Assembly: GCA_937883785.1 (NCBI GenBank) | Contig: CALGDE010000050.1 | Span: forward strand, 1-45,592 | Reading direction: 5' to 3' | Source: an uncultured cyanobacterium | Lineage (GTDB): Bacteria > Cyanobacteriota > Cyanobacteriia > CACIAM-69d | DNA: 45,592 bases | Shown: one piece after another, positions 1 to 45,592 of the stretch | How the letters are laid out: every line of letters starts with the position of its first letter | How positions within the stretch are numbered: position 1 is the first letter of the stretch | Notes under the pieces: generated by a model | Databases searched by the model: none | The model's input: only the letters and a program-made list of their open reading frames with translations | What the model was told of the DNA's origin: nothing | Position numbers and translations under genes: made by a program

Positions 1-1
1 A

Positions 2-20
2 GAAGAAAACAGCTTTCTTC
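2..20. terminator. Short hairpin downstream of tRNA-Val
   Basis: A perfect 7-bp inverted repeat (GAAGAAA at 2-8, TTTCTTC at 14-20) with a 5-base loop. It lies downstream of the minus-strand tRNA, so it could end that transcript. The window edge cuts off the sequence that would show a T-run, so the role is a guess. Confidence 0.3.
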
Positions 21-105
21 AGTATGTCTTAACTCACTCCGTCGCTGCTATAAATGTGAGGCTTTGAATTCTTTACCGCTTCTCGTCAATTTCAATGCAT
101 TTGAA

Positions 106-177
106 TGGGCGATACTGGATTTGAACCAGTGACCTCTTCCGTGTGAAGGAAGCGCGCTACCCCTGTGCTAATCGCCC
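106..177 (-). tRNA. tRNA-Val (anticodon CAC)
   Basis: Read on the minus strand this is a 72-nt cloverleaf. The acceptor arm starts GGGCGAT and closes with ATCGCCC plus discriminator A. The anticodon stem is CTTCC/GGAAG around loop TTCACAC, giving anticodon CAC, which reads GUG valine codons. The T-arm has GGTTCAAATCC. The D-stem GCAC/GCGC carries one A-C mismatch. The CCA end is not encoded: the base after the discriminator is not C. Confidence 0.93.
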
Positions 178-267
178 GACAGGACCATAAACATAACACG
201 CTCTCCCTAGAAATCTCAAGGTGATGAAGTTTTAGGGCACTAGGCGATCGCCCCTCCCCCTGTCCCT

Positions 268-999
268 CTACTCCCCCTGGGGAATCTCAAGCCACAAATC
301 CGTTAACTTGCGCAGGCTCACATGATCGCCCCGCCCCAAAATTAAGTGATCCACCAGGGGGATTTCCAGCACCTGTGCCCCAATTAACAGCCGCCGCGTT
401 AGCTCAATATCATCATCGCTCGGTGATAGGCTGCCCGATGGGTGATTGTGCCCCACTACGATTTTTACTGCCCCCTGCCGCACCGCTGACTGAAAAATTT
501 CCCGGGGCGGCGCTAAAGTTTCTGTCGCTGAGCCAATGGTAACGAGCTGGGTGGCGATTAAGCCGTTGCGACCGTCCAGCAATAGCACCACCAGCCGCTC
601 CTGAGCTTGCCACATTAGGTACTCGCCCATCGCCGCCGCTGCCACGCTGGGGCTATCCACGATGGTGCGCTCCAGAGGGCGTGACTGGGCAATGCGCTTT
701 CCCAACTCCACCGCTGCCAAAATTGACGTAGCCTTGGCGAAGCCGACCCCGTGAATTTGTGTCAGTTCTTCAATGGTGGTGTCTCGCAGCCCTGTTAGTG
801 GATCTTGGTGGTAAGTGCCTAAAGTTTTAAGAATTAAATGCCCCAGCCCCACCGCCGATAATTTACCTTTTCCTTGACCGCTGCCCAATAAAATCGCCAG
901 CAGTTCTGAGTTGGACAGGCTGCTGGGACCCTGGGCAGCCAGCCGTTCCCGAGGGCGTTCGGTGGCGGGTAGGTCGGAGATAGGAATACTGTAGGTCAT
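268..999 (-). CDS. radC: RadC-family JAB domain protein
   Basis: RadC family protein of 243 residues from the ATG at 999. I prefer this start to the TTG at 1020 because family members begin just before the conserved DLPxxERPRERL segment. The order is an N-terminal helical/HhH-like region with [14 protein letters not shown] and a GVGFAKA turn, then a C-terminal JAB/MPN domain. The metal-binding JAMM motif [14 protein letters not shown] is intact, so a zinc site is likely. The biological role of RadC proteins is unsettled; the older link to DNA repair is weak. No close operon partner; tRNA-Val lies downstream on the same strand. Confidence 0.93.
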
Positions 1000-1070
1000 A
1001 GGAAAGAGTGGTGGGGACAAATCCTGGGGATAACCAGGGGCGATCGCACCAATAAAGACCCCGAGGGTAG

Positions 1071-1194
1071 GGCGTGTGCTCAGTTAAGGGCTAGAAGCCT
1101 CACACCGTGAGGGGTACGCGCCCTCTTAAATCAAACAGACTAGGGGCTGTAACCGTCGTTATTATTGGGTTTGAAGTTTAACTGAGCACAGCCC
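1071..1194 (+). repeat. Intergenic repeat family, copy A
   Basis: About 124 bp with perfect paired ends: GTGCTCAGTTAA at 1076-1087 and TTAACTGAGCAC at 1178-1189, flanked by GGC and GCC. Inside are a CCTCAC/GTGAGG hairpin and the family core motifs CAGAAGC-like, ACGCGCCCT and CTAGGGG-CTGTAACC. It shares these with copies at 6826, 7520, 25224 and 26262. It has no ORF, so it is either a small non-autonomous element or a structured RNA or DNA unit. The rest of the 1000-1476 gap shows nothing else. Confidence 0.8.
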
Positions 1195-1476
1195 CCAGAT
1201 GAATCCTAGGGTGAACAAAACCGTGATCGGAAAAACGTGGGAAAACTGAGCTAAAGGGCTAGGGAGCATAATTTGCTTTGGCATCATGGTCCAACCACTG
1301 TGAAACGGCATTTCGACCATTGTGCAACTGCATAAGGGAGAGTCCCACAGGGACCACAGCTTTGAAGAGAGTCTTAAAGGTCCCCAAAAACAGGCTCGAC
1401 AATAGTCCCCGATTTTCCCTTGATCGCGCCGTAAAACAAACTGTCGGTACTCCAAACCAAACCTAACGTAGCCTCA

Positions 1477-2646
1477 ATGAAACTCCTAATTTTGGCGTCC
1501 CATCCTGTGCAGTATCATGCGCCTGTATTTCGGGCCGTGTCTGATCGCCTAACGGCTATGGGGAACGAGTGTGTGGTGGCGTATCTGTCGGATTTTTCCA
1601 TCCAGGGCTATCGAGATGTGGAATTTGGCACCAGCTTTGCCTGGGATGAGCCTTTATTGGAAGGCTATAGGTCGCGCATTGTGAATGAAAATCAAACCCA
1701 GCAGCCAGCGGGGTTTAAGGATCTCGATGCGCCAGGATTTGGGCAGTTGCTCATTGAAGAACAGCCGGATCGGGTTCTGGTGCACAGCTTGAATTATCGC
1801 GGTGCGGTGTGGGCAACGATTTTGGCGCGGCTGCGGGGCATTCCGTGCACTTTGCGGGTGGAAACTAATGACGAAGCGGTGGCTCGATCGCCCCTTAAAG
1901 CCAAGTTGCGATCGCTGGTGTATCGGCTGATGTATACCTTGTTCGACTCGGCGATCGCCATCAGCACCCTGAATAAGGACCACGTTATTAAGCACGGCAT
2001 CAACCACAGCCGCGTGGGGTTGGCCTATTACTGTGTGCCCGACCGCTTTATCAATATTCCCGTTGAGGAAAAGCAGCGGCAGCGGGATGCACTGCGCACG
2101 GAGTTGGATTTTGGCGATCGCACCGTAATTTTATTTAGCGGCAAGCTGATTCCCAAGAAAAATCCAGGGCTAATCTTAGACGGCATTGCCCAGCTTTCTG
2201 CCGATCAGCAGCAACGCCTCGGCGTTATTTATTTGGGCTCCGGCGAACTGGAAAAAGAATTACGCACAAAAGCGGCCCAGCTTTCCAACGTTAAGATCCA
2301 TTTTGCAGGCTTTAAAAATCAAAAAGAGTTGCCGCCCTACTATCTCGCCGCCGACGCTGCCACCTTGCCCTCTCAGCGAGCGGGGGAAACCTGGGGGCTG
2401 GTGATGAACGAAGGGATGCAGGCGGGACTGCCCTGTATCACCACCGACGCGGTGGGATCAGCCACGGATTTTGCTGGGGTGCCCAACTTCCAAGTGATTC
2501 CCACGGGGGACGGGGTGGCGATGGCTCGGGCGATCGCCCAGTTAATCGGCATTGATCGGGACTTTGGGCGCTATAGCGAGGTTATGAAAAACTTCTCCAC
2601 CGACGCCGCAGCCTCTAACATTGTGGAGTGGCTGCAAAAGTTTTAA
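1477..2646 (+). CDS. Glycosyltransferase family 4 protein
   Basis: Protein of 389 residues with the GT-B fold layout of GT4 enzymes. The N-terminal half begins with MKLLILASHPVQYHAPVFR; the C-terminal half holds a sugar-nucleotide site with VILFSGKLIPKKNP, a Gly-rich LGSGELE turn and the ExxxxxxxE-type segment GETWGLVMNEGMQAGLP. Such retaining enzymes move a sugar from an NDP- or GDP-sugar to lipid-linked or surface glycans at the cytoplasmic side. The actual donor and acceptor cannot be told. dusA follows 41 bp downstream on the same strand, so co-transcription is likely although the functions are unrelated. No other polysaccharide genes are nearby. Confidence 0.9.
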   Translation: MKLLILASHPVQYHAPVFRAVSDRLTAMGNECVVAYLSDFSIQGYRDVEFGTSFAWDEPLLEGYRSRIVNENQTQQPAGFKDLDAPGFGQLLIEEQPDRVLVHSLNYRGAVWATILARLRGIPCTLRVETNDEAVARSPLKAKLRSLVYRLMYTLFDSAIAISTLNKDHVIKHGINHSRVGLAYYCVPDRFINIPVEEKQRQRDALRTELDFGDRTVILFSGKLIPKKNPGLILDGIAQLSADQQQRLGVIYLGSGELEKELRTKAAQLSNVKIHFAGFKNQKELPPYYLAADAATLPSQRAGETWGLVMNEGMQAGLPCITTDAVGSATDFAGVPNFQVIPTGDGVAMARAIAQLIGIDRDFGRYSEVMKNFSTDAAASNIVEWLQKF

Positions 2647-2687
2647 AACGCTAGCAGCCGTAATTCTCCTAGCTCAAAAACGAAACT

Positions 2688-3734
2688 ATGGTCCTGGCAT
2701 CGCCAGCGGAAAAATCCAATAACCTTGGGGTGGCTAACTTTGGGGCAGCTCATGGGCGAAATCCCCTAAGCATTGCTCCCATGATGGACCGCACAGATCG
2801 TCACTACCGCTACTTTATGCGGCAGATTTCCCGGCGCGTGCTGCTGTACACGGAAATGGTGGTCAGCCAGGCAATTATCCATGGCGATCGCGACTACCTG
2901 CTGGGGTTCCATCCCGATGAAAAACCCCTGGTGCTGCAAGTCGGTGGCGACGACCCCACCCAGCTTGCCCAGTGCGCCCGAATCGCTGCCGATTTTAACT
3001 ACGATGAAATTAATTTAAACGTGGGATGCCCCAGCAATCGCGTCCAAAGCGGTAATTTTGGCGCGTGCCTAATGCTGCAACCGGAGCGCGTTGCCGAATG
3101 TGTTGCCGCGATGCAAAACGCCTCTCCCTTGCCCATTAGCGTTAAGCATCGCATTGGTGTTGATGAACAGGACCACTACGACCATCTGGTGAAGTTTGTG
3201 GAGACGGTGGCGGCCACTGGATGCGATCGCTTTACCGTTCATGCCCGCAAAGCTTGGCTCCAGGGACTTAGCCCCAAGGAAAACCGCGACATTCCCCCCC
3301 TACGCTACGAGGACGTTTATCGCCTTAAACAAGATTTTCCCAATTTATCCATCGAAATTAATGGTGGCATTGTCACCTTGCCAGATATCCACCAGCACCT
3401 AAACCACGTTGACGCGGTAATGATAGGGCGCGCCGCCTACGATAACCCTTATCTGTTTGCCGCCGTTGACCAAGAGATTTATGGGGATGATCGCCCACTT
3501 CGCACGCGTCAGGAAGTTGCCGAAACCATGCTGCCCTATATCGAGCACTGGCTCAGCCGCCCTTCCACGAGCAGGGTTTTTAAGCTCAACAAAATTACCC
3601 GCCATATGCTCCAGCTTTTTGCCGGACAGCGGGGTAGTCGCCAGTGGCGACGGATATTAACTGAGCGATCATGCAAGCCTGAAGCCGGTGTTGAAGTGAT
3701 TAAAACGGCGCTTAAGGCGATGTTGCCTGATTAA
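2688..3734 (+). CDS. dusA: tRNA-dihydrouridine(20/20a) synthase DusA
   Basis: FMN flavoprotein of 348 residues that reduces uridine to dihydrouridine in the tRNA D-loop. The TIM-barrel start is the family motif SIAPMMDRTDRHYRYFMR at about residue 27, followed by the substrate segment INLNVGCPSNRVQSGNFGA with the catalytic Cys of FGACLM near residue 127. KHRIGVDEQD, FTVHARKAWLQGLSPKENR and the FMN phosphate motif INGGI are present. The R-W-L-Q-G-L-S-P-type segment and the length fit DusA rather than DusB or DusC. About 25 extra N-terminal residues precede the barrel. It probably shares a transcript with the upstream glycosyltransferase. Confidence 0.95.
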   Translation: MVLASPAEKSNNLGVANFGAAHGRNPLSIAPMMDRTDRHYRYFMRQISRRVLLYTEMVVSQAIIHGDRDYLLGFHPDEKPLVLQVGGDDPTQLAQCARIAADFNYDEINLNVGCPSNRVQSGNFGACLMLQPERVAECVAAMQNASPLPISVKHRIGVDEQDHYDHLVKFVETVAATGCDRFTVHARKAWLQGLSPKENRDIPPLRYEDVYRLKQDFPNLSIEINGGIVTLPDIHQHLNHVDAVMIGRAAYDNPYLFAAVDQEIYGDDRPLRTRQEVAETMLPYIEHWLSRPSTSRVFKLNKITRHMLQLFAGQRGSRQWRRILTERSCKPEAGVEVIKTALKAMLPD

Positions 3735-3811
3735 TGATGTTGCATGATTAACATTGCTCGATTCGTCATCCTCGCCAGCAGCCCTAGCGATTCCTAAGCC
3801 GATCAAAACAA

Positions 3812-3844
3812 AAGAGACAGATCAAACTGTGTGACCTGTCTCTT
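3812..3844 (-). terminator. Rho-independent terminator of the M23 peptidase gene
   Basis: A perfect 9-bp stem (AAGAGACAG at 3812-3820, CTGTCTCTT at 3836-3844) lies between two convergent genes. Read on the minus strand it is followed by TTGTTTTG, a T-rich tract, so it suits the minus-strand gene ending at 3901. It could also stop dusA reading from the other side. Confidence 0.75.
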
Positions 3845-3857
3845 CTCCAGTATTAAC

Positions 3858-3881
3858 GCCAGCAATACTCAAATTGCTGGC
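3858..3881. terminator. Second hairpin in the dusA/M23 convergent gap
   Basis: A perfect 9-bp stem (GCCAGCAAT at 3858-3866, ATTGCTGGC at 3873-3881) with a 6-base loop. There is no good T-run on either side. It adds to the adjacent terminator at 3812-3844, perhaps as a backup or an mRNA 3' end stabiliser. Confidence 0.5.
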
Positions 3882-3900
3882 ACAATCTATGTTTAAAACC

Positions 3901-6024
3901 CTAGCGGGCTGCCTGTAGACCACCCTTCGGCAACATTGCTTTAGGATTAATCGCGCCTTTGCCAGGCATGCGAATTTCAAAATGTAGGTGAGGACCAGTG
4001 CTGCGCCCGGTGCTACCCATTTCTGAAATGAGCTGACCTTGACGGACTTTCTGACCACGCTTAACTAACACCCGACTATTGTGGGCGTAACGAGTCAAAC
4101 TACCGTCGGCGTGACGGATGTCCACTAGGTTGCCATAGCCGCCGCTATTCCAACCCGCGAAAACAACCTCACCATCAGCCGCAGCCACAATGGGGGTACC
4201 AATTGGAGCCGCAATATCAATACCCTTATGCATCCGTCCCCAGCGCCAACCGTAACCGGAGGTAAACACTCCTTTCGTCGGCCACACATAGCCGTTAAAG
4301 CGCATATTGTCAGGCAAATAAGCGTCAGCTGATGCCAAAGGAGGCAAGCTCGGGCTCACCGTCTGCCCCAACAAAGACCGAACCGCAGGATTGGTATTGT
4401 CTAGGCTCGGAGAAGCAAGAGCGATTTGCTCAGGCTCACTAACTGCCGCTTCTGCATCCGTTGCCCCGTGAAGAGGAGGTAGAGCACCTACAGATTCAGG
4501 AATCGCCCGAGTAGCAGACTGAACGGCTGCCTCTACGTCACTGGTGCCATTGTCTAGAGCTGCTGCTGTTCCTGGAGAAACAACAGTGGCTTGGGAACGG
4601 CTGCCCTCCAACGGACTGCTTGAGCTCAAGGCAACGGGACCGTCTCTCAATACTGAAGACAAACGACCTTCGTACTTCTGCTGAAGCGCCCTAATTTCAG
4701 CCTGTAGACCAGCAATGTAGGGGTTAGGAGCGGTTCGCTGCCCACTTAACCCTTGGGACGGTAAAGGATTGCTTGCACCGGGAGACATTTCAAGTTTTGA
4801 GCCTTGGAGTTGTGCTGCGGTGGAACTTGTCACCAAAGATTGATTGCCAGCCACTGGAGGAGCAACGGTAGACACACCAGAATCTGCACCACTTGCGGCA
4901 TAGGCAGCGAGATTGGCTGCCATAATCTGAGGCACAACCAAAATCTGCCCAGCGCGAATCATGTGTGGATTGTCTAGCGCATTGGCATCAGCAAGAACGC
5001 GCATAGAAACACCATGCCGCTGAGCCACCTGCCCCAACGTGTCACCCGCTTGAACCTGATATTGGCGAGGCGCTGCAATAGTGGGGGCCTCAACGCTGGC
5101 TAACTCAATGTCTTCAGAATTATCAAGGGAAAAGTTCTGAGCCCCCTCTGAAGATGAAGACAGGGGCGATACAAGGGTGCCTTCAATGGTGCTTGAGGAG
5201 TGGCGAATTACAGTGATCGCTGTTTCTTTCGCACTGATTAATGAATCGTCTGCTGTGGGGGACACCACAGACAAAGGCTGATTTGACGCTTGTGAAGCTT
5301 CAACGTCTAGATCGGCTGCCGTTAGCCCTTGAGATGCATCGATAACCGGAATGCTGTCATTCTGTGGGCGGACCACAACGGCGTCGGGCAAAGTCGGGAT
5401 GGATTTGGCGGTGGTGCTGTTAAGGTCAGCCCCCACGCTGCTGACAGCTTGCTCTTCGTACAATCCATCCTTCTGGTTCAGCAAACTAATGCTGGGCTTG
5501 GGATTGATTTTTTCGGGATTTGTTGGCTTTGACGCCAATGCCGACTCATCGCCGGAGGGGTACTCAGCAGTAGCAGAGTTTATATCTGGCTTACTTGCAG
5601 GTTTCGCCGGAACTTGTAAAGTTTGCCCAACCTGAAGCAGATCCTCTTCCCCAATGCCGTTTAATTTTAAAAGAGCATTGAGATTGATCGAATGGCTTAA
5701 AGCAATTTGAGCTAGCGTGTCACCCGGCTGGATGACATAGCTTCTCAAGCTTGCTTCAGGCTTCTGGTTTGCAGCGACGGGTGGCTCTGTTGCCAGAACC
5801 TCATCCCCCTGGCGAGGCATCAACATGCTTGTTGCGCCCACCGATATCGCTAGCCCGAGCATCGCGGCTGAGGTGCGAGCCTTACTGCGATTGGTTTCCG
5901 TTGAAGTCGGTTGAAACTGTTGAGTCATCACACGATTTGGATGAGTAGAAGTGGAACTGTAGTTCAAAGGTTGCTCACTGCTAAAAAACATCGATTTTGC
6001 AGTGGGCTCACGGGTGAGGAGCAT
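3901..6024 (-). CDS. LysM / M23 peptidoglycan endopeptidase
   Basis: Protein of 707 residues. A hydrophobic segment at about 52-69 suggests a membrane anchor or uncleaved signal. LysM domain 1 (YVIQPGDTLAQIALSHSI) is at about 95-139 and LysM domain 2 (YQVQAGDTLGQVAQRHGV) at about 320-365. Between and after them are long low-complexity linkers rich in Ser, Ala, Pro and Thr. The C-terminal M23 domain has HKGIDIAAPIGTPIVAAADG near 598 and HLHFE near 680, so the zinc ligands are intact and it should cut peptide cross-links in peptidoglycan. Family knowledge suggests a role in cell separation or envelope growth. Starts at M12 or M33 are also possible; nothing in the sequence decides. Confidence 0.92.
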   Translation of the reverse strand: MLLTREPTAKSMFFSSEQPLNYSSTSTHPNRVMTQQFQPTSTETNRSKARTSAAMLGLAISVGATSMLMPRQGDEVLATEPPVAANQKPEASLRSYVIQPGDTLAQIALSHSINLNALLKLNGIGEEDLLQVGQTLQVPAKPASKPDINSATAEYPSGDESALASKPTNPEKINPKPSISLLNQKDGLYEEQAVSSVGADLNSTTAKSIPTLPDAVVVRPQNDSIPVIDASQGLTAADLDVEASQASNQPLSVVSPTADDSLISAKETAITVIRHSSSTIEGTLVSPLSSSSEGAQNFSLDNSEDIELASVEAPTIAAPRQYQVQAGDTLGQVAQRHGVSMRVLADANALDNPHMIRAGQILVVPQIMAANLAAYAASGADSGVSTVAPPVAGNQSLVTSSTAAQLQGSKLEMSPGASNPLPSQGLSGQRTAPNPYIAGLQAEIRALQQKYEGRLSSVLRDGPVALSSSSPLEGSRSQATVVSPGTAAALDNGTSDVEAAVQSATRAIPESVGALPPLHGATDAEAAVSEPEQIALASPSLDNTNPAVRSLLGQTVSPSLPPLASADAYLPDNMRFNGYVWPTKGVFTSGYGWRWGRMHKGIDIAAPIGTPIVAAADGEVVFAGWNSGGYGNLVDIRHADGSLTRYAHNSRVLVKRGQKVRQGQLISEMGSTGRSTGPHLHFEIRMPGKGAINPKAMLPKGGLQAAR

Positions 6025-6825
6025 CTCAGCCGTAACTCTGAAGTTCCAATGTGTTCGCCGATGGGATCATCAATTCCGCAGCCTTAGTTTAGCCACAGAT
6101 TTGATAATCGACAAAAGTCTAGGTCAGACTACCCTGCTTTTCTGATTTAAGCAAGAGATAGCTTTCTATCTCATTGCAGATGCAACGTTTCAAATTTTTT
6201 ATATCTTTTTAAGAGCGCTTCAAAGAGCAATTTAATGACATTTTCAAGCGCTTTCTCCATTGTTGTAACTGAGATTTTTACTGGGTACGTCCCTCATAAA
6301 CCCCTTAGATACTGGGGTTTCAGTGATCTTGCGCAAGGGCTTAAAGAACATAAAATCTTGCTGTAACATTCGATGCAGTAGCGACTGGCAGCCCTAAATA
6401 ATTAGTTTTTTTTGAGCATTAGAAGCCCTACTAAAGTAAGACGCTAATTTTTAAGGCTACTTTTCGTCTATTCCCCCAAAGCTTTGTATTCTGCGGCGGT
6501 GGCAGGAATCGACCGAACTCTTCTCCCCCAGGTTCCATCCTATTGATAGGTATTGTTTATCAATTCTAAAGGTAAAACTGACAGTTCGGAAAATCCATAC
6601 TGCTCTTCGCCCTACAGGCGCCTATTCTCAAGGGGTCTGGGGGAATTGCCGAAAAAAAATGTGGGATTACAGCGATCGCCCAAGGCGAAAATTAATTCCA
6701 AAAACCAGCATCGAATTTCGATTTGCCAGGCAGAAATAGGTCGATTTAGCCTCCGAACGATTTATTCGGAAAGGGCATGTACTTTCTGCTCAAAACTGCT
6801 GACGCTTTGATTTCCGGTGCCTAGA
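6025..6825. other. Long non-coding stretch with a perfect hairpin
   Basis: About 800 bp without a convincing gene. The 85-codon frame at 6553-6810 has no family resemblance or ribosome binding site. A perfect 7-bp hairpin (AAACCCC at 6298-6304, GGGGTTT at 6314-6320, loop TTAGATACT) is followed by a 10-bp palindrome CTTGCGCAAG at 6328-6337. No T-run follows, so this does not look like a simple terminator. Promoters for the M23 gene must lie at the low-numbered end, but none is obvious. Confidence 0.5.
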
Positions 6826-6949
6826 GGCTGTCACCATTTAAAATCCAACGGTTTTGACCGTAACGGTTTCAGCTCCGGGATTTCTCTGTTTTAAAAGGGC
6901 GTGTACTCTCCACTGTGTAAGGCTTCTGGTACTTAATTAATGACACGCC
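6826..6949 (-). repeat. Intergenic repeat family, copy B (inverted)
   Basis: Read on the minus strand this copy begins GGCGTGTCATTAATTA and ends TAAATGGTGACAGCC, which pair with a few mismatches. The core motifs ACCAGAAGCCTTACACAGTG, GAGTACACGCCCTTTTAAA and CTGAAACCGTTACGG match copies A and E. A second partial end, ATTTAACGAATGACACGC at 6963-6980, lies just outside, as if one end was duplicated or a second element was lost. It sits directly downstream of trmL. Confidence 0.75.
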
Positions 6950-6995
6950 TTAGGCGGCGGGCATTTAACGAATGACACGCTTTGTCCATGGAACC

Positions 6996-7460
6996 CTAGT
7001 CCAGTAGACCCAGTTGGCGACGAGCTTCAAAAAGTCCCACGGCGGCACTTACGGATAGGTTTAGGCTGCGCACATGGGTTTGATTCATGGGAATACGAAT
7101 CAGATGGTCGCAGGCTGCCAGACTGGTTTCCGACAGTCCTTCGGTTTCACTGCCCATCAGCAACCAGTCGTTTTCCTGAAATGCGAACTGGTGGTAGTTT
7201 TCGGTGCCCCGTACGGAAAATCCAATGCGTCGCCCCCTTGACTGTTGCTGTTGCCCATAAAAGGTGTCCCAGTCCGGGTGGTAGGTCAAATTGACGTGGG
7301 GCCAGTAATCTAGCCCGGCTCGCTTTAGGTGGCGATCGCTAATTTCAAAGCCCAGGGGACCCACCAAATGCAATGGTGTCCCGGTGGCGGCGCAGGTGCG
7401 GGCAATGTTTCCCGTATTAGGGGGGATTTTTGGATTAACTAAAACAAGGTGAAGGGACAT
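6996..7460 (-). CDS. trmL: tRNA (cytidine(34)-2'-O)-methyltransferase TrmL
   Basis: A 154-residue SPOUT (SpoU/TrmH) methyltransferase that uses SAM to 2'-O-methylate the wobble base of some leucine tRNAs. The three SPOUT motifs are present: NPKIPPNTGNIARTCAATG at the start, WLLMGSETEGL near residue 105, and IPM...VRSLNLSVSAAVGLFE near the end. These form the trefoil knot that binds SAM. The length is typical of TrmL, which is essentially the bare SPOUT domain. Copies B and C of the intergenic repeat flank the gene. A standalone transcription unit is likely. Confidence 0.93.
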   Translation of the reverse strand: MSLHLVLVNPKIPPNTGNIARTCAATGTPLHLVGPLGFEISDRHLKRAGLDYWPHVNLTYHPDWDTFYGQQQQSRGRRIGFSVRGTENYHQFAFQENDWLLMGSETEGLSETSLAACDHLIRIPMNQTHVRSLNLSVSAAVGLFEARRQLGLLD

Positions 7461-7519
7461 AGGGGCTTGGCAGCGGTTATGTGCGACTCGTTTTGATTGG
7501 ACTAACTGTTGTGGGATTG

Positions 7520-7663
7520 GGGCGTGGCATCAATTAAGCGCCAGAAGCTTTATGCAGGGGCAGTGTATGCCCGCTCAACACAAAGAAACTAGGGATTGAA
7601 ACCCTCGCCACTGCTGGCTTTGAGTTTTACGACTAGCTTTGAGATTTAAATGATGACAGTCCC
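7520..7663 (+). repeat. Intergenic repeat family, copy C
   Basis: About 144 bp. Left end TGGCATCAATTA and right end TAAATGATGACA can pair with two mismatches. The core has GCGCCAGAAGCTTTATGC, a GGGCA/TGCCC hairpin at about 7558-7572, and ACTAGGGATTGAAACCCTCG followed by CTGGCTTTGAG. The last part of the copy carries an extra CTAGCTTTGAG segment. It lies upstream of trmL. The remaining DNA to 7927 shows nothing else. Confidence 0.75.
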
Positions 7664-7927
7664 TAAATCCACAGGATGAATCTATGGGACCCATTACCCC
7701 TAACAATCGATGTAAATGGCGATCGCCTGCACATTGATTCGATTTTTTAATGGATAGTGGACAAAATTTTAATTGGTTGAGGCAATGCAATGCCCCACTG
7801 AAAATTAAGCGCCAGGGAAACCCTTGGGGAACATTTCCGGCAGCCTAACTGGATACTTTCGGTGTTGTGGACCGTGCTGTTCGTGCTGTTACAAGGTGTT
7901 TTTACGCGTTTTTTTTAGCGACTTTTT

Positions 7928-9079
7928 CTACGCGACCCAATTTTGGCAAATTTGTCCCGCCAGCTTGCGCTCTCGTTCTGCCATGCGTCGGGTGTAACCC
8001 ACCACCACTTCCTTACAGCTATGCCCAGCATCCAATTGGGTCAGCCATCGCTGAGCTTCATTGCCTTTTTTGATTAACCGTAAAATCGGCGACAGAAAAC
8101 AGCTAAAGCCCCGCTCTTTGGCATAGGGGTACACTTCCCCATAGAGCCTTTGCAACCAATCTTTGGCCGCGATCGCCCGTCCATCTTGCCAATGGCGCAG
8201 GGTGGCTCCCAAGCTATATCGAGCTGCCGCAATTTCGTTCGCCGCCGTCAATGCCACTAGATCGTCATTGCGCGACCCTTCCGGTAAACGGCTGCCCACC
8301 AGAGGATCCAAATCAGGCTGTTCAAAAAGCTGCCACAGCCGCGCCTCCAGCAATGCCGTGATGCTTAGCAGGGCAATGGGGTCGCTCACCATATCGCAAA
8401 TGCGCAGCTCCAGGCGATTGAGCTTATAAGGGCGGCAGTCGCCGTTGGGACGCACCGAACTCCACAGATGGCGCACATTCTGCATGGTCTTAGCCACCAG
8501 TTGGGCTTCGGTCCACTGTATAAAGTGATTGTGGCTTTCAAAGATAGGCACCCGCGCCGGCGTTTGGGGGAATGTGTGCCAGCGGGTGGAATGGTAGCCG
8601 GTGGGCTTGCCGTCGAGGAAGGGGGACGACGCACTTAACGCCAGATATAAAGGAGCCTCAACCCGGATCAACCGGCAGGCTTTCATCAACAGTTCTGGAT
8701 CGTTAATTCCGATATTGATGTGGATACTGGCGGTGACCACCTTCGTGCCGTAAATTTTCTCGATATAGGCGTGGTAGGGATTTGCCGGGTCGGAGCGATG
8801 GAAGCGATCGCTACCTGATAGAGACAAAGTACTGCCGGGAATTAAGGTGTAATTGCCCATCTTCAGCAAAAAGTGGCGTAGTCGCTGGCGGGGAATCACT
8901 AAATCGCACAACAGTTGGTCGTAGCTGTAGCGGGGGGCGGTGGTGTATTCCACATTGCGGCTATCAGGCTCGCGCACAAATCCCTCTAGCTCTGCCGCAA
9001 TCCGGTCCGATAGCCCCACAATTTCACCGGCTGGCGTGCCAGTGTACAGTTCCACTTCAAAGCCTTTGGACAGGAGCAT
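7928..9079 (-). CDS. gshA: Glutamate-cysteine ligase, cyanobacterial type
   Basis: A 383-residue protein of the cyanobacterial GshA family (carboxylate-amine ligase, GCS2-like). It joins glutamate and cysteine using ATP, the first and limiting step of glutathione synthesis in the cytoplasm. The start MLLSKGFEVELYTGTPAGEIVGLSDRI is the usual family N-terminus, which fixes the ATG at 9079. Core segments include the Glu-rich EYTTAPRYSYDQLL, PGSTLSLS, ASIHINIGIND and the basic RPNGDCRPYKLNRLELRICD. gshB is not in the window. Copy C of the repeat family is the nearest downstream feature. Confidence 0.92.
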   Translation of the reverse strand: MLLSKGFEVELYTGTPAGEIVGLSDRIAAELEGFVREPDSRNVEYTTAPRYSYDQLLCDLVIPRQRLRHFLLKMGNYTLIPGSTLSLSGSDRFHRSDPANPYHAYIEKIYGTKVVTASIHINIGINDPELLMKACRLIRVEAPLYLALSASSPFLDGKPTGYHSTRWHTFPQTPARVPIFESHNHFIQWTEAQLVAKTMQNVRHLWSSVRPNGDCRPYKLNRLELRICDMVSDPIALLSITALLEARLWQLFEQPDLDPLVGSRLPEGSRNDDLVALTAANEIAAARYSLGATLRHWQDGRAIAAKDWLQRLYGEVYPYAKERGFSCFLSPILRLIKKGNEAQRWLTQLDAGHSCKEVVVGYTRRMAERERKLAGQICQNWVA

Positions 9080-9259
9080 AGGTAGATCTCTAGGAGGTAA
9101 TAAACGGCGAGCCTAAATCAATTGCTGTCCCTGATGGTGCTAAGTATTACCTGGGTGACGGAAACGGCTTATTGATAGCTTTGGGCAGATTGGGGAGTTT
9201 CGGTGGGCGGGTTGACGAAATAGCAGGCAAACTGCCCGATACGAATTACGCGAACTAGA

Positions 9260-9302
9260 CAATATATATAGACGCGATGTACGCAATATATATAGATACG
9301 AT
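9260..9302. repeat. Two-copy AT-rich direct repeat
   Basis: CAATATATATAGACGCGAT at 9260-9278 and CAATATATATAGATACGAT at 9284-9302 differ at two bases and start 24 bp apart. They lie in the gap between the HDAC-like gene and gshA, both minus strand, and therefore in the upstream region of gshA or the tail of the HDAC-like gene. TATATATA tracts of this type could also act as promoter elements. Nothing else stands out in 9080-9396. Confidence 0.6.
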
Positions 9303-9396
9303 CACTAGTCCGTTACATCTGCTGAATCCATTGTAGAAGGCGAATCTCGCTTTCATACGAAAGTAAGGAAGAGTCGAAGAAAGTAAAAAGAAAGGA

Positions 9397-10314
9397 CTAA
9401 AGGCGATGGAGACGCCAAATTTGGGCAGCGGCCCGGTGGACTAGGGAATGGCGATGGACCAGGGTGTCCATATTGGTGCTGTAGCCGCCGCCGATTACGC
9501 AGGCGACGGGATACCCTGCCCCCACACAGGTGCCTAAAACCTGCATTTCTCGCTGAAATAAGCCGGTGTCGGTCATGGCAAGCTTGCCCAGGCGATCGCC
9601 CCGGTGGGGATCTACACCTGCGTCGTACAGTACCAAATCTGGTTTTACCTGGCTCAGCAAATCCTCTAGATAACTATCCAAAGTGCGCAAGTACCCCTCG
9701 TCTTCTGTGCCGATTTCGAGGGGCACATCTAAGTCGCTGGTTTGTTTGCGTAGGGGGAAATTCGCGCCACAGTGCATGGAAAAAGTAAACACCCTGGGCT
9801 CGTCCTGGAAAATCCACGCCGTGCCATCCCCCTGGTGCACATCTAAATCCACGATCAAAATTTTTTGCACCGCCCCTTCATCCAACAGTAGCCGGGCGGT
9901 AACGGCAATATCGTTAAAAATGCAAAATCCAGAGCCGTATTCGGGAAAAGCGTGGTGAGTGCCGCCAGCAAGGTTGCAGCATAGACCATGTTCCAGGGCG
10001 AGGCGGGCCGTTAACACCGTACCTCCGACGGCGATGCGGGTGCGGCGGGCGATCGCCTCACTCCAAGGCAGCCCAATACGCCGCTGGGCTTTCGCATCCA
10101 ACGTGCCAAACCGATAGGCATCCACATAATCTGGAGTATGAATACGCTCAATCCAATCCCAGGGCGTTAATTCTGGGCAGAAAAACTGCGACTCCACTAT
10201 GGCTCCATCCCGCAGCAGCAGATTTTTTAACAGGCGGAACTTAGCCATGGGGAACCGATGAGTGGACGCCATGGGGGCGGAATATTCTGGGTGGTAAACC
10301 AGAGGGAGATCCAT
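9397..10314 (-). CDS. Histone deacetylase-like amidohydrolase
   Basis: A 305-residue protein of the HDAC / acetoin-utilization / acetylpolyamine amidohydrolase superfamily, similar in size to the compact class IV type. The catalytic set is intact: the His pair in GGTHHAF, the zinc ligands Asp and His in DLDVHQGDG, and the second Asp in DAGVDPHRGDRLG. GGGYS near the C-terminus carries the usual glycine loop. It should remove acyl groups from amines such as acetyl-lysine or acetyl-polyamines in the cytoplasm; the substrate cannot be told. The gene stands alone, about 320 bp ahead of gshA on the same strand. Confidence 0.92.
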   Translation of the reverse strand: MDLPLVYHPEYSAPMASTHRFPMAKFRLLKNLLLRDGAIVESQFFCPELTPWDWIERIHTPDYVDAYRFGTLDAKAQRRIGLPWSEAIARRTRIAVGGTVLTARLALEHGLCCNLAGGTHHAFPEYGSGFCIFNDIAVTARLLLDEGAVQKILIVDLDVHQGDGTAWIFQDEPRVFTFSMHCGANFPLRKQTSDLDVPLEIGTEDEGYLRTLDSYLEDLLSQVKPDLVLYDAGVDPHRGDRLGKLAMTDTGLFQREMQVLGTCVGAGYPVACVIGGGYSTNMDTLVHRHSLVHRAAAQIWRLHRL

Positions 10315-10453
10315 AAAGATCCAAATAAGGATGAACTAGGCTGGGGAAATAGTCCGGCGCAATGGCGATCAATCCCCGGAAAAAGAATCCGGCTTTGATA
10401 ATTTATCGATTTTGCGCGTTTACGGCAGGTTTTTAGCAATATTGGTGAGCCCT

Positions 10454-10966
10454 ATGGAACCTTTAACGGTGGTTTGGCGCTACGGCGATTCCGATCCAGA
10501 AAATCCGGCCCATTTTGAAACTATTTCTCAGTGGTGGTCGCGACTTAATGGGCAGACCATTACCTGGCGACAGCGATTGATGGACCAAACCTCCGATCCG
10601 CGCCAGTTGGATTGGGAAGTGGAGCGGTTTGATGAGCAGTTTGTGTGCCACGGTGCCGAGGTACGAGGCATTTCTCTGTATTGGCAAAAGGTGGGTCAGG
10701 ATAACGAGCGCAATTCGACACCAGCCAAGTTAGAGCTGGATACCCTCCATCAGCATCTATACATTTATCCAAAATCCCAGCCTGATTTGGTGATTCGCGT
10801 GGGGCTGCCGGAGGTGACTTACCAAACCCTCACCGTAACAGCGTCCCAGTGGGAAGTGGCGGCAAAGTCGGGGGGCTATCAGCTGAGCGTGCTGGATAAA
10901 ACCCAGGGGCTAAAGGTGGAAATTGCGCTAAGCGCCGAACAAATGGAGACGCTAAAACAGCAGTAG
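10454..10966 (+). CDS. Conserved-looking hypothetical protein
   Basis: A 170-residue cytoplasmic protein that I do not recognise. I chose the ATG at 10454 (MEPLTVVWRYGDSD); a TTG at 10412 and a GTG at 10445 lie upstream in frame. No signal peptide or membrane segment. Alternating hydrophobic strands (HQHLYIYPKS, DLVIRVGL, TYQTLTVTAS, YQLSVLDK, LKVEIALS) suggest a mostly beta fold in the C-terminal half. It is divergent from the HDAC-like gene, about 140 bp away, and convergent with the M16 peptidase gene. Codon use and HIP1 content look like the neighbours, so it is probably native. Confidence 0.75.
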   Translation: MEPLTVVWRYGDSDPENPAHFETISQWWSRLNGQTITWRQRLMDQTSDPRQLDWEVERFDEQFVCHGAEVRGISLYWQKVGQDNERNSTPAKLELDTLHQHLYIYPKSQPDLVIRVGLPEVTYQTLTVTASQWEVAAKSGGYQLSVLDKTQGLKVEIALSAEQMETLKQQ

Positions 10967-11070
10967 CCTTAAAAAACTGAGCTTATGGTCCATTTCCCTA
11001 TTTTTTATTGGACTGATTATTGGACTGACTACAAGGGATCGCAAAAATGTTGTTCTCCCTTGCTAGTTTT

Positions 11071-14000
11071 TTATCGAAACTTGGCGGCTTTGGGGGGACC
11101 GGCAGTGACGATCGCCAATCGGTCCGGCTCAATTAATTGTTGAATGACCTGGTTTACCTGGTCCACGGTGACATTGTTGATGTGATCGCCAAACTGGGTT
11201 AGTTCACCGGGGGGTAGTCCGTGGACCCACGCCATCACCAGGTGCTCCGCCAAAATATCCGGGTCGGCGAGGGTAACCGGATAACTGCGCACTAGGGCTC
11301 CCTTGGCGGCGGCCACTTCCTGGGCGGTGACCCCTGATTGCCGGAGGGTGCCTAGCTCTTGGCGCACCAGTTGGATGGCGGCGTTTACATCCTGGGGATA
11401 GGTTTGAAAATCGATGGAAAAGGGACCGGCCGTTTGCCCTGCCTGAAACTGGCTGTAAATGCCGTAGGTGAGTCCGTGGCGATCGCGCAAAGTGCGCCCC
11501 AATCGACTGGCTAAGGTGTCGCCCCCCAGCAGTTGATTTAGCACCAAGGCGGGATAGTAGCGTGGATCGGTGCGGGTGATGCCTGGATAACCCATGACGG
11601 TGATGGCTTGGGATTTGGCGGCGATCGCTCTGTATATGTGTTGCAGTTTTTCCGGGCGTTGGGGGAGGGCGACTTGCAGCGGGGGGGCGGGGGATTTTTG
11701 CCACTGCCCAAAGGTTTTCTCGATCATCTGGCGCAGGCCACCGGGGTCAATGTCCCCGATAATTGCCAACACGGTGCCGTTGGGGCGGTAGTGGGTTTGG
11801 TGGAATTTTTGTAGATCTTCGCGGGTAATGGCTTGCAGTGTCTCGGCGGTGGCAAAGGTGCGAAACGGGTGACCCGCCGGATACATAAGCTGCTGCGCTC
11901 GCTTGCGCGCCACGTAGCTGGGGGTGTCCAGGCGACTTTGTAAGGTGTTCAATGCCCGTTGGCGATTGCGCTCCAACGCCGTCGGATCAAACTGGGGACG
12001 CTGCAATAAGTCTCCCAAAAACCCCACTACGGCTTGGTCCTGGTCCGCCAGCGCCTGTCCCGCAATAGCCACCCCCTCCCGATGGGCGTGAAACTCCAAA
12101 TGAATCCCCCGGGATTCCAGCGCCTGGGTCAGTGCCCCCTCCGAAAATTTGCCGCTGCCCGACCATAGGCTTGCCGTCGTCAGCTCCGCTAGCCCCGCCC
12201 GATTGACCGGATCCCACTGGTGCCCTGCTGGTACATACCCGGCAACGGTTACCGTCGGCGTACTGTCGTCCCGCACCAGCAGCACTTGCAACCCGTTAGG
12301 TAAGGTCACCACATCGGGAGCGATCGCCGTTGATTCGCCACCCTTCGCCATCGCCTTAGGCAAATATTGTTTTACCAATGCCTCAATATTTTGCGATTCT
12401 GGCGCAAGATCCAACTCCGAAAGCTGGGACCCATTGGGGAAACGCTGGTGGCGCGATCGTCGGTCCCAGCCTTCATCTCCACTAAGTCCCAGTGAATTGA
12501 ACCCCGGTGAATTGGACCCCGGTGGATTGAATCCCGGTGCATTTCCCGCTACCTCAAGCCACCCCACCGTTAGCCGATCTGCCCCCAAATACTCCCGAGC
12601 CACCCGCTGCACATCCGCCGGCGTCACCGTTTCCACCGCGCCCAAAAGGGAATCGCGATAGTTACAATCCGCCAAAATCAAACAATCCTGTCCCAGCCGC
12701 ATACCCTGACTGGTCACATCCCGCTCGTCCAGCAATAGTTGCGATCGCACCAGCACCTTGGCCCGCTCCAGCGCCGCCAAGTTCACCTGCCCATCGCGCA
12801 CCTGCTGGACAGCGCTCAACGCTCGTCGCTGCAAGGTTTCCAACGGCACCCCCGGCAATGCTTCCACCACCAGCTGATACCAGCCTTGATCCACCCCATG
12901 GAACAATAGCCCGTCCACCGTCCCCGCCAAGGGTTCTTCCCCATCCACTAGGGATTGATGCAATAGCGATCGCCGCCCCGTGCCCAACACCCGCGACAGC
13001 ACCAACAGCGCCGCTTCGTCCCCATGTCCTGCTTCCGGCATGGGGTACACCATTTGTATCAATGGATTGGCTCCCGTAAGGCGTAGGGGATTGGCGATCG
13101 TCCCCTCTCCGGCGGGGAGCTCAAAATTAAATGAGTCCTGCGTCCCTGAACTAAGGCGCTCCAACCCAGAGCGCTCCGGGTTAATTTGCCTAGAAATTGC
13201 CTGGGCTGCCCCTACGTATTTTTCGTCAAGGGTTAAGCCTTCGCCGTCACTGTGGGACTGAATGGGGCCGAACAGCCGCCGCACCGTGGCAAACGCCTGA
13301 TCCTGGTCGAAATTTCCCACGATGGTCAGCACCGCATTGTCGGGACGGTAGAACCGACGATAATGCTGTTGCAGATCACCCACGGTCAGGGACTTCACCG
13401 CTTCCTCAGTGCCGCCGATGGATTGGGCGATCGCCTGGTGGGGAAAGGCTCGATCCATCACCGCCTCATCCAACCGATAAGCCGGGTCGTTTTTATAGCC
13501 CGCCAGTTCCGACAGCACCACGGATCGCTCCTGATCCAGGGCCGTCGCCGTCAACGCCGCTCCGGTCATCCGATCCGCCTCCAGGGTCAACAGCGCCTCT
13601 AACTGCCCCCGCCCCGTCGTGTTCACAAAAACCGTACTGTCATAGCCCGTAAACCCATTGGACTCGCTGCCCAACGCTGAAAACAACCAGCCAAACTGCA
13701 CCGGCCTCGAGTTTGTTCCTTTAAATAACAAGTGTTCTAGGGTGTGAGACAGCCCGCTTTTTTCCGGGGATTCATTGCGCGCCCCCACCCGATACCATAC
13801 CTGCACCGACACCACCGGAGTCGTTTCCACCGGTCGGGTGACCACTGTTAGCCCATTTTCCAGACGTACCACCTGGAACCGTCCGCCCTTGGGGTTGGGG
13901 CGATCCCTTGGGGTCCCAACCCCAGACGCACCAAACTGGACCTTCTCCTGTGACGGAAAAGACCCAGTGGTGGAAATCGTAGATGGCGACACTGACGTAG

Positions 14001-14148
14001 AAAGCCCTGATGGATTGGGAGATCTCCCAAGCCACTGATTATTGGAACCCGGTGTGTTTGCGCCTACAACCACAGCCACACTGGCTGCCGCTGCTCCCGT
14101 TCCCAATAACCAACTTAGCCACGAAAGTGAATGCGGAAAACGTGCCAC
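11071..14148 (-). CDS. Fused two-domain M16 zinc peptidase
   Basis: A 1025-residue protein with an N-terminal hydrophobic signal or anchor (about 12-30) and a Ser/Gly/Pro-rich spacer to about 90. The first M16 domain has the inverted zinc motif HTLEH at 135-139 and the downstream Glu segment ERSVVLSELAGYK, so it should be active. The second M16 domain, starting near VVTLPNGLQVLLVRDD, has LAELTTASLW where HxxEH would be and so is probably the non-catalytic partner. In many bacteria the two halves are separate neighbouring genes that form a heterodimer; here they are one chain. The linker carries short repeats of the type PGFN/PGSN. It probably degrades peptides at or outside the inner membrane. 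Confidence 0.9.
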   Translation of the reverse strand: MARFPHSLSWLSWLLGTGAAAASVAVVVGANTPGSNNQWLGRSPNPSGLSTSVSPSTISTTGSFPSQEKVQFGASGVGTPRDRPNPKGGRFQVVRLENGLTVVTRPVETTPVVSVQVWYRVGARNESPEKSGLSHTLEHLLFKGTNSRPVQFGWLFSALGSESNGFTGYDSTVFVNTTGRGQLEALLTLEADRMTGAALTATALDQERSVVLSELAGYKNDPAYRLDEAVMDRAFPHQAIAQSIGGTEEAVKSLTVGDLQQHYRRFYRPDNAVLTIVGNFDQDQAFATVRRLFGPIQSHSDGEGLTLDEKYVGAAQAISRQINPERSGLERLSSGTQDSFNFELPAGEGTIANPLRLTGANPLIQMVYPMPEAGHGDEAALLVLSRVLGTGRRSLLHQSLVDGEEPLAGTVDGLLFHGVDQGWYQLVVEALPGVPLETLQRRALSAVQQVRDGQVNLAALERAKVLVRSQLLLDERDVTSQGMRLGQDCLILADCNYRDSLLGAVETVTPADVQRVAREYLGADRLTVGWLEVAGNAPGFNPPGSNSPGFNSLGLSGDEGWDRRSRHQRFPNGSQLSELDLAPESQNIEALVKQYLPKAMAKGGESTAIAPDVVTLPNGLQVLLVRDDSTPTVTVAGYVPAGHQWDPVNRAGLAELTTASLWSGSGKFSEGALTQALESRGIHLEFHAHREGVAIAGQALADQDQAVVGFLGDLLQRPQFDPTALERNRQRALNTLQSRLDTPSYVARKRAQQLMYPAGHPFRTFATAETLQAITREDLQKFHQTHYRPNGTVLAIIGDIDPGGLRQMIEKTFGQWQKSPAPPLQVALPQRPEKLQHIYRAIAAKSQAITVMGYPGITRTDPRYYPALVLNQLLGGDTLASRLGRTLRDRHGLTYGIYSQFQAGQTAGPFSIDFQTYPQDVNAAIQLVRQELGTLRQSGVTAQEVAAAKGALVRSYPVTLADPDILAEHLVMAWVHGLPPGELTQFGDHINNVTVDQVNQVIQQLIEPDRLAIVTAGPPKAAKFR
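12494..12541 (-). repeat. Short in-frame tandem repeat in the M16 linker
   Basis: Degenerate 15-bp units encode successive five-residue blocks APGFN, PPGSN, SPGFN and SLGLS between the two peptidase domains. Each unit is a variant of CCCGGTGAATT on the plus strand. It probably arose by slippage and works as a flexible spacer. Confidence 0.7.
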
Positions 14149-14843
14149 GGTAGAAGACCTGAAAGATCTAGACTTCTGGCAATTTGCCGTTGGTAAAGCG
14201 CTTAAAAAACGCTAGTCCACAAAGTTCTCTGAAACACCGTAGTCCTTAATCACCCCGTTACCCAGCATGGTAGACACCATGACAAAGTATTTCAGGGTTT
14301 TACTTCTTCAGTGTTCCAAATATCACCTTAATTGTACTTCCGGACAAATCGTCGCACCGCATCGCATTTCGTACTGCGGTTAGAAACACTATAGCAAATA
14401 GATCCGAGGAAATACGGATAAATTAATCTTGTTTTTGGAGATTTCTGGGGCGAATACTCTGCTTTGGCTCGTGAAATCCACCGATGTCTAGGTAATTACC
14501 GCAGGGATGCAAAATGGGTTAGACGCCAAACTTCAACGCCGATCTCAATGCCTGCCAAAGGTACCAATCAGTCTCCCTTGATAATCGACAAAAACGCATT
14601 TGTGTCCGAAGGCACGTATTATTGTTTCGCGCCTTGTCCTCAATATGGCACCAAAAATGCGGCATTGAAATCTGGCGCTCTAGTCATTCGCCGACTGCCA
14701 TAGGTGATGTGCCCCGTTCGATAGTTTATTGTTTCGATGGTCCGTTGTCTTTGCCAGTTTCACGATTTGACGTTCAAAACCGGTGCTGGCGCCGTCACAG
14801 TAAATAGAAGTCAGCGCAAAAGCTAACAATAAACGCTGAAGCC
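14149..14843. other. Non-coding gap of about 700 bp
   Basis: Upstream region of both the M16 gene (-) and the FutC-like gene (+). Reading frames at 14464-14703 and 14622-14807 are short, overlap one another, and resemble nothing I know. I see no tRNA, terminator with T-run, or copy of the intergenic repeat here. Confidence 0.5.
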
Positions 14844-16019
14844 GTGCCTTACTCCACCCTCCCCTGCCGTTCTGAGATCACTGAAACCAGCCCTCTCCCT
14901 GTGGACTCCCCTACTATTCTGAATTTGGATGCTTTAACCCGCTGTTTTCAAGGGCGGGTTAAGGCGGTGGACGGTATTAGTTTGACCCTAAAAAAGGGAG
15001 AACTGCTGGCGCTATTGGGACCGTCAGGCTGCGGCAAAACGACCCTGTTGCGTTTAATTGCTGGGCTAGAGCGCCCCGATGGTGGGCGTGTGGATATTGC
15101 GGGGCGACCGGTGGCGGGAGAAGGATATTGGGTTCCGCCGGAGGAGCGACAGTTGGGAATGGTATTCCAGGACTATGCTCTTTTTCCCCATTTATCGGTG
15201 GCAGACAATGTGGGCTTTGGGTTGAAAGGGGCGAAGGGGGCGCGGCGACGATCGCCGGTGCAGGTGCGCGATCGCGTTAGTCAGTCCATTGATATGGTGC
15301 GTCTGTCGGGGTTGGATAAGCGCTATCCCCATGCTTTATCGGGGGGGCAGCAGCAGCGGGTGGCATTGGCGCGGGCGTTGGCTCCCGACCCGGCGCTGGT
15401 GTTATTGGACGAGCCGTTGAGTAATTTGGATGCCCAGGTGCGCCAAAGTTTGCGGGAGGAGGTGCGTTTGATTTTGAAAAACTCCCAGGCGTCGGGGGTA
15501 TTTGTGACCCATGATTGCGAAGAGGCTATGGCGATCGCCGATAAAGTGGCGGTGATGCGCCAGGGGCGTATTGAACAGCTAGACCGTCCCGAGGTGCTGT
15601 ATTGGCAACCGGCGTCCCAGTTTGTGGCGGCATTTGTTGCCCAAATGAACTTTATTCAGGCTCGGCGCAAGGATCAAGGCTGGATCACGGAGCTGGGGGA
15701 GTTTTCCGGCAAGATAACAGGGGATCTAGACGGCGCTGAATCGTCCTCGGGAGAGATAACCTTGGGGGTGCGCCAAAGTAATTTACACCTGGATCCGGCT
15801 GGGAGTGATCGCCCCGCCAATGCCCAAATCCTAACCCGGCAATTTTTGGGACGAGAATATCGATACACCTTGGAGCTGGGACCCAACCCCCAGTTTCCCC
15901 CAACCGCCGAAGGACCGAAAACCCTACAGGCGCTGGTGCCCATGGGGGATTCCTATGAGCCAGGCGATGCCGTCCATCTCAGCATTGGTGGACAGCCCCT
16001 ACAAAGCTTTTCAAAATAG
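14844..16019 (+). CDS. futC: Iron(III)-type ABC transporter ATPase (FutC/FbpC-like)
   Basis: A 391-residue ABC ATPase. Walker A GPSGCGKTT is at 59-67, Q-loop in GMVFQDYALFPHLS, signature LSGGQQQR, Walker B LVLLDEPLSNLD and the switch His in VFVTHDCEEAM. A C-terminal TOBE-type regulatory domain follows from about residue 270. This layout matches the FbpC/FutC group that powers ferric iron import with FutA and FutB, but sulfate, spermidine or phosphonate ATPases look similar. No permease or binding protein is adjacent, so the substrate is inferred. The GTG at 14844 and a GTG at 14901 are both possible starts. Confidence 0.8.
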   Translation: MPYSTLPCRSEITETSPLPVDSPTILNLDALTRCFQGRVKAVDGISLTLKKGELLALLGPSGCGKTTLLRLIAGLERPDGGRVDIAGRPVAGEGYWVPPEERQLGMVFQDYALFPHLSVADNVGFGLKGAKGARRRSPVQVRDRVSQSIDMVRLSGLDKRYPHALSGGQQQRVALARALAPDPALVLLDEPLSNLDAQVRQSLREEVRLILKNSQASGVFVTHDCEEAMAIADKVAVMRQGRIEQLDRPEVLYWQPASQFVAAFVAQMNFIQARRKDQGWITELGEFSGKITGDLDGAESSSGEITLGVRQSNLHLDPAGSDRPANAQILTRQFLGREYRYTLELGPNPQFPPTAEGPKTLQALVPMGDSYEPGDAVHLSIGGQPLQSFSK

Positions 16020-16045
16020 TTTTTCAAATAAATTTGTAGACTCAT

Positions 16046-16075
16046 CTGAGTCAGCTTTTGCTCTGATTCAGTTTT
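16046..16075 (+). terminator. Rho-independent terminator after the FutC-like gene
   Basis: CTGAGTCAG at 16046-16054 pairs with CTGATTCAG at 16063-16071 with one G-T pair, followed by TTTT at 16072-16075. It overlaps a second possible stem GACTCA/TGAGTC. It lies 27 bp after the stop codon. Confidence 0.7.
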
Positions 16076-16194
16076 ATGGGGCGGAGAGTTTTTGGGGACG
16101 TTACTGATTCCATCGCGGGCAACGTCTGCTTCTTGGTGCCATGATGATTGGAACAGTAAAAAGCAATTAATGACGTTACGGGGTTTTCCCTTCT

Positions 16195-16668
16195 ATGGCT
16201 AAATCTCAGCTTCCCGTTTCCCAAGACGCTGCCTTCGGCATTGTTCCCACATACCTACCCCCCGGCGGCACTTTGGACGATGCGGAATATTTGCTAATTC
16301 AACACAATGCAGGGCATTGGGCGTTTCCTAAGGGGCATGCTGAAAACGACGAAGCGCCGTTGGAAAGTGCTTGTCGGGAATTTACGGAAGAAACCGGCGT
16401 TAAAGAGTTCAACGTCCTTGAAACGGTTTCATTTAATGAGAAGTACGAAATCAGAAGAACTGCCCGAATTATCCACAAGGTGGTGACTTACTATCCGGCT
16501 TTTTTGGACAAAGTTAAGGTCACCATTCAGGAAGAAGAAATTGCCGATTATCGCTGGCAAACCTACGCGGACGCTAAGAAATTGATCACCTATGAAAATA
16601 GCCGATCACTAATTCAGAAAGTCTACGACCACCTTAAAGCGCACCCGGAGAGCCTGCCGACCAACTAA
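16195..16668 (+). CDS. Nudix hydrolase, Ap4A hydrolase-like
   Basis: A 157-residue protein with a perfect Nudix box from G47 to V69: G, five residues, E53, seven residues, then REFTEETGV. It is preceded by WAFPKGHAE, typical of the bis(5'-nucleosyl)-tetraphosphatase (asymmetrical) branch. It should cleave an NDP-X substrate such as Ap4A with magnesium in the cytoplasm, removing alarmone-like dinucleotides or damaged nucleotides. The N-terminus AAFGIVPTYLPPGG and the C-terminal AYDRW-type segment (ADYRWQTYADAKKLITY) fit that branch. It converges with queF, about 75 bp apart. Confidence 0.92.
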   Translation: MAKSQLPVSQDAAFGIVPTYLPPGGTLDDAEYLLIQHNAGHWAFPKGHAENDEAPLESACREFTEETGVKEFNVLETVSFNEKYEIRRTARIIHKVVTYYPAFLDKVKVTIQEEEIADYRWQTYADAKKLITYENSRSLIQKVYDHLKAHPESLPTN

Positions 16669-16744
16669 TTTTTACGCGGGAACTTTCATGGGGTGCCTTC
16701 CCGGTAAAAATCCTGCTTTGTTAACGGGGGAAACCGATCTCGAT

Positions 16745-17194
16745 TTATTTTTCGTGCACCACTTCGATAACCGTATGCACGTTGCCACGGGGTTGGAAGT
16801 CGCCGACAATTTTTGCGTAAAGGGGATCGCAGGCGGCTACGAAATCATCCAAGATTTGGTTTACGGACTCTTCGTGGGAAATGTAGCGATCGCGATAGCC
16901 ATTGATATAAAGCTTTAGGGCTTTTAGCTCTACCACCTTGCCGTCGGGGCGATAGGTCAGGTTGATGGTGGCAAAATCGGGGTAGCCAGAAAAGGGACAT
17001 TTACAGGTGAATTCCGGCAGGCTGACCTTAATATCAAACACACGCCCGGGGCGGGGATTGGGGAACGTAATCAGTTCGCCTTCCGAAATTTCCCGCTCAC
17101 CGTATTTCATTTCTGGGGGTGCCACTGCGGGCGTGGCGTCTGAATTAGCAGTTTCTGGTGACATCTCTAACGAAGCGGTTTCGGTATTGGACAC
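16745..17194 (-). CDS. queF: NADPH-dependent 7-cyano-7-deazaguanine reductase QueF
   Basis: A 149-residue unimodular QueF. It reduces the nitrile of preQ0 to preQ1 with two NADPH, the last step before tRNA insertion in queuosine synthesis. The catalytic Cys66 is in CKCPFSGYPDFA with the partner Asp73. The QueF motif VELKALKLYINGYRDRYISHEE follows. About 30 N-terminal residues rich in Thr, Ala and Glu precede the fold, so M29 or M30 could be the functional start region. No other queuosine genes are nearby. Tandem 16-bp repeats lie upstream of its start. Confidence 0.95.
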   Translation of the reverse strand: MSNTETASLEMSPETANSDATPAVAPPEMKYGEREISEGELITFPNPRPGRVFDIKVSLPEFTCKCPFSGYPDFATINLTYRPDGKVVELKALKLYINGYRDRYISHEESVNQILDDFVAACDPLYAKIVGDFQPRGNVHTVIEVVHEK

Positions 17195-17243
17195 GGCGGT
17201 TAGTAGGTTGCTATGGCGGTGTAACTAGGTTGAAGAATTTGAC

Positions 17244-17291
17244 GTGGCGCAATTTTAACGTGACGTAATTTTAACGTGGCGCAACTTTGGT
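17244..17291. repeat. 16-bp tandem repeat upstream of queF
   Basis: Three adjacent units: GTGGCGCAATTTTAAC (17244-17259), GTGACGTAATTTTAAC (17260-17275) and a decayed GTGGCGCAACTTTGG unit (17276-17290). A further ATCGCGCAATTA follows at 17292-17303. The array lies 50 bp upstream of the queF ATG and about 250 bp upstream of the gene starting at 17543, so it could be a binding-site cluster for either gene. I see no preQ1 riboswitch signature. Confidence 0.7.
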
Positions 17292-17542
17292 ATCGCGCAA
17301 TTAGCCTTGAGGGCATAGCTCTAGGTAAGTAACCTTAACGGGATAGCCCCAGGCAAATGACCCCGGCGAAATCTACACACACTTCGCTTCAGTGGGGATG
17401 TCAGCGCCCATAATCGAATCCGAGTTAACTATAATCGGTCTATTAAAGCTTGGCGTCGCCGCTTTTGCGCTTTTGCGTCTTAGGTTCGCCTATATTTTCC
17501 CACTTTTACATCTGTTTATTTACCCTTTTTCGCGTAGCTAAC

Positions 17543-18193
17543 ATGCAAGACCGCAGCTTTTCATCCTTTGGTGCTTCCGGTTCGCCCAATGGCAATAACC
17601 CTGCCGCGTCCATTCCCCTGTCCGTATACCGTCAGCAAACGGCAGAAATGGAGCAGCTAAAGGCGCAGTTAGCCACCATAGAAGGTGATAACCGGGTGCT
17701 GCGGCAACAAAACCAAGATTTAATTGCGGCGATCGAAAAGTTTGTGTCAAGCGCTGTGGAACTGGGAGAATCCACCAGCACTTTGCCCATTACTACGCCC
17801 CCGCCGAGGCCGGTGACGGCACCGATGCCCAAAACTTCGGCGATCGCCTCCAATCAAGAACAACTGTTTGGCGATCCGATGGACCTATCAACGGGCAATT
17901 CCCCTAATCCTCTGCCGGATTTAAATGCCGTTGGTGATTTGATGATTGATCCAAGCCTGTCAGCACCGTCCGCTGTGACTGTTGATTCTGATGGACCGTC
18001 CGTGCTGGAAAGTAACCGGTGGCTGTCGTTGTTGGGCATTGTGGTAATTGCGGCGATCGCCTTTGGCATCAGTTTTGCCTTAGTGGGCGTCTTTAAACCC
18101 AATGATCGTTCCACCCCCGCTAACACCCAATCAGAAGAAGCTATCCCGGCTCCCCCGCCACCCGCAGAGCAACCTGCCCCGCCGCAAAGCTAA
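17543..18193 (+). CDS. Coiled-coil, single-pass membrane protein of unknown function
   Basis: A 216-residue protein from the ATG at 17543; a TTG frame opens at 17450. Residues about 27-60 form a heptad-like coiled coil (EMEQLKAQLATIEGDNRVL). A Pro/Ser/Asp-rich region follows, then one membrane helix (WLSLLGIVVIAAIAFGISF) at about 163-182 and a short Pro-rich tail. The likely topology is a long N-terminal part on one side and a short tail on the other. I recognise no family. The composition resembles scaffold or division-associated proteins, but that is only an impression. It converges with the next gene. Confidence 0.75.
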   Translation: MQDRSFSSFGASGSPNGNNPAASIPLSVYRQQTAEMEQLKAQLATIEGDNRVLRQQNQDLIAAIEKFVSSAVELGESTSTLPITTPPPRPVTAPMPKTSAIASNQEQLFGDPMDLSTGNSPNPLPDLNAVGDLMIDPSLSAPSAVTVDSDGPSVLESNRWLSLLGIVVIAAIAFGISFALVGVFKPNDRSTPANTQSEEAIPAPPPPAEQPAPPQS

Positions 18194-18202
18194 GGTTTGT
18201 CA

Positions 18203-18224
18203 CCCGTCGACGTGGCACGACGGG
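18203..18224. terminator. Hairpin in the convergent gap
   Basis: Perfect 7-bp stem CCCGTCG (18203-18209) and CGACGGG (18218-18224), ten bases after the stop of the upstream gene and before the convergent gene ending at 18287. No T-run, so terminator function is uncertain. Confidence 0.4.
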
Positions 18225-18286
18225 GATGTCACGTGATTAAAAGTAGGACCTTGCAGTGGACGAGGCTGTCAAGGGCGATGGCTAGC

Positions 18287-19324
18287 TTACTTAATCGTAA
18301 ATACCTTACGGATAGGTAGCGAATCCTTCGCTTCTAAGAACGTGACCAGCTCAAACAAACCTTGAGGCAAGCCTCCCTCCGGCGGCGTGTTGATCAACGT
18401 GTAAGTTCCCACGTCCCCTTCCAATTCCTGGGTTTCGCGGAACATTTCCTCTGGTTCAGTGAGTTCTTCCCCAGGCACGCTTAAAATCCGCAATACAAAA
18501 GTAATTTGAGAATCGCCTCGAACCGATGCGCGTCTGATTCTCAAGTTAGGAATTTCTGCTGTGAATCCAAGGGCCGCCGCTCCGCTGGAAATTTCCGGCA
18601 TATCTTGCTGGCAGAATGTGCCCCTCTGTCCAGAATGCTCGCAAATGTTCACCTCTGAAATGCTGTTATGGAAAAGCCCAGCATTTTCCAGCTCTCCGCT
18701 ATTGCGCTTTTCCACGTCCTCCGTGCTGCTCCAAACCGCAAACTGCACTTCTTTGGTCAGAGCCGTTTTATCGGTTTTCAATACAGGGGTGATATTGACG
18801 CGATAGCTGCCCGGTTGCAAATCTAACTCCTCCAATGTGAACAGCATCTGCTGCTTGTCCTGGGGCACTTCGAAGGTCTCACTGTAGACTTCCGACTCCT
18901 GATCCGGCTGAGCCCAATAATCCATAGTGATGCCAACCTCTTTCAGCTCACCTGCATCACCGGGATCAGTCAGATCAGCACTTACTGTCAGGCTGGATGT
19001 GGTTTCGAGAAAAGCAATCTCGCTCTTGCCACAGGTCTCGCTGCCAGGACTGGCGCAAACGGCAGCGTTGGCAAAGGAGAAGGTGTTTCCCCCGATAAAG
19101 CCCAGAGCCACAAACCATAAAAGGACACACAAAAATATTTTTAGAAAGCTAAAGCGTAGAAAAGGCAGTCGCTTATTGATCTGCGGGTATAGCGGGGGAG
19201 CAATTATCACCAGAGCGAGCAGCGCAAAGATGAGAGAAAATACAGTCCCTTGAAATGCGGCGAAGAGAGTGAGGAGGCTAAATAAAAGGGCGATGACCGT
19301 TAGGATCCACTGCACAATTTTCAT
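18287..19324 (-). CDS. Hypothetical membrane protein with an extracytoplasmic domain
   Basis: A 345-residue protein that I do not recognise. Three hydrophobic segments (about 4-24, 27-45 and 58-80) are followed by a soluble region of about 250 residues, which should face the periplasm. That region has two close cysteine pairs (CASPGSETC and CEHSGQRGTFC) that could form disulfides. Its beta-strand-like pattern (SYRVNITPVLKT, AALGFTAEIPNLRIRRASV, SQITFVLRIL) suggests immunoglobulin-like or jelly-roll folds. It has few HIP1 sites compared with its neighbours. It is divergent from hspA, with 550 bp between. Confidence 0.8.
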   Translation of the reverse strand: MKIVQWILTVIALLFSLLTLFAAFQGTVFSLIFALLALVIIAPPLYPQINKRLPFLRFSFLKIFLCVLLWFVALGFIGGNTFSFANAAVCASPGSETCGKSEIAFLETTSSLTVSADLTDPGDAGELKEVGITMDYWAQPDQESEVYSETFEVPQDKQQMLFTLEELDLQPGSYRVNITPVLKTDKTALTKEVQFAVWSSTEDVEKRNSGELENAGLFHNSISEVNICEHSGQRGTFCQQDMPEISSGAAALGFTAEIPNLRIRRASVRGDSQITFVLRILSVPGEELTEPEEMFRETQELEGDVGTYTLINTPPEGGLPQGLFELVTFLEAKDSLPIRKVFTIK

Positions 19325-19819
19325 GGCGACACCGTAGCTAGACTATGATCTGGCGACTGGATATGCCAGAAGAACAGGTTTATGGCTAGGCAAGCATATC
19401 TTGAATTAGACAGAATTGATACTTTCTGTCTCTTGATTTTCTCCCTTAAAGGATGAGTCTTGGATTGACCTCCAATATTGAGAGGCTGTTTCAGGGCAGT
19501 TATTGTCTTTGATCAGAGGGGCGGCACCAGAAAGGAGATATGGCGCTATTGAAAAGGCGATCGCCACCTACTGCTTCTAGGTATCAGAGCCAATGGCGAT
19601 ACAAATACTTTATAAACGTGGTCTTCTCCAACCACGATCCCACTTTTGAACGCCTTTTTCTTACCTTACTTTCGGTAAGCCGAATCACCCCTTGTCGGTG
19701 AACCGAATCCCCCACTTTTATTCTGGCGTTATGGTAGTAACAACAGAAAACGAAAGGCGACAAACATCACCTAAACAATTTAAGTTTACTGATTTTTGTT
19801 GATAGTTTGCTTTTCGCTT
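19325..19819. other. Intergenic region upstream of hspA with paired motifs
   Basis: About 550 bp separates the membrane protein gene from hspA. GGTAAGCCGAATCACCC (19674-19690) and GGTGAACCGAATCCCCC (19697-19713) are direct repeats with three differences, 23 bp apart. The first is overlapped by a CTTAC/GTAAG hairpin (19665-19679). These could be regulator sites for the heat-shock gene. I see no CIRCE-type TTAGCACTC-N9-GAGTGCTAA element. Confidence 0.5.
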
Positions 19820-19866
19820 CTTCCGGTTTTCTGTTGGATTTACTTTCTTAAGAACATAACCAGGAG
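19820..19866 (+). promoter_or_regulatory. Candidate RNA thermometer covering the hspA ribosome binding site
   Basis: The Shine-Dalgarno segment AACCAGGAG (19858-19866) can pair with CTTCCGGTT (19820-19828): four pairs including a G-U, one A-C mismatch, then four pairs. About 29 bases form the loop. The internal mismatch beside the ribosome site is what one expects of a stem that melts with heat. Cyanobacterial hsp17/hspA leaders are known to act this way; the pairing here is my reading of this leader. Confidence 0.5.
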
Positions 19867-19874
19867 CATATTTC

Positions 19875-20360
19875 ATGGCTATCTTACGCTGGCAGCCTTA
19901 CACCAATGTTGACTCCATCCGTCGACAAATTGATCAACTCTTTGATGACTCAATTTTTAACGAGTTGTTGGGCAATGACGCGGAAACCTCTTACCTACCT
20001 TCGGCGGAAATTGAAGAAACCGATGATGCCATTTACCTAAGAGTTGAACTGCCTGGACTAAATAAGCAGGATATTCAGGTGGATGTGTCTGCCCAGTCTG
20101 TCTCTGTGCGAGGTGAGCGTAAAACTGCCTCGTCTGCCGGTGAAACCAAGCGTCGCAGCGAGTTCCGCTATGGCAGCTTTCAACGCACCTTCGAGTTGCC
20201 TATTCGAGTGCAGCATACTGAGGCAAAAGCCGCCTATGAAAACGGTGTCTTAACCTTGACCCTGCCGAAAACTGAGGCAGAGAAGACTAAGGTCGTCACC
20301 CTTAGCTTAGACGGTATCGACGCCACCGAAGCGTCTGCTGACATAGCTCCTGAGGCGTAG
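19875..20360 (+). CDS. hspA: Small heat-shock protein, Hsp20/alpha-crystallin family
   Basis: A 161-residue ATP-independent chaperone that holds unfolding proteins and, in cyanobacteria, helps protect thylakoid membranes and photosystem II during heat. The N-terminus MAILRWQPYTNVDSIRRQIDQLFDD is the usual cyanobacterial start. The alpha-crystallin domain runs from about 42 to 135 (LRVELPGLNKQDIQVDVS, YGSFQRTFELP and the closing ENGVLTLTLPK). The C-terminal tail is longer than usual and acidic. AGGAG lies 8 bases before the ATG. A possible thermometer hairpin covers that site. A stem-loop follows the stop. Confidence 0.95.
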   Translation: MAILRWQPYTNVDSIRRQIDQLFDDSIFNELLGNDAETSYLPSAEIEETDDAIYLRVELPGLNKQDIQVDVSAQSVSVRGERKTASSAGETKRRSEFRYGSFQRTFELPIRVQHTEAKAAYENGVLTLTLPKTEAEKTKVVTLSLDGIDATEASADIAPEA

Positions 20361-20386
20361 TCGTCACAATAACTGGCATCTCTAGG

Positions 20387-20409
20387 TAAGGGAAGCAAAA
20401 CTTCCCTTA
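20387..20409 (+). terminator. Stem-loop downstream of hspA
   Basis: Perfect 9-bp stem TAAGGGAAG / CTTCCCTTA with a CAAAA loop, 26 bp after the stop codon. The T-run is short (TT), so it may be a weak terminator or an mRNA end stabiliser. Confidence 0.6.
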
Positions 20410-20531
20410 TTGGGGAGCGTTAGGGCGACTTTTGATTGATGCAAGAGGTCTATGAGGAGTTGAATCTATTCTGAGGCAACGACTTAATAGCAAATAGAAA
20501 ACTGTCTGAAATATCCTCGCGGAAGTTTACA

Positions 20532-21890
20532 TTACAAGCCGGTTTCTAGTTCAGAAACCTGTTTGGGTAACGCTTCCGTGAGGTTTTTATTGCCAGTTTC
20601 AGTGACAGCAATATTATCTTCGATGCGAATACCAATTCCTTTCCAGCGATCGCCAATGGGCGGTTGTTCGTCTCGGTGATCCTCGGGATGATCGGCTTCC
20701 GGTGAAATGTAAATTCCCGGTTCAACAGTCAGCACATGTCCTGCCTGTAAATAAAAGGGATCATCACCACACTGATAGATACCTACGTCATGCACATCTA
20801 GCCCCAGCCAATGCCCCGTTTTGTGCATATAAAAGGTTTCATAAAGCTTCTTTTCGATTAAGTCATCCACCTCTCCTTTAAGCAGCCCTAACTCCACTAA
20901 CCCTTCGGTAATAATACGTACTGCTACGTTGTGGTGATCCATGTAAGGTTTGCCTGGCTGCACTTCGGCGATCGCCGCCTCTTGGGCTTTTAAAACTAAC
21001 TCGTATAAAACCTTTTGTTCCGCAGTGAATTTTCCATCAACGGGAAATGTTCGGGTGATGTCGCTGTTGTAATACTCCACAGAACAACCCGCATCAATTA
21101 ACAATAAATCCCCTGCCTGCATTTCCTGATTATTTTCCACATAGTGAAGAATACAGGCGTTGTCCCCAGCGGCCACAATGGATGGATAGGCAGGACCGAG
21201 TCCCCCGGAACGTCGGAAACAATAGTCCAATTCCGCTTCAATTTCGTATTCATAGCGCCCAGGTGCAGCCAGCTCGCGTGCTCTGTTGTGGGCCTCAACG
21301 GCAATATCCGCTGCCTTTTGCATTAGCGCCAACTCCAGCTCACTTTTGACCATGCGAATGCTGTGCAGCTTGGCACGGGGATCTTCAATGGCGATCGGTC
21401 CCTGTCCCTTTCGAGGGAACTTGCGCATTAACGCTTGCCAGTTTCTAATGACAACCTGGTCAAACTTAGGGGCGTTCCCCATCCGGTAGAAAATGCGATC
21501 GCCCGTCTCTAAGTACTTGGACAAATGCTCATTTAGGTCGGCGATGGAGTACACTTCATCGGCACCAAATCTTTCCTTTGCTCCATCAACCCCCACGCGA
21601 CGACCGGACCACGTTTCTGCCTTTAGATCTTTGGGGCGAACAAACAAAACAAACTTATGTTCGTCGTGGTTGGGAGCCAAAATCGCAACGGCATTAGGCT
21701 CATTAAATCCAGTGATGTAGAAAAAATCGCTGTCTTGGCGAAAGTTATATTCCACATCGTTGTGCATCACTGCATGGGGAGCGCTGCGAAAAATAGCAAC
21801 TCCCGAACCGATTTTCTCCATTAACTGTTGGCGACGATGCTGATATTCAGCGATCCAAACAGAGGTCAAATCGGCTGTTAAATCGATCAT
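20532..21890 (-). CDS. pepP: Xaa-Pro aminopeptidase (M24B)
   Basis: A 452-residue metallopeptidase that removes N-terminal residues before proline. The N-terminal aminopeptidase-P domain (about 8-150) has the typical RRQQLMEKIGSGVAIFRSAP and DSDFFYITGFNEPNAV. The C-terminal pita-bread domain has all five metal ligands: Asp in LLIDAGCSVEYYNSDITRTF (two), His in HKTGHWLGLDVHDVG, Glu in LTVEPGIYI and Glu in GIRIEDNI. The length matches family members. The minus-strand gene upstream is the MBL-fold gene, separated by about 170 bp that holds a 26-nt near-perfect hairpin (21951-21976). Confidence 0.95.
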   Translation of the reverse strand: MIDLTADLTSVWIAEYQHRRQQLMEKIGSGVAIFRSAPHAVMHNDVEYNFRQDSDFFYITGFNEPNAVAILAPNHDEHKFVLFVRPKDLKAETWSGRRVGVDGAKERFGADEVYSIADLNEHLSKYLETGDRIFYRMGNAPKFDQVVIRNWQALMRKFPRKGQGPIAIEDPRAKLHSIRMVKSELELALMQKAADIAVEAHNRARELAAPGRYEYEIEAELDYCFRRSGGLGPAYPSIVAAGDNACILHYVENNQEMQAGDLLLIDAGCSVEYYNSDITRTFPVDGKFTAEQKVLYELVLKAQEAAIAEVQPGKPYMDHHNVAVRIITEGLVELGLLKGEVDDLIEKKLYETFYMHKTGHWLGLDVHDVGIYQCGDDPFYLQAGHVLTVEPGIYISPEADHPEDHRDEQPPIGDRWKGIGIRIEDNIAVTETGNKNLTEALPKQVSELETGL

Positions 21891-21950
21891 GGATATAACT
21901 TTTCGGAGACTTTCAGGACAGTAAACGGAGAAGTACTTAGGAAATTTTTT

Positions 21951-21976
21951 AGGATATCTTTTTCAAAAGATTTCCT
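21951..21976. other. Near-perfect 26-bp inverted repeat
   Basis: AGGATATCTTTT and AAAAGATTTCCT arms with one mismatch and a tiny loop, between pepP and the MBL-fold gene. No T-run follows on the minus strand. It could be a 3' end structure of the MBL-fold transcript or an operator of pepP. Confidence 0.4.
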
Positions 21977-22062
21977 GACCAGAAAATAAGTCGAAAAAAT
22001 GGACTTTCTCGATAGTTCTCTGGAACAGATCTCCTGAAAAAACGTTTTGAGTAACGACAGTA

Positions 22063-22842
22063 TTAGGCGGTGACGATCGCCGGAGAAAGCACCCGTACCA
22101 GGGGAGGACCACTTTCAGGCAAGCTTTGATTTGTAATCGTAATACGGGAATTACTGATGGTTTTGACGCGATCGCTACCAAGGGCTTTGATAAATACACT
22201 CACCGGATCGATGTCGCAGGCTTCGCTATTAGCTGCCTCAGTTCGGTAATGGCTAGGAATAACCAGTCGGGGATTTAATTCGTTAATAACCGCGATCGCT
22301 TCTCGGGCATCGTAGGCCTTTTCTCCGCCGCCAACGGGCAAGATCAAAACATCAGGCTGACCAATTAGAATCCGCAGCTCTGAATCCAACTCTCCTGCGG
22401 CACCACCCATGTGGAAAATATTCATTCCTGCCTGTTCCCAAAGCCAGGCAATATTGCGCCCAAAGCGGAACCCACCTACACGATCATGGGCCATACCTAA
22501 CCCTTGGAACTGCACCCCTTTAAAGCGATACAAACCCGGCCTTCTTAATAGCCCAGGATTTCCCGGCAGTTCCTGAATATAGCCTTCATCCAAGAGATGG
22601 CTACTGATGGTAACTACGTCAGCATTTAAACGGGGAGCTGCAAAATTTTCGGTACATCCCGCTGGCTTGAAAGGGTTATTTAAAACCGTTAACCCGCTGC
22701 TAACTAGTCGAAAACAAGTGTGACCATGGTATTCAATGCTGAGCTGATCAGCGGCGATCGCCCGATCTCGCCCTCCCAACACTGCACCGGCACCAGCCAA
22801 CATTCCCATGGCTCCATAGCGAATTAATTGGCGACGTTTCAT
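22063..22842 (-). CDS. Exported MBL-fold protein with a degenerate metal site
   Basis: A 259-residue protein. I start it at the ATG at 22842 because AGGAG lies 7 bases upstream and the protein then begins MKRRQLIRYGAMGMLAGAGAV, a twin-arginine-like signal. The fold is the metallo-beta-lactamase type of the L-ascorbate-6-phosphate lactonase-like group (YHGHTCFRL, PDVLILPVGGG, PRLVIPSHYR). The usual HxHxDH motif reads SHLLDEGY, keeping only one His and the Asp, and the later HxGD-type loop reads HMGGAAGELD. So metal binding may be partial or lost. Substrate unknown. It is the upstream neighbour of pepP. Confidence 0.85.
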   Translation of the reverse strand: MKRRQLIRYGAMGMLAGAGAVLGGRDRAIAADQLSIEYHGHTCFRLVSSGLTVLNNPFKPAGCTENFAAPRLNADVVTISSHLLDEGYIQELPGNPGLLRRPGLYRFKGVQFQGLGMAHDRVGGFRFGRNIAWLWEQAGMNIFHMGGAAGELDSELRILIGQPDVLILPVGGGEKAYDAREAIAVINELNPRLVIPSHYRTEAANSEACDIDPVSVFIKALGSDRVKTISNSRITITNQSLPESGPPLVRVLSPAIVTA

Positions 22843-22943
22843 GGTTTCTCCTGTTAGCAACGGTATGAGAGTAGCAGTTTTTGCGTGTTTGTAAGCTGGT
22901 AGGGCTCCTGTTTGTTAATCGTCCCTTTTGGCTCGACTCTTAA

Positions 22944-23573
22944 CTAGGCTTTAGTGGGCTGATTTTCTTGTTTGTCGTTAAAACTTTGCACGGTCTTTAA
23001 CCAATTTTCCAAAAGGTTTTTTCCTAGAGTCGTCAAAATACTTTCTGGGTGAAATTGCACCCCTTCAATGTGGTTATAGTCACGATGGCGCACGCCCATA
23101 ATGGTGCCATCTTCCACCCAGGCGGTGATTTCTAAACAGTCCGGGCAGCTGTCGCGGTCAATCACCAAACTGTGATATCGCGTTGCTTCCATCGGCGATT
23201 CAATGTTGGCAAAAACACCGACATTTTTATGGACAACCGGCGATGTTTTTCCATGCATTAATTCCGGCGCTGCCACCACACTTCCACCGAAAACCTGCCC
23301 CATACTTTGGTGCCCTAAACACACTCCGAGGATGGGCTGTACTGGTCCTAATTCGCGAATAATATCAATAGAAACCCCTGCATCATCCGGGCGCCCGGGT
23401 CCGGGGGAAATCACGATGCCATCAGGATTAAGCCGGCGCACCTCCTCCAAGGTGATTTTGTCGTTGCGAAATACTTGAATATCGTTGGCGATCGCCCACT
23501 CTTTCCCCAGCTCCCCCAAATACTGCACCAAATTAAACGTAAAGCTGTCGTAATTATCGATAACCAAAATCAT
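22944..23573 (-). CDS. trpG: Anthranilate / aminodeoxychorismate synthase glutamine amidotransferase
   Basis: A 209-residue class I glutamine amidotransferase. It releases ammonia from glutamine for anthranilate synthase (TrpE) or for aminodeoxychorismate synthase (PabB), serving tryptophan or folate. The ATG at 23573 gives the typical start [19 protein letters not shown]; an in-frame TTG lies 18 bases upstream. The triad is intact: Cys in GVCLGHQS, His and Glu in GVQFHPES. The oxyanion segment [12 protein letters not shown] is also present. TrpE or PabB is not in the window, and the subunit often serves both, so trpG and pabA cannot be separated. Confidence 0.93.
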
Positions 23574-23635
23574 GGCGGGGAAGAGAGGCAAAAATTAGCG
23601 GCGAAACTGGGAGCGGTCATAATCCTTGTGCAATT

Positions 23636-23962
23636 TTAGGGCGATTGGTCCCCGGGGTCACCTGCTGTTTGCGTTCCTTGGCGAAAAATCCACCACGCCG
23701 CCCCACACAGGGTGAAATTTCCTAGCAACGTGGTAGCCGCCTGAAGGGTAACCAGCCACTCCAGCGCCGGAGCGTTATCAAATAAGTGCCAGGTACAGGC
23801 GCACATGGCGCTAACCAACGCAGGTAACATTCCCCAAGAGAGGGCTCGCCACGCCCGCCAGCCAGTAATTTCCGCAAACTCCCACACTAAAATAACCGCC
23901 GCAATCCATTCAATTACGCTGGAAATATGGACCATCCAAGTGGGAATTGATAGGGCGTGCAT
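23636..23962 (-). CDS. DUF2499 (Ycf49-like) membrane protein
   Basis: A 108-residue membrane protein with three hydrophobic segments (about 12-27, 41-58 and 68-92). Conserved-looking blocks are SIPTWMVHISSVIEWIAA, WGMLPALVSAMCACTWHLF and LEWLVTLQAATTLLGN, which I recognise as the DUF2499 family, found in cyanobacteria and plastids and including Ycf49-like proteins. No molecular function is established that I can cite; its spread suggests a link to photosynthesis or the thylakoid. It follows trpG's upstream side by 62 bp on the same strand, so they may share a transcript. Confidence 0.8.
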   Translation of the reverse strand: MHALSIPTWMVHISSVIEWIAAVILVWEFAEITGWRAWRALSWGMLPALVSAMCACTWHLFDNAPALEWLVTLQAATTLLGNFTLCGAAWWIFRQGTQTAGDPGDQSP

Positions 23963-24149
23963 GGGGTGTCCGAGTTGGGGGCAGGTCGTCCTTCGTCCAT
24001 CTTAAGGGGCGCCGTCATTTCACGGTTGCTGTCAATGGTGAAAGCCTTTAAATCAAAGTCCTCAAATTCAAGCAAAGCTCTCAAATTCAAGCTAAGGAAT
24101 CTTAGGACCGATGAATCAAAGTTGGAAGTAAAAACTATCTGTAGATGCC

Positions 24150-25181
24150 ATGGTTGATCGCTCCAAGTTAAATCGCCCAAAATTCAACTCAATTAAACCG
24201 CTTCTAATTTTGGGCATTGGCGTTTTGGCGATTTCCACCGGGGCAATTTTTTCACGCTGGGCGATGGTGGTAAACCTTGGACAAGGTGATCCGTCCGCTT
24301 CTCCCAACTTGGTGGGCTTTGGGTTATTTCTTGCTGCTGGAAGGGTGGGTGTCGCTGCCCTCAGCCTCTTGCCTTTTTGGCTTGTTTCCAGGCTTCGTTC
24401 TGCCTGGACCAAAACAGCGCCTAAGGCATTGTCCAAAAATCTGCCTGCTTCAGAGGCATTAGCTTCAGAGGCATTAAAAGTACAGCCAAAGCTACGATCC
24501 GGCTATCTGTGGGCGATCGCCGCTGGACTATGCCTTGCTCTCCATTTCAGCACCTGGATCACGTCACTGGCTTACACTTCCATTGCCGCATCCACAGTGC
24601 TGGTCACCACCAACCCCATCTGGATTGCTTTAGCCACTTGGGTTTTATTTGGCGATCGTCCCAATCGCCCCATGATTAGCGGCATTGGCGTCGCCCTAAT
24701 GGGCAGCGCCATCGTGAGCTGGTCTCCCCAGATCAATGCTGGCAATCAGCCGTGGCTAGGGAATTTTCTGGCGTTGGCGGGAGCCTGGACCTTTAGTGCC
24801 TATTTTTTACTGGGACGCACCGCCCAGCGACGTGGAGTTGCTCCCAGCACCTACGCCATCATTACCAGCGCCACAGCGGCGATCGCCCTGGCTCCCTTTC
24901 CCCTATTAACCGGTGAGCGCTACGGAGGGCATTCTCCGTGGGTTTACTTATGCATCCTGCTTAGCGCCCTGATTCCCCAGTTGATTGGTCACGGCAGCCT
25001 AAATTGGGCGATGACCCAACTTCCGCCGATCACCACCAGCTTGGTTATCCTGCTTGAACCGATTGGAGCTAGTGTGCTGGCGTACTGGATTTTTGGGGAA
25101 CAGCCGGGCTGGACGGTGGTGTTAGGAGCGATCGCCATCATTGGGGGAATTTCTCTAAGCTTTGATCACCCCAGTTCTTAA
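24150..25181 (+). CDS. EamA/DMT-family transporter
   Basis: A 343-residue membrane protein with about ten hydrophobic helices in two EamA repeats. The first repeat starts at ISTGAIFSRWAMVV, and the second at NFLALAGAWTFSAYFLLGR. LEPIGASVLAYWIFGEQPG near the end is the family hallmark. Such proteins export amino acids, nucleobases or other metabolites across the inner membrane; the substrate is unknown. The loop between helices 2 and 3 holds an exact tandem duplication that repeats ASEAL. It is divergent from the DUF2499 gene. Confidence 0.9.
   Translation: MVDRSKLNRPKFNSIKPLLILGIGVLAISTGAIFSRWAMVVNLGQGDPSASPNLVGFGLFLAAGRVGVAALSLLPFWLVSRLRSAWTKTAPKALSKNLPASEALASEALKVQPKLRSGYLWAIAAGLCLALHFSTWITSLAYTSIAASTVLVTTNPIWIALATWVLFGDRPNRPMISGIGVALMGSAIVSWSPQINAGNQPWLGNFLALAGAWTFSAYFLLGRTAQRRGVAPSTYAIITSATAAIALAPFPLLTGERYGGHSPWVYLCILLSALIPQLIGHGSLNWAMTQLPPITTSLVILLEPIGASVLAYWIFGEQPGWTVVLGAIAIIGGISLSFDHPSS
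24447..24476 (+). repeat. Exact 15-bp tandem duplication in the DMT gene
   Basis: GCTTCAGAGGCATTA occurs twice in a row, in frame, encoding ASEAL twice in a cytoplasmic or periplasmic loop. The identity of the copies points to a recent slippage event. Confidence 0.9.
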
Positions 25182-25223
25182 GTACTCAATCCCTCGGATT
25201 TTTTTAGCTACGATCCGCGCTAA

Positions 25224-25343
25224 GGCTGGCACCAGTTAAACGCCAGAAGCTTTGCCCAGTGGGAAGTGTGTGCCCTTTTAAATTTAAAAACACTAGGGAT
25301 CGTAACCCGGGCAACTATCAAGCTTGAAACTTAATGCCCAGCC
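25224..25343 (+). repeat. Intergenic repeat family, copy D
   Basis: About 120 bp with ends GGCTGG and CCAGCC plus inner GTTAA/TTAA. The core includes ACGCCAGAAGCTTTGCCCAG, GTGTGCCCTTTTAAATTTAAA and CACTAGGGATCGTAACCC. It lies between the DMT exporter and the ComFB gene. The DNA from 25344 to 25609 shows no gene; it presumably carries the ComFB promoter. Confidence 0.75.
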
Positions 25344-25609
25344 CCTCGTTGCTTTTCGTTACTCGGTAGTTCTCACCGCACTGGTAGCGCGACACTTTGC
25401 CCAATACTTGCCAAATAGAATCAGTGACCAGTGCCCAATCACAGCCAACGTTGAACTATAGTAGCGATAAATAGTTGTTATAAACTTCGCTTATGATATT
25501 GATACTGAACCCAGGTGAAACTGGGCTCGCGGCATCTGTAGAGTGGTGATCAATGGGTTATATAGCGAATAAGGGTTAGTATATCTACTGATAGTCACAC
25601 CTACGAACT

Positions 25610-26242
25610 ATGGACCGTCTTCAGCGCTTCTCTACCGTTACTCCAGGCTCCGAGAACACCATATCTGGCAGACCTTGGAAGAGTAAAAAAAAATACAACC
25701 CTGCCTTTGAGCAGCCGTCTTTGGTCGATCCCCACGAGCTTCGCGATCGCGCCAATGTGATGGAAATCCTGGTGGCGGAAGAGGTGGAGCGACAGATGAA
25801 ACGCTGCCCCAGTGCTCTCCTGGAGTATGTCAAAGCCGTTGAGGTGGAAACCTATGCCTTGAACCGGCTTCCGCCCCTGTACGCTGCATCCCATGAAGGC
25901 TTGGAATATCAAAAGCAGCGAGCCATCCGCGAATTTGGGGACAAAATTAAGACGATGGTGCGCCATGCTTTTTCTGCGGTGCAGCGTGACCCCCTGCGAA
26001 AATCAACGCCTTTGGTGTCAGAGGATGATCGGGCTCGTCACCAAATGATTATTGAAATGGCAGCCAAATTCCCCACTGCCGAAGAGCTGGAAAACAGCGC
26101 TGAAAGTCCTGAAGAGATGGATTCCCACGAAAAAGCTGCTCGATTCCGGCGCTCTTCCCCCGCGCCGAGCCATCGTCGCTCGAAGGTTAGTGCTTGGGGA
26201 GACAATGACGGCTGGGATGCGGACCATCGCTATAATTTGTAG
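25610..26242 (+). CDS. ComFB-family protein
   Basis: A 210-residue cytoplasmic protein with a ComFB domain at about 46-128. Key blocks are NVMEILVAEEVERQMKRCP, KAVEVETYALNRLPPLYA and the basic IREFGDKIKTMVRHAFSAV. ComFB was first named from the Bacillus competence locus. Cyanobacterial members have been reported as cyclic-dinucleotide (c-di-GMP) receptors acting in cell-size control and competence, so this may be a second-messenger sensor. The domain is flanked by a polar N-terminal 45 residues and an 80-residue disordered-looking tail rich in Ser, Arg and Glu. Repeat copies D and E flank the gene on both sides. Confidence 0.88.
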   Translation: MDRLQRFSTVTPGSENTISGRPWKSKKKYNPAFEQPSLVDPHELRDRANVMEILVAEEVERQMKRCPSALLEYVKAVEVETYALNRLPPLYAASHEGLEYQKQRAIREFGDKIKTMVRHAFSAVQRDPLRKSTPLVSEDDRARHQMIIEMAAKFPTAEELENSAESPEEMDSHEKAARFRRSSPAPSHRRSKVSAWGDNDGWDADHRYNL

Positions 26243-26261
26243 TGTTTGATCCTGGCGACAA

Positions 26262-26396
26262 GGACGTGCGCTCAGTTAGGCGCCAGAAGTTTTACACCGT
26301 GGAGAGTACGCGCCCTTTCAATCACACAGGCTAGGATCTGTAACCCTCGTTATGACTGGCTTTGAAGTTTTTTTGAAGTTTAACGGAGCGCAGCCT
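26262..26396 (+). repeat. Intergenic repeat family, copy E
   Basis: About 135 bp. Ends TGCGCTCAGTTA (26267-26278) and TAACGGAGCGCA (26381-26392) pair with one mismatch; they differ from copy A at the T-A/C-G pair in a compensating way. The core has GCGCCAGAAGTTTTACACCG, GAGTACGCGCCCTTT and CTAGGATCTGTAACCCTCGTTA. The segment TTTGAAGTTT is duplicated near the right end. The rest of the gap to 26725 has only a short unconvincing frame at 26404-26646. Confidence 0.8.
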
Positions 26397-26725
26397 TTAG
26401 TCTTTGCTGACCTTTGGACTTCAACATGAACTGTGGACCTTGACTCACTGCCCTTGGTTTACAGTCAATGAGCCATTATTTCCAATGCCGCCGTCGCGAT
26501 ATATTTTGACTGTCTGGATCGTCTTCCGACCAGACATCTTCTTATGCTCAGCGTTTAAAGATATTGTTTGCGGTTTGCTGCGCAGGTTTTTGCTGCACAA
26601 TATTGCTGTACCGGATGCTTGTGCTGGATTTTTTCGCGGGGAATAGGTTGAAAACCAAAGCCTAATTCTTTTAGCATCTTTACCAATTTTCTAAGAATTT
26701 CCTTTTTTCAAATTCCTTTAATCCC

Positions 26726-28798
26726 ATGAAGTCTGCCACCCTTGATCCCACTGCACCCATCACATTTCCCCTTGCCGCAGTGGTAGGTCAAGATGCAATC
26801 AAGCTAGCGTTGCTACTGGCGGCGGTGGATCCTAAATTGGGCGGTGTGGCGATTTCGGGACGGCGAGGAACCGCGAAATCCGTTATGGCGCGGGCCGTTC
26901 ACGCTCTGTTACCCCCTATCGAAGTTGTGGACGGGTCCCTCAGCAACTGTGATCCGGGGAATCGTTCAACTTGGGAAGACGGGCTAAACCAAAGCCTTGA
27001 TAGCACCGACGAAGATAATATCCCCACCAAAGTGATTCCTGCTCCCTTTGTGCAGATTCCTTTGGGAGTTACTGAAGATCGCCTGTTGGGCTCAGTTGAT
27101 GTGGGGCTGTCGGTCAAACGCGGCGAAACGATTTTTCAGCCGGGTTTGCTGGCTGAGGCAAATCGCGGCGTGCTTTACGTGGATGAACTCAATCTGCTGG
27201 ACGACCAGATTGCTAACTTGCTGCTAGGCACCCTTAGTGAAGGGCGCAACAAAATTGAGCGGGAGGGCATTAGTTTTACCCATCCTTGCAATCCTCTGCT
27301 AATTGCCACCTTTAACCCTGAAGAAGGTCCCCTCCGCGAACACCTGCTGGACCGCATTGCGATCACCCTTTCTGCTGATGGTGTCCTGGGCATTGACCAG
27401 CGCGTTGACGTGGTGACCCAAGCCACCGACTATGCCCGCAACCCTCAGGAGTTCTTGGCGCAATACGAAGAAGAATTGGACGGCTTGCGCACCCAGCTAA
27501 TTTTGGCGCGGGAGTGGTTGAAGGATGTCACCATCAGCACTGAGCAGGTGGATTATTTGGTTAAGGAAGCCATTCGCGGTCGGGTGCAGGGGCATCGAGC
27601 GGAGCTGTTTGCAGTGCGCGTTGCTAAAGCCCACGCTGCCCTCGAAGGTCGCACCTCTGTGTCGGCGGGGGACTTGAAAATTGCGGTGCAGTTGGTAATT
27701 GTGCCGCGGGCAACGGTGGTGGAAACGCCTCCCGAGGAACAGCAGCAGCAACAGCCCCCCCCGCCTCCGCCGGAGTCTCAAGATCAGTCCGATGATCAGC
27801 AGCAAGATCAGGATGATCAGGATGACGACAGCGAAGATGACGGCAATCAGGACGAGGATCAATCTGATGAGCCTCCTGCACTGCCAGAGGAATTTGTCTT
27901 CGATGCGGAAGGCGTAATTATGGACGAGTCAGTGATGTATTTTGCTCAGATGGCAAATCAGCGGCAGGGTAATTCTGGCTCTCGCAGCATCGTATTTTCT
28001 GATGATCGCGGCAGATATGTGCGCCCGATGTTGCCCCGTGGACCTGTTAAGCGCATCGCCGTAGATGCCACCTTGCGAGCGTCTGCCCCTTACCAGAAAG
28101 GTCGAAAAGCGCGGGCCTTGGCGAAGGTGGGCGTGGGGCAACCCATCCGTCGAGTTTATGTGGAGCAGTCGGATATTCGTTCCAAGCGGCTGGCACGGAA
28201 GGCGGGGGCTCTGATTATCTTCCTGGTGGATGCATCAGGGTCTATGGCGCTGAACCGAATGCAATCGGCGAAGGGTGCGGTGCTGCGGCTTTTGACAGAG
28301 GCTTACCAAAATCGTGATCAGGTGTCGTTGATTCCCTTCCGGGGAGAGCAGGCGGAGGTGTTATTGCCTCCCACTCGGTCGATCGCAGCAGCTCGGCGAC
28401 GGATGGAGACCATGCCCTGTGGCGGTGGCTCACCCCTTGCCCACGGATTGACCCAGTCGGTGCGGGTGGGGCTTAATGCCATTCAATCTGGCGATATTGG
28501 TCAGGTGGTGCTGGTGGCGATTACCGATGGACGTGGCAATGTGCCCCTGTCGCGATCGCTGGGACAACCTATGGGTGAAGATGATGAACAGCCGGATCTA
28601 AAGGAGGAGCTGCTGGAACTTGGTGGCAAGATTCGCGCAACGGGAATGCAGTTTTTGCTAATTGACACCCAAAGTCGCTTTGTTAAAACCAAGTTTGCTG
28701 AAGAGCTCGCCAACGCTGCTGGTGGTAAGTATTATCACCTGCCGAAAGCTAACGATCAGGCGATCGCTCAAATGGCCATGGGGGCAATCAACCGGTAG
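26726..28798 (+). CDS. chlD: Magnesium chelatase subunit D (ChlD)
   Basis: A 690-residue subunit of Mg-chelatase, which with ChlI and ChlH inserts magnesium into protoporphyrin IX in the first committed step of chlorophyll synthesis. The N-terminal AAA+ domain (about 15-330) has [15 protein letters not shown] in place of a classical Walker A and [11 protein letters not shown] as Walker B. A Pro/Gln/Asp/Glu-rich linker covers about 332-382. The C-terminal von Willebrand A domain has a [16 protein letters not shown] near 501. All are standard for ChlD. It meets the histidine kinase gene tail to tail with one base between stops. Confidence 0.97.
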
Positions 28799-28799
28799 G

Positions 28800-30536
28800 T
28801 TAGGCGTCGAACTCCTCCGTCCCCATCACCGGTATTTCTACCACAAACGTAGTGCCCTCCCCTGGGGCACTGCGATAATCCAGTTTTCCCTGGTGCTGAT
28901 CCGTGATGATCCGGTAGCTGATGGATAGTCCGAGCCCGGTTCCTTTACCCACCGGTTTGGTGGTGAAGAACGGATCGAAAAGTTTTAATCCTGCTCCATC
29001 TTTAATGCCAGGACCGTTATCTTGAATTTCAATAACTACCGACGGTGGAGTGGCGTCCGGGCAGTGCTTCGTGGAAATTTCAATGGTGTTCGGATGCCTT
29101 TTCAGATCCTGTGGTGATCGCCCACGACTAAACTCCTCTAGGGCATCAATGGCGTTGGACAGCAAATTCATAAACACCTGGTTGAGAGGCCCTGGGTGGC
29201 ACACAACAAGGGGAAGATCCCCATAGTTTTTCTGAAGCTGAATTTCTGGACGATCAGAGCTAGCCTTTAGCCGATGGTGCAAAATCATCAACGTACTGTC
29301 GATACCATCGTGAATATCAACGCACTTTTGAATCGCCTCATCAAGCCGAGAAAAATTACGTAGAGATAGCACAATATCTCGAATTCTTAGGGTTCCTAAA
29401 TCCATAGAATTCAAAATCTTTTCCATATCCTCTTGAATAAAAGGCAGGTCTATATCTTCAATTTCCTGCTGGAGCTCTGGCGGTAATTCTGTAAAATTAT
29501 CCTCGTATAAACTGATTAATTCCAGAGCGCTTCCCCAATAATCGTGCAAATATTGCAAGTTGCCATGGACAAAATTTACGGGGTTATTAACCTCATGGGC
29601 AATGCCTGCCACCAACTGCCCTAAGCTAGACATTTTTTCACTTTGAATAAGCTGTTCCTGAGTTTCCCTTAGCTCCATTAATGTTCGAGTTAGAGTCTGG
29701 GTTTGCTTTTCTAAATCTTGATTATTGGTTTCCAGTAATGTCAAATTCTCCCGCAGTCGAATAACCATCTGGTTAAACGACTGGGCTAGGACAGATAGTT
29801 CATCCTTCGTTTCGATGGCTACCAATTCATCAAAGTTTCCCTTTGCCAGCCGTCGTGTTCCTTTCACCAAATTTTGAATCGGTTTGGTGATGAAAAGGCT
29901 AAGCCATTGGGCTAGGGGAATACCGATTAATGGCGACAGTGCGATAATACCTAGTCCGCGGTTGCGCACATCGGTCAATTTTTGGCTCAAAGCCCTTGTA
30001 GACAGGCCAATCTGAATAGCTCCAAAGGATTGGCCGCCTACGGAAATACTGCGCCCTGCCAGCATCTGATTCCCTCGCCATTCCAAAATCGTCGACGAAG
30101 TTTGAGCAAGTTTTTGGCCGACCGGATCCGCATTTACGCTAAAAATAACGTCGTCATAATCATTTTCAAGGTTGGCTACAAGACGTCCCTGGGCATCATA
30201 TACGGAGCCAGATGTCAGAAACGATTGGTTATCCTTCAACGCACCCATAAAATCTCTCAGGAAGTCTGAATCAAGCCTGTAGAGAGGGTCTTGAAGGGAA
30301 ATTTGAAGGGTGTCGAGTAGTAAGTAAGCCTCCTCTTTTAGCTCGAGTCGCGCAGCTTTTTGTTCTCGATCAATGTAAAAAAGCGTTGTAGTTCCCACTG
30401 ATGTGGCAATGATCCCTGTAATGATCAGGGTCAGCTTGAAAGACAGCGATCGCCGTTCTCGATCCCACCTTTTCCCCAGTCTTTTAATCCAGGAAATATC
30501 GCTTATTTGTCTAAGTAATTTGTGCTCCCCACTCAT
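28800..30536 (-). CDS. Sensor histidine kinase
   Basis: A 578-residue membrane kinase. One membrane helix at about 34-54 is followed by a periplasmic sensor region to about 190, a second helix near 194-215, HAMP (about 215-268), a coiled coil, and the kinase core. The phospho-acceptor His314 is in GIAHEVNNPVNF; the ATPase domain has an N-box near NLLSNAIDALEEF and G-boxes DNGPGIKDGAG and GKGTGLGLS. No response regulator is adjacent. The PhnD-like lipoprotein gene lies about 230 bp upstream on the same strand, so it may be the sensor's ligand-binding partner. The stop abuts that of chlD. Confidence 0.93.
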   Translation of the reverse strand: MSGEHKLLRQISDISWIKRLGKRWDRERRSLSFKLTLIITGIIATSVGTTTLFYIDREQKAARLELKEEAYLLLDTLQISLQDPLYRLDSDFLRDFMGALKDNQSFLTSGSVYDAQGRLVANLENDYDDVIFSVNADPVGQKLAQTSSTILEWRGNQMLAGRSISVGGQSFGAIQIGLSTRALSQKLTDVRNRGLGIIALSPLIGIPLAQWLSLFITKPIQNLVKGTRRLAKGNFDELVAIETKDELSVLAQSFNQMVIRLRENLTLLETNNQDLEKQTQTLTRTLMELRETQEQLIQSEKMSSLGQLVAGIAHEVNNPVNFVHGNLQYLHDYWGSALELISLYEDNFTELPPELQQEIEDIDLPFIQEDMEKILNSMDLGTLRIRDIVLSLRNFSRLDEAIQKCVDIHDGIDSTLMILHHRLKASSDRPEIQLQKNYGDLPLVVCHPGPLNQVFMNLLSNAIDALEEFSRGRSPQDLKRHPNTIEISTKHCPDATPPSVVIEIQDNGPGIKDGAGLKLFDPFFTTKPVGKGTGLGLSISYRIITDQHQGKLDYRSAPGEGTTFVVEIPVMGTEEFDA

Positions 30537-30616
30537 AATCTTGCTGGACGGTTAATGATGATGATTTTATTGCTGGGCTGACAGGGGATCCCCACCTATT
30601 GCACTCTTAAACTCCG

Positions 30617-30717
30617 GTAAGTTAATGAGCGCATACCCGCCCAAGTGGGAAGCGTCTGAGAATATAAAAACTTGGGATACCTAAGCCGTGGGTGACTGAA
30701 CTTTAGCTACCCAAGTC
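30617..30717 (+). repeat. Intergenic repeat family, decayed copy F
   Basis: A weaker match between the kinase and PhnD-like genes. GCCCAAGTGGGAAGCGT, then AAAAACTTGGGATACCTAAGCC, aligns with copy D's GCCCAGTGGGAAGTGT and AAAAACACTAGGGATCGTAACC. Its paired ends are not clear, so this is a degraded or distant member. Confidence 0.45.
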
Positions 30718-30768
30718 CTTAGACAATCTCTATCTTGTGGCTACGTTAATTATTGCTGCTTTAGAGTT

Positions 30769-31761
30769 TTATTGCTCCTTCACCAGCTCGTATAGCTCCC
30801 GCATCCTTGCGAAAGACTGATCAGATGCCTTGGGCAGTGCATCGAATTTTGCTGTTTTTTCAAACCCCTGCAACAGCTGTTTACCCTTCTCGCTTTTATC
30901 CAACGTAAGCAAGAGCTTGCGGATAGCTTCGATTTGCTCCGGAGGAACAGCTGGAGACACCATCACCAACTGTCTGGGCACTGACTCTGTTTTCGCTAAA
31001 ATTCTTAGCTGGTCACGGGTTTTGGGGGGGATATCGAGGAAGTCAGACGAGCCAATAGCCGCTGCACCAACCCGCTTATTCAAGACCCACTCAATGGAGG
31101 AATCATCATCTTTGCTGAAAACGTATCCTACGGTTTCGTCCTCAACACTGGATTGCGCTGACGCTTTCTCTGAAAGGCTGAATCCCTTCTCTTTCAAATG
31201 GGCCAGCGGAAGCATGTAGCCTGAAGTGGATACTCGATCATCAAAAGCGACGACTTTACCCTTTAAGTCTTCCAAGGTTTTTACATCACTGTCAGCCCGG
31301 GTAAATATGATCGTGTGATACGAACCCACTCCCTTCTTCCAACGCCGTAATATGGGCTTTGCCCCTGATAAGTCGCTGACAACCATGGCCGGAAAAGGGC
31401 TATCAAAATAAAGATCGATTTCTCCAGAGGCAATCATGCTCGCCATCGTTTCAAGATCTGGAGCAACCTTGACCTCGCTATCTGTAATCCCCGTTGCTTT
31501 GAGCTGGGACGCCAGATGATCGGCAAAAGGCTTATAGCGCCTAATTTTCTTGACCGGGTTGTTAGTGATGTCTCCCAAAGTGATCGTAGTTTCCGGATCT
31601 TTCGCAACGGCAGCAGCCACTGGAGAGGACTTTTCCGCAGCGACCGCGGGAGAAGGATCGACGACAGGGGATGATGCACCTTGTTCTGAGGTGGAACAAG
31701 CCGCAACAGTGATGGAAGCAAGCCCTGCCGTTAGGGCGAACATGAAAGTTTTAAAGTTCAT
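30769..31761 (-). CDS. PhnD-like phosphate/phosphonate-type binding lipoprotein
   Basis: A 330-residue periplasmic binding protein. The signal ends in a lipobox SITVAACS, so Cys22 should be lipidated. An Ala/Pro/Ser-rich linker follows, then the two-lobed binding domain: TITLGDITNNPVKKIRRYKPFADHL, the lobe hinge SGEIDLYFDSPFPAM, and LKGKVVAFDDRVSTSGYMLPLAHL, the family phosphonate-binding type segment. No permease or ATPase genes are adjacent. With the kinase downstream on the same strand, it looks like a sensory binding protein rather than a transport subunit. The ligand cannot be told. Confidence 0.9.
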   Translation of the reverse strand: MNFKTFMFALTAGLASITVAACSTSEQGASSPVVDPSPAVAAEKSSPVAAAVAKDPETTITLGDITNNPVKKIRRYKPFADHLASQLKATGITDSEVKVAPDLETMASMIASGEIDLYFDSPFPAMVVSDLSGAKPILRRWKKGVGSYHTIIFTRADSDVKTLEDLKGKVVAFDDRVSTSGYMLPLAHLKEKGFSLSEKASAQSSVEDETVGYVFSKDDDSSIEWVLNKRVGAAAIGSSDFLDIPPKTRDQLRILAKTESVPRQLVMVSPAVPPEQIEAIRKLLLTLDKSEKGKQLLQGFEKTAKFDALPKASDQSFARMRELYELVKEQ

Positions 31762-32256
31762 TGGGGTGGAACTCTAGGTCAGGAGCTAAGGGAGGAATGC
31801 AAAAGTGCACATCTGCTTAATACAGTGCGCGTTTATTCGACACAGTACAATTCTGCCCAATAAGAAATACTTCTCAATACGGGTAATTTATTTCTTAATC
31901 TCTCCTTAATGTAAACCATTAACTAAAGTTTGGTATCTTGCGCAACCGCGGGTGCTGCCCCTGGTCGAAGTACCGCTCTAGAGGATGAAACCCTCGTCTT
32001 TCCTGGCTCAAAGCTTAATTGACGATGGTTTTTTATGCCTTGGGCAGGGCAAATTTGCAATCTCAGTAAGGGGCAATATTTTTAAATGATTTTGCTGCCA
32101 AAATTGCTATGAATAAGGTCAATAAAGCCCTGAGTCCGGGCGTGTAAAATGCAAAACTTAATCGTTTTTTCAGGATGTATTTTTGTCCTAGGAATTTAGA
32201 TGCAACAGTGTGTGCCAGGCTATCGATTACTCGCACCAAAGGGGTCACTGAAGAAT
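31762..32256. other. Gap with a partial repeat copy
   Basis: Between the PhnD-like gene and the ExbB-like gene. The right half of a repeat copy (G) can be read at about 31976-32020: CTAGAGGATGAAACCCTCG, then CTGGCTCAAAGCTTAATTG. Its left half is too diverged to place. A 61-codon minus-strand frame at 32063-32248 starts with GTG and has no ribosome site; I do not call it a gene, although it has a hydrophobic C-terminal segment. Confidence 0.45.
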
Positions 32257-32895
32257 TTAATAAAGCTGTTCGATCCTGTTAGGAATGCCTAGGTTCCAGT
32301 AGTGGTGACGGTACAGGCGAGATAGGTGAAGGCTGTAGATGCGCATTTGAATTTGTTGGCGGCGGGCGAGGGTGCGGCAAGTTTGGGCAATAATCAGCGC
32401 CACCAGAGCGATCGCCAACCCCAGCGCCGTGGATTCCAGCGCCACCCCCAGCCCCTCACTGACCACCGTGGGATCGCCCCCTAGTTCCAAATCAGTCCAC
32501 TGTAGTCCTGAAAAACTGGTCATTAATCCGGTGACCGTGCCCAATAGTCCCAACAGCGGCGCGGTCATAATCACCGTGGTCCACCAGGTTTCAAAGCGCT
32601 TTAAGTCACGGCTTTCAGCGGCGATCGCCACCGCCAATGCTCGGTCCAACGTGTCAGGATGGGGACGCTCTAGCTGAGCAGCGTTTAGCAGAACCCGAGC
32701 GGCAGGGAAGGTGGCAATGGCGGGGGTTAGCTGGGCGATCGCCTGATGTCGAGATTGGGGGTAAGTGGTCAAAAAGTTTTGCACTAAAGAGGGCTGCCGC
32801 GTCAGAATTTGTCCCCAGGTCCAGCCGCGCTCAACGGTCAACGTTAGGGTGATGATAGAAAGGGCAACAAGGATGGCAACGATTACCATGGGCAT
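32257..32895 (-). CDS. MotA/TolQ/ExbB proton channel family protein
   Basis: A 212-residue membrane protein with three helices: about 3-23, about 108-130 (VIMTAPLLGLLGTVTGLMTSF) and about 150-172. LLGLLGTVTGLMTSF is the proton-channel signature with the conserved Thr. Such subunits couple the proton gradient to outer-membrane work with an ExbD or TolR partner, which is absent here. The second in-frame ATG at 32889 is also a possible start. The divergent TPR gene begins inside its first codons: both starts share the palindrome CCATGG at 32886-32891. Confidence 0.88.
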   Translation of the reverse strand: MPMVIVAILVALSIITLTLTVERGWTWGQILTRQPSLVQNFLTTYPQSRHQAIAQLTPAIATFPAARVLLNAAQLERPHPDTLDRALAVAIAAESRDLKRFETWWTTVIMTAPLLGLLGTVTGLMTSFSGLQWTDLELGGDPTVVSEGLGVALESTALGLAIALVALIIAQTCRTLARRQQIQMRIYSLHLSRLYRHHYWNLGIPNRIEQLY

Positions 32896-33667
32896 TCAGC
32901 CGCGCAGAAACTTGAGTCGAATATTGAACCAAAAGCTAGGTAGGAACCTGGAACAAAGGCTAAACCACCCGCCGCAGCGGGCTCCTTGGACGCGACAAAG
33001 TTTAGCGATCTTTTTAGGTGCAATCACCGCAACAATCTTTGCAATGGTGGCTGCGACTCCGGCCATGGGTGACGTTCCTGCGCCATCCATTGAAGTTGCT
33101 TCCAGTACCTCCAGTGCTGACGCCCCCAGTGAAGCCGCCCAATCCCACTACCAAGCTGGACTTACCCTAGCCCACCGAGGCAGCTTTGTGCGGGCGATCG
33201 CTGAATTTGATGAGGCCATCCGTCTCGCGCCCAACTTCTCCCAAGCATTCCAAGATCGAGGCAGCTCCCACCTTGCTTTAGGAAATGCTGTTGCGGCAAT
33301 GGGGGACTACAACCGCGCCATTCGTCTGACTCCCGACGATAGCAACGCCTATTACAACCGGGGCAACCTTAACTTGCAACTGGAGCGATATTCCCGGGCA
33401 ATTGTTGACTATGACCGGGCAATTTCCCTAAATGAAGCCGATGCCGCCGCCTGGCAAAACCGCGCCTTAGCCCACGCCACCACTGGCGATCTGGAGCGAG
33501 CGGTGGATGGATTTCAACAGGCTGCCCGCCTATACCAGCTTCAAAATAACCAAGACGGGTATCGGCAAGTGCTCAAAATTTTGGAGTATTTTCAACCTGA
33601 TTTAGACTCCGATAATTTACCCGCCACGGACCGCACTGCTGAGCCACCCACGGACCAGCCTCAATAA
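32888..33667 (+). CDS. Exported TPR protein
   Basis: A 259-residue protein from the ATG at 32888; the frame is open further upstream but there it overlaps the ExbB-like gene on the other strand. A signal or anchor segment (SLAIFLGAITATIFAMVAATPAMG) lies near residues 38-61. Three tetratricopeptide repeats follow: SHYQAGLTLAHRGSFVRAI, SQAFQDRGSSHLALGN and NAYYNRGNLNLQLERYSRAI, then a partial fourth. TPRs bind protein partners, so this is a periplasmic or membrane scaffold. The specific partner is unknown. It lies 46 bp before ruvA on the same strand. Confidence 0.82.
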   Translation: MGIQPRRNLSRILNQKLGRNLEQRLNHPPQRAPWTRQSLAIFLGAITATIFAMVAATPAMGDVPAPSIEVASSTSSADAPSEAAQSHYQAGLTLAHRGSFVRAIAEFDEAIRLAPNFSQAFQDRGSSHLALGNAVAAMGDYNRAIRLTPDDSNAYYNRGNLNLQLERYSRAIVDYDRAISLNEADAAAWQNRALAHATTGDLERAVDGFQQAARLYQLQNNQDGYRQVLKILEYFQPDLDSDNLPATDRTAEPPTDQPQ

Positions 33668-33713
33668 TTTCTTGCCCTGCATTGCCCAATAATCTTCCCA
33701 GCCCTCTGCCCCT

Positions 33714-34346
33714 ATGACCATTGGCTATTTAAAAGGAGAAAACGCCGGCGTCCACGGACTCAGTAACCGCACAATTTTATTGGTGGACGTGGGTGGCGTT
33801 GGTTATGAGGTGCAGGTGCTGCCTCGCTGGGTTCCTCATTTGCCGGATTTGGGCGATCGCCTAACGGTGCACACCCATCTTCAAATTCGTGATGATCGTC
33901 AGGTGCTGTACGGATTTTCCAGCCAAGCCGAGCGGGAACTATTTCGCCAGTTAATTGCTGTTAGCGGCATCGGTCCCCAAATGGCTGTGTCCTTAATGGA
34001 CGGGCTAGCCATGTCAGAGCTGGTGCAAGCGATCGTCTCCGGCAATGTCAAACTGCTTTCCCGCACCCCCGGCGTGGGTAAAAAAACCGCCGAGCGCATC
34101 ACCTTAGAACTGCGCACCAAGTTAGCCCAGTGGCGGGATGACACCGGCTTAAGCACCGCCCCCGCCGCCGGTCCCGTCAACACCGTGCGAGAAGATGTGG
34201 AAATGACGTTGTTGGCCCTAGGCTACAGCCAGCGGGAAGTATTGCAAGCCTTGGAGGCAGTGGGACGGCAAAAGCCCCTAAGCAAAACCGGCGACGGAGA
34301 AGATTGGATCCGAGAGGCGATCGCCTGGCTGAGCGTTAAACAATAA
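33714..34346 (+). CDS. ruvA: Holliday junction helicase subunit RuvA
   Basis: A 210-residue subunit that binds four-way DNA junctions as a tetramer and loads the RuvB motor for branch migration. Domain I is an OB fold (MTIGYLKG, ILLVDVGGVGYEVQV). Domain II has two helix-hairpin-helix motifs: LIAVSGIGPQMAVSLM and LLSRTPGVGKKTAERITLELR. Domain III is the flexible C-terminal RuvB-contact domain ending in EAIAWLSVKQ. Start is the ATG at 33714. RuvB is not in the window. Confidence 0.96.
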   Translation: MTIGYLKGENAGVHGLSNRTILLVDVGGVGYEVQVLPRWVPHLPDLGDRLTVHTHLQIRDDRQVLYGFSSQAERELFRQLIAVSGIGPQMAVSLMDGLAMSELVQAIVSGNVKLLSRTPGVGKKTAERITLELRTKLAQWRDDTGLSTAPAAGPVNTVREDVEMTLLALGYSQREVLQALEAVGRQKPLSKTGDGEDWIREAIAWLSVKQ

Positions 34347-34547
34347 ATTTACCTCAAAAAATACGTTTCAAACGCATGTTTAAACGAGTCAGTGAAGGAC
34401 GAAAGTTAAACGGAAGTGTCGACTGACATATATTTCGCTGGACAAACACACAACCAAAGACTGCCCAAGCAATTACATCAAGTTAGGCTGAAAAGGTCAA
34501 AAGCCATAACCACTTAGGGCGTGAGTCTTTTTTGATGTGTTTTTGTG

Positions 34548-34553
34548 TATAAT
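34548..34553 (+). promoter_or_regulatory. Consensus -10 box (TATAAT)
   Basis: A perfect TATAAT placed so that transcription would begin near 34560-34561. No good -35 box at 17 bp; the T-rich DNA upstream (GTCTTTTTTGATG) may substitute or an activator may be needed. It would drive the NfeD-like gene at 34665. Confidence 0.55.
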
Positions 34554-34560
34554 CTGAATA

Positions 34561-34596
34561 TAGATTGGAGTGTTTGACGCAAGAATCTCCAATCTA
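34561..34596 (+). promoter_or_regulatory. Perfect 10-bp hairpin at the 5' end of the NfeD-like transcript
   Basis: TAGATTGGAG (34561-34570) and CTCCAATCTA (34587-34596) pair without mismatch around a 16-base loop. The left arm begins 8 bases after TATAAT, at the predicted first transcribed base, so the RNA would start with a closed stem. Such 5' stems can protect mRNA from RNase E or carry a regulator site. No T-run follows, so it is not a terminator. Confidence 0.6.
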
Positions 34597-34664
34597 CACC
34601 TGCTGCTTAGTTAACAGGGGCACTTACCACGTACACATTATGCCAAGTGAAAGAGGTCACCGTT

Positions 34665-34967
34665 ATGTTCGAAGTCATTCTATGGCTTTCGCCTTTCGCC
34701 TTTCTCAGCTCCGTTGTTCATTCCTGCTCCCCGCAGCCTCAGAAACTTTACGGCTTTATTCCGCCTGAGGGGTATCCAATGCGGGGGAAAGTGATTAAGG
34801 ATATCACTTTAGAAGGCGGAAGGGTTACTTTCAGGGGGTCTGACTGGATCGCGCGAGCCTTACAGGGAGAATTGATTCCAAAGGATTCTGTAGTCCAGAT
34901 TGTGCGGCAGGAAGGTACAACGCTGATTGTGAAACTCCTTTCGCTTCCTGCACAAAATGACCGTTAA
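34665..34967 (+). CDS. Small NfeD-like OB-fold protein
   Basis: A 100-residue protein from the ATG at 34665, with AGAGG 8 bases upstream. The first 20 residues (MFEVILWLSPFAFLSSVVHS) are hydrophobic and act as a membrane anchor or signal. The rest (GKVIKDITLEGGRVTFRGSDW, IPKDSVVQIVRQEGTTLIVKLL) follows the pattern of the soluble OB domain of NfeD proteins. Full NfeD proteins have several membrane helices and often sit beside a stomatin/SPFH gene; here only the OB part with one helix exists and no SPFH gene is near. Family assignment is by pattern only. Confidence 0.65.
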   Translation: MFEVILWLSPFAFLSSVVHSCSPQPQKLYGFIPPEGYPMRGKVIKDITLEGGRVTFRGSDWIARALQGELIPKDSVVQIVRQEGTTLIVKLLSLPAQNDR

Positions 34968-35009
34968 TCTACCTCAATATGCTGACGCTGTTGTTGGTCA
35001 AATATATCA

Positions 35010-35228
35010 TTGAAAGTAGGTGGGTTCTTCACCCGAAGAAAACTACACCTGCTTTTTGCATGGCTAGCGTTATCTTACTTGATATGTACCGCCTCATTTG
35101 CACAAAAGCCACTCAAATTTCATTCTAAAAACAGAACATCTGCTCATTGTCGCGAGTCCTTAGATGATGTATCTTTGCTCAAATCTAGTGTATGGGTTCC
35201 TACTGTGAAAGAGAACGCTTTAGTCTAA
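35010..35228 (+). CDS. Possible small secreted protein
   Basis: A 72-codon frame beginning with TTG and lacking a ribosome binding site. Residues about 9-31 (RRKLHLLFAWLALSYLICTA then SFAQ) look like a signal peptide with an Ala-x-Ala-like cut. The remaining 40 residues show no known motif. It could be a real exported peptide or a chance frame; it sits in the AT-rich stretch with the NfeD-like and RHH genes. Confidence 0.3.
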   Translation: MKVGGFFTRRKLHLLFAWLALSYLICTASFAQKPLKFHSKNRTSAHCRESLDDVSLLKSSVWVPTVKENALV

Positions 35229-35365
35229 GCCTCTGGATTTTAGGTTGCGCGTTGAACGGTGTCCCCATCATTCCAAGCCATTAGTTAACGAAGGACTACC
35301 AGCGTCAGAAGACTGTGAAATCCCAAAACTCTTTCGAAGTGGTCATCATCTTCAGTGGGTAGCGC

Positions 35366-35385
35366 CCCGTAAAAGAAATTACGGG
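35366..35385. terminator. Hairpin between the small ORF and the RHH gene
   Basis: Perfect 7-bp stem CCCGTAA (35366-35372) and TTACGGG (35379-35385) with loop AAGAAA, followed by AATTTGG. It separates the NfeD-like/small ORF unit from the RHH promoter region. Weak terminator at best. Confidence 0.4.
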
Positions 35386-35411
35386 AATTTGGATAGTTAA
35401 TTATTGAGAAG

Positions 35412-35451
35412 TGTCTACACAGATGCGCTATAGTTGTGTGGTGTGTCCACA
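35412..35451 (+). promoter_or_regulatory. Paired TGTCYACA sites around a -10-like box
   Basis: TGTCTACA (35412-35419, in palindrome GTGTCTACAC) and TGTCCACA (35444-35451, in palindrome TGTGTCCACA) are 32 bp apart, about three DNA turns. A TATAGT box (35429-35434) lies between them and TTGAGA is at 35404-35409, 19 bp upstream of the -10. This is the right layout for autoregulation by the ribbon-helix-helix protein encoded 75 bp downstream. Confidence 0.45.
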
Positions 35452-35525
35452 ATCTATACACAAAAGCTGAATGGATTGGAAAGCATTCCCACATAAAGTG
35501 CTCTTAAAGGAGTGCGAAATTCCCA

Positions 35526-35750
35526 ATGACCAAAAAAGCCAATAGACCACGCAAACGCCTCAACTTGGATCTAAATCCCGATGCCTATGAGCTTCTGCAG
35601 AAATTGTCTGATGAGTCTGGCAAGAATATGGCTGAAGTTTTGAGAACAGGACTAGCCATCTATGGTATTGCACAGGAAGAAGGAGCCAAAGGACGCGACT
35701 TGGCGATTGTGGAAGACGAAAAAGTTGTCAAGCAAATCCTTGTACTTTGA
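35526..35750 (+). CDS. Ribbon-helix-helix (CopG/Arc-type) regulator
   Basis: A 74-residue protein. A basic start (MTKKANRPRKR) is followed by a short strand LNLDLN and two helices, PDAYELLQKLSDESG and NMAEVLRTGLAIYGIAQ, the classic RHH dimer fold that puts the strand in the DNA major groove. The C-terminal 20 residues are acidic. AAAGGAG lies 13 bases before the ATG, a long spacing. RHH proteins are often antitoxins, but no toxin gene follows, so it may be a stand-alone repressor, possibly of itself or of the large gene at 36106. Confidence 0.85.
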   Translation: MTKKANRPRKRLNLDLNPDAYELLQKLSDESGKNMAEVLRTGLAIYGIAQEEGAKGRDLAIVEDEKVVKQILVL

Positions 35751-35792
35751 CAAAATCCTTAGACTCTTGCCAAATAAAAAAACTTTCTTTTT

Positions 35793-35825
35793 TCCTCCCT
35801 AATTAAACTTTGGGAGGATTTTTTT
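35793..35825 (+). terminator. Rho-independent terminator after the RHH gene
   Basis: TCCTCCC (35793-35799) and GGGAGGA (35812-35818) form a 7-bp stem, followed by seven T's. It is 43 bp after the stop and closes the RHH transcript before the next gene, so the two are probably separate units. Confidence 0.9.
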
Positions 35826-36105
35826 GATTCAACTGCTTGTGATTCAAGCCTTATTTCTTCTTGATGAATACACTGTAGCCTGTTCAGGCGCTTAGGGCAA
35901 GATTTTTGTTGACAAGAACTTTTCAAGGGCGTAATCGTATAAGCCCGTCTTCAATCGACTTCTTTTTAGACATTTGAATGCTTTTCTGAGAAAGGCGTCT
36001 ATTTTATTCAGTGTGTTTTTGTCCATAGATTAGTTAAGAAGGCGATATCGTTCAGCTTCAGGATGACAGCATGTGTGAAAGCCTTAGCCCGAGATTGAGA
36101 GAGTG

Positions 36106-38802
36106 ATGGACCATTTGTCAGGTGAAATGTCGGAGGCGATCGCTCCGGGACAGCACGAAGAAGCGCAGGCAGAGTATTGGAATGGCTTGCGTCAGGAGCT
36201 GAAGCGCTATAAAGATGAGTTTGGAGCCACAAATATTGAGCTATCCCAGGGATTAAGGATCAGCCGCCAACCCCTTGTGTCTTTTATGCAGGGACAGCGA
36301 GAAGACTTGCCCATTCAGCGAATTAACTTGATGTACCTATGGGATGATCTGACATCTGAAGAAAAAAACAGATCAAAGCGACTATCCCAGGTCAAACGTG
36401 ACAAGCGACGGATGCTGGGAATCGAAGACCGCAATCAGCTGCTAAGGGTGGCTGGTTTTTTTGTCAGCGACAATAAAGGGCTAGATATTAATGTCGAACG
36501 CTATCAACATATTCAGCGTTTGGTTTCAGGGTTATCCCATCTTCATGCTAGCGATGATGGAAGCTTTATCAATATTGTTACTGCTCTCGAAAGAGAATTA
36601 ATTTCTGAAGCCTTCGGTCCCCACTCCGTGTCTAATCATGCTGACCATGCCCGAAATGTCCGCAGATTCTTTCACGATATGCCTGTTCGCGAAATAGAAG
36701 AGTGGATAAATGATTGGTCATCGAAATATTTAGCCATTCCGCCAACGTCTGTTATCCAGAAGAAATTTAATCAAGCGATTTCGAGAATTATACGACGAGG
36801 GAAAGGTCAGATAGAAAACAAAGAGATTTTTGAGTTATATTTATCTATCCTTGAGAACAGCAGAATTAGCGATAACTCACCCTATAGACATAAGGTTACC
36901 CATTGTCAATTTTCGGATATTAGTTTCTCAATCTCTAGTTTGGAGCTTTGCAAGAGCACAGATTTAAGGGATGAACTTAATCAAGTTTTTCTTGCCGCTG
37001 AAGAGACCTTACGGTATTCGTCTAGGTGTATAAAAACCATCTTTTCTGATGAGAATGGTCAACAAAAGTATTTGGGAAGTTGCTTGTCTGAAAGGGAAGG
37101 CGACGACAGAAGATACTATCTACAAAATTGTGTTTCTGAGTACGTTGTTGAAACATCTATAGTGTGCTCTTTGGAGGAACGTAAATCATCAAAAAGAGAA
37201 AATCTAAAACACATTAAATGGTCATATAGTTCTTCTGACACCCATTATCAGAATATGTTTACAGCGATTTATCGAGGGATGGGCTGTGCTGATAGTTTGG
37301 AACTCATTGACTTTTCAACGATTAGTCTAGGAAACGAAACGAATAGTTTGGTTAAGTCGTCTACTAGCTTCAAGCGAGATAAAAAGCTGTATCAGGGAGT
37401 TTGGGTAGAGGAAAGTGCAATTCTTGGTACGGCTAAATCTGTGCTCGCGTCGATTAAAAACTGGCTAGTTGATTACTTTAATGCTCCTAATAGCCAAGAT
37501 CAGAAAGTTGCTTACTATGATTTTTATTTTGTTTGTCAGAAAGTTGCACAAATAGATGAGGAATTAGACCATGCTTCTGAAAAAGTAGGTCAGTATGCAT
37601 TTAAATATGGTAATTCAGACTTTGGAGAAACAAACCCAGCAGGGCTGTCAGAAATTATTTTAAGAATTAACAATATCAAAAATGGTATAAGTTCTTGCTC
37701 AATTCCTAGTGCTTTGGGCAATTGGTATCAAATTCATCTCGAAAAACAGGAGTGTCGTGCCCTATTGAAAAGCGCTCGCTCTTGTTTTGTTGGGGGACAA
37801 CTAAAGCAAGCAAAAGACTATTTAGATAAAGTTTTTGGGAAGTTAGATGATCCAAAAGTTTCTGTCGATAAAACTATTGGACTGCAATTAGAATACGAGA
37901 AAAATTTATACCTTTGTTATTCGGGTGATCGCGATTTTATAGGAAGAAGACGGTGGCGAGAAAGCGCTGACCTTCGCTTTCAAGAGCTCAGGAATCACAT
38001 TTACAGTTGCAACGCCTTAAACGAGCCTAAGCAGTCAGGGCGCGGTCTTTTTGACAAGCAAACATACCAGTGTGCAGCGTCAATATTTGCTCGTTTGGGA
38101 CGTTTAGAATGTACTTTCGCAACCTCTGTGGAACAGGATTGCTTAGAGAAAGGAGCGGAGTACCTTTTGATGGCAGCATATTGCGTTTCTAAGTTGGGAA
38201 AACGTTCACGCACTGCGCATTACTTAGCAAATGTAAGCCGTATTTATTGTCGCTTGGGAGATGGTGAACGTGCCGAAGCGTTATCGAAATTAGCTAAGTC
38301 TATTCTAGAAAAGATGGAGATGCATTCTTACAATGAACACTACAAACGTTCAGCTTTTGCAGAAATTGAGATTAGTCTTGGGGAAAAGGAATTACTGCTG
38401 GATAAGCAACCAGAGAAGAGCCTGGAACGTTTTGGAAAATGTCTGGCGGGGGCTGCTTATTTAGGATTTGTTAGGCTTCTAGCAGATTCCTTATACGATA
38501 TTTCTCGTGCAGCAAAAGATATTGATGCGCCTTTGAAACCAGAGCTATTGTATGTGAGCCGCTGGAACGATAGTGATCGCCCTCAGTCCAATCCTATTGT
38601 TCTTGACGTCATGGAACAGCTCGAAGCATTTGTTCAAAACAGTTGTACTTGGGCGGAAGCTGCGCCCTTTTTAAGGGAACAAGCCAAGGGGATTTGGGAC
38701 CGATGGGCAAAGGACGTTAGTGGTAATGAGAAGGTAAGGCATCCTTTAGCCATTGATATGGAGAATGGGCAGTATCTTTGCTGTGTAAAGGATGCTTTTT
38801 AA
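36106..38802 (+). CDS. Large HTH plus helical-repeat protein of unknown function
   Basis: An 898-residue protein (ATG at 36106; a GTG lies at 36103). Residues about 25-70 look like a lambda-repressor-type helix-turn-helix: WNGLRQELKRYKDEFG, then TNIELSQGLRISRQPLVSFM. The middle (about 110-590) matches nothing I know. The C-terminal third has TPR-like helix pairs: ARSCFVGGQLKQAKDYLDKV, TAHYLANVSRIYCRLGDG and EKSLERFGKCLAGAAYLG. No membrane segment. It is more AT-rich than the flanking genes, which suggests transfer. The layout recalls regulators that sense a ligand or protein through a helical array, but function is unknown. It converges with the pentapeptide gene. Confidence 0.85.
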   Translation: MDHLSGEMSEAIAPGQHEEAQAEYWNGLRQELKRYKDEFGATNIELSQGLRISRQPLVSFMQGQREDLPIQRINLMYLWDDLTSEEKNRSKRLSQVKRDKRRMLGIEDRNQLLRVAGFFVSDNKGLDINVERYQHIQRLVSGLSHLHASDDGSFINIVTALERELISEAFGPHSVSNHADHARNVRRFFHDMPVREIEEWINDWSSKYLAIPPTSVIQKKFNQAISRIIRRGKGQIENKEIFELYLSILENSRISDNSPYRHKVTHCQFSDISFSISSLELCKSTDLRDELNQVFLAAEETLRYSSRCIKTIFSDENGQQKYLGSCLSEREGDDRRYYLQNCVSEYVVETSIVCSLEERKSSKRENLKHIKWSYSSSDTHYQNMFTAIYRGMGCADSLELIDFSTISLGNETNSLVKSSTSFKRDKKLYQGVWVEESAILGTAKSVLASIKNWLVDYFNAPNSQDQKVAYYDFYFVCQKVAQIDEELDHASEKVGQYAFKYGNSDFGETNPAGLSEIILRINNIKNGISSCSIPSALGNWYQIHLEKQECRALLKSARSCFVGGQLKQAKDYLDKVFGKLDDPKVSVDKTIGLQLEYEKNLYLCYSGDRDFIGRRRWRESADLRFQELRNHIYSCNALNEPKQSGRGLFDKQTYQCAASIFARLGRLECTFATSVEQDCLEKGAEYLLMAAYCVSKLGKRSRTAHYLANVSRIYCRLGDGERAEALSKLAKSILEKMEMHSYNEHYKRSAFAEIEISLGEKELLLDKQPEKSLERFGKCLAGAAYLGFVRLLADSLYDISRAAKDIDAPLKPELLYVSRWNDSDRPQSNPIVLDVMEQLEAFVQNSCTWAEAAPFLREQAKGIWDRWAKDVSGNEKVRHPLAIDMENGQYLCCVKDAF

Positions 38803-38821
38803 AGGGGATTTTGCTTTTCTT

Positions 38822-39406
38822 CTAGCGATTATTGCAGCGCAGTCGGATTCTATCCCCCAAGGTATTGCGCTCGATATCGTCTAAATCAACGGTGCTGTCG
38901 TGCAAGGTGGCAGCGTCCCATAGCTTGGCTCCGTCCAAGTCTGCGCCGTCGAACTGTGTCTCGTCGTCAACAATTGCGCCGCTAAAATCCACCCGCCGCA
39001 GGTTTGCTCCCCGTAAATCAGCGCCCTTTAAGTTGGCATCCACAAAATTGGCATACTCGAAATTACTTTCTCGCAGGTCGGCGCCGGACAAGTTGGCGCA
39101 GGTGAAATAGGCGGCAGTAAAGTTGCTGTCCCGCAGGTCGGCGTCCTCTAGCTGAGCCTGACGTAGTTTGACGCCAGCTCGGTTTTGGTCGCTCAAATCT
39201 GCTCCATTCAGGTCGCAGCCTTGGCATCCTCGGGCACCGCGCCGTAAAAATACGCTGGGGTTGTCGGTGTTTAGGGCGATCGCCGTCGCCGGACGAGGGT
39301 TAGAAAAATGACCGATGGCGGCAACGGATAAGGCAACGCCACCGAGGGCGAGCCCTTTTAACGCTGCGGAGGAGCGACCGGAAACGGACAGTAATAACGT
39401 CTTCAT
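38822..39406 (-). CDS. Exported pentapeptide-repeat protein
   Basis: A 194-residue protein with a signal segment (about 15-35, ALKGLALGGVALSVAAIG, then RPATA). From residue 60 it carries about 14 pentapeptide repeats of the A(D/N)LXX type, for example LNGADLSDQNRAGV and ANLSGADLRESNFEYAN, forming a right-handed beta-helix. Two cysteine residues in RGCQGCDLNG may form a disulfide at the helix cap. Cyanobacteria have many such proteins in the thylakoid lumen or periplasm with unknown roles. It converges with the 898-residue gene, 19 bp apart. Confidence 0.92.
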   Translation of the reverse strand: MKTLLLSVSGRSSAALKGLALGGVALSVAAIGHFSNPRPATAIALNTDNPSVFLRRGARGCQGCDLNGADLSDQNRAGVKLRQAQLEDADLRDSNFTAAYFTCANLSGADLRESNFEYANFVDANLKGADLRGANLRRVDFSGAIVDDETQFDGADLDGAKLWDAATLHDSTVDLDDIERNTLGDRIRLRCNNR

Positions 39407-39579
39407 AGGGGGTCTGTGACGGTAGTAATCAATATCGCTTTTTTCAAGGCATCTGCGATTTTTCAGGACGGTGTAGGTTCAGGACAGCGCGAGTGCCAAT
39501 AAGTGGGCGAAGTTGCGTTACGATTTGAAATAATTCCCGTAAAAATATTGTGTTTTGTGTTTCCGCCGGAGGAGTCTCG

Positions 39580-40521
39580 GTGATTTATCAACGCCAGCGC
39601 CCGATCACCGTTCCCAGTTTTCTTCTGGTTAATGGGCACAATTTCTTGAGGCGAGTGAGTCGGTTATTTAATAAGCTCCAAAGCCACACAGCAACTGTCT
39701 CGAAAAGTCTTGGGATTGTTGTCGCTAGTTTGGTGGCAATTACCGTTTTTGTGCTTCATCAGCCCCAGACCCTTGCTGAGCCGTTGCAGTGGAATAGCGA
39801 GGAAGATGTGGCGGCGGCGGTTAATGAGGCGATTACGCTGACGGATGAGGCGTTTGATTTAACCAATCGGGGAAGCTACGCCGAAGCGGAGGCCCTTTGG
39901 TCCAAAATTTTGGAGTCCTTTCCCTACAACGCAGAGATTTGGAGTAACCGCGGTAATGCTCGGGCTAGCCAAATGAAGTTGGATGAGGCTCTGGCGGATT
40001 ATGAACAGGCGATCGCCCTGGCTCCTGATGCACCGGATCCTTATTTAAACCGAGGGGCAACCTTGGAAAATATGGGACGGTGGGAAGCGGCGATCGCCGA
40101 CTACAACCGGGTGCTGGATCTCGACCCTGAGGATGCGGCGGCGTACAACAACCGCGGCAATGCCCAGGGAGGCTTGGGGAATTGGGGAAATGCTCTGGAA
40201 GATTTTAAGCGGGCGGCGGATTTAGGGGGCGAGTTTGTGATCGCCCGGGAAAACTACGCTTTGGCTTTGTATCAAACTGGCGAAAATAAAGAAGCCGTAA
40301 GGCAGCTCCGTAATTTGGTGCGAAAGTACCCTCGTTTCGCTGATGCTCGGGCGGCGTTAACGGCTGTGCTGTGGGAGCTGGGTGACCAGGGAGAGGCGGA
40401 GAGTCAGTGGGTTTCAGTGGTTGGTTTAGACCGTCGCTATAAGGATATTAGTTGGGTGCGCGATGTGCGTCGTTGGCCGCCTTTGGTGACAGAAGGACTA
40501 GATCACTTCCTAACCCTTTGA
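39580..40521 (+). CDS. Membrane-anchored TPR protein
   Basis: A 313-residue protein from the GTG at 39580, chosen because GGAGG lies 7 bases upstream; the frame is open to 39550. A hydrophobic anchor at about 42-63 (SLGIVVASLVAITVFVLHQ) is followed by tetratricopeptide repeats: AFDLTNRGSYAEAEALWSKI, EIWSNRGNARASQMKLDEAL, DPYLNRGATLENMGRWEAAI and AAYNNRGNAQGGLGNWGNAL, then two weaker ones. The likely place is the thylakoid or periplasmic side of the membrane. This type of TPR protein often helps assemble photosynthetic or envelope complexes, but no partner is visible. Confidence 0.9.
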   Translation: MIYQRQRPITVPSFLLVNGHNFLRRVSRLFNKLQSHTATVSKSLGIVVASLVAITVFVLHQPQTLAEPLQWNSEEDVAAAVNEAITLTDEAFDLTNRGSYAEAEALWSKILESFPYNAEIWSNRGNARASQMKLDEALADYEQAIALAPDAPDPYLNRGATLENMGRWEAAIADYNRVLDLDPEDAAAYNNRGNAQGGLGNWGNALEDFKRAADLGGEFVIARENYALALYQTGENKEAVRQLRNLVRKYPRFADARAALTAVLWELGDQGEAESQWVSVVGLDRRYKDISWVRDVRRWPPLVTEGLDHFLTL

Positions 40522-40579
40522 TCTGGATTTGGGAGACAAGTAATTAACCGGTTTAAGTAACTTTTTTAGACATCTCTAT

Positions 40580-41785
40580 ATGCCCACTTCACCCTTAAGT
40601 TGGACCGAATTGGAGTCCTTAACGGACTTCTCTATGGACTATGAAAACGGTCCCACAAATGCACAATCTACTAAGCGCTTATTTGGACAGTCCCCATCGG
40701 ATATTCGCGTGGTTTTGTACCGGGATAATCACGCCTGGTGTCCCTATTGTCAGAAGATTTGGTTGTGGCTAGAGGAGAAGCAAATTCCCTACGCGATCCA
40801 GAAGGTGACGATGTTTTGCTACGGGGAGAAGGAACGCTGGTACAAGAAAGTGGTGCCTTCGGGAATGTTACCGGCGATCGCCCTGGACGGAGAGATCATC
40901 ACCGAAAGCGACGATATTTTAAGTGCCCTGGAACGTACTTTTGGCCCCCTGTATCGAGGGATGACGGATCGGGCCGTTGTTCCCCTCAGAAAGCTGGAGA
41001 GATTGCTATTTCGCGCTTGGTGTTTTTGGCTATGTTATCCAACGCGATCGCCTCGGGAAGATAACCAGCGACGGGAAGCATTTATTGGCGTAGCTAAGCA
41101 GATGGAAGCGGCGTTAGAAAAGTCATCAGGACCCTACTTTCTCGAAGAATTCAGCACCGCAGATGTGGTTTTTATTCCTTATGTGGAACGTATGGATGCC
41201 AGCCTTTTTTACTACAAAGGGTACTCCTTACGAGAAAACCATCCCCGCATCGCTGACTGGTTTAAAGGGTTAGAAACTCGGTCCACCTATCGTGGTACCC
41301 AAAGCGATTTCCATACCCATGCCCACGATTTGCCGCCTCAAATGGGAGGGTGCTATTCCAACGAAGCCCCCGAGGCGATCGCCGCCCAAGCTCAGGTGGA
41401 TCAAGGACCATGGTCGGAAATTCCTGATGTGAATTATGACGAGCCGGACAGCAGCCGCCGAGAGGCTCTTTCTCGAGTGTTAAAGCACCGCAATAATATT
41501 ATTCGCGTCAATCCCCTGGAAAATGGTGCCTTTGATGAGGCGCTGCGATGTGCCTTAACGTGGATGATGACCGGCGAAACCCTTCAGCCGCCATCGGGAA
41601 CGGAAGTGGGGCTGCGGTACCTTCGTGATCGCATTAATGTGCCGCGAGATATGTCTATTTACGCCGGTAAGCGATTGCGTCAGGCGCTGGAGCATACGGC
41701 TTCTTTAATCAGCGACGCGCAGGGACCGGCCATCCCCATTCGCGATCGCTACGATCAAAATCCCGTTGAATTTTCCGTGCCTTAA
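40580..41785 (+). CDS. Glutathione S-transferase family protein
   Basis: A 401-residue protein with a thioredoxin-like GST N-terminal domain at about 42-120. The CPYC motif (C54, C57) in [17 protein letters not shown] and the glutathione-binding cis-proline segment [23 protein letters not shown] are present. The helical C-terminal GST domain covers about 135-240 ([23 protein letters not shown]). A further 150 residues form an added C-terminal part ending in [15 protein letters not shown], beyond ordinary GST length. The CxxC points to thiol-transfer or omega-like activity rather than simple conjugation. gshA in the same window supplies the substrate pathway. Confidence 0.9.
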
Positions 41786-41818
41786 AGGTGCCTGTTACTA
41801 ACAGCAATGGTCAAAAAA

Positions 41819-42628
41819 CTACCAAGGCAGCGGCATTCCATCCCAGGAAAAAAACTCGCCGCTATGGGTTGAGTTGAGGCGATAAATAATATCCATCAAT
41901 TGGTCGACGGTGCGATCGCTGGAAAATAGTTTTTCCGGCGGCACATTGCCCTGAAATGGCTTGGATAACTGGGTATCGGTGGTGCCAGGATGGAGAGCCG
42001 CGAGGATCGTATTGGGACTACGGCGCTTGTACTCGATCGCTGCCGTTTTAATAAACATATTAAGAGCCGCCTTGGAGGCTCGATAACCATACCAGCCACC
42101 AATGCGGTTGTCGCCGATGCTGCCCACTTTGGCAGAAATTGTGGCAAATACGGAGCGATCGCCGTGGCGGAAAAATGGCAGCAGCCTATCTGCCAAAAGT
42201 GCTGTTGGCAAACTGTTCACTTGAAAATAATGAAGTAAATTTTCTGTTGATAATTGCTCGAGCCGTTTCTCCGGTTGAAAATCATTGCCTTCGTGAAGAA
42301 CTCCAACGCAATTAATGGCTAAATGCAGGGAGCCACCCCCCGATTTCAAAATATCGGGCACCTGATTAATATCCTCTTCTTGGGTCACATCCACTTGCAC
42401 CGCCTGTAAGCGATTGGGGCACTGATTAGCCAACTGGAAAATCCCTGCCGCTCGGGAGCGATCGCGATAGGTTGCGATGACCGAAGAAAAGTTACGATCC
42501 ACCAAACACGCCTTTAAAAAACTTAGCCCAATGCCACCGCTTGCTCCAAAAATAATTGCCTTAGAGTTTGCCGAAAAAAACTGCTTTTTTTCTCTTAATA
42601 CTGATAAATTGGCACCGTTGGTTTGCAT
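41819..42628 (-). CDS. Short-chain dehydrogenase/reductase (CsgA-like)
   Basis: A 269-residue NAD(P)-dependent SDR. The cofactor motif GASGGIG is at 28-34, the NNAG-equivalent reads INCVG, and the catalytic set is Ser in ATISAKVGS with YxxxK in YGYRASK. The architecture NxxSLPTALLADRLLPFF and the C-terminal PGTTDTQLSKPF fit the CsgA-like group. Substrate unknown; these enzymes reduce or oxidise small carbonyl or alcohol compounds in the cytoplasm. Convergent with the GST gene. Confidence 0.9.
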   Translation of the reverse strand: MQTNGANLSVLREKKQFFSANSKAIIFGASGGIGLSFLKACLVDRNFSSVIATYRDRSRAAGIFQLANQCPNRLQAVQVDVTQEEDINQVPDILKSGGGSLHLAINCVGVLHEGNDFQPEKRLEQLSTENLLHYFQVNSLPTALLADRLLPFFRHGDRSVFATISAKVGSIGDNRIGGWYGYRASKAALNMFIKTAAIEYKRRSPNTILAALHPGTTDTQLSKPFQGNVPPEKLFSSDRTVDQLMDIIYRLNSTHSGEFFSWDGMPLPW

Positions 42629-42931
42629 TGTTTGATGTCAGTATTCAGTTTGTGTATCTAATGAAAATCGAAGTAATACTGTAATTTATTTCTTTCGATA
42701 GAGCATAAGAAATTCCATTGTGGAAAAAGGTTCTGTCGCTAACTTCACCGCGATACTTAAATTTATCCCTTACACTTGAGTAGTCAGAATCCCAAATAGC
42801 TAGCGGACTTTGGCGACCCTAGTTTTCCATCCCAAGGAAGATGTCTCCTAACCCTTGTCTCTGGATACTGATGTGAATAGGCAGTGATTAAAGCCTAATC
42901 ACTCATACTACCTAAGCGTTTTTATAGAACC
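42629..42931. other. Gap between SDR and gpsA
   Basis: About 300 bp of intergenic DNA between divergent genes. No repeat copy, hairpin or recognisable promoter stands out; it must hold the promoters for both genes. Confidence 0.5.
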
Positions 42932-44002
42932 ATGACTCCCGTGATCGCCCCAAAGATCGCTTCGAAATCGGCTTCCTCTACAACAGCGCCGGTTGATCCA
43001 ATCGTATCGATTCCAAAATTTCAACCCTTCACAAACCTACAAGATCCCAGTCATCTCGCCAACGTCACCATCATTGGATCTGGAGCGTGGGGATCGGCTT
43101 TGGCAACGTTAGCCAGACAAAACGATCATCAAGTTCATATGTGGTCTCGCCGCAATGACGAGTCCCTTGAAGATGCCGTTAGCGGTGCCGACATTATTGT
43201 TTCTGCTGTTTCCATGAAGGGTGTGGCTCCCACCATTGCCAAATTAAAAGCCATGGGACTGCCCGCCAGCACCATCATCGTGACTGCCACAAAGGGACTT
43301 GATCCCGAAACCACCAAAACCCCGTCTCAAATGTGGCAGGAAGGGTTTCCATCTCTGCCTGTGGTGGTGTTGTCTGGTCCCAACCTTTCCAAGGAAATTG
43401 AAAAGGGCTTGCCAGCGGCGACGGTGGTGGCAAGCACCCACTTAGACGCGGCGGAGGCAACCCAGGTGGTGTTTGCTTCTGAGGTGTTGCGAGTGTACGT
43501 GAACCCGGATCCCATTGGCACCGAGCTGGGGGGAACCCTTAAAAATGTTATGGCGATCGCCGCTGGAGTTTGCGATGGGCTTAGCCTCGGCACCAATGCG
43601 CGATCCGCATTGCTAACCCGAGCTTTACCGGAAATGATTCGTGTGGGCACCCAGCTTGGCGCTCAGCCGGAAACCTTTGTGGGTCTGGCAGGGCTCGGCG
43701 ATTTATTGGCTACCTGCAGCAGCCCCCTTTCTCGCAACTATCGCGTAGGGTTTGGCCTATCCCAGGGCAAAGCCTTGGAAGATATTTTAGACGAGCTGAA
43801 GAGTACGGCGGAGGGGGTCAACACTGCCAATGTGTTAATGGAACTGGCACGCCGGGAAAAAATCCCCATGCCCATTGCCCGCCAGGTATATCGTCTGCTT
43901 CACGGCAAAATCACCCCGGAAGAGGCGGTTCAAGCCCTTATGGATCGTGAGCTTAAGCAAGAGTTTGAGGACGAGCTGCTTCAGGCTAACGACGAAGCCT
44001 AG
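42932..44002 (+). CDS. gpsA: Glycerol-3-phosphate dehydrogenase (NAD(P)+)
   Basis: A 356-residue enzyme that reduces dihydroxyacetone phosphate to sn-glycerol-3-phosphate, the backbone for membrane lipids. The NAD(P) motif GSGAWGSALATLA starts near residue 49 after an N-terminal extension of about 44 residues rich in Ser and Pro. The catalytic Lys204 is in GGTLKNVMAIAAGVCDG. VVLSGPNLSKEIEKGLPAA and the substrate loop GLAGLGDLLATCSSPLSRNYRVG are conserved. The extension is not obviously a transit or signal peptide, so a later start cannot be excluded. A hairpin follows the stop. Confidence 0.95.
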   Translation: MTPVIAPKIASKSASSTTAPVDPIVSIPKFQPFTNLQDPSHLANVTIIGSGAWGSALATLARQNDHQVHMWSRRNDESLEDAVSGADIIVSAVSMKGVAPTIAKLKAMGLPASTIIVTATKGLDPETTKTPSQMWQEGFPSLPVVVLSGPNLSKEIEKGLPAATVVASTHLDAAEATQVVFASEVLRVYVNPDPIGTELGGTLKNVMAIAAGVCDGLSLGTNARSALLTRALPEMIRVGTQLGAQPETFVGLAGLGDLLATCSSPLSRNYRVGFGLSQGKALEDILDELKSTAEGVNTANVLMELARREKIPMPIARQVYRLLHGKITPEEAVQALMDRELKQEFEDELLQANDEA

Positions 44003-44026
44003 GGCGTTAAAAGGCTGTTTAACGCC
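44003..44026 (+). terminator. Stem-loop right after gpsA
   Basis: Perfect 9-bp stem GGCGTTAAA (44003-44011) and TTTAACGCC (44018-44026) starting at the base after the stop codon. No T-run. Confidence 0.5.
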
Positions 44027-44040
44027 TCCTGGGTAACTCT

Positions 44041-44075
44041 ATGGGCAAGGTTTGAACTCGGTCGGCCTTGCCCAT
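44041..44075. terminator. Second stem-loop between gpsA and rpmJ
   Basis: Perfect 10-bp stem ATGGGCAAGG (44041-44050) and CCTTGCCCAT (44066-44075) with a 15-base loop, followed by CAATTTG. It may terminate gpsA or form part of the rpmJ leader. Confidence 0.5.
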
Positions 44076-44169
44076 CAATTTGACACTCTGCTAAGATTTT
44101 CAGGCGCAAAAATCAGGCGCCCGCCAAGCCCGATGAGCATTGGCACAGTTGTATAAACCAGAGGAAATC

Positions 44170-44322
44170 ATGAAAGTTGTCAGCTCGATCGGCAATATGA
44201 AAAAGCGCAGCCCCGACTGCCAAGTGGTAAAGCGCCGCGGCTATATCTACGTTATTTCTAAGAGCAACCCCCGGCTAAAAGTACGCCAGGGCAAGCGCAG
44301 CAAGAAAAAGAAGGGATACTAG
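44170..44322 (+). CDS. rpmJ: 50S ribosomal protein L36, cysteine-poor type
   Basis: A 50-residue protein from the ATG at 44170, with AGAGGA 7-8 bases before it. [29 protein letters not shown], then NPRLKVRQG, matches the type B L36 (YkgO-like). Only one Cys (C17) remains, so the zinc ribbon of ordinary L36 is absent. Such forms replace the zinc-bound L36 during zinc shortage in several bacteria, often under Zur; I see no clear Zur box here. The basic C-terminal tail KRSKKKKGY is extra. A strong hairpin lies downstream. Confidence 0.92.
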
Positions 44323-44349
44323 ATCCAGAACAAATAGCTAATACGTTTT

Positions 44350-44397
44350 AGCGGAACCATCAGCCTCAAAAGAAGGGCAGGCTTAGATGGTTCCGCT
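44350..44397. terminator. Long bipartite hairpin downstream of rpmJ
   Basis: AGCGGAACCATC (44350-44361) pairs with GATGGTTCCGCT (44386-44397), and an inner AGCCT/AGGCT stem (44362-44366, 44379-44383) extends it to 17 pairs with a two-base bulge. CTTT follows on the plus strand. It sits between convergent genes and probably serves as a two-way terminator. Confidence 0.75.
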
Positions 44398-44449
44398 CTT
44401 TGCTGTGTCGCTTAGTTCCTTGACTATCCTTGACCACTTAATCGCTTGA

Positions 44450-44962
44450 CTAATTAAAGGGCTGCTCAATGACCTTCACCGGTGGCGAGCAGAATACGCA
44501 AAGCTCATTCGCTATTTCGACGGCTTCCTGGGGTGATTTATCCAGGTACATCGCCGTTAGGGAGAAATGCTCCCCCGCTCCAATAGCGCTGAATTCATTG
44601 ATTTTATCGATTAAATATCCGTCGGCTACTCGGAACACTTCATTGCCAAAGCCGATTAGGTATTCACTACGATGGGCGAAGCTACTGTCTTTACCGCTTG
44701 CCCAGCTATAGAACTCAACAATAAAGTCCAAAAATGCCTCCGTATTTGCCGCCTTGGGCTTATGGGTGCGGGCAAAGATTCGCATAAAGCTAAGCTCCAT
44801 GCTGAGTCCCACGCCGCCGATGACCATATCGTTCACTTCAAACAGCTTTGCCATATCCTGACCGGCAACCCGTTGGCTTTCTTTTAAGTAGCCAGACACC
44901 CGGATGCTGTCGGCTGCGAAGACCAGGCGATCAGGATATTTACGAACGGAAACAACGCTCAT
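44450..44962 (-). CDS. Small proteasome/HslV-like Ntn-hydrolase fold protein
   Basis: A 170-residue protein. The layout matches the proteasome-beta/HslV fold: strand MSVVSVRKYPDRLVFAADS, a second strand with the Lys segment DMAKLFEVNDMVIGGVG, and the late block FSAIGAGEHFSLTAMYLDKSP, then AVEIANELCVFCSPPVKVIE. After Met removal the chain begins with Ser, which could serve as the nucleophile in place of Thr1; Asp18 is then at position 17 as in HslV, and Lys39 stands in for Lys33. No HslU ATPase is adjacent. Activity is unproven; a non-proteolytic use is possible. It is about the same length as HslV. Confidence 0.7.
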   Translation of the reverse strand: MSVVSVRKYPDRLVFAADSIRVSGYLKESQRVAGQDMAKLFEVNDMVIGGVGLSMELSFMRIFARTHKPKAANTEAFLDFIVEFYSWASGKDSSFAHRSEYLIGFGNEVFRVADGYLIDKINEFSAIGAGEHFSLTAMYLDKSPQEAVEIANELCVFCSPPVKVIEQPFN

Positions 44963-45106
44963 AGGCTAATTTTTATTGGATGTATTTTATTTCGTGAATC
45001 CGACTCAAAATATAGGCTTCGATCCTAGCTCCCTCCTCAGTAAGAGTCCCTTGAGCTTTTGTGAATCTTCACGGATAGGTGTTGAATAATTTGGCACTAG
45101 GTTTTG

Positions 45107-45403
45107 TTATGCGAATTCCCAACTGCCGACGCTTACACTAGTTGCTCCTTGATCTTGCAGCAGACTCAGCAATTCTATGAACGCTGATACGGGCGCCGTT
45201 CCAAAATCAATGGAGAGTGATAAATATCCGTTTTCAAAGCAGGCATCCAACGAGTGAAGGAACCCAACCTCCGGACCTTGATTTGTATATTTCTCATCGA
45301 CATCGATAGCTTTTTCAAGCCAATCACGTAAGGGTGCTTCGTCTACTTCTTGTAAGTTAGTGCGAAGCTCAATTGCGTTCCAGATCATTGGCTCGACTGA
45401 CAC
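45107..45403 (-). CDS. Hypothetical protein with an unclear start
   Basis: A 98-residue chain from the GTG at 45403. The frame stays open without a stop up to 45538 and its upstream part reads like real protein (ITYYKGEAPQLVEVNLDQK), yet holds no ATG, GTG or TTG before the TAG at 45539-45541. So the gene either uses a rare start, has lost its start, or is frameshifted. The chain is acidic and soluble (LSLSIDFGTAPVSAFIELLSLL). I recognise no family. The last 190 bases of the window hold nothing else I can support. Confidence 0.55.
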   Translation of the reverse strand: MSVEPMIWNAIELRTNLQEVDEAPLRDWLEKAIDVDEKYTNQGPEVGFLHSLDACFENGYLSLSIDFGTAPVSAFIELLSLLQDQGATSVSVGSWEFA

Positions 45404-45592
45404 TGTTGTCTTGCCAAACTGGAAATATTGGCGCGGAACTTCTGTTTTCTGGTCAAGATTAACCTCAACCAGTTGCGGTGCCTCTCCTTTGTAATAAGTA
45501 ATGTCTATAGCGGCGACGGAGTGACTTAGGACAACAGTCTAATACCAATTCCCTAAATTCCAGCGACATGCAGCCCCTCGCATAGCCAATCC

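Follow-up and report, generated by a model that had tools for sequence, protein, structure and literature searches.

The window analysed here is a stretch of 45,592 nt of DNA from an uncultured cyanobacterium (GCA_937883785.1, contig CALGDE010000050.1). It carries a gene encoding a large protein of 898 residues, whose features are listed below together with one of the neighbouring genes.

35526 to 35750, plus strand: neighbouring gene encoding a 74-aa RHH (CopG-like) protein, syntenic in a sister species
36106 to 38802 (stop codon included), plus strand: gene encoding the 898-aa HTH/TPR-like protein, with a conserved start and under purifying selection
36178 to 36360, plus strand: Cro/C1-like HTH (approximately residues 25-85), recognised from a profile match to 8tac, sub-threshold matches to HTH_26/HTH_3 and dN/dS
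36439 to 37380, plus strand: middle region (approximately residues 112-425), recognised from columns conserved across the family
37693 to 38730, plus strand: TPR-like helical array (approximately residues 530-875) with 13 predicted helices, recognised from the model m0eb56aae763a and its structural matches

The 898-residue reading frame, already described at these positions in an initial annotation of the window, was confirmed by comparison with a sister species (locus L002 of genome G387), whose copy exhibits 76% identity to the window protein across all 898 residues. An alternative GTG start is present in the same frame, 3 bases 5′ of the ATG at 36106; the DNA match to the sister species starts at ...GAGAGAGTGATGGACC, indicating that this ATG is conserved, and residues 1-21 of the two proteins are identical. 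Between the two species, dN/dS reaches 0.086 over the gene as a whole and drops to 0.021 in the part encoding residues 1-110, which correspond to the HTH part, where the constraint is strongest. The full-length conservation of the sister copy and the dN/dS of 0.086 indicate that we are not dealing with a chance ORF and that the 898-aa protein is under selection. The deviating AT-rich composition mentioned in the same annotation was also recovered, the gene having the lowest values (GC 0.414, GC3 0.372) among the 31 window genes checked. The sister copy, which is syntenic, is as AT-rich (GC3 of 0.364) and a homologue present in one further genome, G211, is likewise lower in GC than its neighbours, indicating that this AT bias is old, with no sign of recent transfer.

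The gene order ruvA–NfeD-domain gene–RHH gene–898-aa gene is identical in the window and in the sister species, in a comparison that covers the upstream side (the sister contig stops just past the gene). The NfeD and RHH ORFs are the only conserved small neighbours at the sister locus. The former (34647-34967), located between ruvA and the RHH gene, is a short ORF encoding a NfeD C-terminal domain alone and is retained in the sister species with a dN/dS of 0.19. The 74-aa RHH protein shares 93% identity with its sister counterpart, exceeding the conservation of the 898-aa gene; a relative (63% identity) adjoins a SbcC-like gene in genome G573 (locus L092). The RHH protein was considered as an antitoxin-like partner and rejected, a relative being present in another genome without the large gene beside it. 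The comparison of insertions at ruvA was uninformative, the flanks having diverged in the other genomes of the window's family.

The N-terminal segment of the 898-aa protein fits the canonical Cro/C1 pattern TQxELSxxMGVSRxxVxxFL, with eight invariant residues (T42, E45, L46, S53, R54, F60, L68 and P69). The corresponding scores are weak: a profile of ten family members matches the designed DNA-binding protein 8tac with an E-value of 0.0029, and several members match Pfam HTH_26/HTH_3 below threshold (best E-values of 0.022-0.025), missing the gathering score. At the other end of the protein, the model of the helical array has a mean pLDDT of 57.9 (about 80 over model residues 151-210) and its structural matches are mostly TPR proteins (LGN, KLC1, NASP, PlcR and Rap), with Z values of 9-12 that, among helical repeats, may reflect a shared arrangement and not kinship. 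Pfam TPR_12 also matches the protein, again below threshold. The lambda-repressor-like HTH and the C-terminal helical array proposed in the initial annotation are both supported at this level, as a Cro/C1-like and a TPR-like element, respectively. A full-length AF2 model (pLDDT 36.6), built from a two-sequence alignment only, which explains its poor quality, was unusable over the middle region and was set aside. No transmembrane segment was detected by hydropathy in the 898-aa protein. The whole architecture is retained in full-length homologues; one of them, a 960-aa protein in genome G549 (L077, 6060-8942), apparently has a duplicated HTH segment at its N-terminus, the additional copy being degenerate.

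The protein had been described as belonging to no recognisable family, and this holds for Pfam, NCBIfam, PADLOC, PHROGs and PDB sequences, none of which contains a family covering it, middle region included; a literature search retrieved no paper describing this protein family. A Bacteroidales match of 37 residues falls within an unrelated ORF and was judged to be due to chance. The middle region retains invariant residues among homologues that share only 22-27% identity. This conservation, the lack of any family match for the region and the weakness of the HTH match leave room for a catalytic or scaffold role, in which the HTH-like part would bind protein or RNA and the main activity would reside in this unexplained middle third. 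We nevertheless consider a non-regulatory scaffold or enzyme to be unlikely, the HTH part being the most constrained of the protein and following the canonical Cro/C1 pattern, and no catalytic motif being recognisable.

Among known regulators, the HTH pattern and its placement correspond to those of the Cro/C1 (XRE) group (HTH_3/HTH_26), whose members are usually small, whereas the 898-aa protein is large and remains below the Pfam thresholds. STAND/SARP-type regulators with TPR sensors are likewise large and combine DNA binding with a TPR sensor, but their P-loop NTPase or BTAD domain was not found by Pfam in any member of the family; for the P-loop NTPase that characterises STAND proteins, eight members were searched with E-values up to 10, without match.

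Full-length homologues of the window protein, of about 840 aa, are cyanobacterial. A homologue is present in 5 of the 386 genomes of a phylum-wide sample, including that of the window, and in two of the six genomes of the window's family, both from the window's genus. In a large family that includes Nostoc-like genomes, the full-length gene was detected in 29 of 218 genomes, and gene remnants were found in genomes G481, G537 and G437. Two homologues, both from Nostocales, are plasmid-borne (Fischerella AP018301 and Nostoc NZ_CP040290); none was found in the phages and viral contigs searched. The same Nostoc plasmid carries dpdK and dpdD (7-deazapurine DNA modification; L012, 1539-4421) at about 7-10 kb from the homologue. 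In our tree, the window, sister and G211 proteins form a deep branch with 22-26% identity to a Nostoc clade, the members of which share at least 47% identity with each other. The copies of the Nostoc clade mostly cluster by genus, with common flanks, and these flanks vary between genera. The tree and the flank pattern point to patchy gain or loss, and the possibility, raised at the outset, that the homologues correspond to a core gene of cyanobacteria can be dismissed. In the window's genus, the gene is old and vertically retained.

In the Nostoc clade, small genes are located upstream of the large gene, in divergent orientation and with a fixed distance and orientation (34 loci). They encode a protein of ~127 aa (15 of the 34 loci), a single-TM protein of ~67 aa (10 loci) and a multi-TM (2TM) protein of ~75 aa (27 of the 34 loci); in genus g72, a different protein of 110-125 aa replaces the ~127-aa protein in first place. 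None of these small proteins has a Pfam match, and profile comparison indicates that the ~127-aa protein is unrelated to the large one. The ~127-aa family was detected in 19 of the 218 genomes, all of which also contain the large gene, intact and adjacent in 14 of them and decayed in the five others, which all belong to genus g147 (hypergeometric test, 2e-18, a value that ignores shared descent). The ~75-aa multi-TM family is present in 155 of the 218 genomes and is common without the large gene. Its members, which end with ES(L/F)R, are often multi-copy in Nostoc-type genomes (e.g., G338:C1:5428546-5428770), and the family is absent from the whole genome of the window. None of the cassette partners was found at the window, sister or G211 loci. 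A recurrent partner, for which a survey of gene neighbourhoods had been suggested, is found in the Nostoc-type clade only, in the form of the ~127-aa protein and the small membrane proteins, and is lacking beside the window gene.

The succession of a HTH at the N-terminus and a TPR-like array, with small genes beside the regulator as in the Nostoc clade, is also the arrangement of RRNPPA receptors (PlcR, NprR, Rgg, PrgX and AimR). These receptors contain 5-9 TPR motifs, have an N-terminal HTH in their DNA-binding members and are usually encoded next to a propeptide gene (PMC9765709). A cyanobacterial counterpart of this group would bind, via its TPR array, a peptide secreted from the small neighbouring gene and re-imported, and the C-terminal model does match PlcR and Rap, among others, in structure. 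Such a counterpart appears improbable to us. The 898-aa protein, which is cyanobacterial and has no sequence match to RRNPPA proteins, is two to three times larger, and its conserved extra region of roughly 300 aa has no counterpart in their compact HTH-plus-TPR architecture. As regards the RRNPPA superhelix, we observed a modelled helical array with TPR matches, at a pLDDT of 58 and with Z values within the common range of helical repeats, which may reflect a common arrangement only. The adjacent Nostoc proteins (67-127 aa) look unlike signal-peptide propeptides, no propeptide-like gene was found beside the large gene and the window gene has no such small neighbour. Considering the long conserved middle region and the lack of a propeptide-like neighbour, we did not file the protein as a RRNPPA member.

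The small TM proteins of the Nostoc clade, the patchy occurrence of the large gene, its two plasmid copies and its decayed copies in several genomes could alternatively evoke an anti-phage or abortive-infection sensor, in which the HTH would repress or the TPR array would sense, and the small membrane proteins would be pore-forming effectors. PADLOC yielded no significant match for the large protein family (best E-value of about 0.006). Among 57 proteins encoded near the homologues, PADLOC matches are few and nearly all come from one or two proteins, the matched families being presumably of kinase/ATPase types. The Pfam content of these neighbours is mixed housekeeping, with metabolic, transport and signalling genes. 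A survey of these neighbourhoods for defence genes had been suggested initially; those sampled (57 proteins, without random-locus control) show no defence island, which makes such an island less likely. The frequency of the 2TM family in genomes lacking the large gene, the lack of any partner adjacent to the window gene and the vertical maintenance of this gene in its genus also speak against a defence function, which we regard as rather improbable. Of the two readings proposed initially, that of a new regulator stands and that of a defence-type sensor is not supported; the gene is most likely an unstudied regulator.

The intergenic region located between the large gene and the small genes of the Nostoc clade contains two GTAN8TAC palindromes. 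We counted 45 of them in 34 intergenic regions, against 5.6 expected from shuffled sequences and 5.0 from the background rate. Each of the two palindromes lies ~21-22 nt upstream of a TTTAAT-like −10 element facing its own gene, with mirrored spacing. The Nostoc-group cassette looks co-regulated. A GTAN8TAC box separated by 22 nt from a −10 box corresponds to the NtcA class II layout (PMC3898017), and the spacing observed in the cassette resembles that of NtcA-activated promoters of heterocyst-forming cyanobacteria. These boxes, known from sequence, are putative sites to which NtcA could bind, or to which the HTH protein itself could bind instead. No GTAN8TAC box is present upstream of the window, sister or G211 copies, and the NtcA-type layout is accordingly missing at the window gene. 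With neither cassette nor palindromes in the window and the sister species, the logic of the cassette is not simply transferable to the window gene.

Taken together, these data probably describe a signal-responsive HTH–TPR transcription regulator, from a family missing from the libraries used. The protein would be cytoplasmic, its N-terminal Cro/C1-type HTH would bind DNA, and the TPR-like array, together with the middle domain, would bind a protein or a small ligand, switching DNA binding or oligomerisation. In the Nostoc-type cassette, the promoter of the regulator would mirror that of the small partner genes, which encode a ~127-aa protein, predicted to be soluble (or a ~120-aa protein in one genus), and membrane proteins with one and with two or more TM segments; the GTAN8TAC boxes at both promoters would fit either NtcA-mediated activation (nitrogen control) or control by the HTH protein of its own expression. 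In the window's genus, where the gene stands alone downstream of ruvA, the targets would have to be elsewhere. A more speculative proposal, which we put forward tentatively, is that heterocyst-formers possess an undescribed cassette in which the HTH–TPR sensor both controls and is switched by the dedicated ~127-aa partner and the membrane proteins, with a tie to nitrogen status via the paired NtcA-type boxes, the window gene being a stand-alone relative with a new fold in its middle region.

The family defined here would correspond to large regulators missed by current domain libraries. The small partner exclusive to the large gene and the clean divergent promoter make the question testable in a laboratory Nostoc: should the boxes prove to be sites of NtcA, an accessory module would be added to nitrogen control; otherwise, the regulator's own operator would be obtained.

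Elsewhere in the window, a Rfam scan detected a single tRNA and nothing else, and the most GC-rich part contains a 1025-aa ORF (11071-14148, minus strand) resembling a two-domain M16-type zinc peptidase.

What the first reader, a model, noticed from the sequence alone, without database searches (positions are those of the whole stretch)
44450..44962. Proteasome/HslV-like protein with a Ser at the nucleophile place and no HslU
The chain keeps the HslV-like strand order, Asp at mature position 17, a Lys in the right area and the late AIGAGEHF block, but starts M-S rather than M-T and stands alone. It may be a small self-compartmentalised hydrolase with a different job.
Basis: partly seen in the sequence, partly recalled or inferred. 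Interest (0 to 1): 0.55.

Follow-up and report, generated by a model that had tools for sequence, protein, structure and literature searches.

The report
Stand-alone cyanobacterial proteasome-like serine hydrolase
This gene makes a small protein built like one subunit of the proteasome or HslV protease, with serine instead of threonine at the catalytic end and no HslU motor in the genome; it almost certainly belongs to a family already named in 2021 whose job is still unknown.

Summary
Window 44450-44962 (-) encodes a 170-aa protein that matches phage 'peptidase HslV family' (PHROG 1040, E 1.9e-15). Its AlphaFold model (pLDDT 83, pTM 0.81) matches BPH, HslV and proteasome beta (VIA Z 15-19); in most rows model residue 2 lies against chain residue 1. 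In 29 of 29 distinct intact cyanobacterial relatives Ser2, Asp18, Lys39 and Gly52 (equivalents of Thr1, Asp17, Lys33, Gly47) are invariant. None of 59 genomes, its own included, has HslU above the curated cut-off. So it is a stand-alone proteasome-like protein with a conserved Ser at the nucleophile place.

It is not new as a kind. Fuchs, Alva and Lupas (2021) described CPH (Cyanobacterial Proteasome Homolog), next to BPH; taxon, compact chain and lack of an AAA+ partner fit. Their reference sequence could not be fetched, so the filing rests on description. Ser1 has precedents (BPH outside Betaproteobacteria, CodW).

What I add: the proteasome's second relay (Ser129, Asp166, Ser169), which serves the N-terminal amine, is replaced by invariant Ala, Cys, Cys; the gene is patchy and sometimes broken. 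Best reading: an ATP-independent, probably ring-forming Ser1 hydrolase with a narrow substrate range. Activity, rings and substrate are not shown.

The parts
44450..44962 (-). CDS, 170 aa, stand-alone proteasome-like protein (most likely CPH), ATG at 44962-44960
44957..44959 (-). codon AGC, Ser2 = mature Ser1, nucleophile place
   Evidence: Ser in 29 of 29 distinct intact cyanobacterial proteins, codon AGC or AGT in all of them; residue 2 lies against chain residue 1 in most VIA rows
44909..44911 (-). codon GAC, Asp18 = Asp17 of the proteasome
   Evidence: 29 of 29, and 17 of 17 more distant rows
44846..44848 (-). codon AAG, Lys39 = Lys33 of the proteasome (Lys37 of BPH)
   Evidence: 29 of 29; aligned with BPH KIIRVGD and HslV KVRRL
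44807..44809 (-). codon GGA, Gly52 = oxyanion-hole Gly47
   Evidence: 29 of 29
44576..44578 (-). codon GCG, Ala129 at the place of proteasome Ser129 (BPH Ser139)
   Evidence: Ala in 29 of 29; in the 17 other rows Ser 12, Cys 3, Thr 1, Ala 1
44498..44500 (-). codon TGC, Cys155 at the place of proteasome Asp166
   Evidence: Cys in 29 of 29; 16 other rows with a letter: Asp 12, Cys 2 (E. coli HslV, L080), Asn 1, Ser 1; the equivalence rests on the alignment
44489..44491 (-). codon TGC, Cys158 at the place of proteasome Ser169
   Evidence: Cys in 29 of 29; 16 other rows with a letter: Thr 10, Ser 2, Cys 3, Val 1; model pLDDT is under 50 at 156-159

Best explanation
The gene encodes a member of the proteasome superfamily, group I, of the kind named CPH. 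Shown by sequence and by a predicted fold: a compact Ntn alpha-beta-beta-alpha sandwich without room for a propeptide, with Ser1, Asp17, Lys33 and the oxyanion Gly in place, under purifying selection, and no HslU in the genome. Inferred: methionine aminopeptidase removes Met1 and exposes Ser1; Lys39 (Asp18 behind it) deprotonates the Ser hydroxyl; the Ser attacks an amide bond and the acyl-enzyme is hydrolysed. Because Ser129/Asp166/Ser169, which set the charge of the N-terminal amine in the proteasome, are Ala/Cys/Cys here, and because Ser1 is slower than Thr1 in yeast, I expect a slow or choosy enzyme rather than a bulk protease. Without propeptide or unfoldase it would work on peptides, disordered proteins or one dedicated substrate, probably inside a BPH-like ring. 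Its patchy presence and broken copies point to a dispensable, condition-bound task. Likelihoods: proteasome-like fold 0.98; CPH 0.9; live Ser1 hydrolase 0.65; ring 0.6; peptide-bond cleavage as main job 0.45.
For: homology and fold; 29 of 29 Ser2/Asp18/Lys39/Gly52; few sense codons before the ATG in many members, 1 here; no HslU; dN/dS; the 29 form one side of a branch, support 98/91; CPH; Ser1 in other members; BPH carries a live nucleophile; passages of PMC4792962: yeast beta5 T1S keeps over half of its activity on Suc-LLVY-AMC; role of Ser129 and Asp166.
Against: No activity or assembly data exist for CPH in what I read. BPH, the best structural match, was inert on standard peptides and casein. 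D166A abolishes and D166N strongly lowers proteasome activity, so the changed second relay may mean a weak or dead enzyme; E. coli HslV, however, has Cys at that place in the same alignment. No neighbour hints at a substrate.
Confidence: 0.65

Rival explanations
1. Catalytically silent member: Ser1 and Lys/Asp are kept for structure or binding, and the protein acts as a scaffold or decoy ring, as alpha subunits do.
For: Second relay lost (Ala/Cys/Cys); BPH inert in assays; some copies broken.
Against: Ser2, Asp18, Lys39 and Gly52 all invariant in 29 of 29; a dead subunit would be expected to lose at least one. The start ATG sits directly before Ser in all 29.
Confidence: 0.2
2. Highly specific amidase or ligase (as connectase became), not a protease: Ser1 forms an acyl-enzyme with one partner and hands it to water or to an amine.
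For: The superfamily holds such a case, connectase (abstract and results of PMC8665760); the altered environment of the N-terminal amine could slow hydrolysis (inference).
Against: No two-helix lid between strands 3 and 4 as in connectase: the model has E36-43 directly followed by E46-53. No conserved partner gene.
Confidence: 0.15
3. A true HslV that uses a distant HslU or another AAA+ motor such as ClpX.
For: Sequence and fold resemble HslV; AAA+ relatives of HslU are in every genome.
Against: 0 of 59 genomes have HslU above the cut-off. BPH, which has no known motor, is the better match in profile and fold. The 2021 survey found no co-occurring AAA+ partner for the new homologues.
Confidence: 0.05
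4. A phage gene captured by the host, possibly with a defence or counter-defence role.
For: Nearest named homologues outside cyanobacteria are in phages; a distant relative, L080, stands among short genes that look phage-like to me (labels not tested).
Against: No CPH-like protein in viral contigs with two queries; the window gene lies beside gpsA, L36 and ordinary cellular genes; in Calothrix-type genomes the flanks are shared.
Confidence: 0.08

Closest known systems
CPH, Cyanobacterial Proteasome Homolog (Fuchs, Alva, Lupas 2021, PMC8665760)
   Same: Group I beside BPH, named for cyanobacteria, few members (27 at nr90 in the paper), compact subunit without C-terminal S12/H5, no propeptide, no AAA+ partner
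   Different: Nothing known to differ. The reference WP_008185288 was not available here; the paper's Fig. 6 alignment is not held, so whether it shows Ser1 and Ala129 for CPH is unknown to me.
BPH (PDB 5ovs, 5ovt, 5ovu)
   Same: Best fold and profile match (Z 18.8; E 1.3e-6); no propeptide, no known motor; Ser1 in BPH outside Betaproteobacteria
   Different: About 18% identity; BPH keeps Ser139, here Ala129; BPH has a long acidic pore loop
HslV / CodW
   Same: Same fold, Z about 16-17; CodW of Bacillus subtilis also has Ser1
   Different: HslV works with HslU, absent here; no match by plain phmmer, which lists BPH only
Phage 'peptidase HslV family' (PHROG 1040; AAH/PPH-like)
   Same: Shared late block AIGxGxxF, TAM, L-K, EAVEIA
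   Different: Thr at position 2 in all twelve phage-type rows aligned; Ser, Thr or Cys, never Ala, at the Ser129 place in those rows

Membership tests
Proteasome superfamily (proteasome-like Ntn hydrolases) | Ntn beta-sandwich core with flanking helix pairs | tested here: met
Proteasome superfamily (proteasome-like Ntn hydrolases) | Thr1/Ser1, Asp17, Lys33 and oxyanion Gly47 | tested here: met
   29 of 29 intact relatives
Proteasome superfamily (proteasome-like Ntn hydrolases) | Free N-terminal nucleophile after processing | not testable with these tools
   Met-Ser start makes it likely (rule for methionine aminopeptidase, recalled)
CPH | Cyanobacterial cluster within group I, near BPH | tested here: met
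   All 29 intact members are in genomes of the window's class or in named cyanobacterial records; best structural match BPH
CPH | Compact subunit, no insertion and no S12/H5 at the C-terminus | tested here: met
   Model ends with strand 163-168; members 168-175 aa
CPH | Sequence similarity to the reference WP_008185288 | not tested
   Record not held in any collection reached here
HslV | Partner HslU encoded in the genome | tested here: not met
   0 of 59 above cut-off
HslV | Match to a curated NCBIfam model | tested here: not met
   No NCBIfam family at E up to 10
BPH | Ser139 hydrogen-bonded to Thr1 | tested here: not met
   Ala129 in 29 of 29
BPH | Double heptameric ring with long acidic pore loop | not testable with these tools
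   No multimer modelling
Anbu | Longer subunit with a long C-terminal helix H5 | tested here: not met
   170 aa, ends in a strand; Anbu chains of 233-236 residues

The most novel reading that the evidence does not exclude
CPH is a redox-tuned Ser1 hydrolase: the invariant Cys155/Cys158 pair, which by alignment sits where Asp166/Ser169 control the N-terminal amine in the proteasome, forms or breaks a disulfide or carries a modification, so that oxidation in photosynthetic cells switches the enzyme.
Probability: 0.1. Interest if true: 0.7.

Novelty: new member of a known kind. Interest (0 to 1): 0.36.

Why it matters
Twenty-two proteasome-like families were named in 2021 without a function. This branch gives a clear test: an invariant Ser1 with the first triad intact and the second relay replaced. 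If active, it shows that the Ser129/Asp166/Ser169 relay is not needed once there is no propeptide to cut; if inactive, it asks why the first triad is still kept. It would also give cyanobacteria, here without HslVU, another stand-alone candidate protease.

Tried and rejected
HslV proper: rejected, no HslU and no NCBIfam hit. Anbu: rejected on length and end. A recent phage origin: two scans of viral contigs, with the protein and with its alignment, found no relative; a scan with the Microbacterium phage protein found three phage-type loci. Operon partner: gene clusters over 19 loci and the window showed only lineage-bound synteny (a divergent pentapeptide-repeat gene and a GDSL hydrolase gene in Calothrix-type loci, Pfam); ten neighbour ORFs of five loci, chosen by me, had no AAA+ domain. 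A possible link of the upstream ORF 45107-45403 to DUF3531 genes near two relatives was tested and dropped. BPH on plasmids: no match. Pfam PF00227 misses this family in its own genome, so it is no control for absence. VKOR and two other weak Pfam hits in 1 to 3 of 13 members (best E 0.032) were taken as chance.

Rows dropped before the 29-of-29 count: of 36 distinct proteins, four broken copies of the clade (L016, L017, L072, L079; all four still read Ser at position 2, with an ATT in place of the start in L017) and three of other branches (L025, L037, L038), which were counted among the 17 'others'. L064 (26-residue relic) was not looked at. L052, a phage row whose annotated start seems late, was left out.

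Alignment caution: MAFFT put E. coli HslV's Lys33 off by a few columns (printed R at that column); one search places it correctly. One phage row (L046) seems misplaced there too.

Full report
What is there. The ORF at 44450-44962 on the minus strand is 170 codons, with ATG directly before Ser and one sense codon between the upstream stop and the ATG. To its left lie gpsA (42932-44002, named from recall) and a ribosomal protein L36 gene (Pfam L36), both on the plus strand; to its right a small minus-strand ORF without a Pfam family. It is single copy in its genome.

Family and fold. The protein has no Pfam or NCBIfam hit, but PHROG 1040 'peptidase HslV family' matches at 1.9e-15 and matches 13 of 13 members of alignment A1. 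phmmer against PDB gives BPH alone at 0.006; a profile of 12 rows, two of them phage rows, gives BPH 1.3e-6 and HslV from 9e-4. The AlphaFold model made from those 12 rows has pLDDT 83.2 and pTM 0.81; two of the five models were poor, with pLDDT under 40, and residues 22-33 and 156-159 of the best are under 50. Foldseek and VIA-align rank BPH first (E 1.4e-9; Z 18.8, rmsd 2.7 over 159 residues), then HslV and proteasome beta. In most of the 50 VIA rows the alignment begins with model residue 2, usually against chain residue 1; the rest begin at model residue 1 or, in one row, 3. So Ser2 sits at the Thr1 place.

Survey of relatives. Matches to the protein or to A1 were found in 6 of 59 related genomes, 7 of 386 of the phylum, 15 of 217 of one family, 21 of 388 of one order, 1 of 1 and 3 of 6; these sets overlap, and the counts include distant relatives (L025, L026, L080) and broken copies. 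A scan of genome contigs gave 11 loci, among them Okeania, Calothrix, Nostoc and Dulcicalothrix. After removal of duplicates and broken copies 29 intact proteins remain; all carry Ser2, Asp18, Lys39, Gly52, Ala129, Cys155 and Cys158. They are related sequences, not 29 independent events. Codon 2 is AGC or AGT in each. In the 17 other rows (phage, plasmid, E. coli HslV, and cyanobacterial L025, L080, L085) position 2 is Thr in 16 and Ser in L025. The 29 form one side of a branch (98/91), although the outgroup rows are long and their order is unsure.

Active site. By PMC4792962 (passages), Thr1-Lys33-Asp17 drives the attack, while Ser129 and Asp166, with Ser169, set the charge of the Thr1 amine; D166A blocks and D166N strongly lowers activity; beta5 T1S loses 40-45% on Suc-LLVY-AMC. 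In the present clade the first triad is whole and the second set reads Ala, Cys, Cys. L080, a Thr1 protein, already has Ala, Cys, Cys, so this change is not tied to Ser1. E. coli HslV has Cys at the Asp166 place but keeps Ser129, so Ala129 is the most unusual part. The two Cys equivalences rest on alignment in a stretch where the model is unsure.

Partner. None of 59 genomes passes the HslU cut-off; 5 of 14 control genomes do. The 2021 survey reports no AAA+ partner for the new homologues. In the regions compared no neighbour is shared between distant lineages.

What is known. PMC8665760 (abstract, results and discussion read; other parts as passages; figures not held) names CPH beside BPH, AAH and PPH, 27 sequences at nr90, function unknown. 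PMC5777263 (one section and passages) reports Ser1 in BPH outside Betaproteobacteria, CodW and one Anbu, and that BPH is inert on standard substrates yet binds epoxomicin through Thr1. Searches for papers on a cyanobacterial proteasome homologue or on its function found nothing further in the held library; subscription journals are mostly missing there.

Verdict. The Ser1 point is not new for the superfamily; the invariant Ala/Cys/Cys in place of the second relay is the part I did not see in the texts read, and it may stand in figures that I could not see.

Noticed in passing
L080:1234-1830 (genome G730): Distant relative with Thr1 but already Ala at the Ser129 place and Cys/Cys at the 166/169 places, among short genes that look phage-like; a possible link between phage-type and cyanobacterial forms.
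   Followed up: partly
L025:1462-2199 (genome G163): Distant cyanobacterial relative with Ser1 (codon TCA), Ser129 kept; beside a gene with a DndB/DNA-sulfur-modification domain (Pfam PF14072).
   Followed up: partly
L085:1180-1860 (genome G849): A BPH-like protein with Thr1 in a genome that also holds an intact member of the present family (L084).
   Followed up: partly
L016/L062, L017/L063, L072, L079, L064: Broken or remnant copies of the gene in several cyanobacterial genomes (frameshift, stop codons, truncation).
   Followed up: partly
window 44350-44397: A 12-base perfect inverted repeat (AGCGGAACCATC) between the convergent L36 gene and this gene, likely a shared terminator; its loop is too long for the terminator scan.
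   Followed up: no
window 36103-38802: 899-aa ORF with no Pfam family at E 0.01.
   Followed up: no
36 of 59 related genomes: Another PF00227 protein with an open frame of 247-309 aa, perhaps Anbu-like, absent from the window's genome.
   Followed up: no
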